Below are positions 1-64,000 of a DNA stretch of 64,000 bases, piece by piece. Below the pieces are notes generated by a model. It was not told where the DNA came from. It was given only the letters and a program-made list of their open reading frames with translations, and searched no databases. Both the position numbers and the translations under genes were made by a program. The stretch spans positions 186,001 through 250,000 of the forward strand of contig JAJDAT010000015.1 in assembly GCA_029261715.1 (NCBI GenBank), written 5' to 3'. How positions within the stretch are numbered: the stretch's first letter is position 1; each line of letters starts with the position of its first letter. Source of the DNA: Nitrospinia bacterium (GTDB lineage Bacteria > Nitrospinota > Nitrospinia > Nitrospinales > JAJDAT01).

Positions 1-838
1 CCGAATGGTCATTTCCTTTAAAAAAACTCCTATCGTCTGATATGCGCCTAATTGTATTTTGAACAATTACCATCTTAATAATCTTACCTAAGACCGAAGG
101 TTCCTGTTCTTCAAAGCTTAAGTCCTCGCCGACATTATTGGGAACATGGTTTTGGCTCTTGTAAACACCATAAGGGAGCAAACACATTAAAATCGAAAAC
201 AAGCTAACGATCAAAACTTTTGGGCCAATGCGAATTTTAAAAAATGCTAAAACAAAAATAACGACGAAGGCATAAGTGACGACGGAGTAATGGAATTGAA
301 TTCCTAGACAAACAACTATTCCCAATCCAGCAAGGTACATTGCCTTCCGAGATACAGTTAGCTCCAATAAAAACCATAAAAATAAAATCGTAAATGGGAA
401 AATATAAGCAGGATTAAATGGAAAAGTTATCGTTCCAATATTTGATAGATTTAAAGAAAAAAGGATTGTGCAAAGCGCTGAAATATAAATCCCAAAAAAT
501 CTGCGTGTCACCCAAAATAATAACCCTATAGATCCAACACCAAGAATGAAATTAAACGCAAATATAGATTCATATGAATAGTGAAAAAACAAAGGGATGC
601 ACAAAAAAATGTACATAAAAGGACCCGGTAGTCTGCCGCCATTGCTTAGCTCCGGTCCAGCTAAAGGAAAGCTTACCCCATCAAAAATATTAAAAGCTCG
701 ATCAAAGTCCCTTGAGATCCATTCATTTAAGAAAACTTCGTCTAAACATTTCCACCTAAGATAAATTCCAACAATTATGAAAAGAGATAAAGGTAAAAAA
801 GCTATTAACTTTAGTTTTTCTGGAGAAATTTTATTCAT
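1..838 (-). CDS. GT39-like integral membrane glycosyltransferase, partial (3' end outside window)
   Basis: An open frame starts at an ATG at 838 and runs off the left edge with about 279 codons and no stop, so the C-terminus is missing. The protein opens with a transmembrane segment (about residues 10-27) and a soluble stretch containing RDFDRAFNIFDG. Several hydrophobic helices follow, alternating with short polar loops. This layout is typical of dolichyl-phosphate-mannose-type (GT39/ArnT-like) lipid-linked sugar transferases that work at the outer face of the inner membrane. No Shine-Dalgarno is visible before the ATG. The protein at 23129-25618 has the same general architecture. The family call is from topology and the acidic first loop, not from a catalytic motif I can prove; an O-antigen ligase or other polytopic enzyme is possible. 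Confidence 0.6.
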   Translation of the reverse strand, partial: MNKISPEKLKLIAFLPLSLFIIVGIYLRWKCLDEVFLNEWISRDFDRAFNIFDGVSFPLAGPELSNGGRLPGPFMYIFLCIPLFFHYSYESIFAFNFILGVGSIGLLFWVTRRFFGIYISALCTILFSLNLSNIGTITFPFNPAYIFPFTILFLWFLLELTVSRKAMYLAGLGIVVCLGIQFHYSVVTYAFVVIFVLAFFKIRIGPKVLIVSLFSILMCLLPYGVYKSQNHVPNNVGEDLSFEEQEPSVLGKIIKMVIVQNTIRRISDDRSFFKGNDHS

Positions 839-1653
839 AAAAAAAACTTTAGGCTTTGCTTGAAAATAAAATATAAAAGTTATATTTGTGCAAAGTATTT
901 TGCCCTCAATACCATGAGTTTTTAAATAAGAGTCGCGTTTTGAAGAAAATCAAATTTCCCTCACAAAACATTGCAATAGACCTTGAATTCAAGTTGTAAG
1001 TGAAAAAAGTTAATAAAGTTTTCTTTTTGTAAAAGAGTTTATGTCGAGTTTCAAATCAAAGAGATTTTCTGGGTTTGTGATTAAGACAATGCGTGATGGA
1101 TTTAATTTTGTCATGGATAACCTTGCTCAAGTCGTTTTGATTTTGGCAAATATTATCTAATGAGTCCATTAGTATTTCCATTAAATTCTTTTTTTTAAAA
1201 TGAACATAGGTGAGCAAAATAAATACTCACGGAGAGCACTTGCGAATTTTATTAGACACGGGATATTCATAGACAAAAAGGAATTGTAAAAACAAAAAAT
1301 AAGAGAAGTAGTTTGTCTGAAGAAGCCTGCTCATCGCGAATTTTTACATGAAAAAACTCGAACATTGACCAAAAAGTCAAAAAGTGAGAAACTCCTGGAA
1401 AATCCAATAAAAAATCTCATCTCAAAAGATGAGTTGCCTTATAATTGACAACTTTCTATAATTTTTCATATTCACATGGAAAATCCCCGCTAAAGACTTT
1501 GTTAATTATTAGTTAAAATATTGATGGCGTTTTTCATTCCCTTATGCTTCCTGCAATAAATTCGTTTCTAAGCTATCGAGAAAGAAATTATTTAAAAAAC
1601 CCTCAAAGAAATCAGCATGATTTTTTCGGTCATGCTTTAAAGACTAGCTTTCT
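839..1653. other. 815-bp AT-rich intergenic region between divergent genes
   Basis: No convincing gene is present. A 39-codon frame starts at 1041 but has no recognisable product. Short inverted repeats occur at 1416-1433 (CTCATCT/AGATGAG, 4-nt loop) and at 1615-1635 (GCATGA/TCATGC), the latter just before the ATG at 1654. Neither is followed by a clear T-run. The promoters of both divergent flanking genes must lie here but I could not identify them. Confidence 0.5.
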
Positions 1654-3594
1654 ATGTTCGACTTAAAAAGTATTGCCAGTTTTTTTAAATTATCGATCGG
1701 TAGTTTCCTACTCGTTTTTCTAATTTTTGAAGTTATTATTAGATTTTTTTTCCCGCAAAAAATCGAACCAAGCTTATTTATTTCTAAATTTGGAACTTTC
1801 ATTAATCAACATAAGGCCAACATTCATGAAAAATTAACCTACGAAGGTATTCCATATCATCTAAAAATCGACGAACATAATCTGAGAAATTTTAAAACTA
1901 TTACATACAAAAAACCTCCCAATACCTTCCGTATATTATCTCTTGGCGACTCTATGTTTAAAGGCCCAGGATTAGAAGTTGAAGAAATTTTTGCATTTTA
2001 TTTAGATCAAACTTTGAATAAACACAGATCTAAATTCAGATATGAGGTAGTCAACGCCGCGATGGGGGGAGCAAACTTTTTGGACTATATTTTATATCTA
2101 AAAAACGAAGGATATAAATACTCGCCAGATTTAATTTTATTACCTGTGTCAAATTACGATTTCGGACCTGAAGATTTAGATAATTTTTATTTTGAAAATA
2201 TTTTAGCGGAAAGAATAAACTCTGAGGAAATACAAATCACGTTATCCAACCCAAAAATCAACGTTCCTAGTTCTTTTTTGAACAGACTAATGGTAGGTCT
2301 TAGCCAAATTCCTTTTTATACAGAACTATCTAAAGTTTCTCATCTTTTAAATTTAATTCGATTAAAATCAAATATCCTATTGTTAGAAAGGGAAGAAAAT
2401 CCATTAGACAATCTTGATCATTTTTTAAAAACTAGAAACGTTTTAAAAAAAAATGAAGAAGCTAAAAACTTACGAATTAAATGGTTCCTGGGAAATTATC
2501 AAGTTTATGCTCCCTACCTCCGTTCCAAATCTTTAACTTTGCCTCTTTTTTCAGAAATTGCCGAGATATTATTTAAAACGGTTGATCAAATTGGAGCTAA
2601 GTTAGCCATACTCGACATACCCGAAGATGAGGAACTATTTGGCGAACCCAGCGCTACCACTCCTATAAAGTTTGCAGAAAAAAAAGGAGTCTACCAATTT
2701 AACCTTTTGGGTCCTATGCAGCAATTCTTAACAAAAAACCAATTCCCCTTAAATATCCCCCAAGACCCCCATTGGAATCCAGCAGGACACTATTTAGTCG
2801 CCATACTAACTTACAACTTTCTTTTGAAAAACAAACAAATCCCAGAAGAAAACTTATCACAAAAAATCATAATCGATCTTAATTCTCCTGAAATAATTAA
2901 ACAAATTAAAGACTCAAACAAAAGAGTAAATCCCTATATAGATAAACCTCAGTACAAGTATTTTTTAAAAGGATTGATTGCTAAAAATAATGGACAAATA
3001 AAGTCTGCAATAAAAAATCTAGAACAATACCTTCGTCTTAAACAAGACTATAACGTAAACTTCCAACTGGCAGAATTATATTTAAAAAATAAAGAGTTGA
3101 ACAACGCACTACGTCACTTAAAAGAGGCAAAAAAGTTCAAAAACTCCACTTTCCTTGAGAAATTAGGACAGAAGTATTATGAGTTGGGATTGTTTAAGGA
3201 TTCGCTTCAAGTTTTTTTAAACGTTAAAGCCGTGGGAGATCCCTCAGTCGAAGTGATTGACAAAATTGGGCTTTGCTATAAGAATCTTGGGATCTTTTTA
3301 GAATCCGAAAAACATTTAACTCTAGCGGCAGAAAAAGAACCTTATTATATTCAACACTTGGGAGATCTATATTTTGATAACGAATACTTTGAAAAAGCGA
3401 TCGATCAATATAACAAGCTGTTGATTCTTTATCCTGGTGCAAATAAATTTCATTATTTAATTGGATTGTCTTATTTAAACCTAGGTGATTTTGAGCAAGC
3501 TGAGAAAATGCTCTTAGAAGCCAAACGCATTCAACCTCAAAATAAGAGTATTCAATCCATCTTAGACCAAATACAAACTCTAAAAAACAAGTAA
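1654..3594 (+). CDS. Membrane-anchored SGNH/GDSL hydrolase-like protein with C-terminal TPR repeats
   Basis: The 646-residue protein has one N-terminal membrane anchor (about residues 10-33) and then an SGNH-hydrolase-like domain. The block I serine lies in LSLGDSMFKG (G98-D99-S100). A block with NAAMGGANF is near 134-142, and the block V Asp/His pair is DPHWNPAGH (D371, H373). From about residue 440 to the end there are tetratricopeptide-type helical repeats. Families of this shape act in the periplasm on acyl or acetyl esters of polysaccharides, or are non-catalytic relatives; the substrate cannot be read from sequence. The TPR half probably binds partners. A shorter relative is encoded at 9537-11102. 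The gene stands alone on the plus strand. Confidence 0.7.
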   Translation: MFDLKSIASFFKLSIGSFLLVFLIFEVIIRFFFPQKIEPSLFISKFGTFINQHKANIHEKLTYEGIPYHLKIDEHNLRNFKTITYKKPPNTFRILSLGDSMFKGPGLEVEEIFAFYLDQTLNKHRSKFRYEVVNAAMGGANFLDYILYLKNEGYKYSPDLILLPVSNYDFGPEDLDNFYFENILAERINSEEIQITLSNPKINVPSSFLNRLMVGLSQIPFYTELSKVSHLLNLIRLKSNILLLEREENPLDNLDHFLKTRNVLKKNEEAKNLRIKWFLGNYQVYAPYLRSKSLTLPLFSEIAEILFKTVDQIGAKLAILDIPEDEELFGEPSATTPIKFAEKKGVYQFNLLGPMQQFLTKNQFPLNIPQDPHWNPAGHYLVAILTYNFLLKNKQIPEENLSQKIIIDLNSPEIIKQIKDSNKRVNPYIDKPQYKYFLKGLIAKNNGQIKSAIKNLEQYLRLKQDYNVNFQLAELYLKNKELNNALRHLKEAKKFKNSTFLEKLGQKYYELGLFKDSLQVFLNVKAVGDPSVEVIDKIGLCYKNLGIFLESEKHLTLAAEKEPYYIQHLGDLYFDNEYFEKAIDQYNKLLILYPGANKFHYLIGLSYLNLGDFEQAEKMLLEAKRIQPQNKSIQSILDQIQTLKNK

Positions 3595-3688
3595 GGTTTT
3601 TATAAATAGATCCTCTTCCCCCCATAAAAAACTAGAGACATGTTTTTTGGGTTTTATCTATTTAATACTTCATTAACTTAATCGTCTT

Positions 3689-4072
3689 TTAATACCGAGG
3701 ACCGCGCTCCGCTCCTGAACCTTCTTCATGCGAATGCTCGGAACCTTCTCCCATTCCACCCATCATAGGATTTCTTGCTGGTCTACCTAATGCTTCAGAA
3801 GCATGTTTGAGAGCTTCATCGTAATGTTTTTTTGCCTCTTTAGCATATTTTAAGGCTTGAGCTCCGTGCGTTTTTAGATCAGAGCTAGCGTCTGGCATTT
3901 CCATTCCAAATTCAAAGTGCTTTATCATCTCTTCAAGGTGAAGGTATCCTTCTTCTCCATGCCCCAAACCAACGCTGGCATGCCCTGTAGATTGAGCCCA
4001 AACACTATTCGTCGATGATAAAATGAAAACAAACACAGTCCCCAAAAAAATCTTTTTTAATTGTCTTTTCAT
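3689..4072 (-). CDS. SmbP-like small periplasmic metal-binding protein
   Basis: The mature protein is short, helical and histidine-rich. A signal peptide (about residues 1-27, ending near VWAQ) is followed by spaced histidines and acidic residues in the pattern of SmbP of Nitrosomonas: HLEEMIKHFEFG, then repeated KYAKEAKKHYDEALKHASEA. The last 25 residues are rich in Met, Gly, His and Glu. SmbP-type proteins bind divalent metals, chiefly copper, in the periplasm; this role is inferred. I place the start at the ATG at 4072 because a G-rich Shine-Dalgarno (GGGGGG) sits about 6 nt upstream; an in-frame ATG eight codons earlier would spoil the signal peptide. The flgB-fliE terminator separates it from the upstream flagellar unit, so it needs its own promoter. 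Confidence 0.7.
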   Translation of the reverse strand: MKRQLKKIFLGTVFVFILSSTNSVWAQSTGHASVGLGHGEEGYLHLEEMIKHFEFGMEMPDASSDLKTHGAQALKYAKEAKKHYDEALKHASEALGRPARNPMMGGMGEGSEHSHEEGSGAERGPRY

Positions 4073-4181
4073 AATTCCCCCCAAATGGGTAAGCATTTAT
4101 CTTTGAGCTTTACACTCTCCATATATCCAATAAAAATATTATATCGGTTTCTAACTCACGGTTGTAAAATTTTATAGGTCC

Positions 4182-4212
4182 AAAAAAAAAAGCCCCCGGA
4201 AAACCGGGGGCT
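4182..4212 (-). terminator. Strong Rho-independent terminator after fliE
   Basis: A perfect 9-bp GC-rich stem (AGCCCCCGG/CCGGGGGCT, 4191-4199 and 4204-4212) with an AAAA loop on the plus strand is followed, in minus-strand reading, by a run of about ten T (4182-4191). It begins 18 nt after the fliE stop and should end the flgB-fliE transcript before the SmbP-like gene. Confidence 0.9.
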
Positions 4213-4229
4213 TTAAAATATCTTTTGAT

Positions 4230-4544
4230 TTATACCTGCATCCTCAATACTTCTTGGTAAGCTTCGACTATTTTATTTCTCACTTGCATGGTCATTCTAA
4301 AGGCAATATCAGCTTTTCCTACAGCAATCATCGTTTCGTGGATATTCTGGGACTTCCCAGAAACTAATCCTTCGATTGCAGTATCGGCTTCTTGTTGAAG
4401 GTCATTAACCTTCCCTAACGAATCGGCTAAAGTTTGAGAAAATGTTTTACCATCCTCAGTTTTCGCCGCTTCTTCCCCAGGTTTACTCTGAAACCCCGGT
4501 CCAAGAATCGCTTTTAAATTACTTTCTAAAGTTATATCGCCCAT
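4230..4544 (-). CDS. fliE: Flagellar hook-basal body protein FliE
   Basis: The 104-residue, all-helical protein matches FliE, the adaptor joining the MS ring to the rod. Family features seen are DSLGKVNDLQQEADTAIEGL in the middle and the C-terminal block IAFRMTMQVRNKIVEAYQEVLRMQV, which includes the conserved MxxVRNK and the hydrophobic end. It lies 63 bp downstream of flgB on the same strand. Unlike the usual flgB-flgC-fliE order there is no flgC between them, and no fliF or fliG follows; a strong terminator comes next. Shine-Dalgarno is weak (AAAAGGC), so translation may be coupled to flgB mRNA abundance. Confidence 0.93.
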   Translation of the reverse strand: MGDITLESNLKAILGPGFQSKPGEEAAKTEDGKTFSQTLADSLGKVNDLQQEADTAIEGLVSGKSQNIHETMIAVGKADIAFRMTMQVRNKIVEAYQEVLRMQV

Positions 4545-4607
4545 AGTCTATGCCTTTTTAATCATATATAAAATAAGGCTTTTATCGATTATTGTCAACC
4601 CGAATTA

Positions 4608-5033
4608 TTATTGAGCAGCAGTTTCTGTCACAGCGCTTCTTAAAGTCGAACCTCTTTTCGCCATGATCTGAATAGTTGCATTATACATAATTTGATTTTC
4701 CGACAATTTCATCATCTCTTTATCAATATTCACATTGTTTCCATCTGAACGCGCGGCATCTTTTTCTTCAAAAATATCGGGTTCTAAGGATTTCAAACTT
4801 TCCTTCGATGGTCCCATGTGTTTCTTATCGGTCGTTTTTACAGAAAGTTGATTACCAAGATCAATTGCTTCTCGCAATTGGCTCTTAAAATCTAAATCCT
4901 GCGCCTTATAACCAGGCGTGTTCATGTTGGTGATGTTACTTGAAATCAGTAAATTTCTCTGAGATTGAAAGTCCAAGTTCTTTTTTAAAACTAATGGAGC
5001 CCTATCCCCGAATAAAATTTTGTCTACTAACAT
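4608..5033 (-). CDS. flgB: Flagellar basal-body rod protein FlgB
   Basis: The 141-residue protein is a typical FlgB, a proximal rod subunit exported by the flagellar type III apparatus. It has the N-terminal rod motif with ISSNITNMNTPGYKAQDLDF (about residues 31-50), a variable middle, and the C-terminal block NNVNIDKEMMKLSENQIMYN plus a helical tail. The start at 5033 is fixed by a good Shine-Dalgarno (AAAGGAG, 5041-5047) 7 nt upstream. A sigma-54 promoter at 5062-5077 would give a short leader of about 18 nt. It is the first gene of a two-gene unit with fliE. Confidence 0.93.
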   Translation of the reverse strand: MLVDKILFGDRAPLVLKKNLDFQSQRNLLISSNITNMNTPGYKAQDLDFKSQLREAIDLGNQLSVKTTDKKHMGPSKESLKSLEPDIFEEKDAARSDGNNVNIDKEMMKLSENQIMYNATIQIMAKRGSTLRSAVTETAAQ

Positions 5034-5061
5034 AAGTCGTCTCCTTTCGTTCTATTACTAA

Positions 5062-5077
5062 AGCAAACATCATGCCA
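5062..5077 (-). promoter_or_regulatory. Sigma-54 (-24/-12) promoter of flgB-fliE
   Basis: Minus-strand sequence TGGCATGATGTTTGCT matches the sigma-54 consensus TGGCAYRNNNNTTGCW at every informative base. The GG (-24, 5075-5076) and GC (-12, 5063-5064) are separated by exactly 10 bases. The predicted start of transcription is near 5051, just before the flgB Shine-Dalgarno. The remaining divergent spacer up to 5347 (270 bp) contains no gene I can support; enhancer sites for the neighbouring AAA+ activator may lie there but I could not identify an obvious palindrome. Confidence 0.85.
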
Positions 5078-5347
5078 TAGTGCCTAGAAATAGAAAAGCA
5101 CGACCAAGTAAAAACATAAACCATTACTTTATAAATACTTACAGAGAGCCAACACAACAAAAAAACAGCAACTAACTTGCTATCTCTAACCCAATTAGTT
5201 CGAGTTTCCCTGTAAATAAACAAATAATTGACGGTTTCTAGCGGATAAACGCCAATTTTCTTGCTGCCTTTTTACGAAAAAAACATCAAAAGAACTATAA
5301 TAGAATGATTTAATAGAATATTTTTTTATAAACTCATTTAAGATTTA

Positions 5348-8179
5348 ATGAATCCCTCTTTAGAAAAACTAAGTAAAATCATTGAAGGCTTTGGAAAAGA
5401 AAACCTTTCCGACATTTTACATTTCATTTCTACAGGACTCAAAGAACTTCATAATTGTTCCATGGGCCAAATTTACCTGGAGGATCTTTACGAGGGAATG
5501 CTCATTTGTCATTATGTGACAGAAGAAAATCAAACTGAAGGCCAACCCCCAACACAGTTCATTTCTCCAAAAGACTCTTTAATTTACAAAGCTTTCTATG
5601 AAAATAAAGCTATTATTTCTTGGGATTTGCCAAAAGGAACGCTGAAGGTATCAAGCCCCATTGGACAAAAATCAGGAATAAAATGTTCTGCAGTTTTCCC
5701 AATTAGCTATCAACTACGCCCTATTGGCGCTTTAAGTTTGGATTGGATTGAGGAAAAAGCTCATCTAGCTGAAGACCAAATTTTAGACATTGAGTCGTTT
5801 ATTGCGATAAATAGTCCCGTCCTAGAAAAAGCAAAGAATTTTCATCAAAAAATTGAATTTTCTAAACATTTAGACCTTGCCCAAAAAAAAGAAGCGGCAT
5901 TGATGATGGTTCGCTCTGCAGTGAAACTAATTGATACATTAACTTTGGCTTCAGTATTAGTTCCAGCCGTCCCAAAATCTGTAAATAATCTCCAATTAAA
6001 AACTACAGATATGGTAGAAGTCCTCGCCGCTTATTCTAAAAATGAGGAAAATACCGAAATCTATAATACTAAAGATCAAATGAGTATCTTGGAAGACGAA
6101 AACTTGATAAATCGTATTCTCAAATACGATTCTGAAAAAGGACTTGTTGCCCAAGATCAGGTGTCTTCATCTATTTATATAGAAAATATCATGAACGAAA
6201 AGTTCGTGAGAAAACCTATCGCCGAAAAATTAGATTTAGTTTCTTTATATCAAATCCCTAAATTTCATAAAAAAACAGGACAATTCATTTGCGCCGTAAA
6301 TTACTACACTGAAACCCCTCATCAATTTAATTCTTTTGAAAAAAGACAGTTAGAAGAACACGCTTCTATGCTTGAAAAGCTCATTATGGATGAGGGCTTA
6401 GCTAGAATTGAAATTGAAGTGTTAAGCGAAATCGAACAATTATTATCAGATCAGGATACTTCTCTCCAATCTTTTCTAACAAAAATTATCGATAAAACAA
6501 CAGAACTTTTGGGAGCCGCTGGCGGTACTATTTCTATCTTAAAAACTATAGACGACAAACCATGGCTCATCGTTGAAGACGATAAAGGAAGCCTCGTAGG
6601 AGCGAAATCTAAAGGTTGGAAAAAAAGTCGTATTCCCATCCTAGCAGTTGGCGGGGAAGAACTCCCTAAGGACTCCCGGTCTTTAACAGGTTATTGCGCT
6701 CACTTAGCAAGACCCCTACTTGTTCAAAATGTTAAAGACACCATTCAAACTAAGGGTTTTTACAAAAGTCTGACAGATAACATACGTTCTGAAATCGCTG
6801 TTCCCATTATATTAGGAAACAACGTATTAGGAGTTATCAATCAAGACAGCTTTAGGAACCAAAAGTTTCGAAAAGAAGATAAAGATTTACTTCAAATAGT
6901 AGCCAGACTCATCAGCCCCAAAGTGTACAGCTTAATTCAAATCGAAAGCATTCGCGAAGAAATGAGCCAACTAACGCGAGATATTGAATATAGAGATCCC
7001 AAGGTTTCGTCATATTACTTTGGAAACGTTATTGGTAAAAGCGAAGAAATTCATTCATTAGTTAGTCAGATTGATATTGTCGTTCAATCCATCTGCAACA
7101 GAATGATGCAGTGGGAAAATAACGTTCATCCAGAAACTTTGATGGGATTGCCCTCTTTACTTATAACGGGTAGCACAGGTTCAGGAAAAGAGTTTTTCTT
7201 CAATAATATTTATTCGCGTTTAGATGAAATTTTCAGACGGGAAAAAGGGAAAAACTTTAAATTACTCGTCAAAAAAACAAATATCGCAGCCTATACAGGA
7301 GAACTCACCTACAGCGAATTATTTGGTCATAAAAAAGGAGCCTTTACAGGAGCAGAGTTTAATCGTTGCGGAATTTTGGAAGAAGCCGCTGGAGGAGTCG
7401 TTTTTATGGACGAGATAGGCGATATCGATCCAAAAACCCAAGTACAATTACTACGTTTTTTAGATACTGGAGTATTCACTAGATTAGGCGAGAACGAGTC
7501 TAGATATTCAAAGATTTTTTTCGTCGCAGCCACAAATAAAAACCTTAGAGAAGAAATTGAGATGGGAAGGTTTCGAGAAGATTTATTCCACAGGCTTAAC
7601 GAATTTAGCTTCCAAATCCCTTCTCTCAACCAAAGAAAAGAAGATATTGAAGATTTGGCTATACATTTTTTAGGAAAACTTTTTCGCACTCACTATAAAA
7701 ATGTAGAGGATACTCCAAAACCTATTTTAGCTCCTGAGGCCATTGGTTTTTTGAAGTCTTACAACTATCGAGGTAATGTTCGCGAACTTAGAAACATTTT
7801 ACTAAAAGCTATGTTATTTAGGAAAAGCTTAACCATTTCTAAAGAAGACATCGCCACCGCCGCCGGGTTACACGCAATTTCCCCTTTTTCAGAAAAAGAA
7901 TCCTCAAACGATTTAGTAATTGACCAAATTTTAGGAAAGATAGAATCTGGAGAGAGCAATTTCTGGGAAGAAATACATAAACCTTTCAAAAACAATCAAA
8001 TGACTAGGGATATGGTAAAAGCTATTATAGAAAAAGCTAAACTAAGGTTTAGCGCTAGTCTTCCAGGATTGGCCGTCAAAATGAAAGTTTGCCAAGACCC
8101 CGGAATTCCTTCAGAAAGGCCCAAGTTTGTTAGCTTTAAAAACTTTCTTTATAAAACAGTAAAAATTACTGAGAACTAA
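5348..8179 (+). CDS. GAF-domain sigma-54-dependent transcriptional activator
   Basis: The 943-residue protein has an N-terminal GAF-like domain (about 20-165), a second weak GAF-like region, and a clear GAF domain (about 360-535). A sigma-54 interaction AAA+ domain follows. In it I see Walker A as GSTGSGKEF (about 608-616), the sigma-54 contact loop GAFTGA (664-669), Walker B VVFMDEIGD (near 684) and the NVRELRN motif (about 809-815). The last about 60 residues look like a divergent helix-turn-helix region rather than a classic Fis domain. It should remodel sigma-54 holoenzyme in response to a small ligand or redox state sensed by GAF domains. The divergent flgB sigma-54 promoter is the obvious nearby target. 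There is no receiver domain. Confidence 0.88.
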   Translation: MNPSLEKLSKIIEGFGKENLSDILHFISTGLKELHNCSMGQIYLEDLYEGMLICHYVTEENQTEGQPPTQFISPKDSLIYKAFYENKAIISWDLPKGTLKVSSPIGQKSGIKCSAVFPISYQLRPIGALSLDWIEEKAHLAEDQILDIESFIAINSPVLEKAKNFHQKIEFSKHLDLAQKKEAALMMVRSAVKLIDTLTLASVLVPAVPKSVNNLQLKTTDMVEVLAAYSKNEENTEIYNTKDQMSILEDENLINRILKYDSEKGLVAQDQVSSSIYIENIMNEKFVRKPIAEKLDLVSLYQIPKFHKKTGQFICAVNYYTETPHQFNSFEKRQLEEHASMLEKLIMDEGLARIEIEVLSEIEQLLSDQDTSLQSFLTKIIDKTTELLGAAGGTISILKTIDDKPWLIVEDDKGSLVGAKSKGWKKSRIPILAVGGEELPKDSRSLTGYCAHLARPLLVQNVKDTIQTKGFYKSLTDNIRSEIAVPIILGNNVLGVINQDSFRNQKFRKEDKDLLQIVARLISPKVYSLIQIESIREEMSQLTRDIEYRDPKVSSYYFGNVIGKSEEIHSLVSQIDIVVQSICNRMMQWENNVHPETLMGLPSLLITGSTGSGKEFFFNNIYSRLDEIFRREKGKNFKLLVKKTNIAAYTGELTYSELFGHKKGAFTGAEFNRCGILEEAAGGVVFMDEIGDIDPKTQVQLLRFLDTGVFTRLGENESRYSKIFFVAATNKNLREEIEMGRFREDLFHRLNEFSFQIPSLNQRKEDIEDLAIHFLGKLFRTHYKNVEDTPKPILAPEAIGFLKSYNYRGNVRELRNILLKAMLFRKSLTISKEDIATAAGLHAISPFSEKESSNDLVIDQILGKIESGESNFWEEIHKPFKNNQMTRDMVKAIIEKAKLRFSASLPGLAVKMKVCQDPGIPSERPKFVSFKNFLYKTVKITEN

Positions 8180-8201
8180 TTATTTAGGAGAAAAGTAGAT
8201 T

Positions 8202-8609
8202 ATGCCATCGGGCTTATATATTGCCATTTTCTTTTTGCTAATAGCCTTATCGGTTTTGCAAATCTGGCGAATTTCCAAACTAAAAAAATCTATCTCTACC
8301 ATAACCGCTTCCACTCAAGATCTATCATTTAAATTAGACGACGCTGAAAATTATTTTAAAAACCAACTAGCCCGACTGCATTATGATGCCGCTAAAAAGT
8401 TGGGTTGTTTAAAATATCACGGTGAAACCCCAATAAAGCAAGTTATCGCAGACCCAGAAGCAAAAAAAATATTAGAAAAATTTAAAATTATTAAGAAAAA
8501 AGATAAACTTCCTTTTCCTGGAACTCTTTTAACTCGCTCTGAAGAATGCGGAGTTTCACTTGAACGATTATTGATTGCCCTCAACGATAGAGAATTAAAA
8601 AATGATTGA
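8202..8609 (+). CDS. Unknown membrane-anchored protein, partner of the downstream ferredoxin
   Basis: I do not recognise this 135-residue protein. It has one N-terminal transmembrane helix (about 4-22), a short coiled-coil-like stretch (28-60) and a basic cytosolic region. An AGGAG Shine-Dalgarno lies before the ATG, 22 bp after the sigma-54 activator. Its last 8 bp overlap the start of the ferredoxin-domain gene, so the two are translationally coupled and share the same N-terminal-anchor design. A role in assembling or docking that ferredoxin is only a guess. Confidence 0.6.
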   Translation: MPSGLYIAIFFLLIALSVLQIWRISKLKKSISTITASTQDLSFKLDDAENYFKNQLARLHYDAAKKLGCLKYHGETPIKQVIADPEAKKILEKFKIIKKKDKLPFPGTLLTRSEECGVSLERLLIALNDRELKND

Positions 8610-9102
8610 AATAATTTTCGGAATATCAGCCCTCTTATCCTTAAGCTTCTCGTTTTTCAAAGTCAAATCCTTGGAAAAAAACTTAAAGGATCTAGATTCA
8701 CATATCCAAGAGCTCAAAAAACGCGCCACTGAAATGCCTTTCCAACTCAAAGGCAAAATCAACTCACTGATGATTCTTGAGAGAAAAAATAATTCTCAAC
8801 CCGTGCCTATCGTCTATTACGAAAAGTTAGATAAATCAGTCCCTTCTTTTTTTCAATCGGATACGATTTACTCTCTTGCCGAAGACGAGGGATTTGGGCT
8901 CACTGGAACATGCGAAGGAAATGGAGATTGCGGATTGTGCGCCATAGAAATTTTGGAAGGCGCAGAAAATGTAAATCCCAAAAACAATATTGAAAAAGAA
9001 ATTCTAGAAAAATTGGATTATAAAGATGGAATAAGACTCTGTTGCCAAACGAATATAACCGGGAATGTTAAAATCAATTTCATCGAAGCAAAAACTCAAT
9101 AA
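8602..9102 (+). CDS. Membrane-anchored 2Fe-2S ferredoxin-domain protein
   Basis: The 166-residue protein has an N-terminal membrane helix (3-20), a coiled linker and a C-terminal 2Fe-2S ferredoxin fold. The cluster ligands are C104, C110 and C113 in GTCEGNGDCGLC, and C147 (or C148) in IRLCCQ. The spacing C-x5-C-x2-C is of the adrenodoxin/ISC type rather than the plant type, which has C-x4-C-x2-C. It probably transfers electrons at the cytoplasmic face of the membrane; the partner is unknown. It overlaps the preceding gene by 8 bp and converges with spoVG with a 7-bp overlap. Its place in the same unit as a GAF-domain activator suggests a redox link. Confidence 0.8.
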   Translation: MIEIIFGISALLSLSFSFFKVKSLEKNLKDLDSHIQELKKRATEMPFQLKGKINSLMILERKNNSQPVPIVYYEKLDKSVPSFFQSDTIYSLAEDEGFGLTGTCEGNGDCGLCAIEILEGAENVNPKNNIEKEILEKLDYKDGIRLCCQTNITGNVKINFIEAKTQ

Positions 9103-9368
9103 AACTTACGAAACGCATCCAAAATTTCATCGCGAATCTTATTCCGAGCTTCCAACGTTACAGGAATTACTAAATCTCGATAATTCCCATCCTTACCTTT
9201 TTGACTTGGAAATCCTACAAAAACTCCTCCCTTTTTATCTTGAACTACTTTAAATCCCCTAATTATCAAACAGTCACCCAATGTGATTTCAGCATAAGCC
9301 TTAACCTGAGCAGTAGGTTCTCCTGAATCGAAAGGATAAATTTTAACGTGAGTGATTAGAATTTCCAT
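9096..9368 (-). CDS. spoVG: SpoVG family regulator
   Basis: The 90-residue protein is a member of the SpoVG family, small nucleic-acid-binding regulators. It opens with the family-type strand MEILITHVKIYPF and contains LKxxAxITLGDCLIIRGFKV-like and VGFPSQKGKDGNYRD motifs, followed by a C-terminal helix. I start it at the ATG at 9368, matching the usual family N-terminus; an in-frame TTG at 9383 is less likely. SpoVG was named for sporulation but is widespread in non-sporulating bacteria. It stands alone on this strand and overlaps the ferredoxin gene's 3' end by 7 bp. Confidence 0.88.
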   Translation of the reverse strand: MEILITHVKIYPFDSGEPTAQVKAYAEITLGDCLIIRGFKVVQDKKGGVFVGFPSQKGKDGNYRDLVIPVTLEARNKIRDEILDAFRKFY

Positions 9369-9536
9369 AAAATCATATTCCAAATTAGCCTTGTTTGCTG
9401 ATTCCTGGAAATAACGCCATATTATTCACCCCCCTAAAACCAGATAAAACCCTATCTAAGCATAGGAATTTAACCGACAATAAATAGGAAAATATGCTAT
9501 GAAGTAAAGTCATTTATTCTTTTATAGGGGCAAGCC

Positions 9537-11102
9537 TTGGCTGACGGTTTAAATAAAAATCCAATATTCAGCAAGTGTTTATTATTTTTCTTTGGAATAT
9601 TAACTCTATTAGTAATTGAAGGAGCTTTGAGACTTTCAAGCTTTGGAAGTCGTTTCGATTTTATCTTAAAAGATAAAAGTGAAAACTTTATTTCGAAACG
9701 TTCGCTAAACACTCAATATATAGCTTTACATTACTTTAGTCACTTGCAGGTAGATTTCGAAAAGATATTTAAAAGCGACCCCTGGTTCCCGGATACAGAG
9801 TTTACTCACCAAAAAAAACAAAACACTTTTCGAATATTTCTTTTAGGCGGTTCGACAACCCGGGGATTTCCTTTTACTAAAAGAACTATAAGCTATTCCG
9901 GATTTCTACAAAATATTTTAACCGATATCCTGCCAAACCATAATATTGAAATAATAAATGCCGGCTATGATGCATTGAGTAGTTTCGCCGTTCTAGATAT
10001 TTTTAAACGCATTATCAAACAGAGTCCAGATTTAATAATCGTTTATACGGGACATAATGAGTTTATAGGTCACTTTGGAACCAATTCTACCGTTAATTTG
10101 GGCAAGAACCGCTTTTTAATCAAATCAATTATTTCTCTTCAAAGTTCAAAATTATTTCTTTTAACTAAATTAGCGGTTTTTAAAATAAAGTCGCTTTTGA
10201 AAAAAAATAATTCCGAGCCCGTCAATCTTTTTCGGGCAATGTTGAAAAAATCCAAAGTCTCATGGAATAACCACGATCATGAACTTACAGAAACTAATTA
10301 TAGGCTTAATTTGACGGAGATGGCGACCTTAGCCCGGAATAAAAAAGTTCGATTAGTTTTCTCTTCGCTAGCTTCTAACCTAAGCGATTTTAAACCTTTA
10401 AGATCGGAAACTAGCCCATCTACTCAGGATCATTCAAAGAAAAAAATTAAAACATTGTTAACCCAAGCAAAAAACCTGATAAAAGAAAAAAACTTTGAAG
10501 GGGCTATTCAACTTAATAAGAAGGCTATCGATATAGACTTTAATTACGCAAACTCTCACTATCAAATTGGAAAAGCTTATATAGAATCTTCCCAATTTTC
10601 TAAAGCTAAAAAACATTTTAAATTAGCAAGAGATTTAGACAAACTACACTTAAGAAGCTGTTCAAAACTAAACTCAATTATCCATAAAATTGGAGAGGAA
10701 CAAAAAGTTCCTATTATTGATATGGAGGAATCTCTTAAAACTTATTCCCAAAATGGGATGTTAGGAAAGAACTTTTTCCTGGAACATGTACACCCTAACA
10801 TTAACGGACATTTACTCATGGGAGAAAGCATTGCCCGATTCCTATTCCGTCATGATATATTGGGAAATAAAAAACAGTGGGATTGGACTCGCATGCGTTC
10901 TGCAAAAGATTACGTCATTATGTCTGGGTTTGATCGCAAACAATTCGAGAATAGTCGTTACACCATTGGTAGACTGCTGTTAGACTTCCCATTTTACCAA
11001 TGCAAAAAAGGCCAACAATTTTTAAAGCAAGCTCAAAAATTAGAATTTGAAACTAAACTAATTAATTCTTGCAACAAATTTCACGAAACTGAAAGGGGTT
11101 AA
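9537..11102 (+). CDS. SGNH-hydrolase-like protein with internal TPR repeats
   Basis: The 521-residue protein has an N-terminal membrane anchor (about 12-32). An SGNH-like domain follows, with block I FLLGGSTTRGF, the block around EIINAGYDAL, block III IVYTGHNEF and a C-terminal HVHPNINGH in place of the usual DxxH. TPR-like helices lie around residues 300-375, inside the hydrolase region. The start is a TTG at 9537 with a good Shine-Dalgarno (AGGGG) 6-7 nt upstream; no better ATG is available upstream of the anchor. It is followed after 3 bp by the siroheme-synthesis gene, hence co-transcription is likely though no functional link is evident. It resembles the protein at 1654-3594 in domain content. 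Confidence 0.7.
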   Translation: MADGLNKNPIFSKCLLFFFGILTLLVIEGALRLSSFGSRFDFILKDKSENFISKRSLNTQYIALHYFSHLQVDFEKIFKSDPWFPDTEFTHQKKQNTFRIFLLGGSTTRGFPFTKRTISYSGFLQNILTDILPNHNIEIINAGYDALSSFAVLDIFKRIIKQSPDLIIVYTGHNEFIGHFGTNSTVNLGKNRFLIKSIISLQSSKLFLLTKLAVFKIKSLLKKNNSEPVNLFRAMLKKSKVSWNNHDHELTETNYRLNLTEMATLARNKKVRLVFSSLASNLSDFKPLRSETSPSTQDHSKKKIKTLLTQAKNLIKEKNFEGAIQLNKKAIDIDFNYANSHYQIGKAYIESSQFSKAKKHFKLARDLDKLHLRSCSKLNSIIHKIGEEQKVPIIDMEESLKTYSQNGMLGKNFFLEHVHPNINGHLLMGESIARFLFRHDILGNKKQWDWTRMRSAKDYVIMSGFDRKQFENSRYTIGRLLLDFPFYQCKKGQQFLKQAQKLEFETKLINSCNKFHETERG

Positions 11103-11105
11103 ATC

Positions 11106-11771
11106 GTGATAGTTGATTTAGATTTAAACGGCAAACAAGTTTTTATTTTTGGTGGCGGCAAAGAAGCAACCAGCAAGGTCGAAAGCATGTTGACTCAAAA
11201 TTGCAAAATTTTTGTAATCGCTGAAAGACCTTCTGACAAAATCATTACTTTTGCAAAAACGAAAAAGATTAGGCTATTGATTTCACGTCTCGATCAAAAT
11301 ATAAATTTAGACGAATACGGTCAAGCGATTCTAGTGATGGCAGCCACTGATGATAGAGAATTGAACAGAAGAATAACCGAAAATGCAAAAAAGAATAGAT
11401 GTTATGCCTATTGCGTCGACGACCCTGAAACAAGCGATTTTAGCCATCCTTCTATTATTAACTTTGATGACACTATCCAAATAGCGATTTCTACGGGCGG
11501 TAAAAGTCCTCTTATGGCCCGAACGCTTCGGGAGCGCTTAGAAAAAGAACTGCCAAAACTAATCAATCAATCAGATACTTTAAATATACTACTGCAAGAA
11601 AAAATGCGTCAGTTAGCTAAAGTTAAAATTCCTGATATCACTAAAAGAAAAGTTTTTTTAACGGAGTTATTGAAAAATGAGGGAATTCAAAACGACCTAA
11701 AAAACGATCTATTTGAGAGCGCGTTTTCTAAAGCTCAAGATAGCTTGGAAAATTACTCAAAATCTACATAA
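11106..11771 (+). CDS. Precorrin-2 dehydrogenase / sirohydrochlorin ferrochelatase (Met8/CysG N-terminal type)
   Basis: The 221-residue protein is the stand-alone siroheme-synthesis dehydrogenase. The N-terminal Rossmann motif is VFIFGGGKEATSKVE. The conserved block CVDDPETSDFSHPSIIN is followed by IQIAISTGGKSPLMARTLRE, both hallmarks of Met8p/CysG-N. It oxidises precorrin-2 to sirohydrochlorin with NAD and may insert iron to make siroheme. It begins at GTG 11106 with Shine-Dalgarno AAAGGGG. The likely consumer of siroheme in this window is the nitrite/sulfite reductase at 33715-35844. No uroporphyrinogen methyltransferase domain is fused; length matches the single-domain family. Confidence 0.88.
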   Translation: MIVDLDLNGKQVFIFGGGKEATSKVESMLTQNCKIFVIAERPSDKIITFAKTKKIRLLISRLDQNINLDEYGQAILVMAATDDRELNRRITENAKKNRCYAYCVDDPETSDFSHPSIINFDDTIQIAISTGGKSPLMARTLRERLEKELPKLINQSDTLNILLQEKMRQLAKVKIPDITKRKVFLTELLKNEGIQNDLKNDLFESAFSKAQDSLENYSKST

Positions 11772-11874
11772 AATTATTTGCCTGCCCCAAAAGCGCCAAT
11801 AAATTGATATACTGTTTAAATAATACTTACTATTAAATTTTTAAAATCCACCTTGATGGATGTGGAGATTTTAA

Positions 11875-12036
11875 GTGGAAACAATTTTTTTAACTATCAC
11901 TATCATATTTGTACTTTTCATGGTTTTTGCATTATTCAAATATGCTAACTTTATTCATCATTATTCTGATCATGGAAAGCAGAATGGAGACACATCAAAC
12001 TCCTCCCAAATAAATGAAGATAATAAAGAATCCTGA
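11875..12036 (+). CDS. Small single-span membrane protein (53 aa)
   Basis: A GTG-started frame of 53 codons encodes a hydrophobic helix (residues 4-22, rich in Ile, Phe and Leu) and a hydrophilic, Asn/Asp/Ser-rich tail. A GGAG Shine-Dalgarno lies 7 nt before the GTG. The leader contains an inverted repeat, TCCAC/GTGGA (about 11848-11868), that would partly hide this Shine-Dalgarno. I do not recognise the product. The rest of the 11772-12160 spacer holds nothing else I can support. Confidence 0.4.
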   Translation: METIFLTITIIFVLFMVFALFKYANFIHHYSDHGKQNGDTSNSSQINEDNKES

Positions 12037-12160
12037 CTTTATCTTTTAAATAGCTCATTTTTTTAAGAAGATCATACTAAGCTTAGGGCTAAGTCATTTA
12101 AAAAACCAATACGCCAAATATTAAGAAATGTTATTTATCGATTGGCTTCCCTTGTAAATT

Positions 12161-13573
12161 ATGATTCGAATCCACGAAAAAGATTCAATCGCTCCTTATC
12201 TTCGCGACGCTTCAAATTTCTCCGAAGGGTCGGCTAGCTACGTTGTAATTCCAGAAACTAAAGAAGAAACCATTCAGTTTCTAAAAGAAAACAACGACAC
12301 TGTAACTATCGCCGGCGCAGGCACAGGCTTAACTGCAGGAAGGGTCCCTCCTTTTGGCACAATTCTTTCTACAGAACGCCTAAATCAAGTTAAGAAAATC
12401 TCCAAAAATTGTTTAACTGCGGGACCAGGAATCAGGTTGAAAACGATTGAGCAAGAACTTTCAGGTTCTGGTTATTTCTATCCTCCCAATCCTACAGAAC
12501 AATTAGCGTTTCTAGGAGGTAGTATTGCTACCAACGCATCAGGGTCTAGAACATATAAGTTTGGCTCAACCCGCGACTATATTCAAAAACTCCATATCGC
12601 CCTTATAGATGGTAGAACTGCCGAACTATCCCGAGGCCATACAATAAATAAACCTATTATATTTGATGATGGATCAAAGCTAAAATTTCCAAAAATCAAT
12701 TACCGCAGTCCTAATTGTAAAAATGCCGCAGGCTATTATGTAAAAGACAATATGGATTGGGTAGATTTATTTATAGGATCTGAAGGTACTTTAGCTATCA
12801 TCCTAGAAGTTACGCTAAATCTGTTGAAACAACCCGACGAATTCTTGAGCGGTATTTTATTTTTTGAAGAAGAAAGACAATGTTGGAACTTAGTCAAAAG
12901 TATTCGCGAAGATGCCCCCATCTCTATCTCTCCATGTTCTCTTGAATACTTTGATCAATACTCTTTAGAAAGATTAAGAAAAAAGTATTCAAAATTACCA
13001 GCTAAAGCCAAAGCGGCCCTTTTCTTCGAGCAAGATATTTTTGGAAACCCGGAATCTATATTAGAAACTTGGTTTGATTTTTTAGAACCTAAAGAATCTT
13101 TATTAGACGAATCATGGTTCGCCCAAAATGAAAAAGATTCTCGTTTTTTTCATGAATTTCGACATGCAATTCCACTTCTTCTCAATGAAGAAAATAGCCG
13201 TGAGGGACGCGTAAAAATGGGAACAGATATGGCTGTTGAAAATCAATATTTCTTAGAACTAATGAGTTTTTACCAAGAAATATTAAGCCGAAAAAAAGTG
13301 CCATACGCCGCCTTTGGACATATTGGCGACAATCATTTACATATTAATTTTCTGCCAAACAAAGACCAAATCCCATTAGCGAAGGCAACTTATCAAGAAA
13401 TGGTAGAAAAAGTTTTGGAATGGGAAGGAACCGTTTCCGCAGAACACGGAATCGGAAAATTGAAGAAACCTTATTTCGATCAAATGATCGGACAAGATTC
13501 TATGGAAGAGCTGAAATCGATCAAACGCATTTTTGATCCAGAGTTCAAACTAAACCCAGGTAATCTTATATAA
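12161..13573 (+). CDS. FAD-linked oxidase, D-lactate dehydrogenase / GlcD type
   Basis: The 470-residue flavoprotein belongs to the FAD_binding_4 / FAD-oxidase C family. FAD-binding signatures seen are VTIAGAGTGLTAGRV (about residues 46-60) and GGSIATNASGSRTYKFG (about 122-138). The C-terminal substrate domain carries the histidine-rich AFGHIGDNHLHINF and the near-terminal EHGIGKLKKPYF. The family oxidises 2-hydroxy acids (D-lactate, glycolate, D-2-hydroxyglutarate) to 2-oxo acids, passing electrons to quinone or cytochrome; the exact substrate cannot be told. No iron-sulfur subunit (GlcF-like) is adjacent. The gene stands alone, convergent with the TonB receptor gene. Confidence 0.85.
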   Translation: MIRIHEKDSIAPYLRDASNFSEGSASYVVIPETKEETIQFLKENNDTVTIAGAGTGLTAGRVPPFGTILSTERLNQVKKISKNCLTAGPGIRLKTIEQELSGSGYFYPPNPTEQLAFLGGSIATNASGSRTYKFGSTRDYIQKLHIALIDGRTAELSRGHTINKPIIFDDGSKLKFPKINYRSPNCKNAAGYYVKDNMDWVDLFIGSEGTLAIILEVTLNLLKQPDEFLSGILFFEEERQCWNLVKSIREDAPISISPCSLEYFDQYSLERLRKKYSKLPAKAKAALFFEQDIFGNPESILETWFDFLEPKESLLDESWFAQNEKDSRFFHEFRHAIPLLLNEENSREGRVKMGTDMAVENQYFLELMSFYQEILSRKKVPYAAFGHIGDNHLHINFLPNKDQIPLAKATYQEMVEKVLEWEGTVSAEHGIGKLKKPYFDQMIGQDSMEELKSIKRIFDPEFKLNPGNLI

Positions 13574-13599
13574 ATGATCTAAATCAAAAACTTTTCAGC

Positions 13600-15561
13600 T
13601 TAAAATTTTATAGTAGCGCTGCCATAAATGGCGATTCCTGTTCGCGAAGGCAAAGTATTAACACTTGAGAAATTAAACTCAGGGAAATAAACGTCTTCAT
13701 CAAGCAAATTATCAACAAACAAGTTAAGTCTAATATTTGGGATTGTATTTGCTTGAAAATACTTTCTAAGCTCTAAAGAGCTTTTTAGAGTCATCCAATG
13801 GTAGCTTTCGGCATCTGGATTTACTTTTGGAGCCCCACTTAGTTCGGCTGGCTCTCCAAAATAACTATCAAATAAACCAATTGAAAAACCACTAGGCGAA
13901 TTATAAGAAACTCCCCACTTCCCCATAAAGTTTGGAACAAGACCGACATCCATTTGTCCCGATTGGTCTTCATTGACTTGATAACTTACCGACCCTAAAA
14001 ACTCCCATTGAGTATTTGGCCTATACTTTGACTCAACTTCAATACCCTCGAAGTCAACTTCTCCCATATTTACAAATGTAAGAATACCGTCCGAGCGAGC
14101 CGCTCTAGTAATAGTATCTTTTTGAAGACTATCATAATAGGTAATTGCAAAATAAGTTTTAGGGGAGCTATAAAACAACTGAGCGTCAAAAGTTCTAATA
14201 GTTTCCGGGTCTAACTCAGGATTACCTTTTAGTGTTGAAGCGTTAAGAGCCTGCTCTGCCGCAAATGGAGAGCGAAAGGCTTCGCCATAAAGCAGCTTAA
14301 TTCCAAAGTTTTTAGATAAATCAAGAATGGTTCCAAAACGAGGCGAAACATTGGCATCAATTCCCTGAACTTTATTAATCTGGGTTCCAGCTATCAGCTT
14401 AAGTCTTTCCAAAAACTTATAATCAATTTGAACATAGGCATTAAATCGATCGCTTGAATAAGGAGTTTGTTTCGTATCTAAATCGCCATTAAGGTTTTCA
14501 AAAACACCTCCAACTAAAACGTTCAACTTTTCAAATATTTTTCCCCTGACAGAACTTTCAAAAAGATAATTAAAATATGAAATACCAGGACCTGTATCGG
14601 TAGTATTTTCGGTGCCATTAAAAGTAAAATTATAACTTGCGTCCCAGTTTTTCGCTAAGTTTTGACTGTATTGGGCATCAAAAAAATATCTTTTTCTATC
14701 AAGATTTTCTTCGCTTGCCGGAAACCTGGGAAAAAAACCAAGGTTGGTATTTGTATTCGCAAGAGAAAAACCTGAGAAGGTAATATCCTTATATTTTGCC
14801 TGAGCAAAGATTCCGTAATTTTTCTGAGAATAATCTACCGAGCCGGAAGTTCCTAAACCATCTGTCGCTCGAAACGTCCAACCATCGCTATCAAAAAACC
14901 TACCCGAAACAACAAAACTAAAGTCATCCCATTGTTTATTTAAGTACCCAGAAGAAAGAAAAGTATTATTCGAACCATAGCCAGCAGTAATTTCATTACC
15001 TGGATCTTTAGTCGGAGTCTTTGTAATGATATTTATCACTCCAGAATAAGCGTTGGTGCCGTATAGAGCCGAACCAGGGCCGCGAATCATCTCTATTCTT
15101 TCAATCACCTCTAAAGGAAATGCTGTATAAATTACATTATTAAAACCTCCAATGTGGCTATCTCGAAATGGTCTTCCATTGAATAAAATCAAAACATGAT
15201 TATCGCCATGGGTCAAAGTTTGTCCTCTAATCGAGGTGACGTTATCTCTAAATATCTCTGACCCAAAAGTAAAAACATTTGGCAAGCGCGTCAATAGATC
15301 ATGCAAATTATTTGCGCCAAACCGCTTTATTTCTCCTGAGCTTATTACTGAAACGACTCCTGGCGCATCATTAATCTTTTCCTGTCTTTTTGAAGCCACA
15401 TAAACTACTAATTCCTCCAAATCTAAAGTTAATAATTCCTCAAGTCCGCTTTCCAAAGGCTTATCAACATCAGTATTTTGAGCAAAAATAATATTTGGGA
15501 GTATTACTAGCTCCAATAAAACAATAAAGAAAAAATAAATTAAATTAACTAAATATTTCAT
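13600..15561 (-). CDS. TonB-dependent outer-membrane receptor
   Basis: The 653-residue protein has a signal peptide (about 1-27), a plug domain and a 22-strand-type beta-barrel ending in an aromatic residue (ATIKF). Plug motifs include APGVVSVISSGEIKRFG, LHDLLTRLPNVF and IERIEMIRGPGSALYGTNA followed by GVINIITKT. Residues between the signal peptide and plug (ELLTLDLEELVV) resemble the segment that recurs in Gram-negative TonB receptors linked to signalling kinases. Ligand is unknown (siderophore, vitamin, metal or oligosaccharide). It diverges from a hybrid histidine kinase gene; a second receptor with the same N-terminal segment is at 54677-56725, also next to a hybrid kinase. Confidence 0.9.
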   Translation of the reverse strand: MKYLVNLIYFFFIVLLELVILPNIIFAQNTDVDKPLESGLEELLTLDLEELVVYVASKRQEKINDAPGVVSVISSGEIKRFGANNLHDLLTRLPNVFTFGSEIFRDNVTSIRGQTLTHGDNHVLILFNGRPFRDSHIGGFNNVIYTAFPLEVIERIEMIRGPGSALYGTNAYSGVINIITKTPTKDPGNEITAGYGSNNTFLSSGYLNKQWDDFSFVVSGRFFDSDGWTFRATDGLGTSGSVDYSQKNYGIFAQAKYKDITFSGFSLANTNTNLGFFPRFPASEENLDRKRYFFDAQYSQNLAKNWDASYNFTFNGTENTTDTGPGISYFNYLFESSVRGKIFEKLNVLVGGVFENLNGDLDTKQTPYSSDRFNAYVQIDYKFLERLKLIAGTQINKVQGIDANVSPRFGTILDLSKNFGIKLLYGEAFRSPFAAEQALNASTLKGNPELDPETIRTFDAQLFYSSPKTYFAITYYDSLQKDTITRAARSDGILTFVNMGEVDFEGIEVESKYRPNTQWEFLGSVSYQVNEDQSGQMDVGLVPNFMGKWGVSYNSPSGFSIGLFDSYFGEPAELSGAPKVNPDAESYHWMTLKSSLELRKYFQANTIPNIRLNLFVDNLLDEDVYFPEFNFSSVNTLPSRTGIAIYGSATIKF

Positions 15562-15942
15562 TATTATAAATTCAAATTGAAGTTTTAATTTGAGTCAATC
15601 CTAACTATAAAAATATATCATTTTAGATACATATCTAAGCCAATATTTTCAGATTTCCAAAATTAAACTTATAATTTCTTTTCTTTTCTCTTACTTTCAA
15701 TTATATTGCAAATAAATGTGTATTTACAGAGACCTTTTAAATTCTTTAGAGAATTTGTCTATTGTCATGTATTTTCTCCCCAAAGATCAATTAATTAACG
15801 TTACAATTTAGTAACAAAACAGTAGTTTATTATCCATCCATTATAATAATTACTTTAATATGGTTTCTCTTAGAGAAAACCACTAATCCCAAAAATAAAG
15901 TTACCCCTTGCCCTACCTCACCAAATTTTATAGAGACACCGA
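15562..15942. other. Divergent regulatory region between TonB receptor and hybrid kinase
   Basis: This 381-bp AT-rich spacer has no gene. It contains a perfect inverted repeat at 15739-15756 (AAATTCT-TTAG-AGAATTT) and the tandem 11-bp operator with a TATAAT box at 15800-15847 listed separately. Confidence 0.5.
15800..15847 (+). promoter_or_regulatory. PhoB-box-like tandem 11-bp repeats with -10 box
   Basis: GTTACA at 15800, GTAACA at 15811 and the weaker GTAGTT at 15822 are spaced exactly 11 bp apart. TATAAT at 15842-15847 starts 10 bp after the third unit. This geometry is that of promoters activated by PhoB/OmpR-type regulators, where tandem 11-bp units replace the -35 box. Orientation points to the hybrid kinase gene at 15943. 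A clearer four-unit version with the same GTAAC core is at 54402. Confidence 0.5.
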
Positions 15943-18651
15943 ATGAGTTTTGACATCCAAACGCAGACGCATTTATTTAATAATCGGAAAAAATTTTCGT
16001 GGTATCTCTGGGTTTCAATAGCTCTAACCGGATTTTTTTTATTTTTTTCCTTCGAAGTTAAAAAAGCTCTAGACCTTCAAGAAAAACAAAAAATTCAAGA
16101 CAAAATTGAAGAAGAAGCTAACCGCCTGAGAGACGAAATTCAAATTGATATCACTCATAATATTGCAGCCTTAGAGCGCATGGCAAACCGTTGGAAAACC
16201 CAAGGAAAACCCTCAAAAAATTTTTGGGAAGAAGATTCTAAATTAATTATGAGTGATATGAATGGCTACGACTCAATTTTGGTCGTAAGCCCTTCATTAG
16301 ATATTCAATGGCTGGTTTCAATAAGAAATTCTAAGGAAGCTGAAACAGTTGCTCAAAAAACTTTGACCTTAGAAAAAGAACTTTTAAAAAATGTAAAAAA
16401 CAAATCAATCACAATAGTAAAAGGATTACCTCCAACAGATAATGGCAACTTCTTCTTTGGAATGATTCCTTTATATTTTCAAAACCAATTTGACGGATAT
16501 GTCTTTGCTTTTTTTGACGTATCAATGATGATGGATTTAATTGGAGGCCTATCTCCAAAGTTCAACTTCCGATTAACAGAATCAGATCAAACAATTTTTG
16601 AAAATAATTTAGATAAAGCTCTACAGACTAAACAAGTTGCCCATCGCCCTATTGATTTTTTAAATCTACACTGGCAAATCGAAGTCTTTCCCACAAAAGA
16701 ATTTTATAAGATTGAAAAAGATAACCTCGCCGACTTTATTTTTCTAGCGGCAATTCTAACCAGCTTTTTACTGCCAGCCACCTTTTTTTATAGTCAGAAT
16801 TCAAGAACCCGAGCCCATGAATTACAATTCACAAATTCAACTTTAAGTAAATTAACTCGCGAAAACCAATCTATTCTAAATTCCGCAGGTGACGGGATTT
16901 TTGGAATAGATGTTAATGGAATGGCTACATTTACAAATCCTGCAACAGAATCAATATTGGGGTATGCGAATGAAGAACTAATTGGCAAATATCTTCACTC
17001 GATCATTCATCATTCTCATGCCAATGGAGAATTTTATAGACATGAACATTGCCCAATTCTAGAAGTTTTAACATCGGGAAAAGCAAATCGAGTTTCCAAC
17101 GAACTTTTTTGGAGAAAAGATGGAACAAGTTTCCCCGTCGAATATGTAAGCACTCCAATCATAGAAGAGGGAAATTTAACAGGGGCCGTTGTAGCATTCC
17201 AGAACATAACAGATAGGAAAAACTCAGAGAAAAACTTAAACCAAGCAAAATTAGAAGCTGAAGCGGCTAATCAGGCAAAAAGTATATTCCTAGCAAATAT
17301 GAGCCACGAAATCCGCACTCCAATGAACGCTGTTTTAGGCTACTCTCAGATTTTAGAACGAGATCCCACTTTAAAACCAGAACATCTAAAATCTATATCG
17401 GCGATCCAAAAAAGCGGGTCCCATTTAATGGCCCTCATAAACGACATTTTAGATATTTCTAAAATAGAAGCCGGACGCATGGCCCTAAATGAAACCGACT
17501 TTAATCTAACAGAACTTATAAGATCTCTATCCACAATGTTTGAAGTTCGATGTAAAGAAAAAAATATTTTATGGAAAATTGAAGGAATTAACGAGCGTGC
17601 AATTCCAGTTTGTGGAGACGAAATCAAATTAAGACAAGTTTTAATAAATCTAATTGGTAATTCAATCAAATTCACCGACACAGGCATAATAAACTTTCAA
17701 ATAAGCCATACAGAAGATCATATTTATACTTTTGAGATTAGCGACACAGGAATTGGTATTGAACAAGAAGTTCAAGAAAAAATATTTGAACCATTTTTAC
17801 AAGATGTAAACGCAAGCCAAAAAGGCGGGACCGGCTTGGGGTTAGCCATTTCCAAAAAACAGGTCGAACTCATGGGAGGAGATCTAAAGTTAACTTCAGA
17901 AATTGGCAAGGGAGCCAAATTTTATTTTTCTATTTCTCTACCCCCAGCAAAGTCTATTTTTTCATCCGAAATTCAACCAAAACACTCATCTCGCACCCCA
18001 CATGTTTCAAGAGATAAAAAGCTAACCGCTCTTGTTGTAGACGACATTGAAACCAACCGAGATATATTAGCAAAAATCTTGATTGGATTTGGGATTCAAG
18101 TGCGTTCGGCTAAAGACGGTCAAGAGGCAGTTAATTTTGTATTTAAACAAAAACCTGACCTCATTTTCATGGACCTTCGCATGCCTGTAATGGATGGGTT
18201 TGAGGCTACTCAAAAAATCAGAGAAAAGTTTAGTGAAAAAGAAATCAAGGTTATAGCAATTACCGCCGCTGCTTTTGCTCATCAGCAACAAGACGCTATG
18301 GATATAGGTTGCGATTACTTCATTTCGAAACCCTTTAAAATTGAAACAATCATCGATTGTATTGTCGAATTACTCCCAGATTTTTTCACATTAAGCAAAA
18401 CTGAATTACTTAGCGAAGATCCTGCGGAGAAAGAACCAGACTATTCAAAAATCAAAATTCCAATTCCACTGTATGAGAACCTTATTCAATCGGCAAAACT
18501 ATATAATATAACTAGAATCGAGGCAAACATTAAAGAACTCAAAAAACTTGGAAATGAATCGGAAATTTTAGGAAACTATATTCAGACCTACGTATCAAAA
18601 TTTGATATGGACTCCATTTTGAAAATCCTTGAAAAAGTACAACAGAAGTAA
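15943..18651 (+). CDS. Hybrid sensor histidine kinase (periplasmic sensor-PAS-HisKA-HATPase-REC)
   Basis: The 902-residue protein has two membrane helices (about 20-38 and 267-285) flanking a periplasmic sensor of about 225 residues that I cannot assign. A PAS domain (about 312-425) follows. The kinase core has the H-box MSHEIRTPMN (phospho-acceptor H455), an N-box with LRQVLINLIGNSIKF, and G-boxes ISDTGIGI and GGTGLGLAIS. The receiver domain has its phospho-acceptor D744 in IFMDLRMPVMDG. A C-terminal tail of about 75 residues (from YSKIKIPIPLYENL) is shared with the convergent kinase at 18683-21280. No separate response regulator with an output domain is encoded nearby, so the partner is elsewhere. 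A PhoB-box-like promoter precedes it. Confidence 0.9.
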   Translation: MSFDIQTQTHLFNNRKKFSWYLWVSIALTGFFLFFSFEVKKALDLQEKQKIQDKIEEEANRLRDEIQIDITHNIAALERMANRWKTQGKPSKNFWEEDSKLIMSDMNGYDSILVVSPSLDIQWLVSIRNSKEAETVAQKTLTLEKELLKNVKNKSITIVKGLPPTDNGNFFFGMIPLYFQNQFDGYVFAFFDVSMMMDLIGGLSPKFNFRLTESDQTIFENNLDKALQTKQVAHRPIDFLNLHWQIEVFPTKEFYKIEKDNLADFIFLAAILTSFLLPATFFYSQNSRTRAHELQFTNSTLSKLTRENQSILNSAGDGIFGIDVNGMATFTNPATESILGYANEELIGKYLHSIIHHSHANGEFYRHEHCPILEVLTSGKANRVSNELFWRKDGTSFPVEYVSTPIIEEGNLTGAVVAFQNITDRKNSEKNLNQAKLEAEAANQAKSIFLANMSHEIRTPMNAVLGYSQILERDPTLKPEHLKSISAIQKSGSHLMALINDILDISKIEAGRMALNETDFNLTELIRSLSTMFEVRCKEKNILWKIEGINERAIPVCGDEIKLRQVLINLIGNSIKFTDTGIINFQISHTEDHIYTFEISDTGIGIEQEVQEKIFEPFLQDVNASQKGGTGLGLAISKKQVELMGGDLKLTSEIGKGAKFYFSISLPPAKSIFSSEIQPKHSSRTPHVSRDKKLTALVVDDIETNRDILAKILIGFGIQVRSAKDGQEAVNFVFKQKPDLIFMDLRMPVMDGFEATQKIREKFSEKEIKVIAITAAAFAHQQQDAMDIGCDYFISKPFKIETIIDCIVELLPDFFTLSKTELLSEDPAEKEPDYSKIKIPIPLYENLIQSAKLYNITRIEANIKELKKLGNESEILGNYIQTYVSKFDMDSILKILEKVQQK

Positions 18652-18682
18652 TCAAAAAAAAAATTACTAGTTAATAACTTTT

Positions 18683-21280
18683 TTATCTTTTGGATTCCCA
18701 TTTTTTTATTAATTCCAAAATAGCTTCCAGCTCGTAATTTTTTAAAAGTTTTTTCAAGTAAAGACTTAGAGCTTTTCCTTCTTTTCCTTCTTCTGCAATA
18801 AATTTGAGGGCATCCTCTATCATGCTCAAATTATATAATTCAGCCGCTGCCTTAAAGTCAGCAAAAAACTTATCAGTAAGCTTAATCTTAGAAAAATTAA
18901 AATCCTCGTCATTTTCCGAATCTTTTATTAAATCAAGATTTTCATACACGAATTTAACGTTTAAAAGTCTATCTAAACAATCAAAAATCGCATCGGAGCG
19001 AAAAGGCTTTTGAATAACGTCATGACATCCAGTTTTTCGATATTCGGTTATCTCGTGACTAAAAACAGAAGCTGAAATTGCTACAATTTTAAATCTATCT
19101 TGCCCATATTTCTTGATGATTTTTCTAACAGCCTCGCGTCCATCCATGACCGGCATTCGCATATCCATAAAAACGATATCAGGCTGATTATTTTCAATTA
19201 TTTCAAAGGCAACTTCCCCATTTTCCGCTTCGCAAGTCTCTACACCTATACTGAGAAGAGTTTTTGATAATACGTCTCTATTTTCCCGAACATCATCGGC
19301 AACTAAAGCTTTGATTTCATATCCCTTTTCAATCCCTACAATATTTCTGCGCCGGTGAGTTCTCGGCTTAACTTCGGCAAGAGCCGGGGGCAAAGACAAC
19401 ATAAAGGAAAAAACAGAGCCCTTGTCGATTCGTGATTCAACAGTCAATTCTCCTCCAAGCAGTTCTGATATTTTTTTTGCGATAGCTAACCCTAACCCTG
19501 TGCCACCTTTTTCAATTCCCTCTGCATCTTGTCGAAATGGTTGAAAAATTTTATCAAGGGCTTCTTCTTTAATACCTTTTCCGGTGTCACTAATTTCAAA
19601 ATAATAATTATGGTTTTCTATCCTCTTTACTTTAAATTTAATCTCACCAGAATCGGTAAATTTTACGGCGTTACCTAATAAGTTTATCAATACTTGTCTA
19701 ACCTTAGTCTCATCGCTTCGGACTAAATAGATTTCATCAAGATTTTGAACATTCCATTTCAATTTCTTATTTTTGCATCTAGGCAAAAACATAGTTGAAA
19801 GACCATTTATTAGATCGTTTAAATTAAAATCGCTCGGATTAATTTCCATTCGATTAGCTTCGATCTTTGAAATATCTAATATATCGTTGATTAACATTAA
19901 CAAATGATTGCCACTGTTGTCTATTGTTTGAATTGCTTCTCGGTCGCTTAAAGTTAAATTCTTTTTCCTCAATAAAATCTGGGAATAACCAAGTATGGCA
20001 TTCATCGGAGTTCTAATTTCATGGCTCATGTTAGCCAAAAAAATACTTTTCGCCTGATTTGCTGATTCAGCTTCTAACTTAGTTTTCTCAATTATTTTAT
20101 TCGCGCGTATCATATTATCCGCCATAAGATTGAATGACTGCGATAAGTTTCCAATTTCGTTTTCCAAGCTAATATCAGCTCTTTGCTCCCAATTTCCTCC
20201 AGCAATTAATTGGGCTGTCTGATCTAGTTTTTCAATCGGATCTGAAATAGATTTAGCAAGGAACACTGCCAATATCGAAACAATCAAAAAAGTAATGACG
20301 CTTATACCAAAAATTATCTCACCCAACTGAACGGCATTTGCGAATGCTTCGGTAGAATCAATCTTAACGACCATTCCCCAACCAAAAGATGGAATATATT
20401 GCCAAACGGCTAATATTTCTTTACCGCGATAATCAACGCTAATGCCAGCGCCTCTTTTCCCTTGAACTGCCTCTTGGATTGGCATTCCTTCATCAGAACC
20501 TAGCTTAACCATTCGTTTGAAAGCGGCGTCTGGGTCGTGTCTAAGAGGAACTAAAAAGACCGCTAAATCGTTAACTTCTGATCCTATTAGAGCTTCTCCT
20601 GTTTCTCCGAGACCTGTCGTATCAAGAAACAAGTCATATATTTCTTCAGGAAGTATTTGGAGCGCGACGACTCCAATAGCTAAACCATTTTTCTCAAATA
20701 TTGGAGAAGCTATAAAGGCCGCAGGCTCGCTAGTTACAGGATAATATGACAAATTAGAAACTTCCGTTTCTGAAAGTGATTTTGCTCTTGTGAAGACTTT
20801 ACCTAACTCTGTATCTTTAAATGGCCCAGTCAACAAATTAGTTCCTAAATCTCTCCTCTTAGCAATCGATAATATTATGTCTCCTTCTTTATTAATCAAA
20901 AATAAATCCGAATATCCAAATGACTCTTTATAATATGATAAAAAAGGCGTTAGAGCGTTTTCAATCTCTATATATTGTTTAGACCGCAACCCTCCGACCT
21001 TAAACGCTTCACTTAAAGCGCTCATGCTATCAACCACATTTGGCGTTTTGGATAAAGCTATGACATCTCGTTTTCTTTCAAAAACATAAGTTTCTATCTG
21101 GTTAGTTTTTGAATCCGATATTACATATAAATTATTAAGGGCTTTTCGTTTTAAAGAGTCTTTGGCTTTATCGTAAATGCTATATCCCAAAAAAGAAAAT
21201 GGGACCAAAGAAGCAAATAAAAACCAAATCAATAGCTGAGTCCGTAGATGATTGTTCGAAAAAAGACTGGCTATATTCAT
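18683..21280 (-). CDS. Hybrid sensor histidine kinase (dCache-HAMP-HisKA-HATPase-REC) coupled to UrtA-like protein
   Basis: The 865-residue protein has a membrane helix (about 10-30), a large dCache-type periplasmic sensor, a second helix near 325-347 and a HAMP domain. The kinase core carries MSHEIRTPMN (H420) and GGTGLGLAIA, and the receiver domain has D706 in VFMDMRMPVMDG. The C-terminal tail, starting FSKIKLTDKFF, is homologous to that of the kinase at 15943-18651. I start it at the ATG at 21280 because this overlaps the stop of the upstream UrtA-like gene as ATGA, with a GGGAA Shine-Dalgarno; a longer in-frame start adds eight residues. The coupling suggests the binding protein presents its ligand to this kinase. 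Confidence 0.9.
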   Translation of the reverse strand: MNIASLFSNNHLRTQLLIWFLFASLVPFSFLGYSIYDKAKDSLKRKALNNLYVISDSKTNQIETYVFERKRDVIALSKTPNVVDSMSALSEAFKVGGLRSKQYIEIENALTPFLSYYKESFGYSDLFLINKEGDIILSIAKRRDLGTNLLTGPFKDTELGKVFTRAKSLSETEVSNLSYYPVTSEPAAFIASPIFEKNGLAIGVVALQILPEEIYDLFLDTTGLGETGEALIGSEVNDLAVFLVPLRHDPDAAFKRMVKLGSDEGMPIQEAVQGKRGAGISVDYRGKEILAVWQYIPSFGWGMVVKIDSTEAFANAVQLGEIIFGISVITFLIVSILAVFLAKSISDPIEKLDQTAQLIAGGNWEQRADISLENEIGNLSQSFNLMADNMIRANKIIEKTKLEAESANQAKSIFLANMSHEIRTPMNAILGYSQILLRKKNLTLSDREAIQTIDNSGNHLLMLINDILDISKIEANRMEINPSDFNLNDLINGLSTMFLPRCKNKKLKWNVQNLDEIYLVRSDETKVRQVLINLLGNAVKFTDSGEIKFKVKRIENHNYYFEISDTGKGIKEEALDKIFQPFRQDAEGIEKGGTGLGLAIAKKISELLGGELTVESRIDKGSVFSFMLSLPPALAEVKPRTHRRRNIVGIEKGYEIKALVADDVRENRDVLSKTLLSIGVETCEAENGEVAFEIIENNQPDIVFMDMRMPVMDGREAVRKIIKKYGQDRFKIVAISASVFSHEITEYRKTGCHDVIQKPFRSDAIFDCLDRLLNVKFVYENLDLIKDSENDEDFNFSKIKLTDKFFADFKAAAELYNLSMIEDALKFIAEEGKEGKALSLYLKKLLKNYELEAILELIKKWESKR

Positions 21281-22539
21281 GACTGATTTCCCGGGTTGGC
21301 CCAATTATTTCCCCAACCAGAGTAAAGCTTAAAAATAAAGTTCTTCCACTCTCCTTTTGAACGATAAACAGGGAATGGAACTGGGCGTACAGGCCTTTCC
21401 GAAGTCCATACAATATCGAATTGAGACTCTTTATTAATTTTCCCTATTCGCAGGGTCTTCCACGTGTGTTGAGTTTCGGTATCCACATAAACAATCCCTC
21501 CAGGAGCAACCAAACTCTGCCTTTTAATAGTGTTTTTAACAACTTTCACATTATCTGTATTAGCTTGCTCTACTGCCTGAGCCCAAAGATAAACTCCGAA
21601 ATAACCAGCCTCCATTGGATCGTCTGTAACGCGGTTATCCCCATATTTATTCTTGAAGTTTCTGACAAAATTCTTATTTTCTTTAGAATCGACACTTTGA
21701 AAATAATTCCATGCGCCATAATCACCAACCATTAGCTCCGAATCTAAATTTCGTAGTTCATCCTCAGCTATGCTGAATGAAACTGTTGGAATTTTATCTG
21801 GAGTGATACCAACATTCCGAAGTTCTTTGAAGAACGAAACGTTGGTATCGCCATTGATAGTATTGAGAATTACATCCGGTTTTGTCGCGACGATTTTTCT
21901 AACAGCCTGTTGTACTTCGTGGCCACCTAAAAGAATATATTCCTCTCCCAGGACTTTTCCTTTTAGAGCGGTTACTTGATCTTTGATAATGGCGTTTGCA
22001 GCTCGCGGAAATACATAATCGGATGCAACCAGGAAAAAGCGACTTCCTAAGTTTTCAAACGACCATTTAACGGCAGGAATAATTTGTTGGTTGGGAGCGG
22101 CCCCTGTGTAGACAATATTTGGAGATTGTTCGAGCCCTTCGTATTGTACAGGGTAGAAAAGAAGATGATCTAATTTTTCAAAAACAGGTTTTACAGTTTT
22201 ACGACACGCCGAAGTCCAACACCCGAAGACCACGCTGACTTTTTCTTCTTCAATTAACTTACGCGCACCTTTGGCAAACATTGACCAATCCGACTTACCA
22301 TCTATAACTATAGCCTCGATCTTCCTTCCTAAAAGCCCTCCTCTTTCGTTTATCTCATCAATAGCTAATTTAGTCGCATCTACAACTGATATTTCACTTA
22401 TTGCCATTGTCCCCGTTAAAGAGTGCAATATCCCGACTTTAATAGGTTGTCCAGCAATTGTTCCCCCTGAAGAAAAAAATTGCCACGCCAAAATGGGGAC
22501 TCCTAAAATGATTGCCAAAGTAAAAAATTTCTTTAGCAT
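21277..22539 (-). CDS. UrtA-like amide/urea-type periplasmic binding protein
   Basis: The 420-residue protein is a type I periplasmic binding protein of the UrtA/FmdD/AmiC-related group. It has a signal peptide or N-terminal anchor (about 1-22) and the family blocks VGILHSLTGTMAISE, VVFGCWTSACRKTVKP and LLFYPVQYEGLEQSPNI. The last two are typical of urea/short-chain amide binding proteins. No urtBCDE permease or ATPase genes follow; the only downstream gene is a hybrid kinase joined by an ATGA overlap. I therefore infer a sensory role for urea or an amide rather than transport. The start at ATG 22539 is preferred because the Shine-Dalgarno (GGGAG) lies 6 nt before it and directly abuts the ATG at 22545. 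Confidence 0.85.
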   Translation of the reverse strand: MLKKFFTLAIILGVPILAWQFFSSGGTIAGQPIKVGILHSLTGTMAISEISVVDATKLAIDEINERGGLLGRKIEAIVIDGKSDWSMFAKGARKLIEEEKVSVVFGCWTSACRKTVKPVFEKLDHLLFYPVQYEGLEQSPNIVYTGAAPNQQIIPAVKWSFENLGSRFFLVASDYVFPRAANAIIKDQVTALKGKVLGEEYILLGGHEVQQAVRKIVATKPDVILNTINGDTNVSFFKELRNVGITPDKIPTVSFSIAEDELRNLDSELMVGDYGAWNYFQSVDSKENKNFVRNFKNKYGDNRVTDDPMEAGYFGVYLWAQAVEQANTDNVKVVKNTIKRQSLVAPGGIVYVDTETQHTWKTLRIGKINKESQFDIVWTSERPVRPVPFPVYRSKGEWKNFIFKLYSGWGNNWANPGNQS

Positions 22540-22737
22540 AAACATCTCCCTTTAGGAAGCTTTCTATGAGTAATCTAAAACAGTTCTTTAATATGATGAA
22601 ATCATTCTTACCATACCAAAATATTTGCCATTACAGGATTTTAATTAGATATCTTAAAAAGAGTAAAACAAAGGTATAGTTGATAAAAACTGCTAAATAT
22701 AAAAATATTTGGGATGTAAACTAAAGGGGGAGAAAAA

Positions 22738-23087
22738 TCACATTTTTGAGATCAAATAATCTCTAAGGACGACGACATTATTGAAATCTGTATTTTTAGC
22801 TGTGAATAATAAAGTGACTTTTTGCTTTGCACATAAGTTTTGCAATTCGATAATATTTGGACTTCCACTCTCTAACTCCTTCCAACATTCCCTCTTAAAA
22901 AAAAGTTCCACAAGTCAGAATCATGGACAAATTGTTTTCGCAAATCAGAATTAGGAGCTAGATCTTTCAACTAATAATCTAACTTCACTTTTCCTTTTGA
23001 TAAACCTCTTTGCCAGAATACTCTATTTCCATCATCCGGTCCTATAAGCCCATAGATTCTTTTAATACAAACTAAATCAAAACTCAT
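22738..23087 (-). pseudogene. Decayed YeaO / DUF488 family gene
   Basis: Minus-strand reading from ATG 23087 gives a clear YeaO/DUF488 protein with three lesions. The start, VCIKRIYGLIGPDDGNRV, matches the family N-terminus. A deletion then removes about four residues (the usual LVDRLWPRGLSK appears as FWQRGLSK). An in-frame TAG follows at 22971-22973, after which LKDLAPNSDLRKQFVHD continues in frame. A frameshift in an eight-base homopolymer (22897-22904) then moves the frame to the C-terminal part, including VTLLFTAKNTDFNNVVVL and a stop at 22738-22740. The remaining spacer between 22540 and 23128 holds nothing else I can support. YeaO proteins are small cytosolic proteins of uncertain function. 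Confidence 0.85.
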
Positions 23088-23128
23088 AGTTTAAACTTTT
23101 AAGTTAAAAATATACTTTTATCTAATTG

Positions 23129-25618
23129 TTAAGAATTAAACCGTATCTGAGGTTTTGAAATCTTAATCAACCCTCTTGAATATTTCAAAAACAAATGGTT
23201 AAAATTTTTCAAATCGTCGTTCTTAAAATTATCTAAATTTTGAACAACTGGAACCATAACCGTTTCTCCTTTTCCTTTAGTTTCTTTAATTAAAAAAGGA
23301 ATAGGATCTTCAAGTTTCCCATCATCCGACACAAAGGCAACCATACCAATAATTCCTTTAGAATATTTTGGCTTAAAAGTTTCTTTAATTTCTGAACAAC
23401 CAGCAGGTATCTCCTTCGAAGCTCCTATAAACTCTCCATCAAAAAAAACTCTATAATAAGGTTTCTTTCCAGGCATTAAATCCCGACAAACCTTAGCGAA
23501 AAACTTAAAATCAGACTTATTACTTAAATCAATTTTCTTAAAATCATAATGAATAAATACATTTGAATTTATCGTTAGTATGTCGGTTTCAACAATTTCT
23601 TTCTTAAACGTTTTCCAACGAGTTAATTCTAAAGTTTCATGAGTCTTTGAAACATTTTGAAAATATTTGGAAGTAATCGCAAACATTCCAACAAAAAATA
23701 AAACTAGTCCAAGTTTCAAAAATACAGGTTCAAAGTTTTTTATAATATTACTATGCTCTTTTCTTTCGGCTTCAAATAGTATTTTTTGCTTTGCAAAAAT
23801 ATTACTTAGCGCAATCGCAATGAAAATCATGCTGATAGGCGTTAAAACAGCTCGGAACCGAAATGTCCCCATTATCACCAAAGATGAAAACAACACGTAC
23901 AATATCATTAGATTAAGAATAAGCGTTTTATCGCTCCATACAATATTTTTATCTTTCAAAAAAATAATAAAACCTAAACTACTCAAAAAATAAATATAGA
24001 ATTGTAAATTAGCGCCATAAAAAGAATCTAACGTTAGATGAAGAGGCATTAAAAACCGTCCTCCTGGATCAAATAAAAATCCAGGTATTTCATCCATTAA
24101 TTTCCCTATTAATAAACCAGAAATTTCCAAGGGACGCTCAAAAAAAACTTTCACACTACTTCCGACATTGCTAACAGGTTCAAAACCCATTTCTTTCATT
24201 TTTAAAGCAGATGAACTTCCGCTATATATAAAAGTAGACGAAGATAGGCTAGAGCTACTCGAGTCTCTTCCAAATAAAATAAAACGATCATTTGCTAGAA
24301 ATGAAATCAAATTAATTGGAACAACAACAATCAAAATCCCAAGAGATATCCATTTTCCCCATCCGATTATTTTACGTAAAGATCGCATTCCTTTCCTGAA
24401 AGCGATTAAAATCAAAACGCCTAATAATGCAAGTAACGATTCCGGACCTATATAAAAGGAACTTGATAAAAGAAGGCCCATTAATATTAAAGGTAAACAG
24501 GTGCTCTCTTTCCTTAGTTTCAAGTAAACCAGAAAAATCAAAGGGAAAATTACTGTTAGAGGGCTAGCGCGGTTTATGACTATAGAATAATGGATACATA
24601 AATGTGAAAGAGCCACTAAAACTCCCGATAAAAAACCAATTCTATTTCCCCATAAGTTTTTAACCGCTAAGTATATGATTACTGGAGCGCACGCTCCAAC
24701 TAAAGCTTGGCAATAAAAAACCGTACTAACATCTTTTCCAAACAGAAATAAAAAAAATCCTAAATACAATGTATATAAGGGAGAATGCCAAAAATCTACA
24801 TCCCGTAAATTCCATTCAGAAAAAGCTAATGCCGACTGAAAATACGCAGGGCCATCAGCTCCTATACCTATAGCCTTATCTCCCATAGACGCAAAATATC
24901 GGGCATACCACATCCTATAAAAAACACTTAATGCGATTACCGCAATAATAGGAAAATTTTTCACAATGAAGTTTTGCCTACAGGCTTGTAGAAGTTTGAA
25001 ATTTGAAAAATATTTTACAAGAAGATTCAATCCAAATCCTAAAACCATATACCCCAAAAGAGTAATTTTATCTTCTACAAAAAATGGAACTACCAGGAGG
25101 GAAAAACAAGCGATTACATCGGGTATCTTAATTTTTTCAAGTTTAGAAAGATTCCCTAAAACTTTCATTCGTTGGGCAACAAAGAAAAAATAAGAGGTAA
25201 AAACTAAAAAGAAAAAAAACTGCTCGTAAAAAAAACTATATTTCGGCGGCTTAAAAAGTAGAGGGGTTAAAGTAAAATCAAAAAGAGTTTCTTCAGATTT
25301 GGTGATCAATAACAAAAATATGTGAAAATAAAATCCAACTCGAAGGCATTCTCCAAAATGTTCTTTAATATTTTTTAAAGGATCTAATCGAATGCTCATT
25401 AAACAGATTAGTCCCAAGAAGCCCCAGTAATAAATGGGAAAAACTATTTTATTGTATTGCCCATAATATATTTTTGTTTTAAAAAAATAGTAAACAAATT
25501 GCCCTTCTTGCCATTCCAACTCCAAAACAATATAGCTTGAAAAAAAAATAAAAAAAGCCGCCAGAAAAACTTTCAACAAAAAATTCAAATTACTGCTTTT
25601 TATTTCTAGTTTTTCCAT
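23129..25618 (-). CDS. GT39-like polytopic membrane glycosyltransferase
   Basis: The 829-residue protein has about twelve or more transmembrane segments over residues 15-650 and a C-terminal soluble region of about 150 residues. A loop after a hydrophobic segment contains GADGPAYFQSALAFSEW and DFWHSPLYTLYLGFFLFLFG, the arrangement seen in GT39/ArnT/PMT-like transferases, where an acidic residue in the first periplasmic loop is catalytic. It probably transfers a sugar from a polyprenyl-phosphate carrier to an envelope acceptor. It may be related to the truncated gene at 1-838, but is longer. The acceptor is unknown. It stands alone downstream of the YeaO pseudogene in gene order. Confidence 0.7.
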   Translation of the reverse strand: MEKLEIKSSNLNFLLKVFLAAFFIFFSSYIVLELEWQEGQFVYYFFKTKIYYGQYNKIVFPIYYWGFLGLICLMSIRLDPLKNIKEHFGECLRVGFYFHIFLLLITKSEETLFDFTLTPLLFKPPKYSFFYEQFFFFLVFTSYFFFVAQRMKVLGNLSKLEKIKIPDVIACFSLLVVPFFVEDKITLLGYMVLGFGLNLLVKYFSNFKLLQACRQNFIVKNFPIIAVIALSVFYRMWYARYFASMGDKAIGIGADGPAYFQSALAFSEWNLRDVDFWHSPLYTLYLGFFLFLFGKDVSTVFYCQALVGACAPVIIYLAVKNLWGNRIGFLSGVLVALSHLCIHYSIVINRASPLTVIFPLIFLVYLKLRKESTCLPLILMGLLLSSSFYIGPESLLALLGVLILIAFRKGMRSLRKIIGWGKWISLGILIVVVPINLISFLANDRFILFGRDSSSSSLSSSTFIYSGSSSALKMKEMGFEPVSNVGSSVKVFFERPLEISGLLIGKLMDEIPGFLFDPGGRFLMPLHLTLDSFYGANLQFYIYFLSSLGFIIFLKDKNIVWSDKTLILNLMILYVLFSSLVIMGTFRFRAVLTPISMIFIAIALSNIFAKQKILFEAERKEHSNIIKNFEPVFLKLGLVLFFVGMFAITSKYFQNVSKTHETLELTRWKTFKKEIVETDILTINSNVFIHYDFKKIDLSNKSDFKFFAKVCRDLMPGKKPYYRVFFDGEFIGASKEIPAGCSEIKETFKPKYSKGIIGMVAFVSDDGKLEDPIPFLIKETKGKGETVMVPVVQNLDNFKNDDLKNFNHLFLKYSRGLIKISKPQIRFNS

Positions 25619-25807
25619 CTGGACAACACTTTAAATGCAATCAAAATTATTAGCTTTAGACAAGATAGCTTCAAAATAGTTTCTTTAATAGAACACTTCT
25701 AATCTTAATTTCCATCGATGAGAAAAGCGCTCTTAGAAAAAGAAGAATCATATACTTGCAACACATTAAAAAAACTAATCATTTACTTAAATTTTGAAGC
25801 CGTGCAT

Positions 25808-26161
25808 TCAAGTTTTAGTCGCAAAAACCAACCAACCGCCTAGTCCCATCATCATGACTCCAAAAACTCGCTTAAATATTTCATCTGGCACATGATTTAA
25901 AATCGTCGGTCCAAATTGAGCCCCAATTATTCCTCCTGCAGCTAACAATATCCCGGTTTTAATATCGACATTCCCTTCTCTATAATGAGCGGCTACTGAA
26001 GACGTGGCGACAAGTAACACAAAACAAACGGACGTTCCCACCGCTAATTTAGCTGTATATCCTGTCGAAACTAGGTAAGGAACCACTAAAAATCCTCCCC
26101 CTAATCCTGTTCCAGAAGACAAAACACCAATAACAAGGCCTAATGCCCATAGCGCTGCCAT
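25808..26161 (-). CDS. Half-size TauE/SafE family membrane protein
   Basis: The 117-residue protein aligns with one repeat of the TauE/SafE (DUF81) permease family. It contains the family glycine-rich motif TGLGGGFLVVPYLVS near the N-terminus, then KLAVGTSVCFVL and three to four membrane helices, ending in ATKT. Full-length members have two such repeats in about 250 residues. Here the gene is bounded by the symporter stop 2 bp upstream and ordinary spacer downstream, with no second half in any frame, so the half-size is real. It may dimerise to form a full permease; substrates in the family include sulfite and organosulfonates. It is probably co-transcribed with the dicarboxylate symporter gene. 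Confidence 0.8.
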   Translation of the reverse strand: MAALWALGLVIGVLSSGTGLGGGFLVVPYLVSTGYTAKLAVGTSVCFVLLVATSSVAAHYREGNVDIKTGILLAAGGIIGAQFGPTILNHVPDEIFKRVFGVMMMGLGGWLVFATKT

Positions 26162-26163
26162 AT

Positions 26164-27393
26164 TTATTTCCCTCCCAGATTATAATCTTTTTCTAATTGA
26201 TCGATCACTGCAGCTCCAACTGAGTCGCTCCACACATTTACTGAAGTACGACATCGATCTAAGAACCAATCGATGGCTAATAACATACCAACCCCTTCAA
26301 GCGGTAGCCCTGCGGCTTGCAATACCATAACCATAGTGACTAAACCAGCTTCAGGAATGCCTGCCGCGCCAATAGCGGCTAATGTCGCGGTTAAAAATAC
26401 TATTGCCTGACCAGTAATTCCTAATTGAATATCAAACATTTGGGCAATAAATAATGCGGCCACAGCTTCATATAGAGCGGTACCATTCATGTTTACCGTA
26501 GCCCCTAATGGCAACACAAACAAACAAGCTTTTCGAGAAATCTTAGCATTTTCTTCTGCGCAATCAATCGTAACTGGCATCGTAGCTGAACTACTAGCGG
26601 TAGAGAACGCGGTCAAAATAGCTTCACTCATTTGTTTAAAATATTCTAATGGATTTCTCTTACCCAATATTTTCAAAAACAAGGGAAGAACTACCACTGC
26701 ATGAATTAACAAAGCGGCAATAACTGTAAAAACATATTTCCCAATTTTTGCCAATTCCGCCAAAAACATTTCGCCACCTCCCGCCGCTCCTAACTTTGAC
26801 GAAACTAATCCGAATATTCCAATGGGGGCGAAATACATCACCATATGAACCATCTTCATTATGGCAAGATTAACCGTATCGAAAAACTCGATCGCCGCTT
26901 GACCTTTTTCTCCTAGCGTTGTCAACACGCCGCCAAACGCTAAGGAAAATATAATTATCGGAAGGATTTCCATTTTAACCATGGATTCCACAATGTTTGA
27001 CGAAATAAAACTCTTTACTATGTCTACTAATCCAGCTTCTTCTTTCCCTGCTACTCTTTCTGGAAGAACTACTCCAGCCGCAGAAACTCCTTCTCCAGGT
27101 TGAATAATATTTACTAAAACCAATCCAATCACGACAGCAATCCCTGTCGTAATCATAAAATACAAAAGAGTCACACCTCCGGTCAAACCAACTTTACGAA
27201 CATCCCCTAACCCTGAAATCCCTACAATCATTGAGGAAACAATAAGTGGAATCACCAACATCTTTAATGCGTCTAGGAACATTTCTCCAAGCCAAGCGAC
27301 CTGCTCCATAGAGTGTCCAAACCTCCATCCACAAAACCCACCCAGAACGATTCCAACAATGGTTAGGTAAAGGAGCGTATTTTTTTTATCCAT
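26164..27393 (-). CDS. Dicarboxylate/amino acid:cation symporter (DAACS family)
   Basis: The 409-residue, polytopic protein matches the GltP/DctA family of sodium- or proton-coupled glutamate, aspartate or C4-dicarboxylate symporters. Seen are the re-entrant serine-rich loop AFSTASSSATMPVTI, the NMNGTALYEAVAA motif in helix 7, and the C-terminal AIDWFLDRCRTSVNVWSD with the substrate-binding Asp and Arg. The Arg in DRCRT favours dicarboxylic amino acids or dicarboxylates, not neutral amino acids. I start it at ATG 27393, with AAAGG 6 nt upstream. A half-size TauE/SafE gene follows 2 bp after its stop. Confidence 0.9.
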   Translation of the reverse strand: MDKKNTLLYLTIVGIVLGGFCGWRFGHSMEQVAWLGEMFLDALKMLVIPLIVSSMIVGISGLGDVRKVGLTGGVTLLYFMITTGIAVVIGLVLVNIIQPGEGVSAAGVVLPERVAGKEEAGLVDIVKSFISSNIVESMVKMEILPIIIFSLAFGGVLTTLGEKGQAAIEFFDTVNLAIMKMVHMVMYFAPIGIFGLVSSKLGAAGGGEMFLAELAKIGKYVFTVIAALLIHAVVVLPLFLKILGKRNPLEYFKQMSEAILTAFSTASSSATMPVTIDCAEENAKISRKACLFVLPLGATVNMNGTALYEAVAALFIAQMFDIQLGITGQAIVFLTATLAAIGAAGIPEAGLVTMVMVLQAAGLPLEGVGMLLAIDWFLDRCRTSVNVWSDSVGAAVIDQLEKDYNLGGK

Positions 27394-27614
27394 TTGCAAC
27401 CTTTCAAAATATCAACTATCTATTCACTATTTAGTTATAATAGAGATATGACTGTATTTGGCGGTAACTTTCAAAATTATTCTAGAGAAAGTTCTTCCAA
27501 CGGCAAGCATTTTAGAAATATATTTTCGCCATGCCCACCAAAACAAATTATATAGGGCTTAACTAGCTTTCGGCAAATAATACCAAATTCGAGTTAACTT
27601 TGAGGAGGCAAATC

Positions 27615-28901
27615 ATGACAGAAAAAGCGACTCTTACATATAACGGTCAATCCATTGAATTGCCGATCATAGAAGGAACTTTGGGTCAAAAAGGAATCGA
27701 TATTTCAAAACTAAGAGCTTCCACAGGGCTAATTACTTATGACCCTGGTTTTGTAAATACAGGTTCTTGCGCTAGTTCGATCACTTATTTAGACGGCGGA
27801 AAAGGACAGCTTCTTTACCGCGGAATTCCTATCGAACAAATTGCCGAAAAAAGTAACTTTATAGAAACTTCATACTTGATCATTTACGGTCATTTGCCTA
27901 CCAAAGATGAATTAGATGATTTTACGTATCATATTACTCACCATTCCATGGTGCATGAATCTATCAAAAATCTTTACGATGGCTTTCCAAACAATCCTCA
28001 TCCTATGGCAGTTTGCAGCGCCGTCGTAGGATCTTTAGCGACATTTTACGAAAATGATTTGGGAGTGCGAGACACCCGACAGATTGAAATCACAATCCAT
28101 CGTTTATTAGCAAAACTCCCAACTATCGCCGCCTATAGTTATAAAAAGTCTATCGGACTACCTTTACCCTATCCCAATAACTCGCTCAGCTATACAGAGA
28201 ACTTTTTAAATATGATGTTCTCTACTCCCTGTGAAGAATACGAAATAGATCCTATCGCGGCAAAAGCGCTCGACTTATTGCTAATTTTACATGCAGATCA
28301 CGAGCAAAATTGTTCCACTAGTACAGTGCGATTGGTCGGTAGTTCAATGTGCAATTTATTTGCTTCTGTTTCCGCAGGAATTTACGCTTTATGGGGTCCG
28401 TTACATGGCGGGGCAAATCAAGCCGTTGTGGAAATGCTTCAAATGATTCATGAAGATGGTGGAAGTGTTGAAAAATTCGTTGAAAAAGCGCGAAACCCTG
28501 AAGATCCTTTCCGACTCATGGGCTTTGGGCACCGTGTTTATAAAAACTTTGATCCACGAAGCCGATTAGTCAAAAGCCTTGCGCATGAGATTCTTGAAAA
28601 ACTGAATATTCAGAGCCCTCTTTTCGACATTGCTTTAAAATTAGAAGAAATTGCCTTAAAGGACCAATACTTTATAGACAAAAAACTTTATCCAAATGTC
28701 GATTTTTATTCAGGACTAATTTATATGGCGTTAAAAATCCCTGTAAATATGTTTACAGTTATGTTCGCTATCGGTAGATTACCGGGCTGGATCGCTCAAT
28801 GGAAAGAACTTCAAGAAGACAAAGGGTTTAAAATTGGCAGACCCCACCAAATATACACAGGGGAAACCCAAAAAGATTATGTCCCTATAGAGCAACGATA
28901 A
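27615..28901 (+). CDS. gltA: Citrate synthase
   Basis: The 428-residue protein is a hexameric-type bacterial citrate synthase, which condenses acetyl-CoA and oxaloacetate as the entry step of the TCA cycle. Catalytic regions seen are LILHADHEQNCSTSTVR (first His), GPLHGGANQAVVEML (second His) and GFGHRVYKNFDPR. The catalytic Asp lies in NVDFYSGL. The true start is ATG 27615, with a strong Shine-Dalgarno (GAGGAGG) 7-8 nt upstream. The gene is monocistronic, with about 200 bp of spacer on the 5' side. In nitrite oxidisers using a reverse TCA cycle this enzyme can have unusual roles, but that is speculation here. Confidence 0.96.
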   Translation: MTEKATLTYNGQSIELPIIEGTLGQKGIDISKLRASTGLITYDPGFVNTGSCASSITYLDGGKGQLLYRGIPIEQIAEKSNFIETSYLIIYGHLPTKDELDDFTYHITHHSMVHESIKNLYDGFPNNPHPMAVCSAVVGSLATFYENDLGVRDTRQIEITIHRLLAKLPTIAAYSYKKSIGLPLPYPNNSLSYTENFLNMMFSTPCEEYEIDPIAAKALDLLLILHADHEQNCSTSTVRLVGSSMCNLFASVSAGIYALWGPLHGGANQAVVEMLQMIHEDGGSVEKFVEKARNPEDPFRLMGFGHRVYKNFDPRSRLVKSLAHEILEKLNIQSPLFDIALKLEEIALKDQYFIDKKLYPNVDFYSGLIYMALKIPVNMFTVMFAIGRLPGWIAQWKELQEDKGFKIGRPHQIYTGETQKDYVPIEQR

Positions 28902-28941
28902 ACAACGCGTTTTTAAAGAAAGTAAAAAATTTATAGACTGA

Positions 28942-29262
28942 CTAAAACGGTTCGATGGTACATTTGAAGGGGAAATCTTCCATGGCTGCGGCCATATGAA
29001 CCTGTTCCACTTTGAACTCCGCTCTTTCTAAAGGCTGGGTATCGACGTGAGCTACTCCAGAATAATGCACTTCATACATCAACCGCTCAGACTCATCATA
29101 ACTTTTGCCGAATACTTTCATCAGCATTCGTATTACAAATTCCATAGTGGTGACAGAATCATCCCACATTAAAATTTTATAAAGCGGTAAATAATCTTGT
29201 TTAACTACTTGATGATCTTCTTCTTCGATTACTGGTAACGTAGGGGTTAATTCTTCAGACAT
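28942..29262 (-). CDS. clpS: ClpS adaptor of the ClpAP protease
   Basis: The 106-residue protein is ClpS, the N-degron adaptor delivering substrates to ClpA. Core seen: LYKILMWDDSVTTMEFV, SERLMYEVHYSG (His equivalent to E. coli H66 present) and a C-terminal FKCTIEP. In E. coli the pocket residues N34 and D35 bind the substrate alpha-amino group; here the aligned pair reads D-D, so N34 is Asp, and the following Asp is Ser. A 25-residue N-terminal extension precedes the fold. No clpA is adjacent; the gene is convergent with gltA and stands alone. Confidence 0.9.
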   Translation of the reverse strand: MSEELTPTLPVIEEEDHQVVKQDYLPLYKILMWDDSVTTMEFVIRMLMKVFGKSYDESERLMYEVHYSGVAHVDTQPLERAEFKVEQVHMAAAMEDFPFKCTIEPF

Positions 29263-29425
29263 TCTAAATTCTATCTTCCTATCGGTTAAATGAGTTCCTA
29301 ATTTATCTATTTACTACAATTCTAGAAAAAACAGGTACATTTTTCAATCTCAAACTTTAAAACAGACGCTGAAAAGTTATTATTAACTAAATAGTTCCAC
29401 ATTAATTAGCCAAAATAATCGCCAA

Positions 29426-30301
29426 ATGTCTCGATTTATTTTAATAACTTTATTCGGAATCTTACTATTTCAGACAAATCCGAATGTGCATGGTCAAACT
29501 AACGCTACTTCACCTCCGTCTGGCCTTTATGAATCATTTTCGCCAACAGGTGATATCAAACGCTTTTTTGGAGAAAGTATCTATTTTGATATTAGCTTTC
29601 TTTGGTTTGAAAATGCCGCAGAGGCAAAAATCTCTTTATTTGAAAAAAATGGCCAATTACACGCTAAGCTGGAAGCGCAAACAAAAGGCTTTATTGGTTG
29701 GTTTACCGCTTATCGCAAACATGTCTACGAGGCCAACTTAGAAATTATCGATAATGGATCTCGTTTACGATCAAAAGAGTTCTATAGAATGGTAGACGAT
29801 GGCTCCACTCTAGAAAAGTCCGAACATTTTCTCGATTATAGATTACGAAGTCATTCTTGGAAAAAAACACTCAATGGTGAAGTTATTGAAGACAAAACCG
29901 AGGAAATTCCAGCAGGAACAAACTTTGACGATATTTTGACAGCTTTTTACAATTTTCGTAATGGAGTTTACGGAAAACTGGAAAAAGGCCAATCTTACGA
30001 AATTTCAACTCTACCCGAAAAAGGCCATAAGACGCTAACAGTTCAAATTCGAACTGATAAGGAAGAAAAAGAAGCTCGATTAATAGAAAATCGACCTTTA
30101 GCAAACGACTTTCTTTTGCGCGTCAAAATACCTAAAGAAATCTTTAAAACTGAAAACGGAGAAATTTTTTTCTGGGCCTCAAAACATTACATACCTTTAG
30201 AAACCACAGTTAAGGATTATATTTTATTTGGGGATCTCCACGCTCTTTTCGCTAAAAGAGAATTTCTCCCAAACCTTCTATCTAAAAACCCCGATTTCTA
30301 G
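29426..30301 (+). CDS. DUF3108 family periplasmic protein
   Basis: The 291-residue protein has a signal peptide (about 1-23, ending near VHGQ) and a beta-rich domain matching DUF3108. Seen are FGESIYFDISFLWFENAAEA at the start of the domain, GWFTAYRKHVYEA, a middle DILTAFYNFR motif, and the C-terminal FFWASKHYIPLETTV. The DUF3108 fold is lipocalin-like and found in secreted or envelope proteins, with no assigned reaction. The gene stands alone; its 3' end nearly touches the convergent gene at 30305. Confidence 0.75.
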   Translation: MSRFILITLFGILLFQTNPNVHGQTNATSPPSGLYESFSPTGDIKRFFGESIYFDISFLWFENAAEAKISLFEKNGQLHAKLEAQTKGFIGWFTAYRKHVYEANLEIIDNGSRLRSKEFYRMVDDGSTLEKSEHFLDYRLRSHSWKKTLNGEVIEDKTEEIPAGTNFDDILTAFYNFRNGVYGKLEKGQSYEISTLPEKGHKTLTVQIRTDKEEKEARLIENRPLANDFLLRVKIPKEIFKTENGEIFFWASKHYIPLETTVKDYILFGDLHALFAKREFLPNLLSKNPDF

Positions 30302-30304
30302 TAT

Positions 30305-30649
30305 TTAAACGTCAAATGTCGGCAATGGAGGATCTTGCCAAATATTGGCTTCGTTGGTTTCGTCCAGTGTTATTTCCCCAAAAGTTATGGAATAAGGAGC
30401 CTCGTTTTCCACATTATACTCAACGGACATCTTTTTTATATTCCACTTCCCTTTGTCGGGACCTACTAACGTCAAACTATGCGGAAAGCTATTGATCTCA
30501 TAACTACCTTCCATAGTTTCTCCAGGTTGAGCCGCGCCCTTTACATTATCAAAGGGGACTTTAAACCCATTGACGCTGAATTGAACAGGTTCATCTATTC
30601 CGGAATCTCCGGTTTCTATTTTAACATTAAATGTTTTTAGCTTTGGCAT
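30305..30649 (-). CDS. Conserved-looking hypothetical protein, 114 aa
   Basis: I do not recognise this protein. It is cytosolic, acidic and predicted beta-rich, without a signal peptide or membrane segment, and has no cysteine or histidine cluster apart from one His. Pattern includes VNGFKVPFDN and GSYEINSFPHSLTLVGP. It lies 38 bp downstream of the Nfu gene on the same strand, so it may be co-transcribed and connected with Fe-S metabolism; that is inference from position only. Base use is like its neighbours, and the frame fills the gap between Nfu and the convergent DUF3108 gene. Confidence 0.6.
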   Translation of the reverse strand: MPKLKTFNVKIETGDSGIDEPVQFSVNGFKVPFDNVKGAAQPGETMEGSYEINSFPHSLTLVGPDKGKWNIKKMSVEYNVENEAPYSITFGEITLDETNEANIWQDPPLPTFDV

Positions 30650-30687
30650 ATCTATTAAATGGGATGCAATTAAGTTTTAAATAATTT

Positions 30688-31518
30688 TTAAGAATAAAAA
30701 GGATTCAATCCAGCCTTGTGATCTGTTTCATCTAAAATGGCGCCTACTGTTGGCAAGGCTTTACGAAACGCCCCATGAATACCCATTTTCAATGTCATAT
30801 CAGCGGCGCTGCAACCTTGACAACCGCCACCCATTAGAATCGTAACCGTGTTTCCCTTAATGTTGGTTAATTGAACATTTCCACCGTGGCCAGCTACTCC
30901 TGGGTTGACTTCCTTATCTATGACTTCTTGGATTTTGCTTCGGACTTCCTCTTCTGATGGAATCGAATCTAAAATGGTTTTAGAAATTAAACTTTCCTTA
31001 GCTTCTAACTTTTCTCTAATCGCGGCGCCAATTTCTTTAGCCATTGGCAACCAATCTCCCGGTCCTTTGTTAACGCGTGTCACTGTTAGGGTAGATTCTT
31101 GAATTAACATAGATTCCACACCGTCTACGCTAAATAAACTTTCGGCTAGGGATGAACCTTCAGCGCTTTCAAAGTTCTCAAAGTACCAAGAATTGCCTTC
31201 TATCAAATCGCGGTTAACCATAAATTTACACTGATCACCCTCTAGAGTAGGCTCCGCTTTAATTAAGACTTCATCTGTTTGAACAGTCTCAGCTGATTCC
31301 TTTGATACAATTATTGGAGGCTGAATTACTGTTCGTTTGATAGGTTCAGGTTCTTTAAAAGGTTTTTCCTCAGAATTAGAAGAAGCGGGAGGCTCTTCTA
31401 CAGCAACAACTTCATCCATAAGAGGTCGCATGCTAACCTGAGACGTCTCTGGTTTATCTTCATGTGTCTTATCAGCGCTACCTGAAAACATACTTCTTAA
31501 CTTATTTATGATGGACAC
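30688..31518 (-). CDS. Nfu-type iron-sulfur cluster scaffold/carrier
   Basis: The 276-residue protein has an N-terminal low-complexity, Pro/Glu/Ser-rich extension (about 1-90), an Nfu N-terminal domain (about 95-175, with LAESLFSVDGVESMLI) and a C-terminal NifU domain (about 195-265). The C-terminal domain carries the cluster-binding C-x2-C in GGGCQGCSAADMTLK. Nfu proteins receive Fe-S clusters and deliver them to targets. The extension is unusually long and disordered compared with typical Nfu of about 190 residues. Likely users in this window include the nitrite/sulfite reductase and the 2Fe-2S ferredoxin. The frame below it may be co-transcribed. Confidence 0.88.
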   Translation of the reverse strand: MSIINKLRSMFSGSADKTHEDKPETSQVSMRPLMDEVVAVEEPPASSNSEEKPFKEPEPIKRTVIQPPIIVSKESAETVQTDEVLIKAEPTLEGDQCKFMVNRDLIEGNSWYFENFESAEGSSLAESLFSVDGVESMLIQESTLTVTRVNKGPGDWLPMAKEIGAAIREKLEAKESLISKTILDSIPSEEEVRSKIQEVIDKEVNPGVAGHGGNVQLTNIKGNTVTILMGGGCQGCSAADMTLKMGIHGAFRKALPTVGAILDETDHKAGLNPFYS

Positions 31519-31817
31519 TGACCATACTCCTTAAATATCTAATCAAAATTATTTCAATAAAGTATCTTTTAATAATGGCAGTCTTTCAAAATCAGAAAAA
31601 AACTAAGCCATTAACTTTTAAAGGTAGAGTTTTCCAAATTGCCACTAGGAATTATTGTATCATTTTGACGGGGAGGTCACACTTAGAACATGAGTTAAAT
31701 ACTTATTTTTAAACCAATAACCTCGAAAAAGCCCTTAACTTCAAGTTATTTTTAATAATCAGCTCCCATTTTCAACATAATTTAGAGCACCTCAAATTGT
31801 TTTTCTAAAAATCAGGT
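31519..31817. other. 299-bp spacer between yraN and the Nfu gene
   Basis: AT-rich with no supportable gene. It must carry the promoter of the Nfu gene, but I could not name it. Confidence 0.4.
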
Positions 31818-32198
31818 TTACAACCGTAGCCGAAATGCATCTTGGGTCAGTCGTAATTCCCAGTTTTCAGGCTCTTTAGGATCTCCAGAAATAGCTACTA
31901 TGTCAAAGCGACAAGGTCTCTCCGTTATTTTATATTTTGCTAAGAATAATTCTGCGACACGAAACAGTTTTCTCTGTTTAGCTTCATTCACCGCTATTTC
32001 AGGACGACCGTAATTTAAGTTAGATCGAGTTTTTACCTCAATAAACGCTATTGCTCTCTTATGTTCAGCGACAATATCTATTTCTCCGGTTTTAGTTCGA
32101 AAGTTCATTTCAAGAATTCGGTAGCCTTTTTTCTTAAGAAATGTCGCTGCCGCTGCTTCTCCTTCTTTTCCAAAACTAGCGGCTCTTTGCTTGGTCAT
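31818..32198 (-). CDS. yraN: YraN family (UPF0102) nuclease-like protein
   Basis: The 126-residue protein is a YraN/UPF0102 member. It has FGKEGEAAAATFLKKKGY near the N-terminus and a PD-(D/E)XK-like core in which the acidic residue is in KTGEIDIVA and E-x-K is in AFIEVKTR. The family is restriction-endonuclease-like by fold, and its cellular task is not settled. The length is normal (about 120). It stands alone; often the gene sits near rnhB or trmD elsewhere, but neither is seen here. Confidence 0.9.
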   Translation of the reverse strand: MTKQRAASFGKEGEAAAATFLKKKGYRILEMNFRTKTGEIDIVAEHKRAIAFIEVKTRSNLNYGRPEIAVNEAKQRKLFRVAELFLAKYKITERPCRFDIVAISGDPKEPENWELRLTQDAFRLRL

Positions 32199-32307
32199 TT
32201 TAATTATTAGACCTTTCTATTTCCTATACTCTTCACAAGTTTTAAGCGAATGTGGTAAAAATGAACCTTCTATAAATCTAAACTTTATATTTCAATACGT
32301 TTAAATC

Positions 32308-32703
32308 ATGGAAATCATTTCTTTTGTTGGTCTAAGCCTACTTTTTTTTCTCGTTTCTTATCTTGCCGTAGTTAATGTATTAGAAGACTTATTTAACAAT
32401 CCATTTTTAAGAATCTCTATAATGACGATGCTTTCCGTTCCAATGGGGTTTCTGATGGCAATTTTTAGCTACCAGCCAATTTTTATGATCGCTATCGCTT
32501 TTGTCGCTAATTATTACCGCATAATACAAAAGTCCAACACTAAGAAAAATCAAGATAATATAGAATATTCAACGGCTTATTCTTTTGTAGGAAGTTATCT
32601 TTATTTATTTTTACTTTGCATTTTAGGCTACCACTTCCAACAACCTATAGAAATTGACGGAAGCTCTGTACCCTATTGGAAAACATTATTACCGGCAGAA
32701 TAA
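32308..32703 (+). CDS. Unknown membrane protein, 131 aa
   Basis: Not recognised. The protein has four predicted membrane helices (about 4-24, 34-53, 57-70 and 92-109) and a short cytosolic loop with KSNTKKNQDN. No Shine-Dalgarno is visible, but the frame fills the space between convergent and divergent neighbours and hydrophobicity is consistent over its length. No domain or motif helps to name it. Confidence 0.55.
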   Translation: MEIISFVGLSLLFFLVSYLAVVNVLEDLFNNPFLRISIMTMLSVPMGFLMAIFSYQPIFMIAIAFVANYYRIIQKSNTKKNQDNIEYSTAYSFVGSYLYLFLLCILGYHFQQPIEIDGSSVPYWKTLLPAE

Positions 32704-32744
32704 CCATAGACTTTTCAAATCCGTATGGAATTCCATCCAATAAA

Positions 32745-33488
32745 TTAATAGAGCCTAGGAAACCAAGTTCCTGTTCTGGCATGATAATCTTTATATTCTT
32801 GCCCAAACTGTTTCTCAAGAGCTTTATCTTCATAAATAATTCGGTAATGAAACCCAAACCATCCTGAAATCATCCCTAAAACCCCAAAAACAAGATTATG
32901 AGTTGTTAAAGCATATGCAAAAATTACTATCATCATAGCTGCATAAGATGGATGCCTTAAATAACGATAAAGTTGATCTATTTTGAGTCTCTGTTTGTCT
33001 CTAAAAACAATATCAAATTTAAAAGCGACGGCTCCAATCTGATAGACAGCTAGTACTCTTAAGATAGCTCCTAATATAAAACTGGATACAATCGCTATAA
33101 ACTCCCAAGTAGGTAATGGAGCTGTTGACGCTCGAGCAACATAAGATAATCCAATCAACGCTATCGCGATTGGTAAGGTATGCCCAGCCAATTGTTTTAT
33201 AAATTCTTTATCAAATGTTATATCCTCCTGCCGGATGGTGATGGTAAAAATAACTAATTCAATAATTCCAAAAATCGTGTTGTGAAAAGACACCATAAGA
33301 AACCGGATAGCATTTTCAGGATTAACTCCAATTGGAATTAAAGGGACCAAGTATATAATTCCAACCATAATTGCGTTAAAATTGAAATTTATAAATAGGG
33401 CAATTGCGAAAACGGCAATATATAAAATCAAATTTGCATATAGCCATAACTGCACTAAATTCAAAGAATTCATAATGAATTCGTTCAT
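32745..33488 (-). CDS. ICMT/PEMT-like membrane methyltransferase
   Basis: The 247-residue polytopic protein has a C-terminal region of the isoprenylcysteine carboxyl methyltransferase / phospholipid methyltransferase superfamily. This is seen in LYRYLRHPSYAAMMIVIFAY and then FHYRIIYEDKALEKQFGQEYKDYHARTGTWFP, the usual SAM-binding RHPxY and E-x-x-L motifs. Six to seven hydrophobic segments are predicted. The substrate in bacteria is mostly unknown (lipid or prenylated molecule). It is divergent from the nitrite/sulfite reductase gene and has no close partner. Confidence 0.8.
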   Translation of the reverse strand: MNEFIMNSLNLVQLWLYANLILYIAVFAIALFINFNFNAIMVGIIYLVPLIPIGVNPENAIRFLMVSFHNTIFGIIELVIFTITIRQEDITFDKEFIKQLAGHTLPIAIALIGLSYVARASTAPLPTWEFIAIVSSFILGAILRVLAVYQIGAVAFKFDIVFRDKQRLKIDQLYRYLRHPSYAAMMIVIFAYALTTHNLVFGVLGMISGWFGFHYRIIYEDKALEKQFGQEYKDYHARTGTWFPRLY

Positions 33489-33714
33489 AAGTTTCCTTCT
33501 CGCTACGATTTAAAGGGTTTTAAGCTATAACAACTAATTGTTTTAATTACTTTCCAAGACCGTTACAATAAATAGTTAAATACCGCTTTTTATTATATAA
33601 TATACTTGCTAAACACAGGGCGGCTGATACAACATTTTTAGCCAATGCTTTAAAACAAAGAAAAAAGTCGCCATTTTTCAAGAATTTTGAAATTTTGTTA
33701 GAGAAAATATCCCC

Positions 33715-35844
33715 ATGGACGCAAAGATAAATATACCCCAAGAAGTTCGAAAAGAAATCGAAGACTTTGCAGCGGAGGTTGAACGCCGCAGTCGAGATAA
33801 TATAGATGAAAATGGATTCAAACATTTTCGTTTGCAACAAGGAATTTATGGTCAAAGACAATCTGGCGACGTTCAAATGGTTCGCACTAAATTACCATTA
33901 GGACAAATCAATAGCGAAAAACTTAATTGCCTGGCTGACTTCGGGGATAAACACGCAAATGGAATTTTACATATAACGACTAGACAAGACGTTCAATTCC
34001 ACTTTGTTGAATTAGACAAAGTGCCTGAGGGGTTAGAGCTTTTGGCTGAAGGTGGAATCACCACCCGGGAAGCATGTGGTAATACAGTTAGAAATGTAAC
34101 CGCATGCCATAAGTCTGGAACTTGCGCTAACGAATCTTTTGACGTTTCTCCTTATGCTCGCGCTGTTTCTAGTTATTTATTACGTCACTCTTCCACCCAA
34201 AGTTTGCCTCGAAAGTTTAAAATTAGCTTTGGTGGATGTAATGGTTGCGGCGTAGCTCCTATACACGATATAGGTTTAAGCGGCGTAATTCGCGAAGAAA
34301 ACGGAAAACAAATTCAAGGCTTTAGAGTTTTAATTGGAGGTGGTTTAGGCAGCTCACCCCATGCGGCAGTCCCCTTAACTGACTTTATTCCAATAAATCA
34401 GGTTTTGAGATTGTCAGAAGCTCTTGTAAATGTTTTTGATAAATATGGCGATGGGAAAAATAGAAACAAGGCGCGATTTAAGTTTGTCATAGATAAACAT
34501 GGTTTTGAAAAAGTTAAAGAATATTACGAAGAAGAGTTTGCAGCTTTAGAAGGAAAAAAATACGAAGACATTAAACCTGCGGACGATAGCATCCCCGCTA
34601 TTTCAGATTTCACTCCAAATTTGGAATTTGATTCAGATCCCGAATTTCACAATTGGAAAAACCGTAATACTTATTCTCAAAAGCAAACAGGTTTTTTTAA
34701 CGTTCATATTAAATTACACCTTGGAGATATTGAAAGTGAGAAAGCTAGAGTCATTAGCAAAGCCGCTTCCGATTTCGCTGCTGGGGTTATTGTCACAACA
34801 ATCAATCAAAACCTAATGATTCCTTGGGTTAAAGAAACCGCTATGGGCAATATTTATGGCGAATTAAAAAAGATTGGCTTAAATAAAGCGGGAACCGAGG
34901 AACTTAAAGATATTACTTGCTGTCCAGGTTCTGAAACCTGTAACTTAGGAATCACTGCTTCTCGAGGATTAGCTACGGCTTTATCTGAAGAATTCGAAAA
35001 AAATTACACTGATTCTAAAGAACTTGATAGTATCTCGGTAAAAATGAGCGGTTGCCCAAATTCATGCGGACAACATCACATTGCTTCTATTGGGTTTCAT
35101 GGAGGAGCAAAAAAGATTAATGGAGTTTTAGCTCCTCATTATGAAGTGATGATGGGCGGTCGCGTAAATGAAGACCAAGTAACCTTTGGAACTGCTGTTA
35201 TAAAAATTCCGGCTAAGAATGTTCCAGAAGCAGTCCGCATCACATCGGATGCCTACAAAAAAGAAAAAATGGAAGGCGAACCTTTCGTCGATTTCTTTGA
35301 TCGAAAGGGAAAAGCATATTTCACAAAAATGCTTGATTCTTTAAAAAGCCTTGCTCCTATCGAAGAAGATCCCCACGCTTATATTGATTATGGAAGTACC
35401 GACACCTATTCTTTAGAAGATCGCGGACAAGGCGAATGTGCCGGCCCATTAACAGATATGATTTCTGATAATATCCTAGCGGCTGAAAGAAGTGTTTTTC
35501 AAGGTAAACTCGCTCTTGAAAAAGACGATTATAACAGCGCATTAGAAAACGCCAATCTTTCTATTGTTGCCGCCGCCAATGGCTTATTGATTACCGAAGG
35601 TATGGATTTCCAAGATCCTAAAGAAACATTGGAAAAATTCCAAGCCTTGATAATCGATGCAGGCATCGTATCTGAAGAGTTCTCGGGAATTTTAAAACGA
35701 TATTTAGAAAACTCTCAATCTGTTGACAAATCAAAAGCTGAAACTCAAATGGCAGAAGCTTCTTCTTTAGTGGCTGAATGCAAAAAAGCTTACAATAAAC
35801 TCCAAACGGATAAATCGCTAAGAATTCGCGTCGGCTCCGCTTAA
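33715..35844 (+). CDS. Ferredoxin-type siroheme nitrite/sulfite reductase with C-terminal extension
   Basis: The 709-residue protein is a siroheme/4Fe-4S nitrite/sulfite reductase. It has the two-fold repeat structure of the family: the first half carries FRLQQGIYGQRQSGDVQMVR and ITTREACGNTVRNVT. The cluster ligands are C-x5-C in TCCPGSETC (about residues 402-408) and C-x3-C in GCPNSCG (about 447-451). It catalyses six-electron reduction of nitrite to ammonia or sulfite to sulfide, with ferredoxin as donor; the family alone does not decide which. The last about 130 residues (from about 575) form a helical extension, perhaps HEPN-like, not needed for catalysis. Siroheme would come from the dehydrogenase at 11106. 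The yicC gene follows after 16 bp. Confidence 0.88.
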   Translation: MDAKINIPQEVRKEIEDFAAEVERRSRDNIDENGFKHFRLQQGIYGQRQSGDVQMVRTKLPLGQINSEKLNCLADFGDKHANGILHITTRQDVQFHFVELDKVPEGLELLAEGGITTREACGNTVRNVTACHKSGTCANESFDVSPYARAVSSYLLRHSSTQSLPRKFKISFGGCNGCGVAPIHDIGLSGVIREENGKQIQGFRVLIGGGLGSSPHAAVPLTDFIPINQVLRLSEALVNVFDKYGDGKNRNKARFKFVIDKHGFEKVKEYYEEEFAALEGKKYEDIKPADDSIPAISDFTPNLEFDSDPEFHNWKNRNTYSQKQTGFFNVHIKLHLGDIESEKARVISKAASDFAAGVIVTTINQNLMIPWVKETAMGNIYGELKKIGLNKAGTEELKDITCCPGSETCNLGITASRGLATALSEEFEKNYTDSKELDSISVKMSGCPNSCGQHHIASIGFHGGAKKINGVLAPHYEVMMGGRVNEDQVTFGTAVIKIPAKNVPEAVRITSDAYKKEKMEGEPFVDFFDRKGKAYFTKMLDSLKSLAPIEEDPHAYIDYGSTDTYSLEDRGQGECAGPLTDMISDNILAAERSVFQGKLALEKDDYNSALENANLSIVAAANGLLITEGMDFQDPKETLEKFQALIIDAGIVSEEFSGILKRYLENSQSVDKSKAETQMAEASSLVAECKKAYNKLQTDKSLRIRVGSA

Positions 35845-35860
35845 GTTAGGCAAAATAAGA

Positions 35861-36745
35861 ATGTTGAAAAGTATGACTGGTTTTGGGCGCGCCGAAACTT
35901 CTAACGAAGAGTTTAGCTGCAAAGTAGAAACGCGATCTGTCAATAACCGCTTTATAGATGTCCACGTTAAACTACCAAAGTTTCTTTCGCTTTTAGAGTT
36001 GCCTCTAAAAAAGTTAGCGAAAGCAAAATGCGCTAGAGGTTCCATTGACATACACATTTCCCTGGAGAAAAACTCAGGGGAAAACAATCGATTAGAAGCT
36101 GTTCCCGATTTGGAATTTGCTTCCCAATATTTTGGAGCTATATCCAAAATAAAAGAAAGTTTAAACCTAACAGGTCAAATTGATGTAAATTCGATTCTAG
36201 GAATAAAAGAATTCATTAAATTTGAATCTCCAAGTTTAGATGAAAAATACGAAAGCTTGATATTGAGCGGAACAGAAAAAGCCTTAGAAGGTCTAGCCCA
36301 AATGCGCATTGTGGAGGGAGAAACCTTACAAATCGATATTGAGTCGCTAATTAACTTTATAAGAAAAAATGCCGATATTATAAAAGTACGTCAGCCGCAA
36401 GTTTTAAGCGAATATCAAGAAAAGCTTAAAGAACGGATTAAGGTTTTAAGCGATGGTCTAGAATTAGATGATTCTCGATTAATTCAAGAAACAGCCATTT
36501 TGGCTGACAGATCTGATATTTCTGAAGAATTAACTCGGTTAGATAGCCATTTAAAACAATTTTTAGAATTAACAAGCAACGCAAATGGCCCTATTGGCAG
36601 GAAATTAGAATTTATTGTCCAAGAGATAAACCGAGAAACAAATACAATTGGATCAAAGTCAAACGACTTCGAAATATCTCAAGCTGTTATCGAAGTTAAA
36701 AGCGCTCTTGAAAAAATAAGAGAGCAACTTCAGAATATCGAATAA
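35861..36745 (+). CDS. yicC: YicC family endoribonuclease-like protein
   Basis: The 294-residue protein matches YicC/YloC throughout: the N-terminal MLKSMTGFGRAE, then EVETRSVNNRF-like SCKVETRSVNNRFIDV, LxRGSIDIHI-like ARGSIDIHI, and a C-terminal PIGRKLEFIVQEINRETNTIGSKSND. The C-terminal block is the DUF1732 signature. The family has been tied to RNA turnover and to stationary-phase physiology. It sits upstream of gmk, its usual neighbour, and 16 bp downstream of the nitrite/sulfite reductase, so the three may be co-transcribed. Confidence 0.95.
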   Translation: MLKSMTGFGRAETSNEEFSCKVETRSVNNRFIDVHVKLPKFLSLLELPLKKLAKAKCARGSIDIHISLEKNSGENNRLEAVPDLEFASQYFGAISKIKESLNLTGQIDVNSILGIKEFIKFESPSLDEKYESLILSGTEKALEGLAQMRIVEGETLQIDIESLINFIRKNADIIKVRQPQVLSEYQEKLKERIKVLSDGLELDDSRLIQETAILADRSDISEELTRLDSHLKQFLELTSNANGPIGRKLEFIVQEINRETNTIGSKSNDFEISQAVIEVKSALEKIREQLQNIE

Positions 36746-36800
36746 CGTTGTTTCTATAGTAGTTCACCACAAAAATCTTTGAATACAGATTAACCAACTT

Positions 36801-37433
36801 ATGCAGTTAAAGCGAGAAGGCATTCCTTACATCATATCAGCTCCATCTGGAACTGGGAAATCCACCGTTTGTAAAATCTTATTGGAGCGACTCGCCAATT
36901 TAAAAATCTCGATTTCACACACCACACGCGCCCCTAGACCAACAGAAGCGCATGGTAAAGATTATTATTTTGTTTCGGAAGAAGAATTTAAGAAAAAGAT
37001 AGAAGCAAACGCTTTTTTAGAGTGGGCCAAAGTTCATAACGAATACTATGGAACAACAAGGCATTCGATTGAAAAAATACAAAATGACGGTTACGACGTT
37101 ATCATTGAGATAGACGTTCAAGGCGCACAAACTCTAAGAAGTATGAGTTTTGAGGGTGTTTACATTTTCCTCCTCCCCCCCTCCCTAAAAGAATTAAAAA
37201 ATCGATTGACTAAAAGATCTACCGAAACGGTCGAAAAGATTGAGCAGCGAATGAAAGTAGCGAAAAAAGAAATTGCCGAATATAAAAACTATTTCTATGT
37301 AGTCACTAATTTTGAAGTCGAAGATACTGTTTACAAGCTATCCTCTATCATGCAAGCTGAAAAGCAGAAGATGTTTCGATACGTCCCTACCTCTCCAGAC
37401 TTAGAGTCTATTATTAATCCTCAGGATACCTAA
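36801..37433 (+). CDS. gmk: Guanylate kinase
   Basis: The 210-residue enzyme phosphorylates GMP to GDP with ATP. Seen are the P-loop SAPSGTGKST (about residues 13-22), the GMP-binding SHTTRAPRPTEAHGKDYYFV block (about 39-58), and the characteristic IEIDVQGAQTLR. The gene overlaps the next by one base (TAATG at 37431-37435), giving translational coupling with hisC. The yicC-gmk pairing is common, but rpoZ, often next, is absent here. Confidence 0.97.
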   Translation: MQLKREGIPYIISAPSGTGKSTVCKILLERLANLKISISHTTRAPRPTEAHGKDYYFVSEEEFKKKIEANAFLEWAKVHNEYYGTTRHSIEKIQNDGYDVIIEIDVQGAQTLRSMSFEGVYIFLLPPSLKELKNRLTKRSTETVEKIEQRMKVAKKEIAEYKNYFYVVTNFEVEDTVYKLSSIMQAEKQKMFRYVPTSPDLESIINPQDT

Positions 37434-38500
37434 TGGCCAACTTAGATTTGGCCAACTTTGTCAGGCCAAACGTAAAATCGTTGAAGGCATATCATGTCGA
37501 TAATCACGATTGCAAAATAAAGCTTCACGCAAACGAAAATCCATTTCAACTACCAACTGAAATTTTAGATTTAATTTCTTGTAGTTTTAAGAATTTTCAG
37601 TTTAATCGATACCCAGACCCGGGATGTCAACAGTTACGCAAAGCAATTTCAATCACAACCGGTATTCCAGCGCAAAACTTAGTTGTCGGTAACGGCTCTG
37701 ACGAGTTATTACAATTAATCCTGCAAGTATTTTGTGAACCTGGAGATGGAGTAGCCTTTCCCGATCCTAGTTTCGCAATGTATTCAATTCTAGCAAAAAG
37801 TATGGACCTCAAACCGGTCCCCTTTTCTCTTAACGACCAATGGGATTTTAAAGCCGACTCCTTTCTTGAAATAGCAGAACAAACTAAAACAAAAGTTGTT
37901 TTTTTTAGCTATCCCAACAACCCGACTGGCAACTGTTTTTCAAATGATGAAATTGAAAAAACGCTAAATAATTTTCAGGGAATTGTAGTTCTCGACGAAG
38001 CTTATTATGACTTCGCTCAAAAAACTTTTAAAAACCGCTTAGAAACTAACAACAACTTAATCGTTCTAAGGAGTCTTTCTAAAATTGGTTTAGCGGCTCT
38101 TAGAGTTGGGTTTGCCGCAGCCTCCCCCTTGATAGTCACAGAACTTAATAAAATCAGGCTGCCCTACAACTCTAACTCTGTTTCACAAATGGTAGCTAAT
38201 GAAGTCTTAAATCAATTTCATCTTATTCAAAAACAAATCGATTTAATAATCCAAGAAAGAACTCATTTATTTGACGCGCTTTCTAAATTAAACGAAATTG
38301 AAGTATTTCCTTCAGATTCAAATTTCTTATTATTTAGAACATCTCAAAATAGCGGCGAAGTATTTCAAAAATTAGCTCAAAAAGACATTTTACTCCGAGA
38401 CTTAAGTTCCCATCCAAAACTAAAAAATTGCCTTAGAGTAACCATTGGAACTCCAGATGAAAATTCAAATTTTCTTCAGGAAATTGAGAAAATTCTCTAA
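37433..38500 (+). CDS. hisC: Histidinol-phosphate aminotransferase
   Basis: The 355-residue protein is a class I/II PLP aminotransferase of HisC type, converting imidazole acetol phosphate to histidinol phosphate in histidine biosynthesis. Motifs seen: KLHANENPF at the N-terminus, VGNGSDELLQ, FFSYPNNPTGNCF and VVLDEAYYDF. The PLP lysine is in RSLSKIGLAALRVGF. Start ATG 37433 overlaps the gmk stop by one base. Other his genes are not nearby; some HisC homologues act on other amino acids (tyrosine/phenylalanine or threonine phosphate), so specificity is probable, not proven. Confidence 0.88.
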   Translation: MANLDLANFVRPNVKSLKAYHVDNHDCKIKLHANENPFQLPTEILDLISCSFKNFQFNRYPDPGCQQLRKAISITTGIPAQNLVVGNGSDELLQLILQVFCEPGDGVAFPDPSFAMYSILAKSMDLKPVPFSLNDQWDFKADSFLEIAEQTKTKVVFFSYPNNPTGNCFSNDEIEKTLNNFQGIVVLDEAYYDFAQKTFKNRLETNNNLIVLRSLSKIGLAALRVGFAAASPLIVTELNKIRLPYNSNSVSQMVANEVLNQFHLIQKQIDLIIQERTHLFDALSKLNEIEVFPSDSNFLLFRTSQNSGEVFQKLAQKDILLRDLSSHPKLKNCLRVTIGTPDENSNFLQEIEKIL

Positions 38501-38651
38501 GACAATTCGTTGTTTTTATGATAAAACTCAGTGATTTTTATCAAAACTACTTTTAAAATCCCTTCCGCTATATGGAGCTTATTCTTTTGTCCAAGGATAT
38601 AGAAAATAATAATTCACCTAAGTTTCTAAACTAAAAGTTGGTTTATCCGCT

Positions 38652-39671
38652 ATGTCAAAATCGTGGAAACTATTTTTAGCTACTTTCTGGTTTGTGATCG
38701 TCGTTATCTGGAGTCTTGGAATTTTATTTTATTTCCAAGCCGCCTATTCTGTATCCGAAGAATATAAATCCGTTCCATTCAGAATTAAAAAAGGCATGAC
38801 TTTAAAACGTGTCTCAGTAAAACTAAAAGAAAAACAACTGATCAAAAGTTCTCTGTCCTTCCAAATCCTGGCTTATGTTAAAGGCCAACAAAACAAACTT
38901 ATGGCTGGCGAATTCGAACTATCTCCTTCGATGCCTCCATTAGAATTATTAGAAACTATTACTTCAGGAAAAACAATTCTCTACGAAGTAACGATCCCAG
39001 AGGGACTAAAAATTGCCGAAATCGCTGAGCTACTGGGCGAAAAAAAGATAGTCCCAGCGAAAGAATTTATTCAATGGACGCATAGTAAAGAATTAATAGA
39101 TTTATTTAAAGTTCCCGGATCATCCCTCGAAGGTTATCTTTTTCCGGATACTTATCGATTTTCAAAAAATATTCGAGCAAAAGAATTAGTAAAAAAAATG
39201 ACGGAAACCTTTTTCAAAAAAGCGTTAAAACCCGGATATAAAGCGCGTGCCCAAAAGTTGAATTTTGATTTTAATCAAATCGTTACTCTTGCCTCTATCA
39301 TTGAAAAAGAAACAGGCCAAGCTGCGGAAAGAAAAAAGATTTCTTCCGTATTCCACAATCGGTTAAAAAAGAATATGCGATTGCAAAGCGACCCAACCGT
39401 GATTTACGCAATTCCTAACTTTGATGGCAATATTCACAAAAAAGATTTATCCATAAAATCTCCCTATAACACATACAAAGTTAAGGGCTTGCCGCCAGGC
39501 CCCATCGCAAACCCTGGCCATGCATCGATTGTCGCCGCCCTTTATCCAGAAACGTCAAAACATTTGTATTTCGTTTCTCGTCAAGATGGAAGCCATCAAT
39601 TCTCAAACAATTTAAAAGACCACAATCTAGCTGTAAGAAAGTATCAACTAAGAAAAAATTCTAACCGCTAG
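38652..39671 (+). CDS. mltG: Endolytic murein transglycosylase MltG
   Basis: The 339-residue protein matches MltG/YceG, the inner-membrane lytic transglycosylase thought to terminate nascent glycan strands. It has an N-terminal membrane helix (about 12-32), a LysM-like segment (FRIKKGMTLKRVS) and the catalytic domain. The catalytic Glu is in LASIIEKETGQAAER; further blocks are RLQSDPTVIYAI, SPYNTYKVKGLPPGPIANPG and YFVSRQDGSHQFS. A conserved gene elsewhere, it is here alone between hisC and a convergent SDR gene, overlapping the latter's stop by 4 bp. Confidence 0.94.
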   Translation: MSKSWKLFLATFWFVIVVIWSLGILFYFQAAYSVSEEYKSVPFRIKKGMTLKRVSVKLKEKQLIKSSLSFQILAYVKGQQNKLMAGEFELSPSMPPLELLETITSGKTILYEVTIPEGLKIAEIAELLGEKKIVPAKEFIQWTHSKELIDLFKVPGSSLEGYLFPDTYRFSKNIRAKELVKKMTETFFKKALKPGYKARAQKLNFDFNQIVTLASIIEKETGQAAERKKISSVFHNRLKKNMRLQSDPTVIYAIPNFDGNIHKKDLSIKSPYNTYKVKGLPPGPIANPGHASIVAALYPETSKHLYFVSRQDGSHQFSNNLKDHNLAVRKYQLRKNSNR

Positions 39672-40525
39672 TATTTTTTGGATTCCGCATTTGAGGCGCG
39701 AGTTAAAACAAAATCCATAAGGGATTGAGGAAGAATCCGCTTGAGATACGCAAAAAGGTAGGTCGGAAATGTGACATAGTAGCGCGGCTTTGGTTTAGGA
39801 TTTTCTAAAGCGTCAATTACTTTTTTTAATACCGCTTCGGGGGGCAAGGTAAATGGATAGCTAGGCGTTTCATTAGTCAATCGACTAATCATCGCTTGAT
39901 ATCTATCTTTATGAGGACTTTTATCAATATCAATATTTTCTCTAAATTTCTTATAGGCATTATCGCGAAATTTACTTTCAATTGGCCCGGGTTCGACTAA
40001 AGAAACAAATATATTTGTTCCGGCCAATTCTATTCTCAAAGCGTCGGAAATTCCTTCCAGAGCAAACTTGCTAGCCGAATAGGCTCCTCTAAAAGGCATG
40101 ACAACAAAACCTAAAACAGAGCTATTTTGAATAATTCTTCCGCTACCCTGCTTCCTCATAATGGGAAGAATTAAATTAGTTAGCTCAACCAATCCCAACA
40201 CATTAGTTTCAAATTGTTCTCTCAAAGCTTGTCGAGTTAAATCTTCAACAGCTCCGGGTTGTCCAAACCCTGCATTGTTGAACAAAGCAAACAGTTTGCC
40301 GTCAGTTTGCTCAAGAATTTTATTTAACGTTTCTCGAATAGAGTTGGAATCGTTCAAATCTAAAACAAAGCTTTCTAACCCTTCATTTTTTAAATTCTCT
40401 ACATCTTCTGGATTTCTTGCGGTTGCAAATACTCGATATCCTCTTTTCTTAAGGCCTTTGGCAACACATAAACCTATACCAGTGGAACACCCAGTAATCA
40501 ATATCTCTTTGGCAGAAGAACTCAT
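39668..40525 (-). CDS. Short-chain dehydrogenase/reductase
   Basis: The 285-residue protein is a classical SDR with NAD(P) motif ITGCSTGIGLCVAKGL (TGxxxGIG), the NNAG motif ALFNNAGFGQPGAV, the catalytic Ser in QNSSVLGF and the catalytic Y-x3-K in GAYSASKFAL. A C-terminal hydrophobic helix may attach it to membrane. Substrate unknown. I choose ATG 40525, with a GAGAAG Shine-Dalgarno; a TTG at 40540 is in frame, but overlaps the upstream gene. It is the last gene of the five-gene minus-strand operon 46491-39668, only 4 bp after the diguanylate cyclase stop, so it may be an operon passenger. Confidence 0.9.
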   Translation of the reverse strand: MSSSAKEILITGCSTGIGLCVAKGLKKRGYRVFATARNPEDVENLKNEGLESFVLDLNDSNSIRETLNKILEQTDGKLFALFNNAGFGQPGAVEDLTRQALREQFETNVLGLVELTNLILPIMRKQGSGRIIQNSSVLGFVVMPFRGAYSASKFALEGISDALRIELAGTNIFVSLVEPGPIESKFRDNAYKKFRENIDIDKSPHKDRYQAMISRLTNETPSYPFTLPPEAVLKKVIDALENPKPKPRYYVTFPTYLFAYLKRILPQSLMDFVLTRASNAESKKY

Positions 40526-40529
40526 TAAA

Positions 40530-41561
40530 TTACTTCTCAAAGCTCACTTGATTCCTACCATTTTTTTTAGCCTTATATAAAGCTTTATCGGCGCGATTAA
40601 AAACACTCTTTGTCGTATCGCTTTCTTTAACACAAGTAATCCCCAAGCTCGCAGTTATAATGAATCCTTTTTCGATAAAATCCAGATTTTTTGCTTCAAT
40701 CATTCTTCGAATTTTGTCGGACGCTTGAATAGCCGTATTTGTTTCCATTTTATGCATCCAGATAACAAACTCTTCTCCACCGTACCGAAAGACTTTATCC
40801 GTATCTCTAATTGTACTTTTCACGACACTCGCCACAATCTTTAAAATTTCGTCACCTTTTGCATGTCCATATGTGTCGTTAACTTTTTTAAAATGATCAA
40901 TATCCAAAACAACAATAGCAAAAGGGTGTTTATACCTTTCGAATTCTTTAATAAAGCGGACTATTTCTGAGTCATAGGCGTTTCGATTATAAACGCCAGT
41001 TAACGAATCTATGAGCGCTTCTGCCTCTGTCTGTTCCAATCTCTTGGTCAGTTCGCTAGTTTTTTCTTTATATTTATCAAGCTCGACTTTCAAAGATTGA
41101 GTTTCTTCTTTTATTTTGTTAGCTTCTGAAATAATTTGATCTTTTATCTCAAGGATATCGTTAGTAACTTCTGATTGGCGCATCTTATCAATATGCTCCG
41201 TTAAATTACTGTCGACTCCGCCAGAGAAAACGGCAAACTCCTTAATAGTATTGCCCAAACTGACGACCATTTCTCTTAACTCTTTCTTTTCATTTTTTAT
41301 GAGTTTTTCATCTTCGATTTTCTTTTCAAAAAACAGCTTAAAGGCTTTCCCCGATGAAGAATCTAATTCCGGCTTAACTTTTTCTAAAACGCTCTTTAAC
41401 TCGTTGAGTTTAGAAAAAAAAGGGTCTTCTGAATCAACCATCTTCTTAATTCCATCAATGCAAATAGTCAAAAGACCGGAAATCCTTTTTGTAAATTGAA
41501 TCGCGGATAAGTTTTCTTCCCCAGACTTATCGGCTTTGTAATCTAAATCATCGGAGCTCAT
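40530..41561 (-). CDS. Diguanylate cyclase (GGDEF)
   Basis: The 343-residue protein has a helical, coiled-coil-rich N-terminal part (about 1-170), with no membrane helix, and a C-terminal GGDEF domain. The active-site motif is GGEEF in FRYGGEEFVIW (about 260). The product-inhibition I-site RxxD is intact as RDTD, five residues before GGEEF. It should make cyclic di-GMP from GTP and be feedback inhibited. Its unknown sensor is cytoplasmic. The gene begins 30 bp after the caspase-like gene on the same strand, so it is likely controlled together with the CHASE2/caspase genes. Confidence 0.92.
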   Translation of the reverse strand: MSSDDLDYKADKSGEENLSAIQFTKRISGLLTICIDGIKKMVDSEDPFFSKLNELKSVLEKVKPELDSSSGKAFKLFFEKKIEDEKLIKNEKKELREMVVSLGNTIKEFAVFSGGVDSNLTEHIDKMRQSEVTNDILEIKDQIISEANKIKEETQSLKVELDKYKEKTSELTKRLEQTEAEALIDSLTGVYNRNAYDSEIVRFIKEFERYKHPFAIVVLDIDHFKKVNDTYGHAKGDEILKIVASVVKSTIRDTDKVFRYGGEEFVIWMHKMETNTAIQASDKIRRMIEAKNLDFIEKGFIITASLGITCVKESDTTKSVFNRADKALYKAKKNGRNQVSFEK

Positions 41562-41591
41562 GAAACTAAATTCCTCTTCCCTAAAGAAAAA

Positions 41592-43250
41592 TCATTGAAA
41601 ATCTCGGACTAATCGAACACTACTTGAAAAAAATCCGCCCATATTAGTATCGCGTATTGTTGTTTGTCCGTTTCTAAAATTAAAAGTCTTGACGCACGTT
41701 GAATCTAGCCCATTAGTAATACCGCAGCTTTTTGAATCCACCAAGTTGGAACTCCAATACCAATATCCTCCTCCATCTTTAAACACAATGGGGTATCCAA
41801 CCGGCTTAGCATTCATCCTCTGACTAAAAGCCCCTCTTTTATTAGTATACGAAAAACTTTTTCGTTCTAATTTTTTGTTGAATATTGATTGATATTCTAG
41901 CACTTCAGGAAGTCTCCAATCGTCAAATCCACCTTTTTTTTCAAAATTCATTTTATCAATCCAAGCCAAAATTTCTTCTCGACTATGAGGAAATCCACCT
42001 TCTAAATTATAAAAGTCCTCCGTCATCCACATCAAGCGTGTTCGAATATCTACAGCAGTTTCGTTTTTAAAAACGATCCAAGTTCCTATCTTCTTTGCTT
42101 TACCTGATACTATCATACGTCTTGCCCATTTCTTCTTTTGAGCAAAAGACGATTTCTTTTTTTTATTTTCTTCTCGAAGTAATTCTAGTCTTTTTTCTTC
42201 AATTGAAATTTCGCGTTTAACCTCGGCCAATTCTTTTTGATACTCGTGGATTTTTTGATTTTGGGATTGGCCTTCCATTGGAACCGTCTGGATATCCTTC
42301 CCATAAAGTTTTATCATTGAAGATTCTACTGAGAACACAAAATCTCCTTTATCAAGATTTGGATCTCGAATGGTCCCATACTGTGGGTGCTGACTACCTC
42401 TTGTATAATCTATAACTTTATTTTTCAAAAACTCGCCCAATTCTGCTCCAGTCAAAAAGCCATCTTGATTTAGATCGCCTTCTCCATTCAAAGCCGATAC
42501 AAACATCCTCCTAAAAACACTATCGTCCGACACTTGTTCTCCCGCGCTACCAGAAGTGATAAACTGCCTCACTGGCAGATTGATCTTATATTGAACACTT
42601 TTTGGTATTGCTCTACTAAGGGAAAAAAACGACCCAGAAAAACAACTATCAAATAAAAACAATGCATGACGAGCTTGAATCCGTTTCGCATAAACTTCAA
42701 TTTGTTGCATATCCATGCCAGTGGCTAAAAACCCATTTAAATCCTCTTCCGGATCAGGAGCGTCTATCGGCACTAGATATCCCATTTGGGCTCCATAGGA
42801 TAATTTCTGCGTGTGTCCATGCCCTGCAAAGTAAACCAATAATCTGTTTTCTTCCGCCAATCCATAGCGGCTAATAAAATTATCAAAAGCGTCTTCTAGT
42901 TCTTCTTTTGTAGGATTAGTAATAACCGTAACTAAAAAACCTATTTTGGTTAAAACTGCTTTTACCTCTTCAACATCTTTTTCAACGCCTGGTAAGTCAG
43001 GCCAACCAGAGTTATAATCGCTCGCTCCAATAATAAGCGCATAACTTTTTTGGTAAATTTTCTGAAGAGATATCTCCTCAACAACCTGACTAGGTGAGGA
43101 TTTAACGGTAGGAGTAGGAACAATTCCTCTTTCTTCGGCAAAAACTTTTAAAGTTTGGAAACTATAAATAATTGCCGACAAACCTAAAAACAGTCCATAT
43201 AAAAAAAATCGATTCAAAAATTTTCTATAAGTTTTTATAGCGTTTGTCAT
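41592..43250 (-). CDS. Membrane-anchored caspase-like (C14) protease with EF-hand and DUF1566 domain
   Basis: The 552-residue protein has an N-terminal membrane helix (about 14-31), which would place the rest outside the cytoplasm. A caspase-like domain (about 67-280) carries the catalytic His in YFAGHGH (H144) and Cys in FDSCFSG (C203). Within its end lies an EF-hand-like calcium loop, D259 to E270 (GDLNQDGFLTGAE). After a coiled-coil stretch (about 325-375) a DUF1566 (Lcl) domain follows (about 400-550), with RLMWMTEDF, DDWRLPEVLE and GGYWYWSS. It thus looks like a complete, calcium-gated cysteine protease. The start overlaps the CHASE2 gene by ATGA. Its substrate is unknown. Confidence 0.9.
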   Translation of the reverse strand: MTNAIKTYRKFLNRFFLYGLFLGLSAIIYSFQTLKVFAEERGIVPTPTVKSSPSQVVEEISLQKIYQKSYALIIGASDYNSGWPDLPGVEKDVEEVKAVLTKIGFLVTVITNPTKEELEDAFDNFISRYGLAEENRLLVYFAGHGHTQKLSYGAQMGYLVPIDAPDPEEDLNGFLATGMDMQQIEVYAKRIQARHALFLFDSCFSGSFFSLSRAIPKSVQYKINLPVRQFITSGSAGEQVSDDSVFRRMFVSALNGEGDLNQDGFLTGAELGEFLKNKVIDYTRGSQHPQYGTIRDPNLDKGDFVFSVESSMIKLYGKDIQTVPMEGQSQNQKIHEYQKELAEVKREISIEEKRLELLREENKKKKSSFAQKKKWARRMIVSGKAKKIGTWIVFKNETAVDIRTRLMWMTEDFYNLEGGFPHSREEILAWIDKMNFEKKGGFDDWRLPEVLEYQSIFNKKLERKSFSYTNKRGAFSQRMNAKPVGYPIVFKDGGGYWYWSSNLVDSKSCGITNGLDSTCVKTFNFRNGQTTIRDTNMGGFFSSSVRLVRDFQ

Positions 43251-44392
43251 ATTGCTTCCCTCGAAGTTAAACTTCTATCAGCCAATACACTAAGTATCAT
43301 TGCTAAAATTGGCGACAAGATTGGAAGAATTAAACTCGCGTTAAAAAATACGCCACTTATTATTAAATAAAATGACGTTAGAAAAATTATTCCCAAATAT
43401 CTCTTTACACCTTTACCTGAACTACAAAATATTACGGCTAAAACACTCAATATTAGAGATAGAGAGTGAACGGTAGATTTGTGGGCTTCTTTCAAAAAAG
43501 ATTCTTTCAGCAAAGAGTTAGTTAAAGCTATTTGAAATTTAAATAATTTTTTGCCTTCCAATTCTTTATCTGAGGAAAATAAACAGATAAACACTAATTT
43601 ATCTTTAACTTCGGCCTTTGCAATGGTTTCAATAACTGATTTTCGATTTTGTTTTACTTGCACAGTATTTTCTTCAAGATTATTTGGTACTTCAAACATC
43701 GTCATACTATCCATATCAGTTGGAATCGATATCTCAATCATCTTGTCTTTTAATTCAACGCGAGACGACAATAGTTTTATTTCTGGGCGCTCAACTTTCA
43801 AATAGTGAAACCACGATTGCATTGCAAAAGCGGGAATCAACCGTTCTTCATACTCCAACCATAGTGGAATTTTTCTAAGCTTCCCAAAAACATCTATATA
43901 AGCGTTGGAATGCGCAAAGTATTTTTTTTCGAGAGTCGATAAGTTTGCCAACGTATTTTTTTTGTCCAACGACAAAAAATTAACTAGCGACGAAACTTGA
44001 ACAATACCATTTGCTTTGCCTAGAGAATCGCTATTATGAGTAGACACGTCAAAACGTTCACTTGTCCGCCCTCCAACGCTTACAACCAATTTTGACTTTG
44101 GAACTTCTTTAAGCCAGTCCAAATTTTCTCTAAACTCATTCTCTGAAATATAAATTGAAATTGTTTTTGCGTCTTGTCTAATTAGCTCCTTAATTATCGC
44201 CTGATATGACGACGATAAGTTTCCGCCGACTTCAAAAACTTTTATTTTTTCCGATAACGTAGAAGGTTCTTTTAACTTAAAACGCCAATCTATAAAGCTT
44301 CCTTCTAATGCAAACCAATAAGGCTTAAAGACTGCCGATAATAAAATCGCGACGATAGTTCCAGCCAACCCCAAACCTAATTTTCTCTTCAT
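43247..44392 (-). CDS. CHASE2-domain membrane protein without output domain
   Basis: The 381-residue protein has an N-terminal membrane helix (about 7-23), then an extracytoplasmic CHASE2 domain (about 30-300). It is recognised by the ALEGSFIDWRFKLKEPS entry motif and alternating Rossmann-like strands. Two to three C-terminal helices (about 308-375) follow, after which the protein ends with SREAI. In most CHASE2 proteins the helices lead to a cyclase, kinase or GGDEF domain; here nothing follows them. Signal must pass to a partner. The stop overlaps the start of the caspase-like gene as ATGA, arguing for a complex with it. Confidence 0.85.
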   Translation of the reverse strand: MKRKLGLGLAGTIVAILLSAVFKPYWFALEGSFIDWRFKLKEPSTLSEKIKVFEVGGNLSSSYQAIIKELIRQDAKTISIYISENEFRENLDWLKEVPKSKLVVSVGGRTSERFDVSTHNSDSLGKANGIVQVSSLVNFLSLDKKNTLANLSTLEKKYFAHSNAYIDVFGKLRKIPLWLEYEERLIPAFAMQSWFHYLKVERPEIKLLSSRVELKDKMIEISIPTDMDSMTMFEVPNNLEENTVQVKQNRKSVIETIAKAEVKDKLVFICLFSSDKELEGKKLFKFQIALTNSLLKESFLKEAHKSTVHSLSLILSVLAVIFCSSGKGVKRYLGIIFLTSFYLIISGVFFNASLILPILSPILAMILSVLADRSLTSREAI

Positions 44393-44406
44393 AATAATTA
44401 ACTGAA

Positions 44407-46491
44407 TTAATTAGAACTTGAAGCAAAATCTCCAACTGAAACTTTGCGAGAACCGCGCATGTATATTTGGTTTTTTTCATGAATAAAAAACTCTGTATAC
44501 GCTCCTCCCCAAGACCTCGATTGCCTTGAATTAAACCGGCTAGCCAAGGCTTTTACTGACTTTAGACCTGCAATCTCTTGCTTTGAAATACTATGGAATC
44601 CATTCTGTAGATTTAACTTTATTGGAAAATCTGACGACTTCGTCGCTAAAGCTCTTATTCTTTCTAATCCTGGAGGACCTAAAATATTAAAATTAAAATT
44701 ATAATCAGGAGCCGGAATCTTAATTTTTTCTCCAGCTTTTATAAAGTTTGATTTTCTGTAGGCGTTTGGAAAAATCACGGTGATATCTCCATTCGCTCCA
44801 ACGTCAAGAATCGTTAAATAACAATTCTTTTTAGCAGTAACCGTAAAAATCAAATTTTCTCCAATCTGATAATCTTTTTTATCCGCGTAAACTTTTATGC
44901 CAAACTCATCGTTTTTAGGACTTCCAGAAACAAGTCGGTTTAACTCATAATCATATTCATCCCCATCATTCTCATCGCTACCGTCAATTGGAGTAAACGA
45001 AACGATTGGACTGTCTATTTCGGCCAAATCGTCTGGATGAATCTCTTCTCTTTCAATTTGCCCGTATCCTGAAGACACAATATTTCCTGTTTTTGTCCGA
45101 ATGAGTTGCGCTCTCATTTCTAACCCGCCTCTCTCTAACCTATAACTACCCGTAACGTAATAATCCAGTTTACTTTCTTGCGCAAATTCGGAAGCGCTCA
45201 GCTCTTTTTTATTTGGAGGCAAACTCTTTATCTCTAGATCTTCAACTTGCACCATCAATGTTGAAAAGTCTTCTTTAAGGATTCGACTAAATGGCGTTGG
45301 ACGATTCAAACGTAGATCCCGAAATTCGAATATTCCGAGAGATGGGGACCCACCTGGCGGTAAATTCTGAATAACTTGATTAACTAGCTCCGTAACTCCC
45401 TGCTTCCACTTCAAAGACTTATTGGTCGCCCATTTCGGCAAATTAATGGCATATGAAAAATTAACTTTTTTGTTTTTTAAAGTGGTTAAGAATGTTTGAA
45501 CTATCTGTTTATCAAATCGTGATGCAATTTTTTCAAAATCAATTTGCGCCGCAACAGTATGGGATTTTTCCTTGTAAGAATTAATATTCCTCACCGACGC
45601 AGAAACAATACCATCTACACCACTTATAACTTCGTAATCAATATCCCCATCCCCTGCTTCGTATTTCATTTTTACTGGAATACCCGATATAGCTTTTCCA
45701 GAACCTGTCGTAAGAATTTGAGCGACTAAAGGTTCTGGCAATCCTTTAAATCGAGTCAATTTTTGATTATTACCAGACACAATTTGTATATTAATACCGT
45801 TTACAATTTGCCTAATGAGAATCCCAAAATCGGTTATAACTGGTAATTCTGGAGATTGAGAGGAACGGTTGATCACTTTTTTAGCGCTAGTTAACGAAGC
45901 TAATTCGCTCGTTTTGTCATAACCAGACGTATAAAATCCAATCGCATCCAAAAATCGACCGGCTTCTTCTGCATTCTTGCCACTATTCAATAAGTTATTA
46001 AGTTTTTGAGAAATACTTTGAATTTTTCCGTCCACTAAATTAGAAGACACTTTCCGATCCAAAACAGCCAGAGAATAATAAACCTTGGACTTTCCTTCGT
46101 ACCAACCATCCCGTATTTCGACTCCCTCTAAAATCGTATCAACTTGAGTTTCTATCGCTAATTCAATTCTGGATTTATTTATTGAAGAATAATCTCTCAA
46201 TATAGATTGAACTCGTACTTTCAAGTTTTTTGCTAACTCCGCCCGAGCAGATTCATTTGCAGAAACATAATTTTTTTCCGAAAAACCAACTCCTGTTAAA
46301 TAAAAAGGATCTGGATATTTAGAATGTCCTCGTCCAACAACCCAACCTGGCGTTGGTTTTGAAAACTGTGAAGAGGCTTGAGGGGCAACTTTTTCCGCTT
46401 TTACTCCGGAACCAAGCAAAGTTTTCCCACAACTATTAAGAAACAAAAAAAGCCCAACAACCGTTAAATTAAAGACAATTCGTTTAAACAA
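44407..46491 (-). CDS. LPP20/CsgG-like/DUF4384 lipoprotein
   Basis: The 694-residue protein has a lipobox (LNSC, lipidated C21) and multiple envelope domains. An LPP20-like domain (about 45-165) contains GVGFSEKNYVSANESARAEL. A middle segment of Ig-like character (about 230-330) follows. Then comes a CsgG/FlgO-like region (about 390-500, with SLGIFEFRDLRLNRPTPFSR and DYYVTGSYRLERG). A DUF4384 domain lies near the end (about 535-600, including YLTILDVGANGDITVIFPNAY). DUF4384 often accompanies caspase-like genes. It should sit on the inner leaflet of the outer membrane or on the inner membrane. It is the first gene of the minus-strand operon, 14 bp before the CHASE2 gene. Confidence 0.85.
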   Translation of the reverse strand: MFKRIVFNLTVVGLFLFLNSCGKTLLGSGVKAEKVAPQASSQFSKPTPGWVVGRGHSKYPDPFYLTGVGFSEKNYVSANESARAELAKNLKVRVQSILRDYSSINKSRIELAIETQVDTILEGVEIRDGWYEGKSKVYYSLAVLDRKVSSNLVDGKIQSISQKLNNLLNSGKNAEEAGRFLDAIGFYTSGYDKTSELASLTSAKKVINRSSQSPELPVITDFGILIRQIVNGINIQIVSGNNQKLTRFKGLPEPLVAQILTTGSGKAISGIPVKMKYEAGDGDIDYEVISGVDGIVSASVRNINSYKEKSHTVAAQIDFEKIASRFDKQIVQTFLTTLKNKKVNFSYAINLPKWATNKSLKWKQGVTELVNQVIQNLPPGGSPSLGIFEFRDLRLNRPTPFSRILKEDFSTLMVQVEDLEIKSLPPNKKELSASEFAQESKLDYYVTGSYRLERGGLEMRAQLIRTKTGNIVSSGYGQIEREEIHPDDLAEIDSPIVSFTPIDGSDENDGDEYDYELNRLVSGSPKNDEFGIKVYADKKDYQIGENLIFTVTAKKNCYLTILDVGANGDITVIFPNAYRKSNFIKAGEKIKIPAPDYNFNFNILGPPGLERIRALATKSSDFPIKLNLQNGFHSISKQEIAGLKSVKALASRFNSRQSRSWGGAYTEFFIHEKNQIYMRGSRKVSVGDFASSSN

Positions 46492-46912
46492 AAAGATAAT
46501 CTCTCCTCAAAACCTAAATAAAAAATAGGGTAATAAAAATGCAGCAAAAAATATTCCCAAATCATGATTAAGGAAATATTAATTTAAATCTATTATTATT
46601 AGATCTCCATCAAAACTCCAAATAAAAAAATTAGAAAAATAAAATCAATAACTTACAAGACATAGCGAATAATTATTATTATTTTTCTAAAAACCCACAT
46701 GTAACTAAATCATTTATTTTATCGACTATAAGGTAAAAAGTTTGCCTTTACCTAAAATAATGAATTAAAATTTTTATTAGCAGATATATCTCTAATAATT
46801 TAAGTCAATAGTGAAGCTAGCTGTAAGCTTTGGCATTAATATTGTATGTTTTTTAGAGAAACAGTTTTGAGTTCATTAAGTTAATACACCGATTCTATAT
46901 TAGGAGGGAACC
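46492..46912. other. Divergent control region of the CHASE2/caspase locus
   Basis: This very AT-rich 421-bp spacer separates the two arms of the locus. It contains an inverted repeat AGGTAAA/TTTACCT (46731-46753, 9-nt loop). A sigma-54-like sequence (TGGCAT, 5 nt, TTGTA; 46831-46846, plus) points to the gene at 46913, but its -12 element reads GT instead of GC. No gene is visible. Confidence 0.5.
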
Positions 46913-47503
46913 ATGGTTCGGAAATACACGTCCCATTTTATTATCTCGCTAACAATAATTGCCTTTATGGCTATAGGTTGCTCTAGCGGTCCACCCGAAA
47001 GGATGACTCTTGAGAAAGCCAAAGCCCCTGAATGGGTCGTTAAGGGAGGCGGAGCAAAAGAAGATAGTAATGGAAGAGCTTTTTATGGAGTTGGTTCCGC
47101 ATCGGGAATAAAAAATTTTTCTTTGCAAAGAACTGCCGCTGACGATAGAGCTCGTAACGACATTGCAAAGGTTTTTGAGTTTTATACCAAATCATTAACT
47201 AAAGATTATCAAGCTTCGACAACGGCAGGTGACTTTAAAGCGTCTTCAGAAGAACAAAACGTTGAATCTGCGATTAAGACTGTTACATCCGCGACATTAT
47301 CTGGAGTTCAAATTATAGATCATTGGGAACACCCTTACCGAAACGAAATGTTTTCATTAGCTCGACTCGATTTGGAAAAGTTTAAAGAAAATCTAGACCG
47401 ATATAAAGAGCTTTCAGAAGCCGTTAGAAATGCCGTAAAACAAAGAGCAGACAAGCTTCATGAAGAAATGGAAGGTGAAGTCTTGAAGAAGGATAATCGT
47501 TGA
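46913..47503 (+). CDS. LPP20 family lipoprotein
   Basis: The 196-residue protein has a lipoprotein signal with a lipobox (AIGC, C23) and an LPP20-type domain: APEWVVKGGGA, RAFYGVGSASGIKNF, then ADDRARNDIAKVFEFYTKS and LSGVQIIDHWEHP. The C-terminal third is helical and charged. It parallels the N-terminal domain of the divergent DUF4384 lipoprotein. An excellent Shine-Dalgarno (AGGAGGG) precedes the ATG at 46913. The stop overlaps the next gene (TGATG), hence coupling with the trypsin-like protease gene. LPP20 proteins are outer-membrane lipoproteins; the function is not clear. Confidence 0.88.
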   Translation: MVRKYTSHFIISLTIIAFMAIGCSSGPPERMTLEKAKAPEWVVKGGGAKEDSNGRAFYGVGSASGIKNFSLQRTAADDRARNDIAKVFEFYTKSLTKDYQASTTAGDFKASSEEQNVESAIKTVTSATLSGVQIIDHWEHPYRNEMFSLARLDLEKFKENLDRYKELSEAVRNAVKQRADKLHEEMEGEVLKKDNR

Positions 47504-48489
47504 TGCCTCGGCTATTAAGCTATCTTTTTATTCTTAGCATAACCTCTCCGGTTTTTGCCGTAGACTTTAGTCCTAAGCAAATTTATAGACAAGCCGTCGA
47601 TGCTGTAGTTCTGGTAACCGCTGCAGAACTTAAATCGCGGTCACATAGTATAGGCACCGGAGCAATTATCCGCAAAGACGGCTTAGTTATAACCAACGCG
47701 CATGTTGTTTATAACGATGAATTAGGACGAATCTATAGAAAGTTAAATGTTTATCTAAAACCCCCCCGGGTTACGGGTAATATTCAACGGGACGCTACTC
47801 GCAAATATAAAGCGTCAATCGTTCATTATTCAAAGTCTTTAGATTTAGCTGTTTTAAGACTTAATAATATCCCTGCGTGGCTCAAGTTAAAAACAATTGA
47901 GTTCAATGACTCCGATGACGTTGAAATAGGAGACCCCGTTGTAGCCATTGGCCACCCCGAACAAGGAGGACTTTGGACTCTAACTACGGGTACCATCAGT
48001 AGTCAACTCGATGATTTTCAAGAAGTTTCAGGCAAAAATGTTTTCCAAACAGAAACAAGCATAAATAAGGGGAACTCCGGCGGACCATTAATTGACGCTA
48101 ATGGATACATGATTGGCATAAACTCTAATATCGCCAGGAAAGGTAAAAGTGGCACGGTCATCACTTCGATAAACTTTTCAATAAAATCAAATGTTGCGCG
48201 TCGATGGCTAAGGAAGGTTGGGTTTTCTTTTGGTTCGATTGCTAACGTTGCTCAAACTCCTTCCAATATTCCATCTGAATCGCCAGCGCCACGAATTCTT
48301 CCCGTTCCTATTAGTCCTAAAATTATCGTCGCAGAACCTCCTAATAAATCTTACCAGAGAGCGATAGAACCTCGCAAAGTTAAGAAGAAACCAAAGCCTA
48401 CATCTCCATTGCAAAACGTAGAAGAAGAAATGGAAGGCTTAATGGATCAAATGAAAAAAGGAACCAGAAAAAAAACTTTTTTTGACTAA
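47503..48489 (+). CDS. Secreted trypsin-like serine protease (S1C, no PDZ)
   Basis: The 328-residue protein has a signal peptide (about 1-19) and a chymotrypsin fold with the complete triad: H67 in VITNAHVVYND, D114 in SKSLDLAVLRL and S192 in NKGNSGGPLIDAN. It resembles DegP/HtrA proteases, but has no PDZ domain; instead a Pro-rich, basic C-terminal tail (about 250-328) with a short coiled-coil ends in KKTFFD. It acts in the periplasm. Start ATG 47503 overlaps the previous stop (TGATG). Its position opposite a caspase-like protease gene suggests a two-protease envelope system. Confidence 0.9.
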   Translation: MPRLLSYLFILSITSPVFAVDFSPKQIYRQAVDAVVLVTAAELKSRSHSIGTGAIIRKDGLVITNAHVVYNDELGRIYRKLNVYLKPPRVTGNIQRDATRKYKASIVHYSKSLDLAVLRLNNIPAWLKLKTIEFNDSDDVEIGDPVVAIGHPEQGGLWTLTTGTISSQLDDFQEVSGKNVFQTETSINKGNSGGPLIDANGYMIGINSNIARKGKSGTVITSINFSIKSNVARRWLRKVGFSFGSIANVAQTPSNIPSESPAPRILPVPISPKIIVAEPPNKSYQRAIEPRKVKKKPKPTSPLQNVEEEMEGLMDQMKKGTRKKTFFD

Positions 48490-48612
48490 CCCAATTAATC
48501 AGAAAACATTTAGGGACGTTAAGAGTCTCTCTAATGATTCGTTAGTTTACCCCCTGTTAGACCAATCTAGTTTCTAAATAACTTTTTATCCATTCGGGAA
48601 GGCAAGAATAGA

Positions 48613-49122
48613 ATGAGGTTTTGGACGCTTAATTTTCTTTTGGCTTTGTATTTAGTAATTGGCAGTTCTTCAAGCTCTTTCGCTTTTAAGCTTTACTTGG
48701 ATGATACCTTCACAGACTACATCGAAGTTGAAGAACAAGACTGCGAAGTCCACAAAACCGAAGGAGGTGAAATCACTCTAGGTTTTAAAGCAGGGAACTT
48801 TCTTTTTAGCGTCGGTCCAGAAATTACTTTCGGAATATACGAAGGAATAGATTGGGACGTTACCGTCCAAAGGCTTATCGCACGATATCAACAAGTATGT
48901 ACCCGCTACAACACAGGTAGTTTAACAAAAAAGGATTACGATAATAGAATTGCTGAAATTGAGACCCTAGAAAAAGAGGCGCACAAACTTTACCAAAAGA
49001 TGATCAAAGAAAAAGCTCAAAAGCGCGACAACGTTTTTCGCGAGCTTGATCAAGACGTTGGAAGATTTGAATCTTATAGAGAAGAATACGAGGATATTAA
49101 TCGGCAATTAAAAGGACATTAG
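48613..49122 (+). CDS. Secreted protein of unknown function
   Basis: The 169-residue protein has a signal peptide (about 1-24, ending SSFAF), a beta-rich N-terminal half with two cysteines (C43 and C96), and a helical, coiled-coil C-terminal half (about 105-165). I do not recognise a domain. It lies 124 bp downstream of the trypsin-like gene on the same strand and may belong to the same unit as the LPP20 lipoprotein and protease. Confidence 0.6.
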   Translation: MRFWTLNFLLALYLVIGSSSSSFAFKLYLDDTFTDYIEVEEQDCEVHKTEGGEITLGFKAGNFLFSVGPEITFGIYEGIDWDVTVQRLIARYQQVCTRYNTGSLTKKDYDNRIAEIETLEKEAHKLYQKMIKEKAQKRDNVFRELDQDVGRFESYREEYEDINRQLKGH

Positions 49123-49360
49123 ACGACTTTTTAAAAACAGTAACTCAAACAAAGCGATCTATCGAGCACCTTTAAATTAATTTTGGAAAAAAATTTTACG
49201 ATATTGAGACTCAAAAAACTAATTATTTAAATAAATTCAACCGAATAAGAAGGAGAGATTTAAACCAATCAGCAATCTTAGAATTGTAATGATATTGTAA
49301 CTTTACTTGCCTACAAGCAAGGGCTATATTGATTCTTATCAATCAAATCCTTCCAAAAAA

Positions 49361-50038
49361 ATGAAAAATCGATCTATTTTACTTTTAGTTTTCCCCTTTA
49401 TTTTAATGGGTCTATCTCAAAACGATATGCCGATAGAAGTCGAAAAACCTCCCCAAAGCTACGCAATAGCTAATATTGACGCACAAAACGCTAAACAATT
49501 AGCTTCTTTCGGGAAAAAGCTTCTCAATGAGGGGCGATATGAAGAATCTTTGGAACCTCTAAAAAACGCTATACAACTGGAGCCTAAAGATGCAGACACA
49601 CATTTTCATTTAGGCTTAGCTTATGGGGCTTTGGGTAAGCAAAAAGAAAAAGTAAATCATTATAAAGAAGCCACTCGTTTAAACCCAGAACACGCTCACG
49701 CTCTTTTTAAATTAGGGCTAGCCGAAGCCGCCCTAAACAGACATCAACAAGCGATCGGTTATTACAAAAATGCTTTATACTCCGATCCTTATCTTCCCAA
49801 AGCAAATTACTTTCTAGGGCTTTCCTACTACTTGTCTGGCCGTTTCAAGGAAGCTTTAGCTCCCTTGAAAAAGGCGTTAGATTCTGAACCAGATAACCCC
49901 CAGGTTTATTACAGTCTTGGTTTAGCTTTCCTAAAGTTAGGAGAATACAAAAATTCTCTCAAACCTCTAAAAAACGCTCTTTCAAGAAAACCTAACTTGC
50001 CGCAAGAAATGGCAAAAGTCGATTTAGCTCAAAATTAG
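49361..50038 (+). CDS. Secreted TPR-repeat protein
   Basis: The 225-residue protein has a signal peptide (about 1-20) and five to six consecutive TPR units of 34 residues from about residue 45. They carry typical motifs such as ALKNAIQLEPKDADTHFHLG, ALFKLGLAEAALNRHQQAI and YYSLGLAFLKLGEYKNSL. It is a protein-protein adaptor, likely periplasmic. I prefer ATG 49361, which gives a clean signal peptide; an in-frame TTG at 49307 would add 18 residues. Upstream, GTAAT at 49286 and GTAAC at 49297 are 11 bp apart, a weak echo of the Pho-box-like repeats. The 3' end is 10 bp from a convergent lipase gene. Confidence 0.8.
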   Translation: MKNRSILLLVFPFILMGLSQNDMPIEVEKPPQSYAIANIDAQNAKQLASFGKKLLNEGRYEESLEPLKNAIQLEPKDADTHFHLGLAYGALGKQKEKVNHYKEATRLNPEHAHALFKLGLAEAALNRHQQAIGYYKNALYSDPYLPKANYFLGLSYYLSGRFKEALAPLKKALDSEPDNPQVYYSLGLAFLKLGEYKNSLKPLKNALSRKPNLPQEMAKVDLAQN

Positions 50039-50048
50039 ATCTATTAAA

Positions 50049-50888
50049 TCATTTTTCAGATAAAGCAATAAACTCGCTTAAAGATTTTAAGTATCTAGCA
50101 ATGTGATGATCTTCAACATCAATGCTGTCAATATTATCCCAAAAACTTGTAACGCTAAAACTATCTGCGGCATGATGGCTTAAGAAAACAAATCTTGGAG
50201 GGTCTTTTAGAATAAGCTCTGGTCCAAAGTGTCTGTAAGCTCCATGAAAAGCGCTTACCAACGTTAATGGAGGAACTAAAGGGACGGGATCTTTTTTATT
50301 AATCACTCTTAATAATGGCAAAAATTCTAGTTTATCCATTCCTTCTTTGTTGGTGACCTTAGGCTGCCCAAATGTTATCGTTTTCTCAACGCGATATCCC
50401 TCATAATGCAGATAAGCTTCTATAATAACGGCAATAGCTCCACCTAAACTATGGCCCGTGACCTTGAAAGAATAGTCTTTTAGAAGTTTAGGCTTGATAG
50501 CCATGTATGTTTGCATCGCCGTTTTTTGAAATCCCCGATGAAAATATACGCCGACAATTGGATCTTTCACTTTCATATATTCAACATCTTCTTTGACGTT
50601 CTTCAAATTGTCCGTCCCTCGCACTGCAATCCACTGCAACTTTTTTTCGAGATCCGTTTGGATAAATACCTTTACTTTTAATTTAGGAAGCGTTTGGATG
50701 AAAACTTCTTTTCCAAATTGATTGCGAATATCTTCATCTGACTGGTAAGTTGCGGAGGACCTTTCTAGATAAGGCAGTATTTCCTTAAAATTAAAGTTTT
50801 GCGGGTCTGTATTTATAGGCAAAGTATTTGCCGTGCACGCAAATAAACAAATAACGCTTATTAATAAAACAATGCGGAATATCCTCAT
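50049..50888 (-). CDS. Class 3 lipase-like lipoprotein
   Basis: The 279-residue protein has a lipobox (LFAC, C18) after a short signal peptide, and a class 3 (fungal type) lipase alpha/beta-hydrolase fold. The nucleophile elbow is VTGHSLGGAIAVI, and a downstream NKKDPVPLVPP supplies the probable catalytic Asp. A C-terminal DHHIARY would give the catalytic His. It would hydrolyse acyl esters at the inner surface of the outer membrane or cell surface. I start it at ATG 50888, which gives the proper lipoprotein signal; GTG 50936 and ATG 50903 are in-frame alternatives. Stands alone, convergent with the TPR gene. Confidence 0.82.
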   Translation of the reverse strand: MRIFRIVLLISVICLFACTANTLPINTDPQNFNFKEILPYLERSSATYQSDEDIRNQFGKEVFIQTLPKLKVKVFIQTDLEKKLQWIAVRGTDNLKNVKEDVEYMKVKDPIVGVYFHRGFQKTAMQTYMAIKPKLLKDYSFKVTGHSLGGAIAVIIEAYLHYEGYRVEKTITFGQPKVTNKEGMDKLEFLPLLRVINKKDPVPLVPPLTLVSAFHGAYRHFGPELILKDPPRFVFLSHHAADSFSVTSFWDNIDSIDVEDHHIARYLKSLSEFIALSEK

Positions 50889-51480
50889 ATTAATGCTTAA
50901 CATATCAAATTTACCTAACCAGTTTAATTTTTGCACGTCGCGGCTAAAAGAACTTCCTTTAAAAAATTAAGGAAACTTTTGCCAAATGATTCACTCAATA
51001 CATTATGACTAAGTATTTTTGGCATGTAAAATACTATTTTATCACCCATAAAACACAAAATTAAAACCTTAGTAACTAGATAAAACATAACTCACAATGA
51101 GGAAGTATAATTGTAAATCTAGACAAATTATCTCTTATAAACAGATTCTTTACAGATAGTTAGAGTATGGCTGGAAAAAGAAGGCGTTCAATAAAAAAAA
51201 TGTTAAGCGTTTTAAGGTTCCGGTGTTAGTAACACTCCGAATCGGTCAACCTTGAGGATAAGATAGGTTTGTGGTTTGCGTATTACTCTTAAAACTTAAT
51301 TGCTAGCTATGGGAAATTAGCCTGAGATATGTGACTTCGTTTTTACTTCTTTGATTATTAAAAACCTCTTTAGGCCAAACCAAAAGTGATCTAAGAAAAA
51401 TCGATTCAACCTCTTCTTGCTTCCAAGCAGAAATTTTCAAAACAACACTTTAAGCGCTAAAGAAATCAACTAGACAAAAA
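50889..51480. other. Spacer with a possible transposase remnant
   Basis: This 592-bp region has no intact gene. The lipase promoter must lie in its first part. A short frame at 51167-51229 resembles the N-terminus of IS21-type transposases and is listed separately. I see no inverted repeats or target duplication. Confidence 0.4.
51167..51229 (+). pseudogene. Possible IS21-type transposase (istA) N-terminal remnant
   Basis: The 20-codon frame MAGKRRRSIKKMLSVLRFRC resembles the usual IS21 IstA opening (MAGKR-x-SM-x-x-IREVLRLK). After the stop, the next frame reads GVSN then NRST, which looks like the following GLSNRQIA...SRST block with a deletion. The match is short and no inverted repeats were found, so this may be chance. 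Confidence 0.3.
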
Positions 51481-52050
51481 TCATTTTCCCATGTTTTCAT
51501 TTTGGAAACTAATTTCGTTTTCTATACCCCATCCAGATTCTTGACTAAAAGACGCATACCAAGTTTGAATCTCGATTCCCTCTATAGCGTAAACCATAAT
51601 ACTACCCCGTTCGCTATCCTCAGAGTTTGACGAAAACCAAATGAAAACGCCAGAAGAACTAACCGCTTCAACGAGGTTATGCCAATTATAAGAATTATGC
51701 TCTAGTTTTTGATTATAAATACAATGAGGTTTTTCTATTCCGCCATAAACACCGCGTTTTTGCAACTTCCAATAACGCTCAGCTGTTACTTGATTTGGAT
51801 TGAAAGGAGGAAAAATTAATCGATCAAGAAATCGTTCGTCAAGTTTTGCCAAAATATATGGCTCACTATATGGGAACTGAATAATACCTCGTCCCGAGTA
51901 CCCTAACCATTTGTGATCGAACCATTCATTAATGCGAATAGCATAAACATCTGTCGGTTCTAGATCTTCTGTTAATTGATCGACAAAACCGTTTAACGCA
52001 GAAAGAAAATTCTTGTCATCATTTTTTTCACAAGGGATTTTTACAACCAT
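51481..52050 (-). CDS. Unknown soluble protein, 189 aa
   Basis: Not recognised. It is cytosolic (no signal peptide or membrane helix), with many aromatic residues, for example NEWFDHKWLGYSGRGIIQF, IKxWYASFSQESGWG-like and GVFIWFSSNSEDSERG. A good Shine-Dalgarno (GGAGG) lies 6-7 nt before the ATG. Size and composition recall small immunity or SMI1-type proteins, but no motif allows that call. It stands alone between two spacers of more than 400 bp next to a possible transposase remnant, suggesting accessory content. Confidence 0.6.
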   Translation of the reverse strand: MVVKIPCEKNDDKNFLSALNGFVDQLTEDLEPTDVYAIRINEWFDHKWLGYSGRGIIQFPYSEPYILAKLDERFLDRLIFPPFNPNQVTAERYWKLQKRGVYGGIEKPHCIYNQKLEHNSYNWHNLVEAVSSSGVFIWFSSNSEDSERGSIMVYAIEGIEIQTWYASFSQESGWGIENEISFQNENMGK

Positions 52051-52485
52051 TTTTAGCCTCCAGTCGTCTTAAAAGCGATTAAACCTCAAAAGGTTATCGC
52101 CATTAATTGACGTTTCAATCGATTCATTTTATAAAAAGGTGAGCTGAAACTTTTACAGTAATAAATCACAAAAACTGATAGTCGATTGAATTGAATTTTT
52201 CAATTAAGGTAGATTTCTAAAGAGACTGTCAAACTTTTAGAAAGTACAGCAGCTCTACTTTCCCTTCTCGGAATTCAACATCAAACCTTTACTAAAAAAG
52301 ACGTAAAAATCTTTTTTTTTCTTAATTTTTAAATTCATTTCCTCCCGGTAAATCAACTCATTCTTCATTTTCAATTCAGATTATTTTTTCGCCTCGTCAA
52401 AGCTTTTGATTTATGAGAACTTATATCTAAAATTAATTTGAAGGCGTCAAATTTTAATTTAATTATTAAGCATTTCCTTAATATT
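52051..52485. other. 435-bp spacer
   Basis: No gene seen. It has two short inverted repeats: AATTGAA/TTCAATT at 52189-52205, and AATTTGA/TCAAATT at 52435-52453. The latter lies 33 bp downstream of the pentapeptide gene stop and might be a weak terminator for the minus strand. Confidence 0.4.
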
Positions 52486-53886
52486 TCAACTTCGCATAAA
52501 TCGCCATCGCAAAACGAGTAAACAAATACCGATGAAAATAATATTAAACATCGACTGAATACTAGAAACTATTTCTATAAATAATGGATTACAATTCGCT
52601 ATCAATCGAACTGCAAACCTACCTAAGTCCAACCCATTAAATGGGTGGATTGTTTGATTAATATTAAAATAAAGAGCTTCCGTTATTAGGTTCCAATCTA
52701 GGTCAAGTCTTGGATTGATATGTGGGCTGGCAATAAAAAGATAAGTCGAAAAGAATACACAAAAAATTAAAGTCATTGAAACCATAGCCCGAACTAAACT
52801 TTGACCATAATCAGACGTCACCTCATATAGCCATGAAAATAGCTTAACCCAATTTGGCGTATGTGGATTACAACGAAGACTTTTTTGTTCCAAGGCATAA
52901 AACATAGCCTCTTCTTCGCGCGCGCCAAGTTTTCCCATCGCAAGTGTTAAGACTCGATAACGACGTACGGCTTCTGCCCCTTTTGTGTTAAGAAAATAAT
53001 GGATAGGAGGGAATGTTGTATCTTCATGAAAAAAACAACCATGAAACTCTGGAGCTTTTTCAAAAACACATTGCTCAAAAGTTGTTGTCGTTAAGAACGA
53101 GCGATTGACAAACGATACCTGACCTTTAAACGTAGTTTTTTCAAACGTAACATATGAAAAAGCAGAAGGATTTGCAGTATTTTTATCCGTGCTGCCTTCA
53201 AAAGTAGAAAAGTCAACATCACTAATAAAGTGAACTGACCTAAATACAATTGATTTTCCAAAAACAGTTCCTTTAAATTTGGCCGATTTATAAAAAAAAC
53301 AATTTAAGAAAAATACTTCATCGCTGAAGTACGAATTTTCAAAATTTGTTTGATCGGAAAATTGAACCTTTCGAAAATCAACAAATTCTAAGAAGTTTGT
53401 ATTTTGAAAATCTGCCAATCCCTCGAATCGAGTATCAAGAAAACTAGCGATTGCGCCAAAATTTGCGCTATTGAAATCGGCGCTACCCTCAAAATAAGCT
53501 TCTTGAAAATCTGCAAAATCTAAAAAATAAGAACCTTTAAAAATTGCAAAGCCTTCAAATACAGTTTCTTGAAAATCTGCAACACCATTGAAATAAGCTT
53601 TTCTAAAATCGGCTCTCAATAGCCTCATTTTAGAAAAACCAATATCCCCAGGAAATACAACTCCTTCTAAATTAGCTGGTTGATTTTCTTCTTCCCATTC
53701 TTGAATAAAAGACAAAATCCGTTCGTTAAAACTTTCAATTTCTTCCTCTTTCCACTCCTTTTTAACGCTATGATTTCCATCGGAATCGTTAAGAGGAAGA
53801 TGAAACTCGCAATATTTTTTGCCTTGAAAAGCTATCAAATTGCGATCATGAACAAGAAACTGGCACCCTTCATATGCACAAGACAT
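52486..53886 (-). CDS. Zinc-finger / pentapeptide-repeat / membrane protein
   Basis: The 466-residue protein begins with a C-x4-C ... C-x2-H cluster (CAYEGC ... KKYCEFH) that looks like a small zinc finger. A long pentapeptide-repeat beta-helix follows (about 85-300), with units such as ADFRK, ADFQE, ADFNS and ADFQN and Phe at the core. The C-terminal about 120 residues have two to three membrane helices with the ALYFNINQTIHPF loop and an RWRFMRS end, a layout known from pentapeptide proteins with an ion-channel-like end. Start ATG 53886 is set by an AAAAGGAG Shine-Dalgarno; TTG 53916 is an alternative. Function not known. Confidence 0.75.
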   Translation of the reverse strand: MSCAYEGCQFLVHDRNLIAFQGKKYCEFHLPLNDSDGNHSVKKEWKEEEIESFNERILSFIQEWEEENQPANLEGVVFPGDIGFSKMRLLRADFRKAYFNGVADFQETVFEGFAIFKGSYFLDFADFQEAYFEGSADFNSANFGAIASFLDTRFEGLADFQNTNFLEFVDFRKVQFSDQTNFENSYFSDEVFFLNCFFYKSAKFKGTVFGKSIVFRSVHFISDVDFSTFEGSTDKNTANPSAFSYVTFEKTTFKGQVSFVNRSFLTTTTFEQCVFEKAPEFHGCFFHEDTTFPPIHYFLNTKGAEAVRRYRVLTLAMGKLGAREEEAMFYALEQKSLRCNPHTPNWVKLFSWLYEVTSDYGQSLVRAMVSMTLIFCVFFSTYLFIASPHINPRLDLDWNLITEALYFNINQTIHPFNGLDLGRFAVRLIANCNPLFIEIVSSIQSMFNIIFIGICLLVLRWRFMRS

Positions 53887-54676
53887 GACTCTCCTTTTAG
53901 GAAACTTTTCCTTCAATTTAAGATCAGGTTAAATTGATAACAAACTGACGAAAAAAAAAGTTACCCCCCGCTAAGAAATAATCAGTCCTCATAATTTGAA
54001 AACGTATAAAACAAATCTCTGGTAAATAACTTTCAGAGACCTTCTTAAATCATAAAGAAGTCAGACGCCAATCCTTGGCATATTTTTCGCCAACAAAATA
54101 TTTTATGATTATTGCGCATAAAGTATATCTGAAAACACAAAAAATAATTTCGTTTTTTTTTAAAAGATGGAAAATCAGAGGTTTTCACAAAGAGACCAGA
54201 GACCATTGTTTTTTAAGGAGTTTTTGGCATTCCCTAAAACAGGAAAATTCAATCTATTTCATGGGATTAATTCTAAATATCTATATCTAAATACGGATTT
54301 ATGAGCTCCGAAACAACTTTTAAGACTCAAAAATCAAGCTAAATAAAAATTTTCATATTAAAAAGTAGAGAAAGACCCAAGGCAGCTTCCCTTAGCCTAA
54401 TGTAACGAGGTTGTAACATTAATTTAACATTTCCGTAACTTTTCTCTTTCAATAAACCTTTAACATCTTAAATATGAATAAATTAAGGCTTTTTTTTCTA
54501 ATTTGTCCCACGATTCTATTTTACTATTTTCGTTGAAGACAATTACCGCTAAATACTTTTTGGGAAACATTTGGAGCTATTTTAGACTTTTAAATTATTT
54601 GGCCTTCAATAAGTAATTTTGAAAAAAAATTGATGAAATATTCACTTAAGACTAATATTTCTATCTCCGAAATAAA
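53887..54676. other. 790-bp regulatory spacer before the TonB-YfiR-kinase operon
   Basis: No convincing gene. A 71-codon TTG frame at 54075-54290 has no Shine-Dalgarno or known product. The main feature is the tandem 11-bp repeat at 54402-54445. Confidence 0.5.
54402..54445 (+). promoter_or_regulatory. Four tandem 11-bp repeats (PhoB-box-like operator)
   Basis: GTAAC occurs at 54402, 54413 and 54435, with TTAAC at 54424, so four units are spaced exactly 11 bp apart. The intervening bases are mostly A/T after the first unit. Tandem 11-bp direct repeats are the hallmark of binding sites for PhoB/SphR-class OmpR-family regulators; the (G/T)TAAC core is close to the cyanobacterial Pho box. The site lies 232 bp upstream of the TonB receptor gene. 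I found no good -10 box at the expected distance, although AATAAA is at 54451. Confidence 0.6.
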
Positions 54677-56725
54677 ATGATGCTCTTATTTGCTAGCCGC
54701 TTCCTCATTTCATTATTTTTAGTCTTTATATTATTTCCGACTTATTTGACTTTGGCTGATGAACTTAAGCCAATAATAGGTAGGGAATTCCATAAACTCA
54801 AAAAAATGACATTGGAAGAACTGATGGATATAAAAATCAGTTCCGTTTCGAAAAAAGAAGAAATTCTATTCAACTCTGCCGCCGCAATCAGCCTAATCAC
54901 ACAAGAAGATATTCGGCGTTCCGGGGCCACATCCCTTCCAGAAATTTTACGCACGATTCCTGGCATGGAAGTCGCTCAAATAGACGCAAATAAATGGGCA
55001 ATCACAACACGTGGTTTTAACGAAATTTTTTCGAAAAAGCTTTTAGTTCTTATAGATGGTCGTAGCGTCTACAACCCTGCCTTTGCCGGAGTATTCTGGG
55101 ACGTTCAAGATACCTTATTGGAAGATATTGACCGCATTGAGGTTATAAGAGGACCTGGTAACACACTTTGGGGCGCAAACGCTTCTAATGGAGTGGTCAA
55201 TATCATCACTAAAGATGCGATCAAAACTCAAGGAATCTTGCTATCTGGAGGAAGCGGTACTCAAGAGGAAGGCTTTAGTAATTTTCGATATGGCGACAAA
55301 CTGAACGAAAAAGCCCATTATCGAGTTTATGGAAAAGTATTTAAACGCGACGATTATGTCGACGCGCAAGGAAACGACACAAAAGATGATTGGAAGGCTA
55401 TCCGTGGCGGCTTTCGAGTCGATTGGGATAATTTTGATTCGAATATTTTCACGATCCAAGGTGACATTTATTCAGGTAAATCAGGAGTATCAATAAGACG
55501 CGACGACAATAAAATAATGGTCTCTCCTTTCTTTGAAAACTCAGTAGAAGATGCAACAGTAAGTGGAGCTAATATTTTAGCTCGCTGGAATAGAGTGAAT
55601 GAGGATCAGTCAGATATTCAGCTTCAGTTCTACTATGATCGTTTCAAAAGAATGGAGTCTACCCTTACTCAAACTTTTGATACCGTCGACCTAGATTTTC
55701 AGCATCGATTTCGCCTTGATGAAAATAAAGACATCATCTGGGGGTTTGGCCAAAGAGTCGTGGCCGATAACTTTCGGAATAGTTTTACTCTTTCCTTTAC
55801 TCCTGCCAGCGAAATCAACTTTAATACCAGCGGTTTTATTCAAAGCGAAATCGGTTTTCTGGATAAACGATTGACTTTAATTTTGGGTTCAAAGTTTAGC
55901 TACAACTCATTCACCGAATTCGAAGCTCAGCCAAATGCGCGTCTACGTTGGACACCAAACAAAAAAAATACAGTGTGGACGGCAATCTCACACGTTGTTA
56001 GAACCCCAGATCGTGTCGAAGATTCGAGCCGTGTCAATATATCGGCCTTTAGAGTAGATGGCGCTCCTAATATGGTCGCTTTTTTTGGTTCTGATAAAGT
56101 GGATGCCGAAAACTTGACTGCCTTAGAGATCGGTTACCGCTTTCAGCCTAACGAAAAGCTTTATTTTGACATAACAGGATTTTTAAATTTTTACGACCAT
56201 TTAATAACCGCAGAAACTCAAACAGCTTTTTTTGAAACAGCGCCTTCACCCAGTCACATAGTTATTCCTCAAGTAATAGGTAATAATTTATCAGGAGAAA
56301 CATTTGGTATTGAATTTCTATCTCAATGGGATGCAACCGATTGGTGGCGGTTTAAGGCTTGGATCTCGTGGTTAGAAATTCAACTGCGAAATGAGATTGG
56401 AAGCACTGATACTTCTGCTGAAATGGTAGCAGAGGGACAAAGCCCTCAATATCAGTTCTTTGCCCAATCTCAATTTAATTTACCCCATGGGTTTGAATTT
56501 GACCAGACCCTACGTTTTTCAGACAAATTAAAGAATTTAAACATCCCTAGTTATATGCGCCTTGATTTGCGCATAGGCTATCATCCTCAAGAAAACATAG
56601 AAATCAGCCTTGTAGGGCAAAACCTGCTTGACCCTCGTCATCCGGAATTCTCCGCAGAAACCACTGGAATCGTACCTTCCGAGGTCCCGCGTAGTTTTTA
56701 TGGGAAGTTAACTTGGAGACATTAA
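54677..56725 (+). CDS. TonB-dependent outer-membrane receptor (YfiR operon)
   Basis: The 682-residue protein has a signal peptide (about 1-27), then the segment KKMTLEELMDIKISSVSKKE. The plug domain shows AAAISLITQEDIRRSGA, LPEILRTIPGMEVAQI, LVLIDGRSVY and IDRIEVIRGPGNTLWGANAS-type motifs. The beta-barrel ends in LTWRH. The N-terminal LxxLMDIKISSVSKK signature is typical of TonB receptors in operons with YfiR-like proteins and sensor kinases. The ligand is unknown. The stop is 1 bp from the next start region; the three genes 54677-59341 form one operon. A four-unit PhoB-box-like operator lies upstream. Confidence 0.92.
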   Translation: MMLLFASRFLISLFLVFILFPTYLTLADELKPIIGREFHKLKKMTLEELMDIKISSVSKKEEILFNSAAAISLITQEDIRRSGATSLPEILRTIPGMEVAQIDANKWAITTRGFNEIFSKKLLVLIDGRSVYNPAFAGVFWDVQDTLLEDIDRIEVIRGPGNTLWGANASNGVVNIITKDAIKTQGILLSGGSGTQEEGFSNFRYGDKLNEKAHYRVYGKVFKRDDYVDAQGNDTKDDWKAIRGGFRVDWDNFDSNIFTIQGDIYSGKSGVSIRRDDNKIMVSPFFENSVEDATVSGANILARWNRVNEDQSDIQLQFYYDRFKRMESTLTQTFDTVDLDFQHRFRLDENKDIIWGFGQRVVADNFRNSFTLSFTPASEINFNTSGFIQSEIGFLDKRLTLILGSKFSYNSFTEFEAQPNARLRWTPNKKNTVWTAISHVVRTPDRVEDSSRVNISAFRVDGAPNMVAFFGSDKVDAENLTALEIGYRFQPNEKLYFDITGFLNFYDHLITAETQTAFFETAPSPSHIVIPQVIGNNLSGETFGIEFLSQWDATDWWRFKAWISWLEIQLRNEIGSTDTSAEMVAEGQSPQYQFFAQSQFNLPHGFEFDQTLRFSDKLKNLNIPSYMRLDLRIGYHPQENIEISLVGQNLLDPRHPEFSAETTGIVPSEVPRSFYGKLTWRH

Positions 56726-56726
56726 T

Positions 56727-57362
56727 TTGACACCTGCGATGACGATAAAAAACCTTTTCAATTTTATACGCCAATATCAGCGTATAGCTCCTAGCTTCTC
56801 CATTGCGCGCTGGAACGCTTGCATTTTGCTAATCCTATTTTTTGTTACCTTTTCGGCTAAAAACGCATTAAGTCAAGAATCTAACGACAGTGGAACCCTT
56901 AAATCTGAACTACAGGTTGCCATGATTTTTAAAATGTTAGATTTCATTCAATGGCCTCCTGAATCGTTTATAGCGCCCAACAAAATTTTTCGGATTGGTC
57001 TTATTGGAAAAAATCCAATATTTGACGCAATAAAAATTTTAGAAGAAGAAAAAATTAAAGGTTTGCAAGTTAAAGTGGAATTAGTGGAAAATATAAACAA
57101 CGCTAAAAACTTTCATCTCCTTTATGTTAGCCCTAGAGAAATTAGTAAAATGCCATCTATTTTAATGGCAACTGAAAACGCAAAAGCCCTGACTATAAGT
57201 AAAACCGTCGACTTTGCTAAAAAAGGGGGAATCTTAAATTTTTATGAAAAAAAGGGGAAAATGCGTTTCGAAATAAACTTGGATAAAGCTAAAAAATCGG
57301 GTTTCAAAATAAGCTCTAGAATGCTGTCACTCTCCAAAATTGTAAGTTCCGAAGAGCAATAA
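56727..57362 (+). CDS. YfiR family periplasmic protein (DUF4154)
   Basis: The 211-residue protein has an N-terminal signal or anchor (about 28-48) and a YfiR/DUF4154 domain: LQVAMIFKMLDFIQWPPESF, IFRIGLIGKNPIFDA, LTISKTVDFAKKGGILNFY and KMRFEINLDKAKKSGFKISS. In Pseudomonas, YfiR represses the diguanylate cyclase YfiN by binding its periplasmic CHASE8 domain. Here the downstream CHASE8-like protein is a histidine kinase, so YfiR may control it. The start is TTG 56727 with GGAG 8 nt upstream; an ATG at 56739 is an in-frame alternative. Confidence 0.88.
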   Translation: MTPAMTIKNLFNFIRQYQRIAPSFSIARWNACILLILFFVTFSAKNALSQESNDSGTLKSELQVAMIFKMLDFIQWPPESFIAPNKIFRIGLIGKNPIFDAIKILEEEKIKGLQVKVELVENINNAKNFHLLYVSPREISKMPSILMATENAKALTISKTVDFAKKGGILNFYEKKGKMRFEINLDKAKKSGFKISSRMLSLSKIVSSEEQ

Positions 57363-57367
57363 AAATT

Positions 57368-59341
57368 ATGAAATTTATCACCGACGTTTCCATTCAGAAA
57401 AAGTTAATACGCGTCATTATGTTGACTTCAGGAATCGCTCTAGCTTTAGCTTGCGTATTATTCGCAATCTATAATTTTACAATGTTTAGAATTGGAGAAG
57501 TCAGAGAACTTACAAGTCTTGCGGAAATTGTTGGTAATAATAGTTCTGCAGCCCTCGTATTTGACGATTCTCAAACAGCTAAGGACGTATTAAGTTCCTT
57601 ACAAATGGATGACAGAATTGAAGCCGCCGCAGTATACGATAAAACTGGGAAAATTTTTGCTTCCTTTAACAGCAATCATTCCGAGGCAAATGTTTTTCTT
57701 TCAAAACCCAATTCTTCAGTCAATTCATTTACTCTTCAAAAACTTGATATTGCATTGCCAATTCAACTTCATGAAGAAACTATAGGAACTATTAGAATCA
57801 TTAGTCACCAAAAGTCTTTGATTAAGCTTTTGGGAGAAAATGGTTTGATTGTCTTTTTAGTATTGATCGTATCCTCTATAGTCGCTTATCTGGTGTCAAA
57901 AAAATTAGAATCGATGATATCTTCGCCCATTTTGCATTTATCTGACAAGGTATCCCAAGTATCGAACAATCGAGACTATTCCATTCGCGCAACAAAAACA
58001 ACTCAAGACGAGATGGGAAATTTGATTGATAGGTTTAACGAAATGCTTGATCGGATTCAAGAGCAAGAAATTGCATTACAGGGAGCCAATGATAGGCTAG
58101 AAGATCAAGTTGAAGAAAGAACTGCCAAACTAAAGACTGCAATTTCCGATGCTGAGCGCGCAAAAATTGAAGCGGAAAAAGCCAACCAAGCTAAATCTGA
58201 GTTTCTTTCCCGAATGAGCCATGAGCTGCGAACTCCCATGAACGCAATCTTAGGCTTTACTCAAATGATGTTAAAAGATACTCAAAATCCTCTGAATGAA
58301 ATCCATCAGACAGATGCAAATCACATTATTAAAGCGGGAAAACACCTCCTAGAACTGATCAACGAAATTTTAGATCTCTCCAGGATAGAATCAGGCCAGT
58401 TTTCTGTTTCAAACCAAAACCGTCATTTAGGCGATATCATGGAAGAAGTTTTAGAAATTATACATCCAACTGCAAAGAAACATAAAATTCAATTAACTTG
58501 TGATATGGATCAATTTCAAAACATCTATGTATTCGCAGATTCCGTTCGTCTGAAACAAGTTATCTTTAACTTGTTATCAAATGGAATAAAATATAATAAT
58601 CCCGATGGGTCGGTCAAAGTTATTCAAGAAATAACCCGAGATAAACAGGCTGTGAAATTAAAGTTTATCGATACCGGACCAGGAATTCCTTCTGACAAAT
58701 TAAAAGATATTTTTGAACCCTTTAATAGATTGGAAGCTGATAAAACTGCCATTGAGGGAACTGGGATTGGTTTATCCATATGTGAAAAATTGATGGAAAT
58801 GATGGGCGGAAATCTTAAAGTGGAAAGCGCCGTCGGAGTTGGTTCTGAGTTCAGCATAGAAATGCCAATAGGAAAGCCTTTGAAAAATGAAGATAAGGTA
58901 AAACTCTCTCCTCAGGAACCGGAATTCAAAAACGTAGAAATATCCGATAACTGCAGTATTTTAGCTCTTTATATTGAAGATAACATTGACAATCTAGCTT
59001 TAGTTCAGCGAATTGTCTCTGATATTCCGGCCATAAAATTAATTTCGGCTCCACGCGCTAAACTTGGTATCGAATTAGCCAAAGCTCATCGACCTAATAT
59101 TGTGTTGATGGATATCAATATGCCAGAGATGGATGGCTTTCAGGCATTAAAACAATTACAATTATTAGAAGAGACAAACGATATACCCGTTATTGCCGTT
59201 AGCGCTAACGCCATGGAAAAAGATATTGAAAAAGCTAAGCAAGCTGGATTTAATAATTACATCACGAAGCCTATAGAAATTCATAACTTTATCTCAGTCA
59301 TCTCACAAACCCTAGGCAAACAAGTCAAAATAACACAATAG
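57368..59341 (+). CDS. CHASE8-HAMP hybrid sensor histidine kinase
   Basis: The 657-residue protein has two membrane helices (about 12-36 and 155-178) around a periplasmic CHASE8-like domain, with LTSLAEIVGNNSSAALVFDD and AAAVYDKTGKIFASF. A HAMP domain (about 179-235) and coiled coil follow. The kinase core has the H-box MSHELRTPMN (H285), an N-box LKQVIFNLLSNGIKYN and a G-box GTGIGLSI. A receiver domain has D582 in VLMDINMPEMDG. CHASE8 is the sensor module of YfiN/DgcN, where it meets YfiR; here it drives a kinase. No output domain is present, so the final response regulator or phosphotransfer protein is elsewhere. It is 5 bp after yfiR-like. Confidence 0.9.
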   Translation: MKFITDVSIQKKLIRVIMLTSGIALALACVLFAIYNFTMFRIGEVRELTSLAEIVGNNSSAALVFDDSQTAKDVLSSLQMDDRIEAAAVYDKTGKIFASFNSNHSEANVFLSKPNSSVNSFTLQKLDIALPIQLHEETIGTIRIISHQKSLIKLLGENGLIVFLVLIVSSIVAYLVSKKLESMISSPILHLSDKVSQVSNNRDYSIRATKTTQDEMGNLIDRFNEMLDRIQEQEIALQGANDRLEDQVEERTAKLKTAISDAERAKIEAEKANQAKSEFLSRMSHELRTPMNAILGFTQMMLKDTQNPLNEIHQTDANHIIKAGKHLLELINEILDLSRIESGQFSVSNQNRHLGDIMEEVLEIIHPTAKKHKIQLTCDMDQFQNIYVFADSVRLKQVIFNLLSNGIKYNNPDGSVKVIQEITRDKQAVKLKFIDTGPGIPSDKLKDIFEPFNRLEADKTAIEGTGIGLSICEKLMEMMGGNLKVESAVGVGSEFSIEMPIGKPLKNEDKVKLSPQEPEFKNVEISDNCSILALYIEDNIDNLALVQRIVSDIPAIKLISAPRAKLGIELAKAHRPNIVLMDINMPEMDGFQALKQLQLLEETNDIPVIAVSANAMEKDIEKAKQAGFNNYITKPIEIHNFISVISQTLGKQVKITQ

Positions 59342-59374
59342 ATAAATTTACTTTTTAAATATGCGCTGAAATAT

Positions 59375-59414
59375 AAAAAGCCCTCCTTCGTAAATTACGA
59401 AAGAGGGCTTTTTT
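59375..59414. terminator. Bidirectional Rho-independent terminator
   Basis: A long stem (AAAAAGCCCTC ... GAGGGCTTTTT) continues, after a 1-nt mismatch on each side, as TTCGT/ACGAA around an AAATT loop. T-runs exist on both strands. It lies between the convergent kinase (ends 59341) and methyltransferase (ends 59432) genes and serves both. Confidence 0.9.
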
Positions 59415-59431
59415 AATTAGAACAAAAACTC

Positions 59432-60277
59432 TTAAGCTACTTCACCTTTACTAAGATGTATAATCCCCCAAGACAAATAATCCTCATTTCCCGCATCGAC
59501 CCAATGATCTAATCCTTGAATCATTTTATCAATATACTCTTTTCCACAAGTTTCAACCATTTCATCATAACGTCTTTGAGTTTCCTCTTTAACTCGTCGA
59601 TAATGAGTAGTTAGATGATTGGATAAATCAAATACTTGAGCGCTTTGTATTCCAAGTTTCCGGGCTTGCTCAACATAAAATCCAAAAGACCCTAAAGAGT
59701 CCAGATGAATTCTATCTAACACAGGCTTTAAAACATCTTGCGGACAGTCATAAGTTTGCATCAAATCTGTAAAAATAAAGTCTCCATCATCTTTTAAAAC
59801 TCGATCAACTTCCTGAACAACCTTCTGCCTATCGGAGCTATGAACGATTGCGTCTTGCGACCAAATCACGTCATAAGAACTATCCGGAAATGGAATCGCT
59901 TCAAAGTTTCCTTCAACAATAGTAATAAGATCATCTACCTCATGTTGCTTATTGAAATTCTCGTTTTTTTCATTTTGAGTTTCGCTAAGATTTAGACAAG
60001 TCACTTCACAATTATAAGTTTTCGCGAGATAACGAGCGGCCCCGCCATAACCAGATCCTAAATCTAAGACTTTAGTTTTCTCGTCTATATTCAACTTTTT
60101 AGCCATCTTATGCACAATCCGAGGGCTAGCTTCCTTAATAGATTCGGCAGGATGATTATAGATACCAACATGAATATGCTCTCCACCCCAAATTTTGAAG
60201 TAAAACTCGTCTGCAGAATTACTATCGTAATATTCCTGTGCTTTATCTACTGCAGTTTTTTCTTCTGAAACATTCAT
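59432..60277 (-). CDS. Sarcosine/dimethylglycine N-methyltransferase-like (glycine betaine synthesis)
   Basis: The 281-residue protein is a class I SAM methyltransferase with motif I VLDLGSGYGGAARYL, motif II region TIVEGNFEAIPF and WSQDAIVHSSDRQK. The N-terminal YYDSNSADEFYFKIWGGEHIHVGIY and the C-terminal HLTTHYRRVKEETQRRYDE match sarcosine/dimethylglycine methyltransferases, which make glycine betaine from sarcosine. The preceding glycine sarcosine methyltransferase is not in this window. Start ATG 60277 has an AAAAGGAG Shine-Dalgarno 7 nt upstream. It is divergent from a BCCT transporter gene, so both are probably involved in osmoadaptation. Confidence 0.85.
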   Translation of the reverse strand: MNVSEEKTAVDKAQEYYDSNSADEFYFKIWGGEHIHVGIYNHPAESIKEASPRIVHKMAKKLNIDEKTKVLDLGSGYGGAARYLAKTYNCEVTCLNLSETQNEKNENFNKQHEVDDLITIVEGNFEAIPFPDSSYDVIWSQDAIVHSSDRQKVVQEVDRVLKDDGDFIFTDLMQTYDCPQDVLKPVLDRIHLDSLGSFGFYVEQARKLGIQSAQVFDLSNHLTTHYRRVKEETQRRYDEMVETCGKEYIDKMIQGLDHWVDAGNEDYLSWGIIHLSKGEVA

Positions 60278-60638
60278 GAATGCACTCCTTTTGTGGAATA
60301 GCATTCAGACGCCACAATCACTCCTTAAAAGAGAATGTATAAAAATAAAAACGCCCAAATATACTATACAATTAATAAAAAATCTCCATACCTATGTATT
60401 ATTTTTAATTGGTATCATAATATATGAAAAAACAGTAACTTTCAAGCTTTGACTTTTTTTTGAAAGCCAATCTCTTTAAAGAAAAAGAAAAGGCAATGTT
60501 CCGAATTCCGTTAATGGCAAATAGAAGATAGCGTTCAGCCAGTTTTCTCTATACAATTGCAGTACTCAATCTAACTACTTCTCTCATTTCTCAATAAAAA
60601 AACTCAATCTAAATCCAGCTATTAATTTAAATTTCTCA
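60278..60638. other. Divergent promoter region of betaine synthesis and transport genes
   Basis: This 361-bp AT-rich spacer has no gene. A possible -35 (TTGACT, near 60447) lies upstream of the BCCT gene, but no convincing -10 follows at normal spacing. Confidence 0.4.
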
Positions 60639-62180
60639 ATGGAACACAAAATAAATACAAAACCAATTTGGTTTTTCAAAAAAACTAATCCTCCTGTCTT
60701 TGTGGCGTCTGCGATATTAATGCTTACCTTTATTTTGTTCGCTACGCTATTCACCGAATATTCCAAAAAAACTTTTAACTTTGTTCAGTCGGCCATTGTA
60801 GAAAATTTTAGTTGGTTTTTTACAATATCGACAGTCATGTTTCTTTGCTTTGTATTATTTCTTCTCTTCAGCCAATACGGGAAAATTCGTTTAGGTAAAG
60901 AGAACGAAAAACCAGAATTTAACAATGTTACTTGGTTTTCAATGATGTTTAGCGCAGGAATGGGCATTGGCTTAGTATTTTGGAGTATTGCGGAACCTAT
61001 TAAACATTATATGAATCCTCCAATAACTCACGCCGAAATGTTAATCGCCGCTAATCAAGCGATGAACGTCACCTATTTTCATTGGGGATTACATGCATGG
61101 GCCGTATTTATGGTTGTGGGCCTTTCTCTCGCATACTTTTCTTTTAGAAAGGGGCTGCCTCTTACCATTCGATCTTGTTTTTATCCTCTGTTAGGTGAAA
61201 AAATATATGGATTCTGGGGGAACGCTATAGATGTATTTGCAGTGGTTGGCACTATGTTCGGAGTAGCGACCTCACTTGGATTAGGAGCTATGCAGGTTAA
61301 CGCAGGTTTAAATTTTGTTGGGGGTATTCCTGAGAGTAAAACTATACAGATAATTCTTATCGCTTTGATAACTGCCTGCGCTACCGCATCAGTTGTATTG
61401 GGATTAAAAAAGGGTATCAGCCGAATAAGTAACTTTAACGTCTTTGTCAGCGTTGTATTAGTGGCTTTTGTATTTTTCCTCGGACCCACTGCTTTTATCG
61501 TTGAACTTTTCGCAAACAATCTAAAAGATTATTTGAGCAACCTACTTTATATGAGTTATTGGAGCGAGTGGGTCGCTGAAACGAAGTGGAAATCCAGCTG
61601 GACCATATTCTACTGGGGATGGTGGATAGCTTGGGCTCCTTTTGTCGGACTTTTCATCGCTCGGATATCAAGAGGTAGAACTATCCGCGAATTCATTTTG
61701 GGCGGCTTATTTGCCCCGGTGTTTGCAACATTTTTGTGGTTAAGTATTTTTGGAGGAACAGCTCTTCATCTTGAAATTTTTCAAGGAGCGCCTATTTCCG
61801 AAGCGGTTTCCGCAAATATTAGTTCCGCTCTCTTCAAAACCCTCAATCAACTTCCATACGCTCAAATTACGGCGGGTCTATCTACTTTAGTCATCATTAC
61901 CTTTTTTGTAACTTCTTCGGATTCCGGTAGTTTGGTGATTGATATTTTAACCGCTGGCGGCCATCCCAATCCCCCAGTAAACCAAAAGGTTTTTTGGGCT
62001 ATCACAGAGGGAGTTATTGCTTCTGTCTTAGTGTTAGCCGGAGGATTAACTGCGCTACAAACAGCGGCCATTGCCTCAGGGCTCCCTTTCGCTTTTATAA
62101 TGATAGGAATGTGTTTTGCTCTATTAAAAGACCTAAGAAAAGAGTTAGCAATTATCAACATGAATAAAGACAATTCATAA
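60639..62180 (+). CDS. BCCT family betaine/choline/carnitine transporter
   Basis: The 513-residue polytopic protein (twelve membrane helices) belongs to the BCCT family. It carries the unwound-helix motif MFSAGMGIGLVFWSIAEP and the trimethylammonium-binding Trp-rich segment FYWGWWIAWAPFVGLFIARISRGRTIREF. It imports a quaternary ammonium solute such as glycine betaine, driven by sodium or proton gradient. The second glycine-rich segment near the N-terminus shows no obvious loss. It is divergent from the betaine-synthesis methyltransferase gene across 361 bp, a neat pair for synthesis and uptake of one compatible solute. Confidence 0.93.
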   Translation: MEHKINTKPIWFFKKTNPPVFVASAILMLTFILFATLFTEYSKKTFNFVQSAIVENFSWFFTISTVMFLCFVLFLLFSQYGKIRLGKENEKPEFNNVTWFSMMFSAGMGIGLVFWSIAEPIKHYMNPPITHAEMLIAANQAMNVTYFHWGLHAWAVFMVVGLSLAYFSFRKGLPLTIRSCFYPLLGEKIYGFWGNAIDVFAVVGTMFGVATSLGLGAMQVNAGLNFVGGIPESKTIQIILIALITACATASVVLGLKKGISRISNFNVFVSVVLVAFVFFLGPTAFIVELFANNLKDYLSNLLYMSYWSEWVAETKWKSSWTIFYWGWWIAWAPFVGLFIARISRGRTIREFILGGLFAPVFATFLWLSIFGGTALHLEIFQGAPISEAVSANISSALFKTLNQLPYAQITAGLSTLVIITFFVTSSDSGSLVIDILTAGGHPNPPVNQKVFWAITEGVIASVLVLAGGLTALQTAAIASGLPFAFIMIGMCFALLKDLRKELAIINMNKDNS

Positions 62181-62265
62181 TCTTTTTTAAAAAACATTAT
62201 AGGGTTCATAGGTATTAACAATAAACTCGCCAATTCACTCCCAAAGTTTAATTCGTGTTACCTTT

Positions 62266-62691
62266 CTATTTTCCATTAAATGTTCTTATAAAATGGATAA
62301 CGTTCCATCCTTCTTCTTCCGAAATCACTTGTCCTACACGCTTCGGCATCCCAGTGCCGGGACTACCATTTTTTAAAATCCACATCAGTTCTCCGTCGGA
62401 ACGCACCTCTTGCCATTTTTTATCAGTAAAGTTTCTAGGAGAGTGTCCTGGTAATCGAACTCCTTTACCATTATTGCTGTGGCAAGTAACGCACAGACCT
62501 TTTCCAAAATAAATTTTTCTACCGGCTTCAATTATTTCTGGAGTCGCTTCGTAAGGACTTTCTATTTCCTGGACTACTTCAAGTAACTCCTCAGGAACCC
62601 TAGGCTGATAAATATCTGGATGAAAAGCTATTGCTCCCTTTGCAAAAAATAGAATAAGTAAAATAAAAATGCTGTATTTAAATAAACGCAC
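62266..62691 (-). CDS. Periplasmic class I cytochrome c
   Basis: The 141-residue protein has a signal peptide (about 1-22, ending AIAF), one heme-attachment motif CVTCH in GKGLCVTCHSNNGKG and a probable axial Met in SPGTGMPKRVG. The heme is covalently bound in the periplasm; it would carry or pass electrons to a terminal oxidase or oxidoreductase. The start is GTG 62691 with GGAGG about 9 nt upstream. It is the last gene of a minus-strand set with two other periplasmic proteins. A structured intercistronic region separates it from the gene before. Confidence 0.9.
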   Translation of the reverse strand: MRLFKYSIFILLILFFAKGAIAFHPDIYQPRVPEELLEVVQEIESPYEATPEIIEAGRKIYFGKGLCVTCHSNNGKGVRLPGHSPRNFTDKKWQEVRSDGELMWILKNGSPGTGMPKRVGQVISEEEGWNVIHFIRTFNGK

Positions 62692-62733
62692 GGTTTTAAA
62701 CCTCCGCAGAAACTTTACACAAACTTGACTAAA

Positions 62734-62803
62734 GAGGATTGTGCCGGTTCTTTATCGCAAAGAATAATCTTAAAAATAGCGAACCAGAACCGACAGTCTC
62801 CTC
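62734..62803 (-). other. 70-nt imperfect stem-loop between two periplasmic genes
   Basis: Nested complementary pairs are seen: GAGGA (62734-62738) with TCCTC (62799-62803); CGGTTCT (62745-62751) with AGAACCG (62786-62792); TCGC (62755-62758) with GCGA (62779-62782); and AAGA with TCTT near the tip. The 3x3 internal loop (TTA/ACC) is symmetric. The element begins 5 nt after the stop of the gene at 62809 and ends 42 nt before the cytochrome start. There is no T-run, so it is not a standard terminator; an mRNA stabiliser or regulatory fold is more likely. Confidence 0.5.
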
Positions 62804-62808
62804 AAAAA

Positions 62809-63321
62809 CTATTTAACATCTACCGTCATGATGACAAATTCTTTATTCATTTTGGTTCCCTGATGCGGCTCCACATAGGTTCCATCGTAGTAATACCATT
62901 GTAGAGGAAGCATCTTCCCAAGTTCTTTAGGCTGCCGAGGAAGTTTCCCAACATCCAAACCATTTTCGATAAACGTTTTTGGATTCAAGTAATAAACAAT
63001 ATCTTCATGAGTTTTTTCCGGTCGGCTCGAATAATGGATCATGTTATGTTTTGTTACTTTTTCTAACATGCAATACTCACCGCTAGCGTTTGTGATATCA
63101 ATCGCCGCCAACTTTGAACCTGGGGCGAATAAATTAGCTATCGCATTTATTTCTTTTTTAGCTGTTCCTTTTAGCTTTAAAACGGCAGAGAAATCTTTTT
63201 TAATTTTTTCTAATTCTGCATTCGAATCGTTGGCAACAGAAGCATCAACTCCTGTTACCAGCGTTACCATAAAAATCGACGCAATGAAAAATCCAAAACT
63301 CACTTTCGACAACTTTTTCAT
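62809..63321 (-). CDS. Unknown periplasmic protein, 170 aa
   Basis: The protein has a signal peptide (about 1-27, ending VDAS) and a soluble domain I do not recognise. It contains SKLAAIDITNASGEYCMLEKVTKH, then a DIVYYLNPKTFIENGL segment and LPLQWYYYDGTYVEPHQG near the C-terminus. One cysteine and several histidines are present. It lies between the DUF1264 lipoprotein and the cytochrome c gene on the same strand with short gaps (40 and 117 bp), so it likely belongs to the same operon. Confidence 0.65.
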   Translation of the reverse strand: MKKLSKVSFGFFIASIFMVTLVTGVDASVANDSNAELEKIKKDFSAVLKLKGTAKKEINAIANLFAPGSKLAAIDITNASGEYCMLEKVTKHNMIHYSSRPEKTHEDIVYYLNPKTFIENGLDVGKLPRQPKELGKMLPLQWYYYDGTYVEPHQGTKMNKEFVIMTVDVK

Positions 63322-63361
63322 AATGTTTCCCTTCCAAAAATTTAAAATTTATCTAAAAAGT

Positions 63362-63895
63362 TTATTTGTCAACTTTTCCATGAGTCGCTTCCCAGTGACC
63401 GATTGATTGAGGAATCATAACGGAACCGTCTGGAATTGGCGCTCCATCAGGCCAAAGATGAAAAATAATTCCATCCGTTTTTCCAACATATTCAGCCAAT
63501 TTTTTTTGCTCTGCTGGGTCGGTTGGGTTATGAATTACAACTCGACCAGTGGCTATCTCTTCCGCATGGTCGTGCCAATTTTGTTTATGAGAGTGTTTTG
63601 GAATTACTTTTCTCGCTAATTCCTTAGAAACCATATACTCGATTTCAGTCATCCGAGCATTAGCGTCTGTCGATTCAAAAAGAATACACTGAATAATATC
63701 TTTATTAATTGGTTTGCAATAATGATGGAATGGCCCTACAACCTCTCCATTCATAATATGTGGCGCAGAAACATGAATGGTATAACCTGCAAGAGGATTT
63801 GGTGGAGCTTTATCTTCGGCATTAACATTCATAGAAGCGCAACCAAATAAAAATAACGCGATTAAACCTACCCGTAATGTTTTTTGGATTTTCAT
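63362..63895 (-). CDS. DUF1264 (OBAP-like) lipoprotein
   Basis: The 177-residue protein has a lipobox (LFGC, C19) and a DUF1264 domain, known from plant oil-body-associated proteins and bacteria. Seen are GPFHHYCKPINKDIIQCIL, ANARMTEIEYMVSKEL and the histidine-rich HSHKQNWHDHAEEI, then GIIFHLWPDGAPIPDG. The clustered His residues suggest metal binding; the function is not established. Start ATG 63895 is chosen because GGGGAG lies 7 nt before it; the in-frame ATG at 63910 overlaps that Shine-Dalgarno. It is the first gene of the operon with the unknown protein and cytochrome c. Confidence 0.82.
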   Translation of the reverse strand: MKIQKTLRVGLIALFLFGCASMNVNAEDKAPPNPLAGYTIHVSAPHIMNGEVVGPFHHYCKPINKDIIQCILFESTDANARMTEIEYMVSKELARKVIPKHSHKQNWHDHAEEIATGRVVIHNPTDPAEQKKLAEYVGKTDGIIFHLWPDGAPIPDGSVMIPQSIGHWEATHGKVDK

Positions 63896-64000
63896 TTTTA
63901 AACTCCCCATAAAAAAGATTTAAACTTTTTATATCTCAAGAAAACCAATTGATGATTTCCCGTATTGTCAAATCAAGTATAAAGGTTTATACAAGATTCA

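Follow-up and report, generated by a model that had tools for sequence, protein, structure and literature searches.

The 64,000-nucleotide window analysed here, a stretch of contig JAJDAT010000015.1 (GCA_029261715.1) from the 5.3-Mb genome of a Nitrospinia bacterium, carries a two-armed locus that, on balance, we take to encode an inducible envelope-protease response, which appears to be controlled by sigma-54 in relatives and to have been rewired in this genome. The core comprises two lipoproteins of predicted outer-membrane type, a trypsin predicted to be periplasmic, and a protein termed P169, whereas the accessory proteases differ between genomes.

Organization of the locus

The eight genes of the locus and its immediate neighbours are as follows.

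39668 to 40540, minus strand: SDR (short-chain dehydrogenase; PF00106), with its ATG start probably at 40525
40530 to 41561, minus strand: cytosolic GGDEF diguanylate cyclase (PF00990)
41592 to 43250, minus strand: caspase-like protease, predicted to be exported, with a Peptidase_C14 domain (PF00656, residues 69-255) and a C-terminal Lcl_C domain
43247 to 44392, minus strand: CHASE2 sensor (PF05226) of 381 aa with 1+3 transmembrane helices and no output domain
44407 to 46491, minus strand: arm A gene 1, a 694-aa lipoprotein with LPP20 and DUF4384 domains (Pfam), core of the system
46913 to 47503, plus strand: arm B gene 1, an LPP20 lipoprotein (Pfam LPP20), here LPP20b
47500 to 48489, plus strand: arm B gene 2, a secreted trypsin-like protease (Pfam Trypsin_2)
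48613 to 49122, plus strand: arm B gene 3, P169, secreted and strongly conserved

All ORFs lie at the coordinates given in a preliminary description of this DNA, and its domain assignments and intergenic distances agree with Pfam and with the coordinates. The gaps in arm A are 14, −4 (an ATGA overlap), 30 and 4 bp, the last counted from the SDR ATG. Most proteins of the locus, in the window and in relatives, carry a signal peptide or lipobox. Just past arm B lies a class 3 lipase with a lipoprotein-like N-terminus (50049-50936), which adjoins a TPR protein (49307-50038).

Recurrence across Nitrospinota

Nitrospinota is the phylum that includes marine nitrite oxidisers. In a comparison set of 77 Nitrospinota genomes, which includes no sister from the window genome's own family, the arm A lipoprotein (LPP20, CsgG-like and DUF4384) is present in nine, including this one, and these represent all four families of the order. 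The raw tally was 16 genomes, from which seven (G020 and six of family f9) were left out because only one domain or a partial lipoprotein matched. The divergent layout seen in the window, with the lipoprotein facing LPP20b, trypsin and P169, recurs among these genomes. One genome (G055) instead encodes LPP20b, trypsin, P169 and the lipoprotein in a single direction, and the two arms can therefore be regarded as one unit. P169 is found in seven of the 77 genomes, always together with the arm A lipoprotein; the 68 genomes without the lipoprotein all lack P169 too (Fisher p=1.5e-8). Variation exists even in the core: G017 retains the lipoprotein, LPP20b and trypsin without P169, and the lipoprotein of G022 lacks the LPP20 part. 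The locus is duplicated in G026 and G049.

Caspase genes also track with the core. The sole caspase of each of four genomes (G013, G017, G022 and G026) lies less than 10 kb from the lipoprotein, and G049 has two caspases, one on either side of it. There are four caspases in G015 and five in the window genome, with one of them in the locus in each case. If caspase genes were placed at random, a gene this close would be expected with a probability of 0.0008 to 0.006 in each genome; G012 and G055, whose contigs measure 3.9 and 5.1 kb, did not enter the caspase comparison. Among relatives, the accessory proteases vary and include caspases, CHAT proteases and lipoprotein trypsins on WD40, Sel1, TPR or FGE scaffolds. 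More specifically, the caspases of relatives are joined to FGE-sulfatase-like, WD40 or SH3/Ig domains, and some proteases carry Sel1 or TPR repeats.

The neighbourhood comparison proposed in the preliminary description thus found recurrent association rather than the lack of recurrence that would have counted against a system. It upholds the view of the two arms as one recurrent, envelope-targeted unit, to which the caspase and CHASE2 genes belong given the proximity of caspase to lipoprotein and the CHASE2 slot in relatives described below.

Outside Nitrospinota, the search for the three-domain LPP20/CsgG-like/DUF4384 protein yielded nothing except one partial match. This match, on a 3.7-kb contig labelled Flavobacteriales (L094), is 39% identical to part of the arm A lipoprotein and is probably a binning error, or else a transfer. 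Carriage by viruses was rejected because viral contigs gave generic trypsins only, and carriage by plasmids because these gave DUF4384 matches only and no P169.

The preliminary description had counted the cyclase and the SDR as members of the system, with c-di-GMP as a secondary output, and neither proposal is supported by the comparison. Full-length relatives of the GGDEF protein occur in many Nitrospinales genomes but at sites without linkage to the locus, also in genomes that carry the two, and no close relative of the SDR was found in 40 genomes of the same order. A c-di-GMP output was therefore rejected as a conserved part. By this sequence comparison, the two genes are neighbours rather than conserved components, although they may be co-transcribed with the locus here.

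Lipoproteins, trypsin and P169

The arm A lipoprotein comprises LPP20 (residues 48-145), a CsgG/LpoB/FlgO-like domain (about 360-490) and DUF4384 (541-619). The FlgO match falls just under the Pfam cut-off, and in structure comparison the predicted fold of this middle domain matches LpoB, PelC and GNA1162, which is consistent with an outer-membrane lipoprotein extending into the periplasm. It therefore appears to share its fold with lipoproteins of the LpoB/CsgG/PelC/FlgO type, but differs from them in joining LPP20 and DUF4384 to that domain. The DUF4384 region of the model has low confidence, and alignment of CHASE2 and the arm A lipoprotein against solved structures returned nothing useful. 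No Pfam family matches P169, and its structure model is weak (pLDDT 57).

The trypsin carries the complete triad ascribed to it previously, and an alignment of seven proteins shows H68, D115 and S193 to be invariant. Like HtrA, DegS and DegP it is an exported trypsin-like domain with a full triad, but Pfam detects Trypsin_2 alone with no PDZ domain, so that the trypsin-plus-PDZ arrangement of HtrA is lacking. Instead, the protein has a proline-rich linker and a conserved acidic C-terminal tail.

These likenesses raise the alternative that the locus performs housekeeping quality control of the envelope, with DegS/DegP-like stress proteases and LpoB-like lipoproteins acting on peptidoglycan synthesis and with no role in attack or cell death. 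The resemblance of the trypsin to HtrA protease domains and the LpoB-like predicted fold of the CsgG-like domain would both fit such a role. However, a locus present in only nine of 77 genomes, duplicated in two of them, equipped with variable proteases on WD40, Sel1, FGE and CHAT scaffolds and devoid of a PDZ domain is not what this role would lead one to expect, and we consider it rather unlikely.

The putatively exported caspase

The caspase matches Peptidase_C14 (PF00656) with E=4e-20 and 73 bits, and its His/Cys dyad is intact (GHG at 143 and DSC at 201). It thus combines the p20 fold and dyad that define orthocaspases. The preliminary description of a membrane-anchored caspase-like protease holds for the protease but not for the anchor: the N-terminus resembles a cleavable signal peptide (with cleavage between ...LKVFA and EERG), and its hydropathy stays at or below the threshold for a strong membrane anchor in every stretch of 19 residues. 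A signal peptide with no anchor suggests that the caspase is probably soluble in the periplasm. An Lcl_C domain at its C-terminus (398-549) is a new addition to the description.

Comparisons with defence systems gave no assignment. The caspase scores 63 bits against the EACC1-associated caspase model NF047832, for which the cut-off is 140, and PADLOC reported no full gene set for a known anti-phage system, only a partial match to a generic caspase, along with matches to generic trypsin and GGDEF-type proteins.

Searches with the caspase gave 4-23 matches, mostly via Lcl_C, in every Nitrospinales genome searched, an expansion of Lcl_C-type domains. Diversification of the Lcl_C domain by a DGR was rejected because no DGR reverse transcriptase was found in the genome. 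The only reverse transcriptase found there is a defence type, RT-Toprim_I-C (711 bits), which is located on another contig (L017:6304-9853; G000:C20). A caspase gene distinct from that of the locus follows it in the same orientation after about 420 bp. These two genes possibly form an RT-caspase pair.

CHASE2 and its sigma-54-fused relatives

The window CHASE2 protein scores 31.4 bits with PF05226, above the cut-off of 26.3. Its predicted helices (3-25, 305-329, 331-356 and 340-373) give one N-terminal and three C-terminal segments on either side of a periplasmic CHASE2 domain, the topology of a receptor, and the sensor is thus complete. As the preliminary description had it, there is no cytoplasmic output domain, since the protein ends about 8 residues past the last helix.

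In relatives, the CHASE2 slot is occupied by a 906-919 aa protein with the order CHASE2, coiled coil, Sigma54_activat AAA+ domain, lid and HTH, and a recognisable Fis-type HTH (HTH_8) is present in most. All seven CHASE2 relatives found outside this genome are such sigma-54 fusions, as judged by Pfam for three and by alignment for all seven, with two of them supplied by G026. The window protein aligns with the first ~380 residues of these relatives, at 21-26% identity to their CHASE2 part, and then stops, with neither AAA+ nor HTH. Because CHASE2 is always fused to a sigma-54 activator in relatives, mostly beside sigma-54-like promoters, its ancestral role at the locus was probably transcriptional.

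No separate gene for the lost activator half was found in this genome. The search returned 17 matches; they centre on the AAA+ core, not one spans the coiled coil and C-terminal extension, and an orphan activator holding the lost half was rejected on this basis. One of the 17 lies elsewhere in the window, about 31-39 kb from the locus: a 943-aa protein with GAF and sigma-54 AAA+ domains (5348-8179), which is a candidate activator in trans. The CHASE2-sigma-54 gene also occurs without the lipoprotein core (G050 and G020). In three instances, two in G026 and one in G020, it is followed by a gene for a 167-168 aa exported protein of no known family, with the gene ends overlapping (L068:1917-2420, L069:5685-6191 and L080:773-1279).

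The loss of output from the window CHASE2 makes direct gating of the caspase, as proposed in the preliminary description, possible as a derived state. On this model, ligand binding to CHASE2 releases or activates the caspase, both proteins having periplasmic domains and overlapping genes. The ATGA overlap that joins the two genes, the fact that no other CHASE2 output is left in this genome, and the finding of AAA+ core matches only where an orphan activator might have been all speak for it. So does a published Trichodesmium protein in which caspase and CHASE2 receptor are physically joined (PMC2853523, PMC3501461). However, that protein is a single polypeptide whose caspase is predicted to be cytoplasmic, whereas the locus encodes two proteins, a caspase predicted to be exported, and in addition lipoproteins and a trypsin. 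Moreover, CHASE2 in relatives carries a transcriptional output of its own, and its gene does not always adjoin that of the caspase. We regard direct gating as improbable.

Promoter elements and GCATGGA repeats

Candidate sigma-54 promoter elements lie upstream of both arms in the window.

46831 to 46846, plus strand: sigma-54-like −24/−12 element TGGCATTAATATTGTA, a putative promoter 82 bp upstream of the LPP20 gene of arm B
46543 to 46558, minus strand: weak sigma-54-like element GGGAATATTTTTTGCT, a putative promoter 67 bp upstream of the arm A lipoprotein gene

The window element GGGAATATTTTTTGCT is in register with GGGTATGGATATTGCT of relatives. By motif search, candidate −24/−12 elements precede both arms in G026, G013, G017 and the window, with those of G013 the weakest, at distances from the start codon of 54-67 bp for the lipoprotein and 82-131 bp for LPP20b. 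The combined probability for elements upstream of both arms is p=4e-10 over four loci and p=3e-4 for the window alone, where the sigma-54 weights are hand-written and the p values count related loci as independent. No significant sigma-54-like site was found at the loci of G015, G012 and G055, which show no CHASE2 gene. The exception is G049, a genome 78% complete, where such sites are present and a CHASE2 match is absent.

G026, G049 and G013 carry repeats of GCATGGA in the region that separates the arms, and G017 has one copy there; the window locus has no such array. Where both motifs exceed their thresholds, GCATGGA lies 79-197 bp upstream of the sigma-54 sites, and it accompanies six of nine sites in G022 (P=0.002) and five of eight in G049 (P=0.006). 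One repeat/sigma-54 pair in G049 stands between the caspase and the lipoprotein and would serve both. A 19-kb region around the CHASE2-sigma-54 gene of G022 (L074, G022:C1:289000-308000) contains nine sigma-54-like sites and 12 copies of GCATGGA. Most of the G022 sites precede genes for small exported proteins, an arrangement that points to a local, larger regulon.

That the window CHASE2 is a mere relic, a decayed regulator kept by chance while the arms are constitutive or under an unrelated activator, would accord with its low identity to relatives and its missing AAA+/HTH domains and GCATGGA array, but we think it unlikely for a gene with an intact 381-aa frame and all four helices that lies 14 bp from the preceding gene, overlaps the next, and retains sigma-54-like elements upstream of both arms.

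Relation to known systems

The nearest published relatives appear to be the EACC1, EACC2/TRADD-N, bDLD and NACHT-linked conflict systems, which, as presented in the survey by Kaur et al. (PMC8195603), likewise carry caspase and trypsin-like effectors on interchangeable scaffolds. The same survey lists CHASE2 as one variable sensor of EACC2-type proteins. As described there, however, the architecture of such systems rests on effector-associated domains, EACC proteins or STAND NTPases, whereas our locus consists mostly of exported proteins with LPP20/DUF4384 lipoprotein partners. The CHASE2-sigma-54 relatives share the Sigma54_activat AAA+ domain, lid, HTH_8, −24/−12 elements and upstream repeats with activators of the NtrC/FleQ family, but their input is a membrane CHASE2 receptor; the window protein, having no AAA+ domain, is not a sigma-54 activator.

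Among open-licence papers, we found none joining CHASE2 with sigma54 or sigma-54, none joining any two of DUF4384, LPP20, CsgG and FlgO, and none whose title concerns a Nitrospina caspase locus. The preliminary description could name no described system of this composition, and none has come to light in these papers. The pieces are known, and the locus belongs with bacterial caspase/trypsin effector loci; we found no account of their being combined, exported and, as predicted, controlled in this way.

A model for the locus and its implications

The favoured reading, an inducible envelope-protease response, would operate as follows in sister genomes. A membrane receptor of the CHASE2 type, joined in one protein to a sigma-54 AAA+ activator, would sense a periplasmic signal and, as the motifs suggest, bind the GCATGGA repeats between the divergent arms. 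The −24/−12 promoters of both arms would then fire, those of caspase and lipoprotein standing back to back in one genome, and the proteases would be exported to their lipoprotein partners in the envelope. The steps from CHASE2 to sigma-54 follow the known biology of enhancer-binding proteins. In the window genome, the activator half seems to have been lost while the sensor and the sigma-54-like elements were kept, and CHASE2 would therefore act either via some other activator or through direct interaction with the products of its own operon. We take the most probable function to be regulated proteolysis in the envelope when the cell is stressed or attacked, a role suggested by the variable proteases and the patchy distribution of the locus.

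A bolder version, which we offer as speculation, makes the locus the envelope counterpart of cytosolic bacterial caspase systems. A CHASE2-sigma-54 one-component switch, on receiving a periplasmic signal, would release a flood of caspase, CHAT and trypsin proteases into the envelope, where they would dock on outer-membrane lipoproteins and kill or remodel the cell or an intruder. In the window genome, this switch would be split and the sensor would act on the proteases directly.

Most of what is known about bacterial caspases concerns cytosolic effectors. Here, an exported caspase comes with a predicted receptor, promoters and partners, which makes its induction and function directly testable. 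The CHASE2 membrane receptor would be a new input for sigma-54 activators, and the window offers a natural case of a receptor stripped of its output domain.
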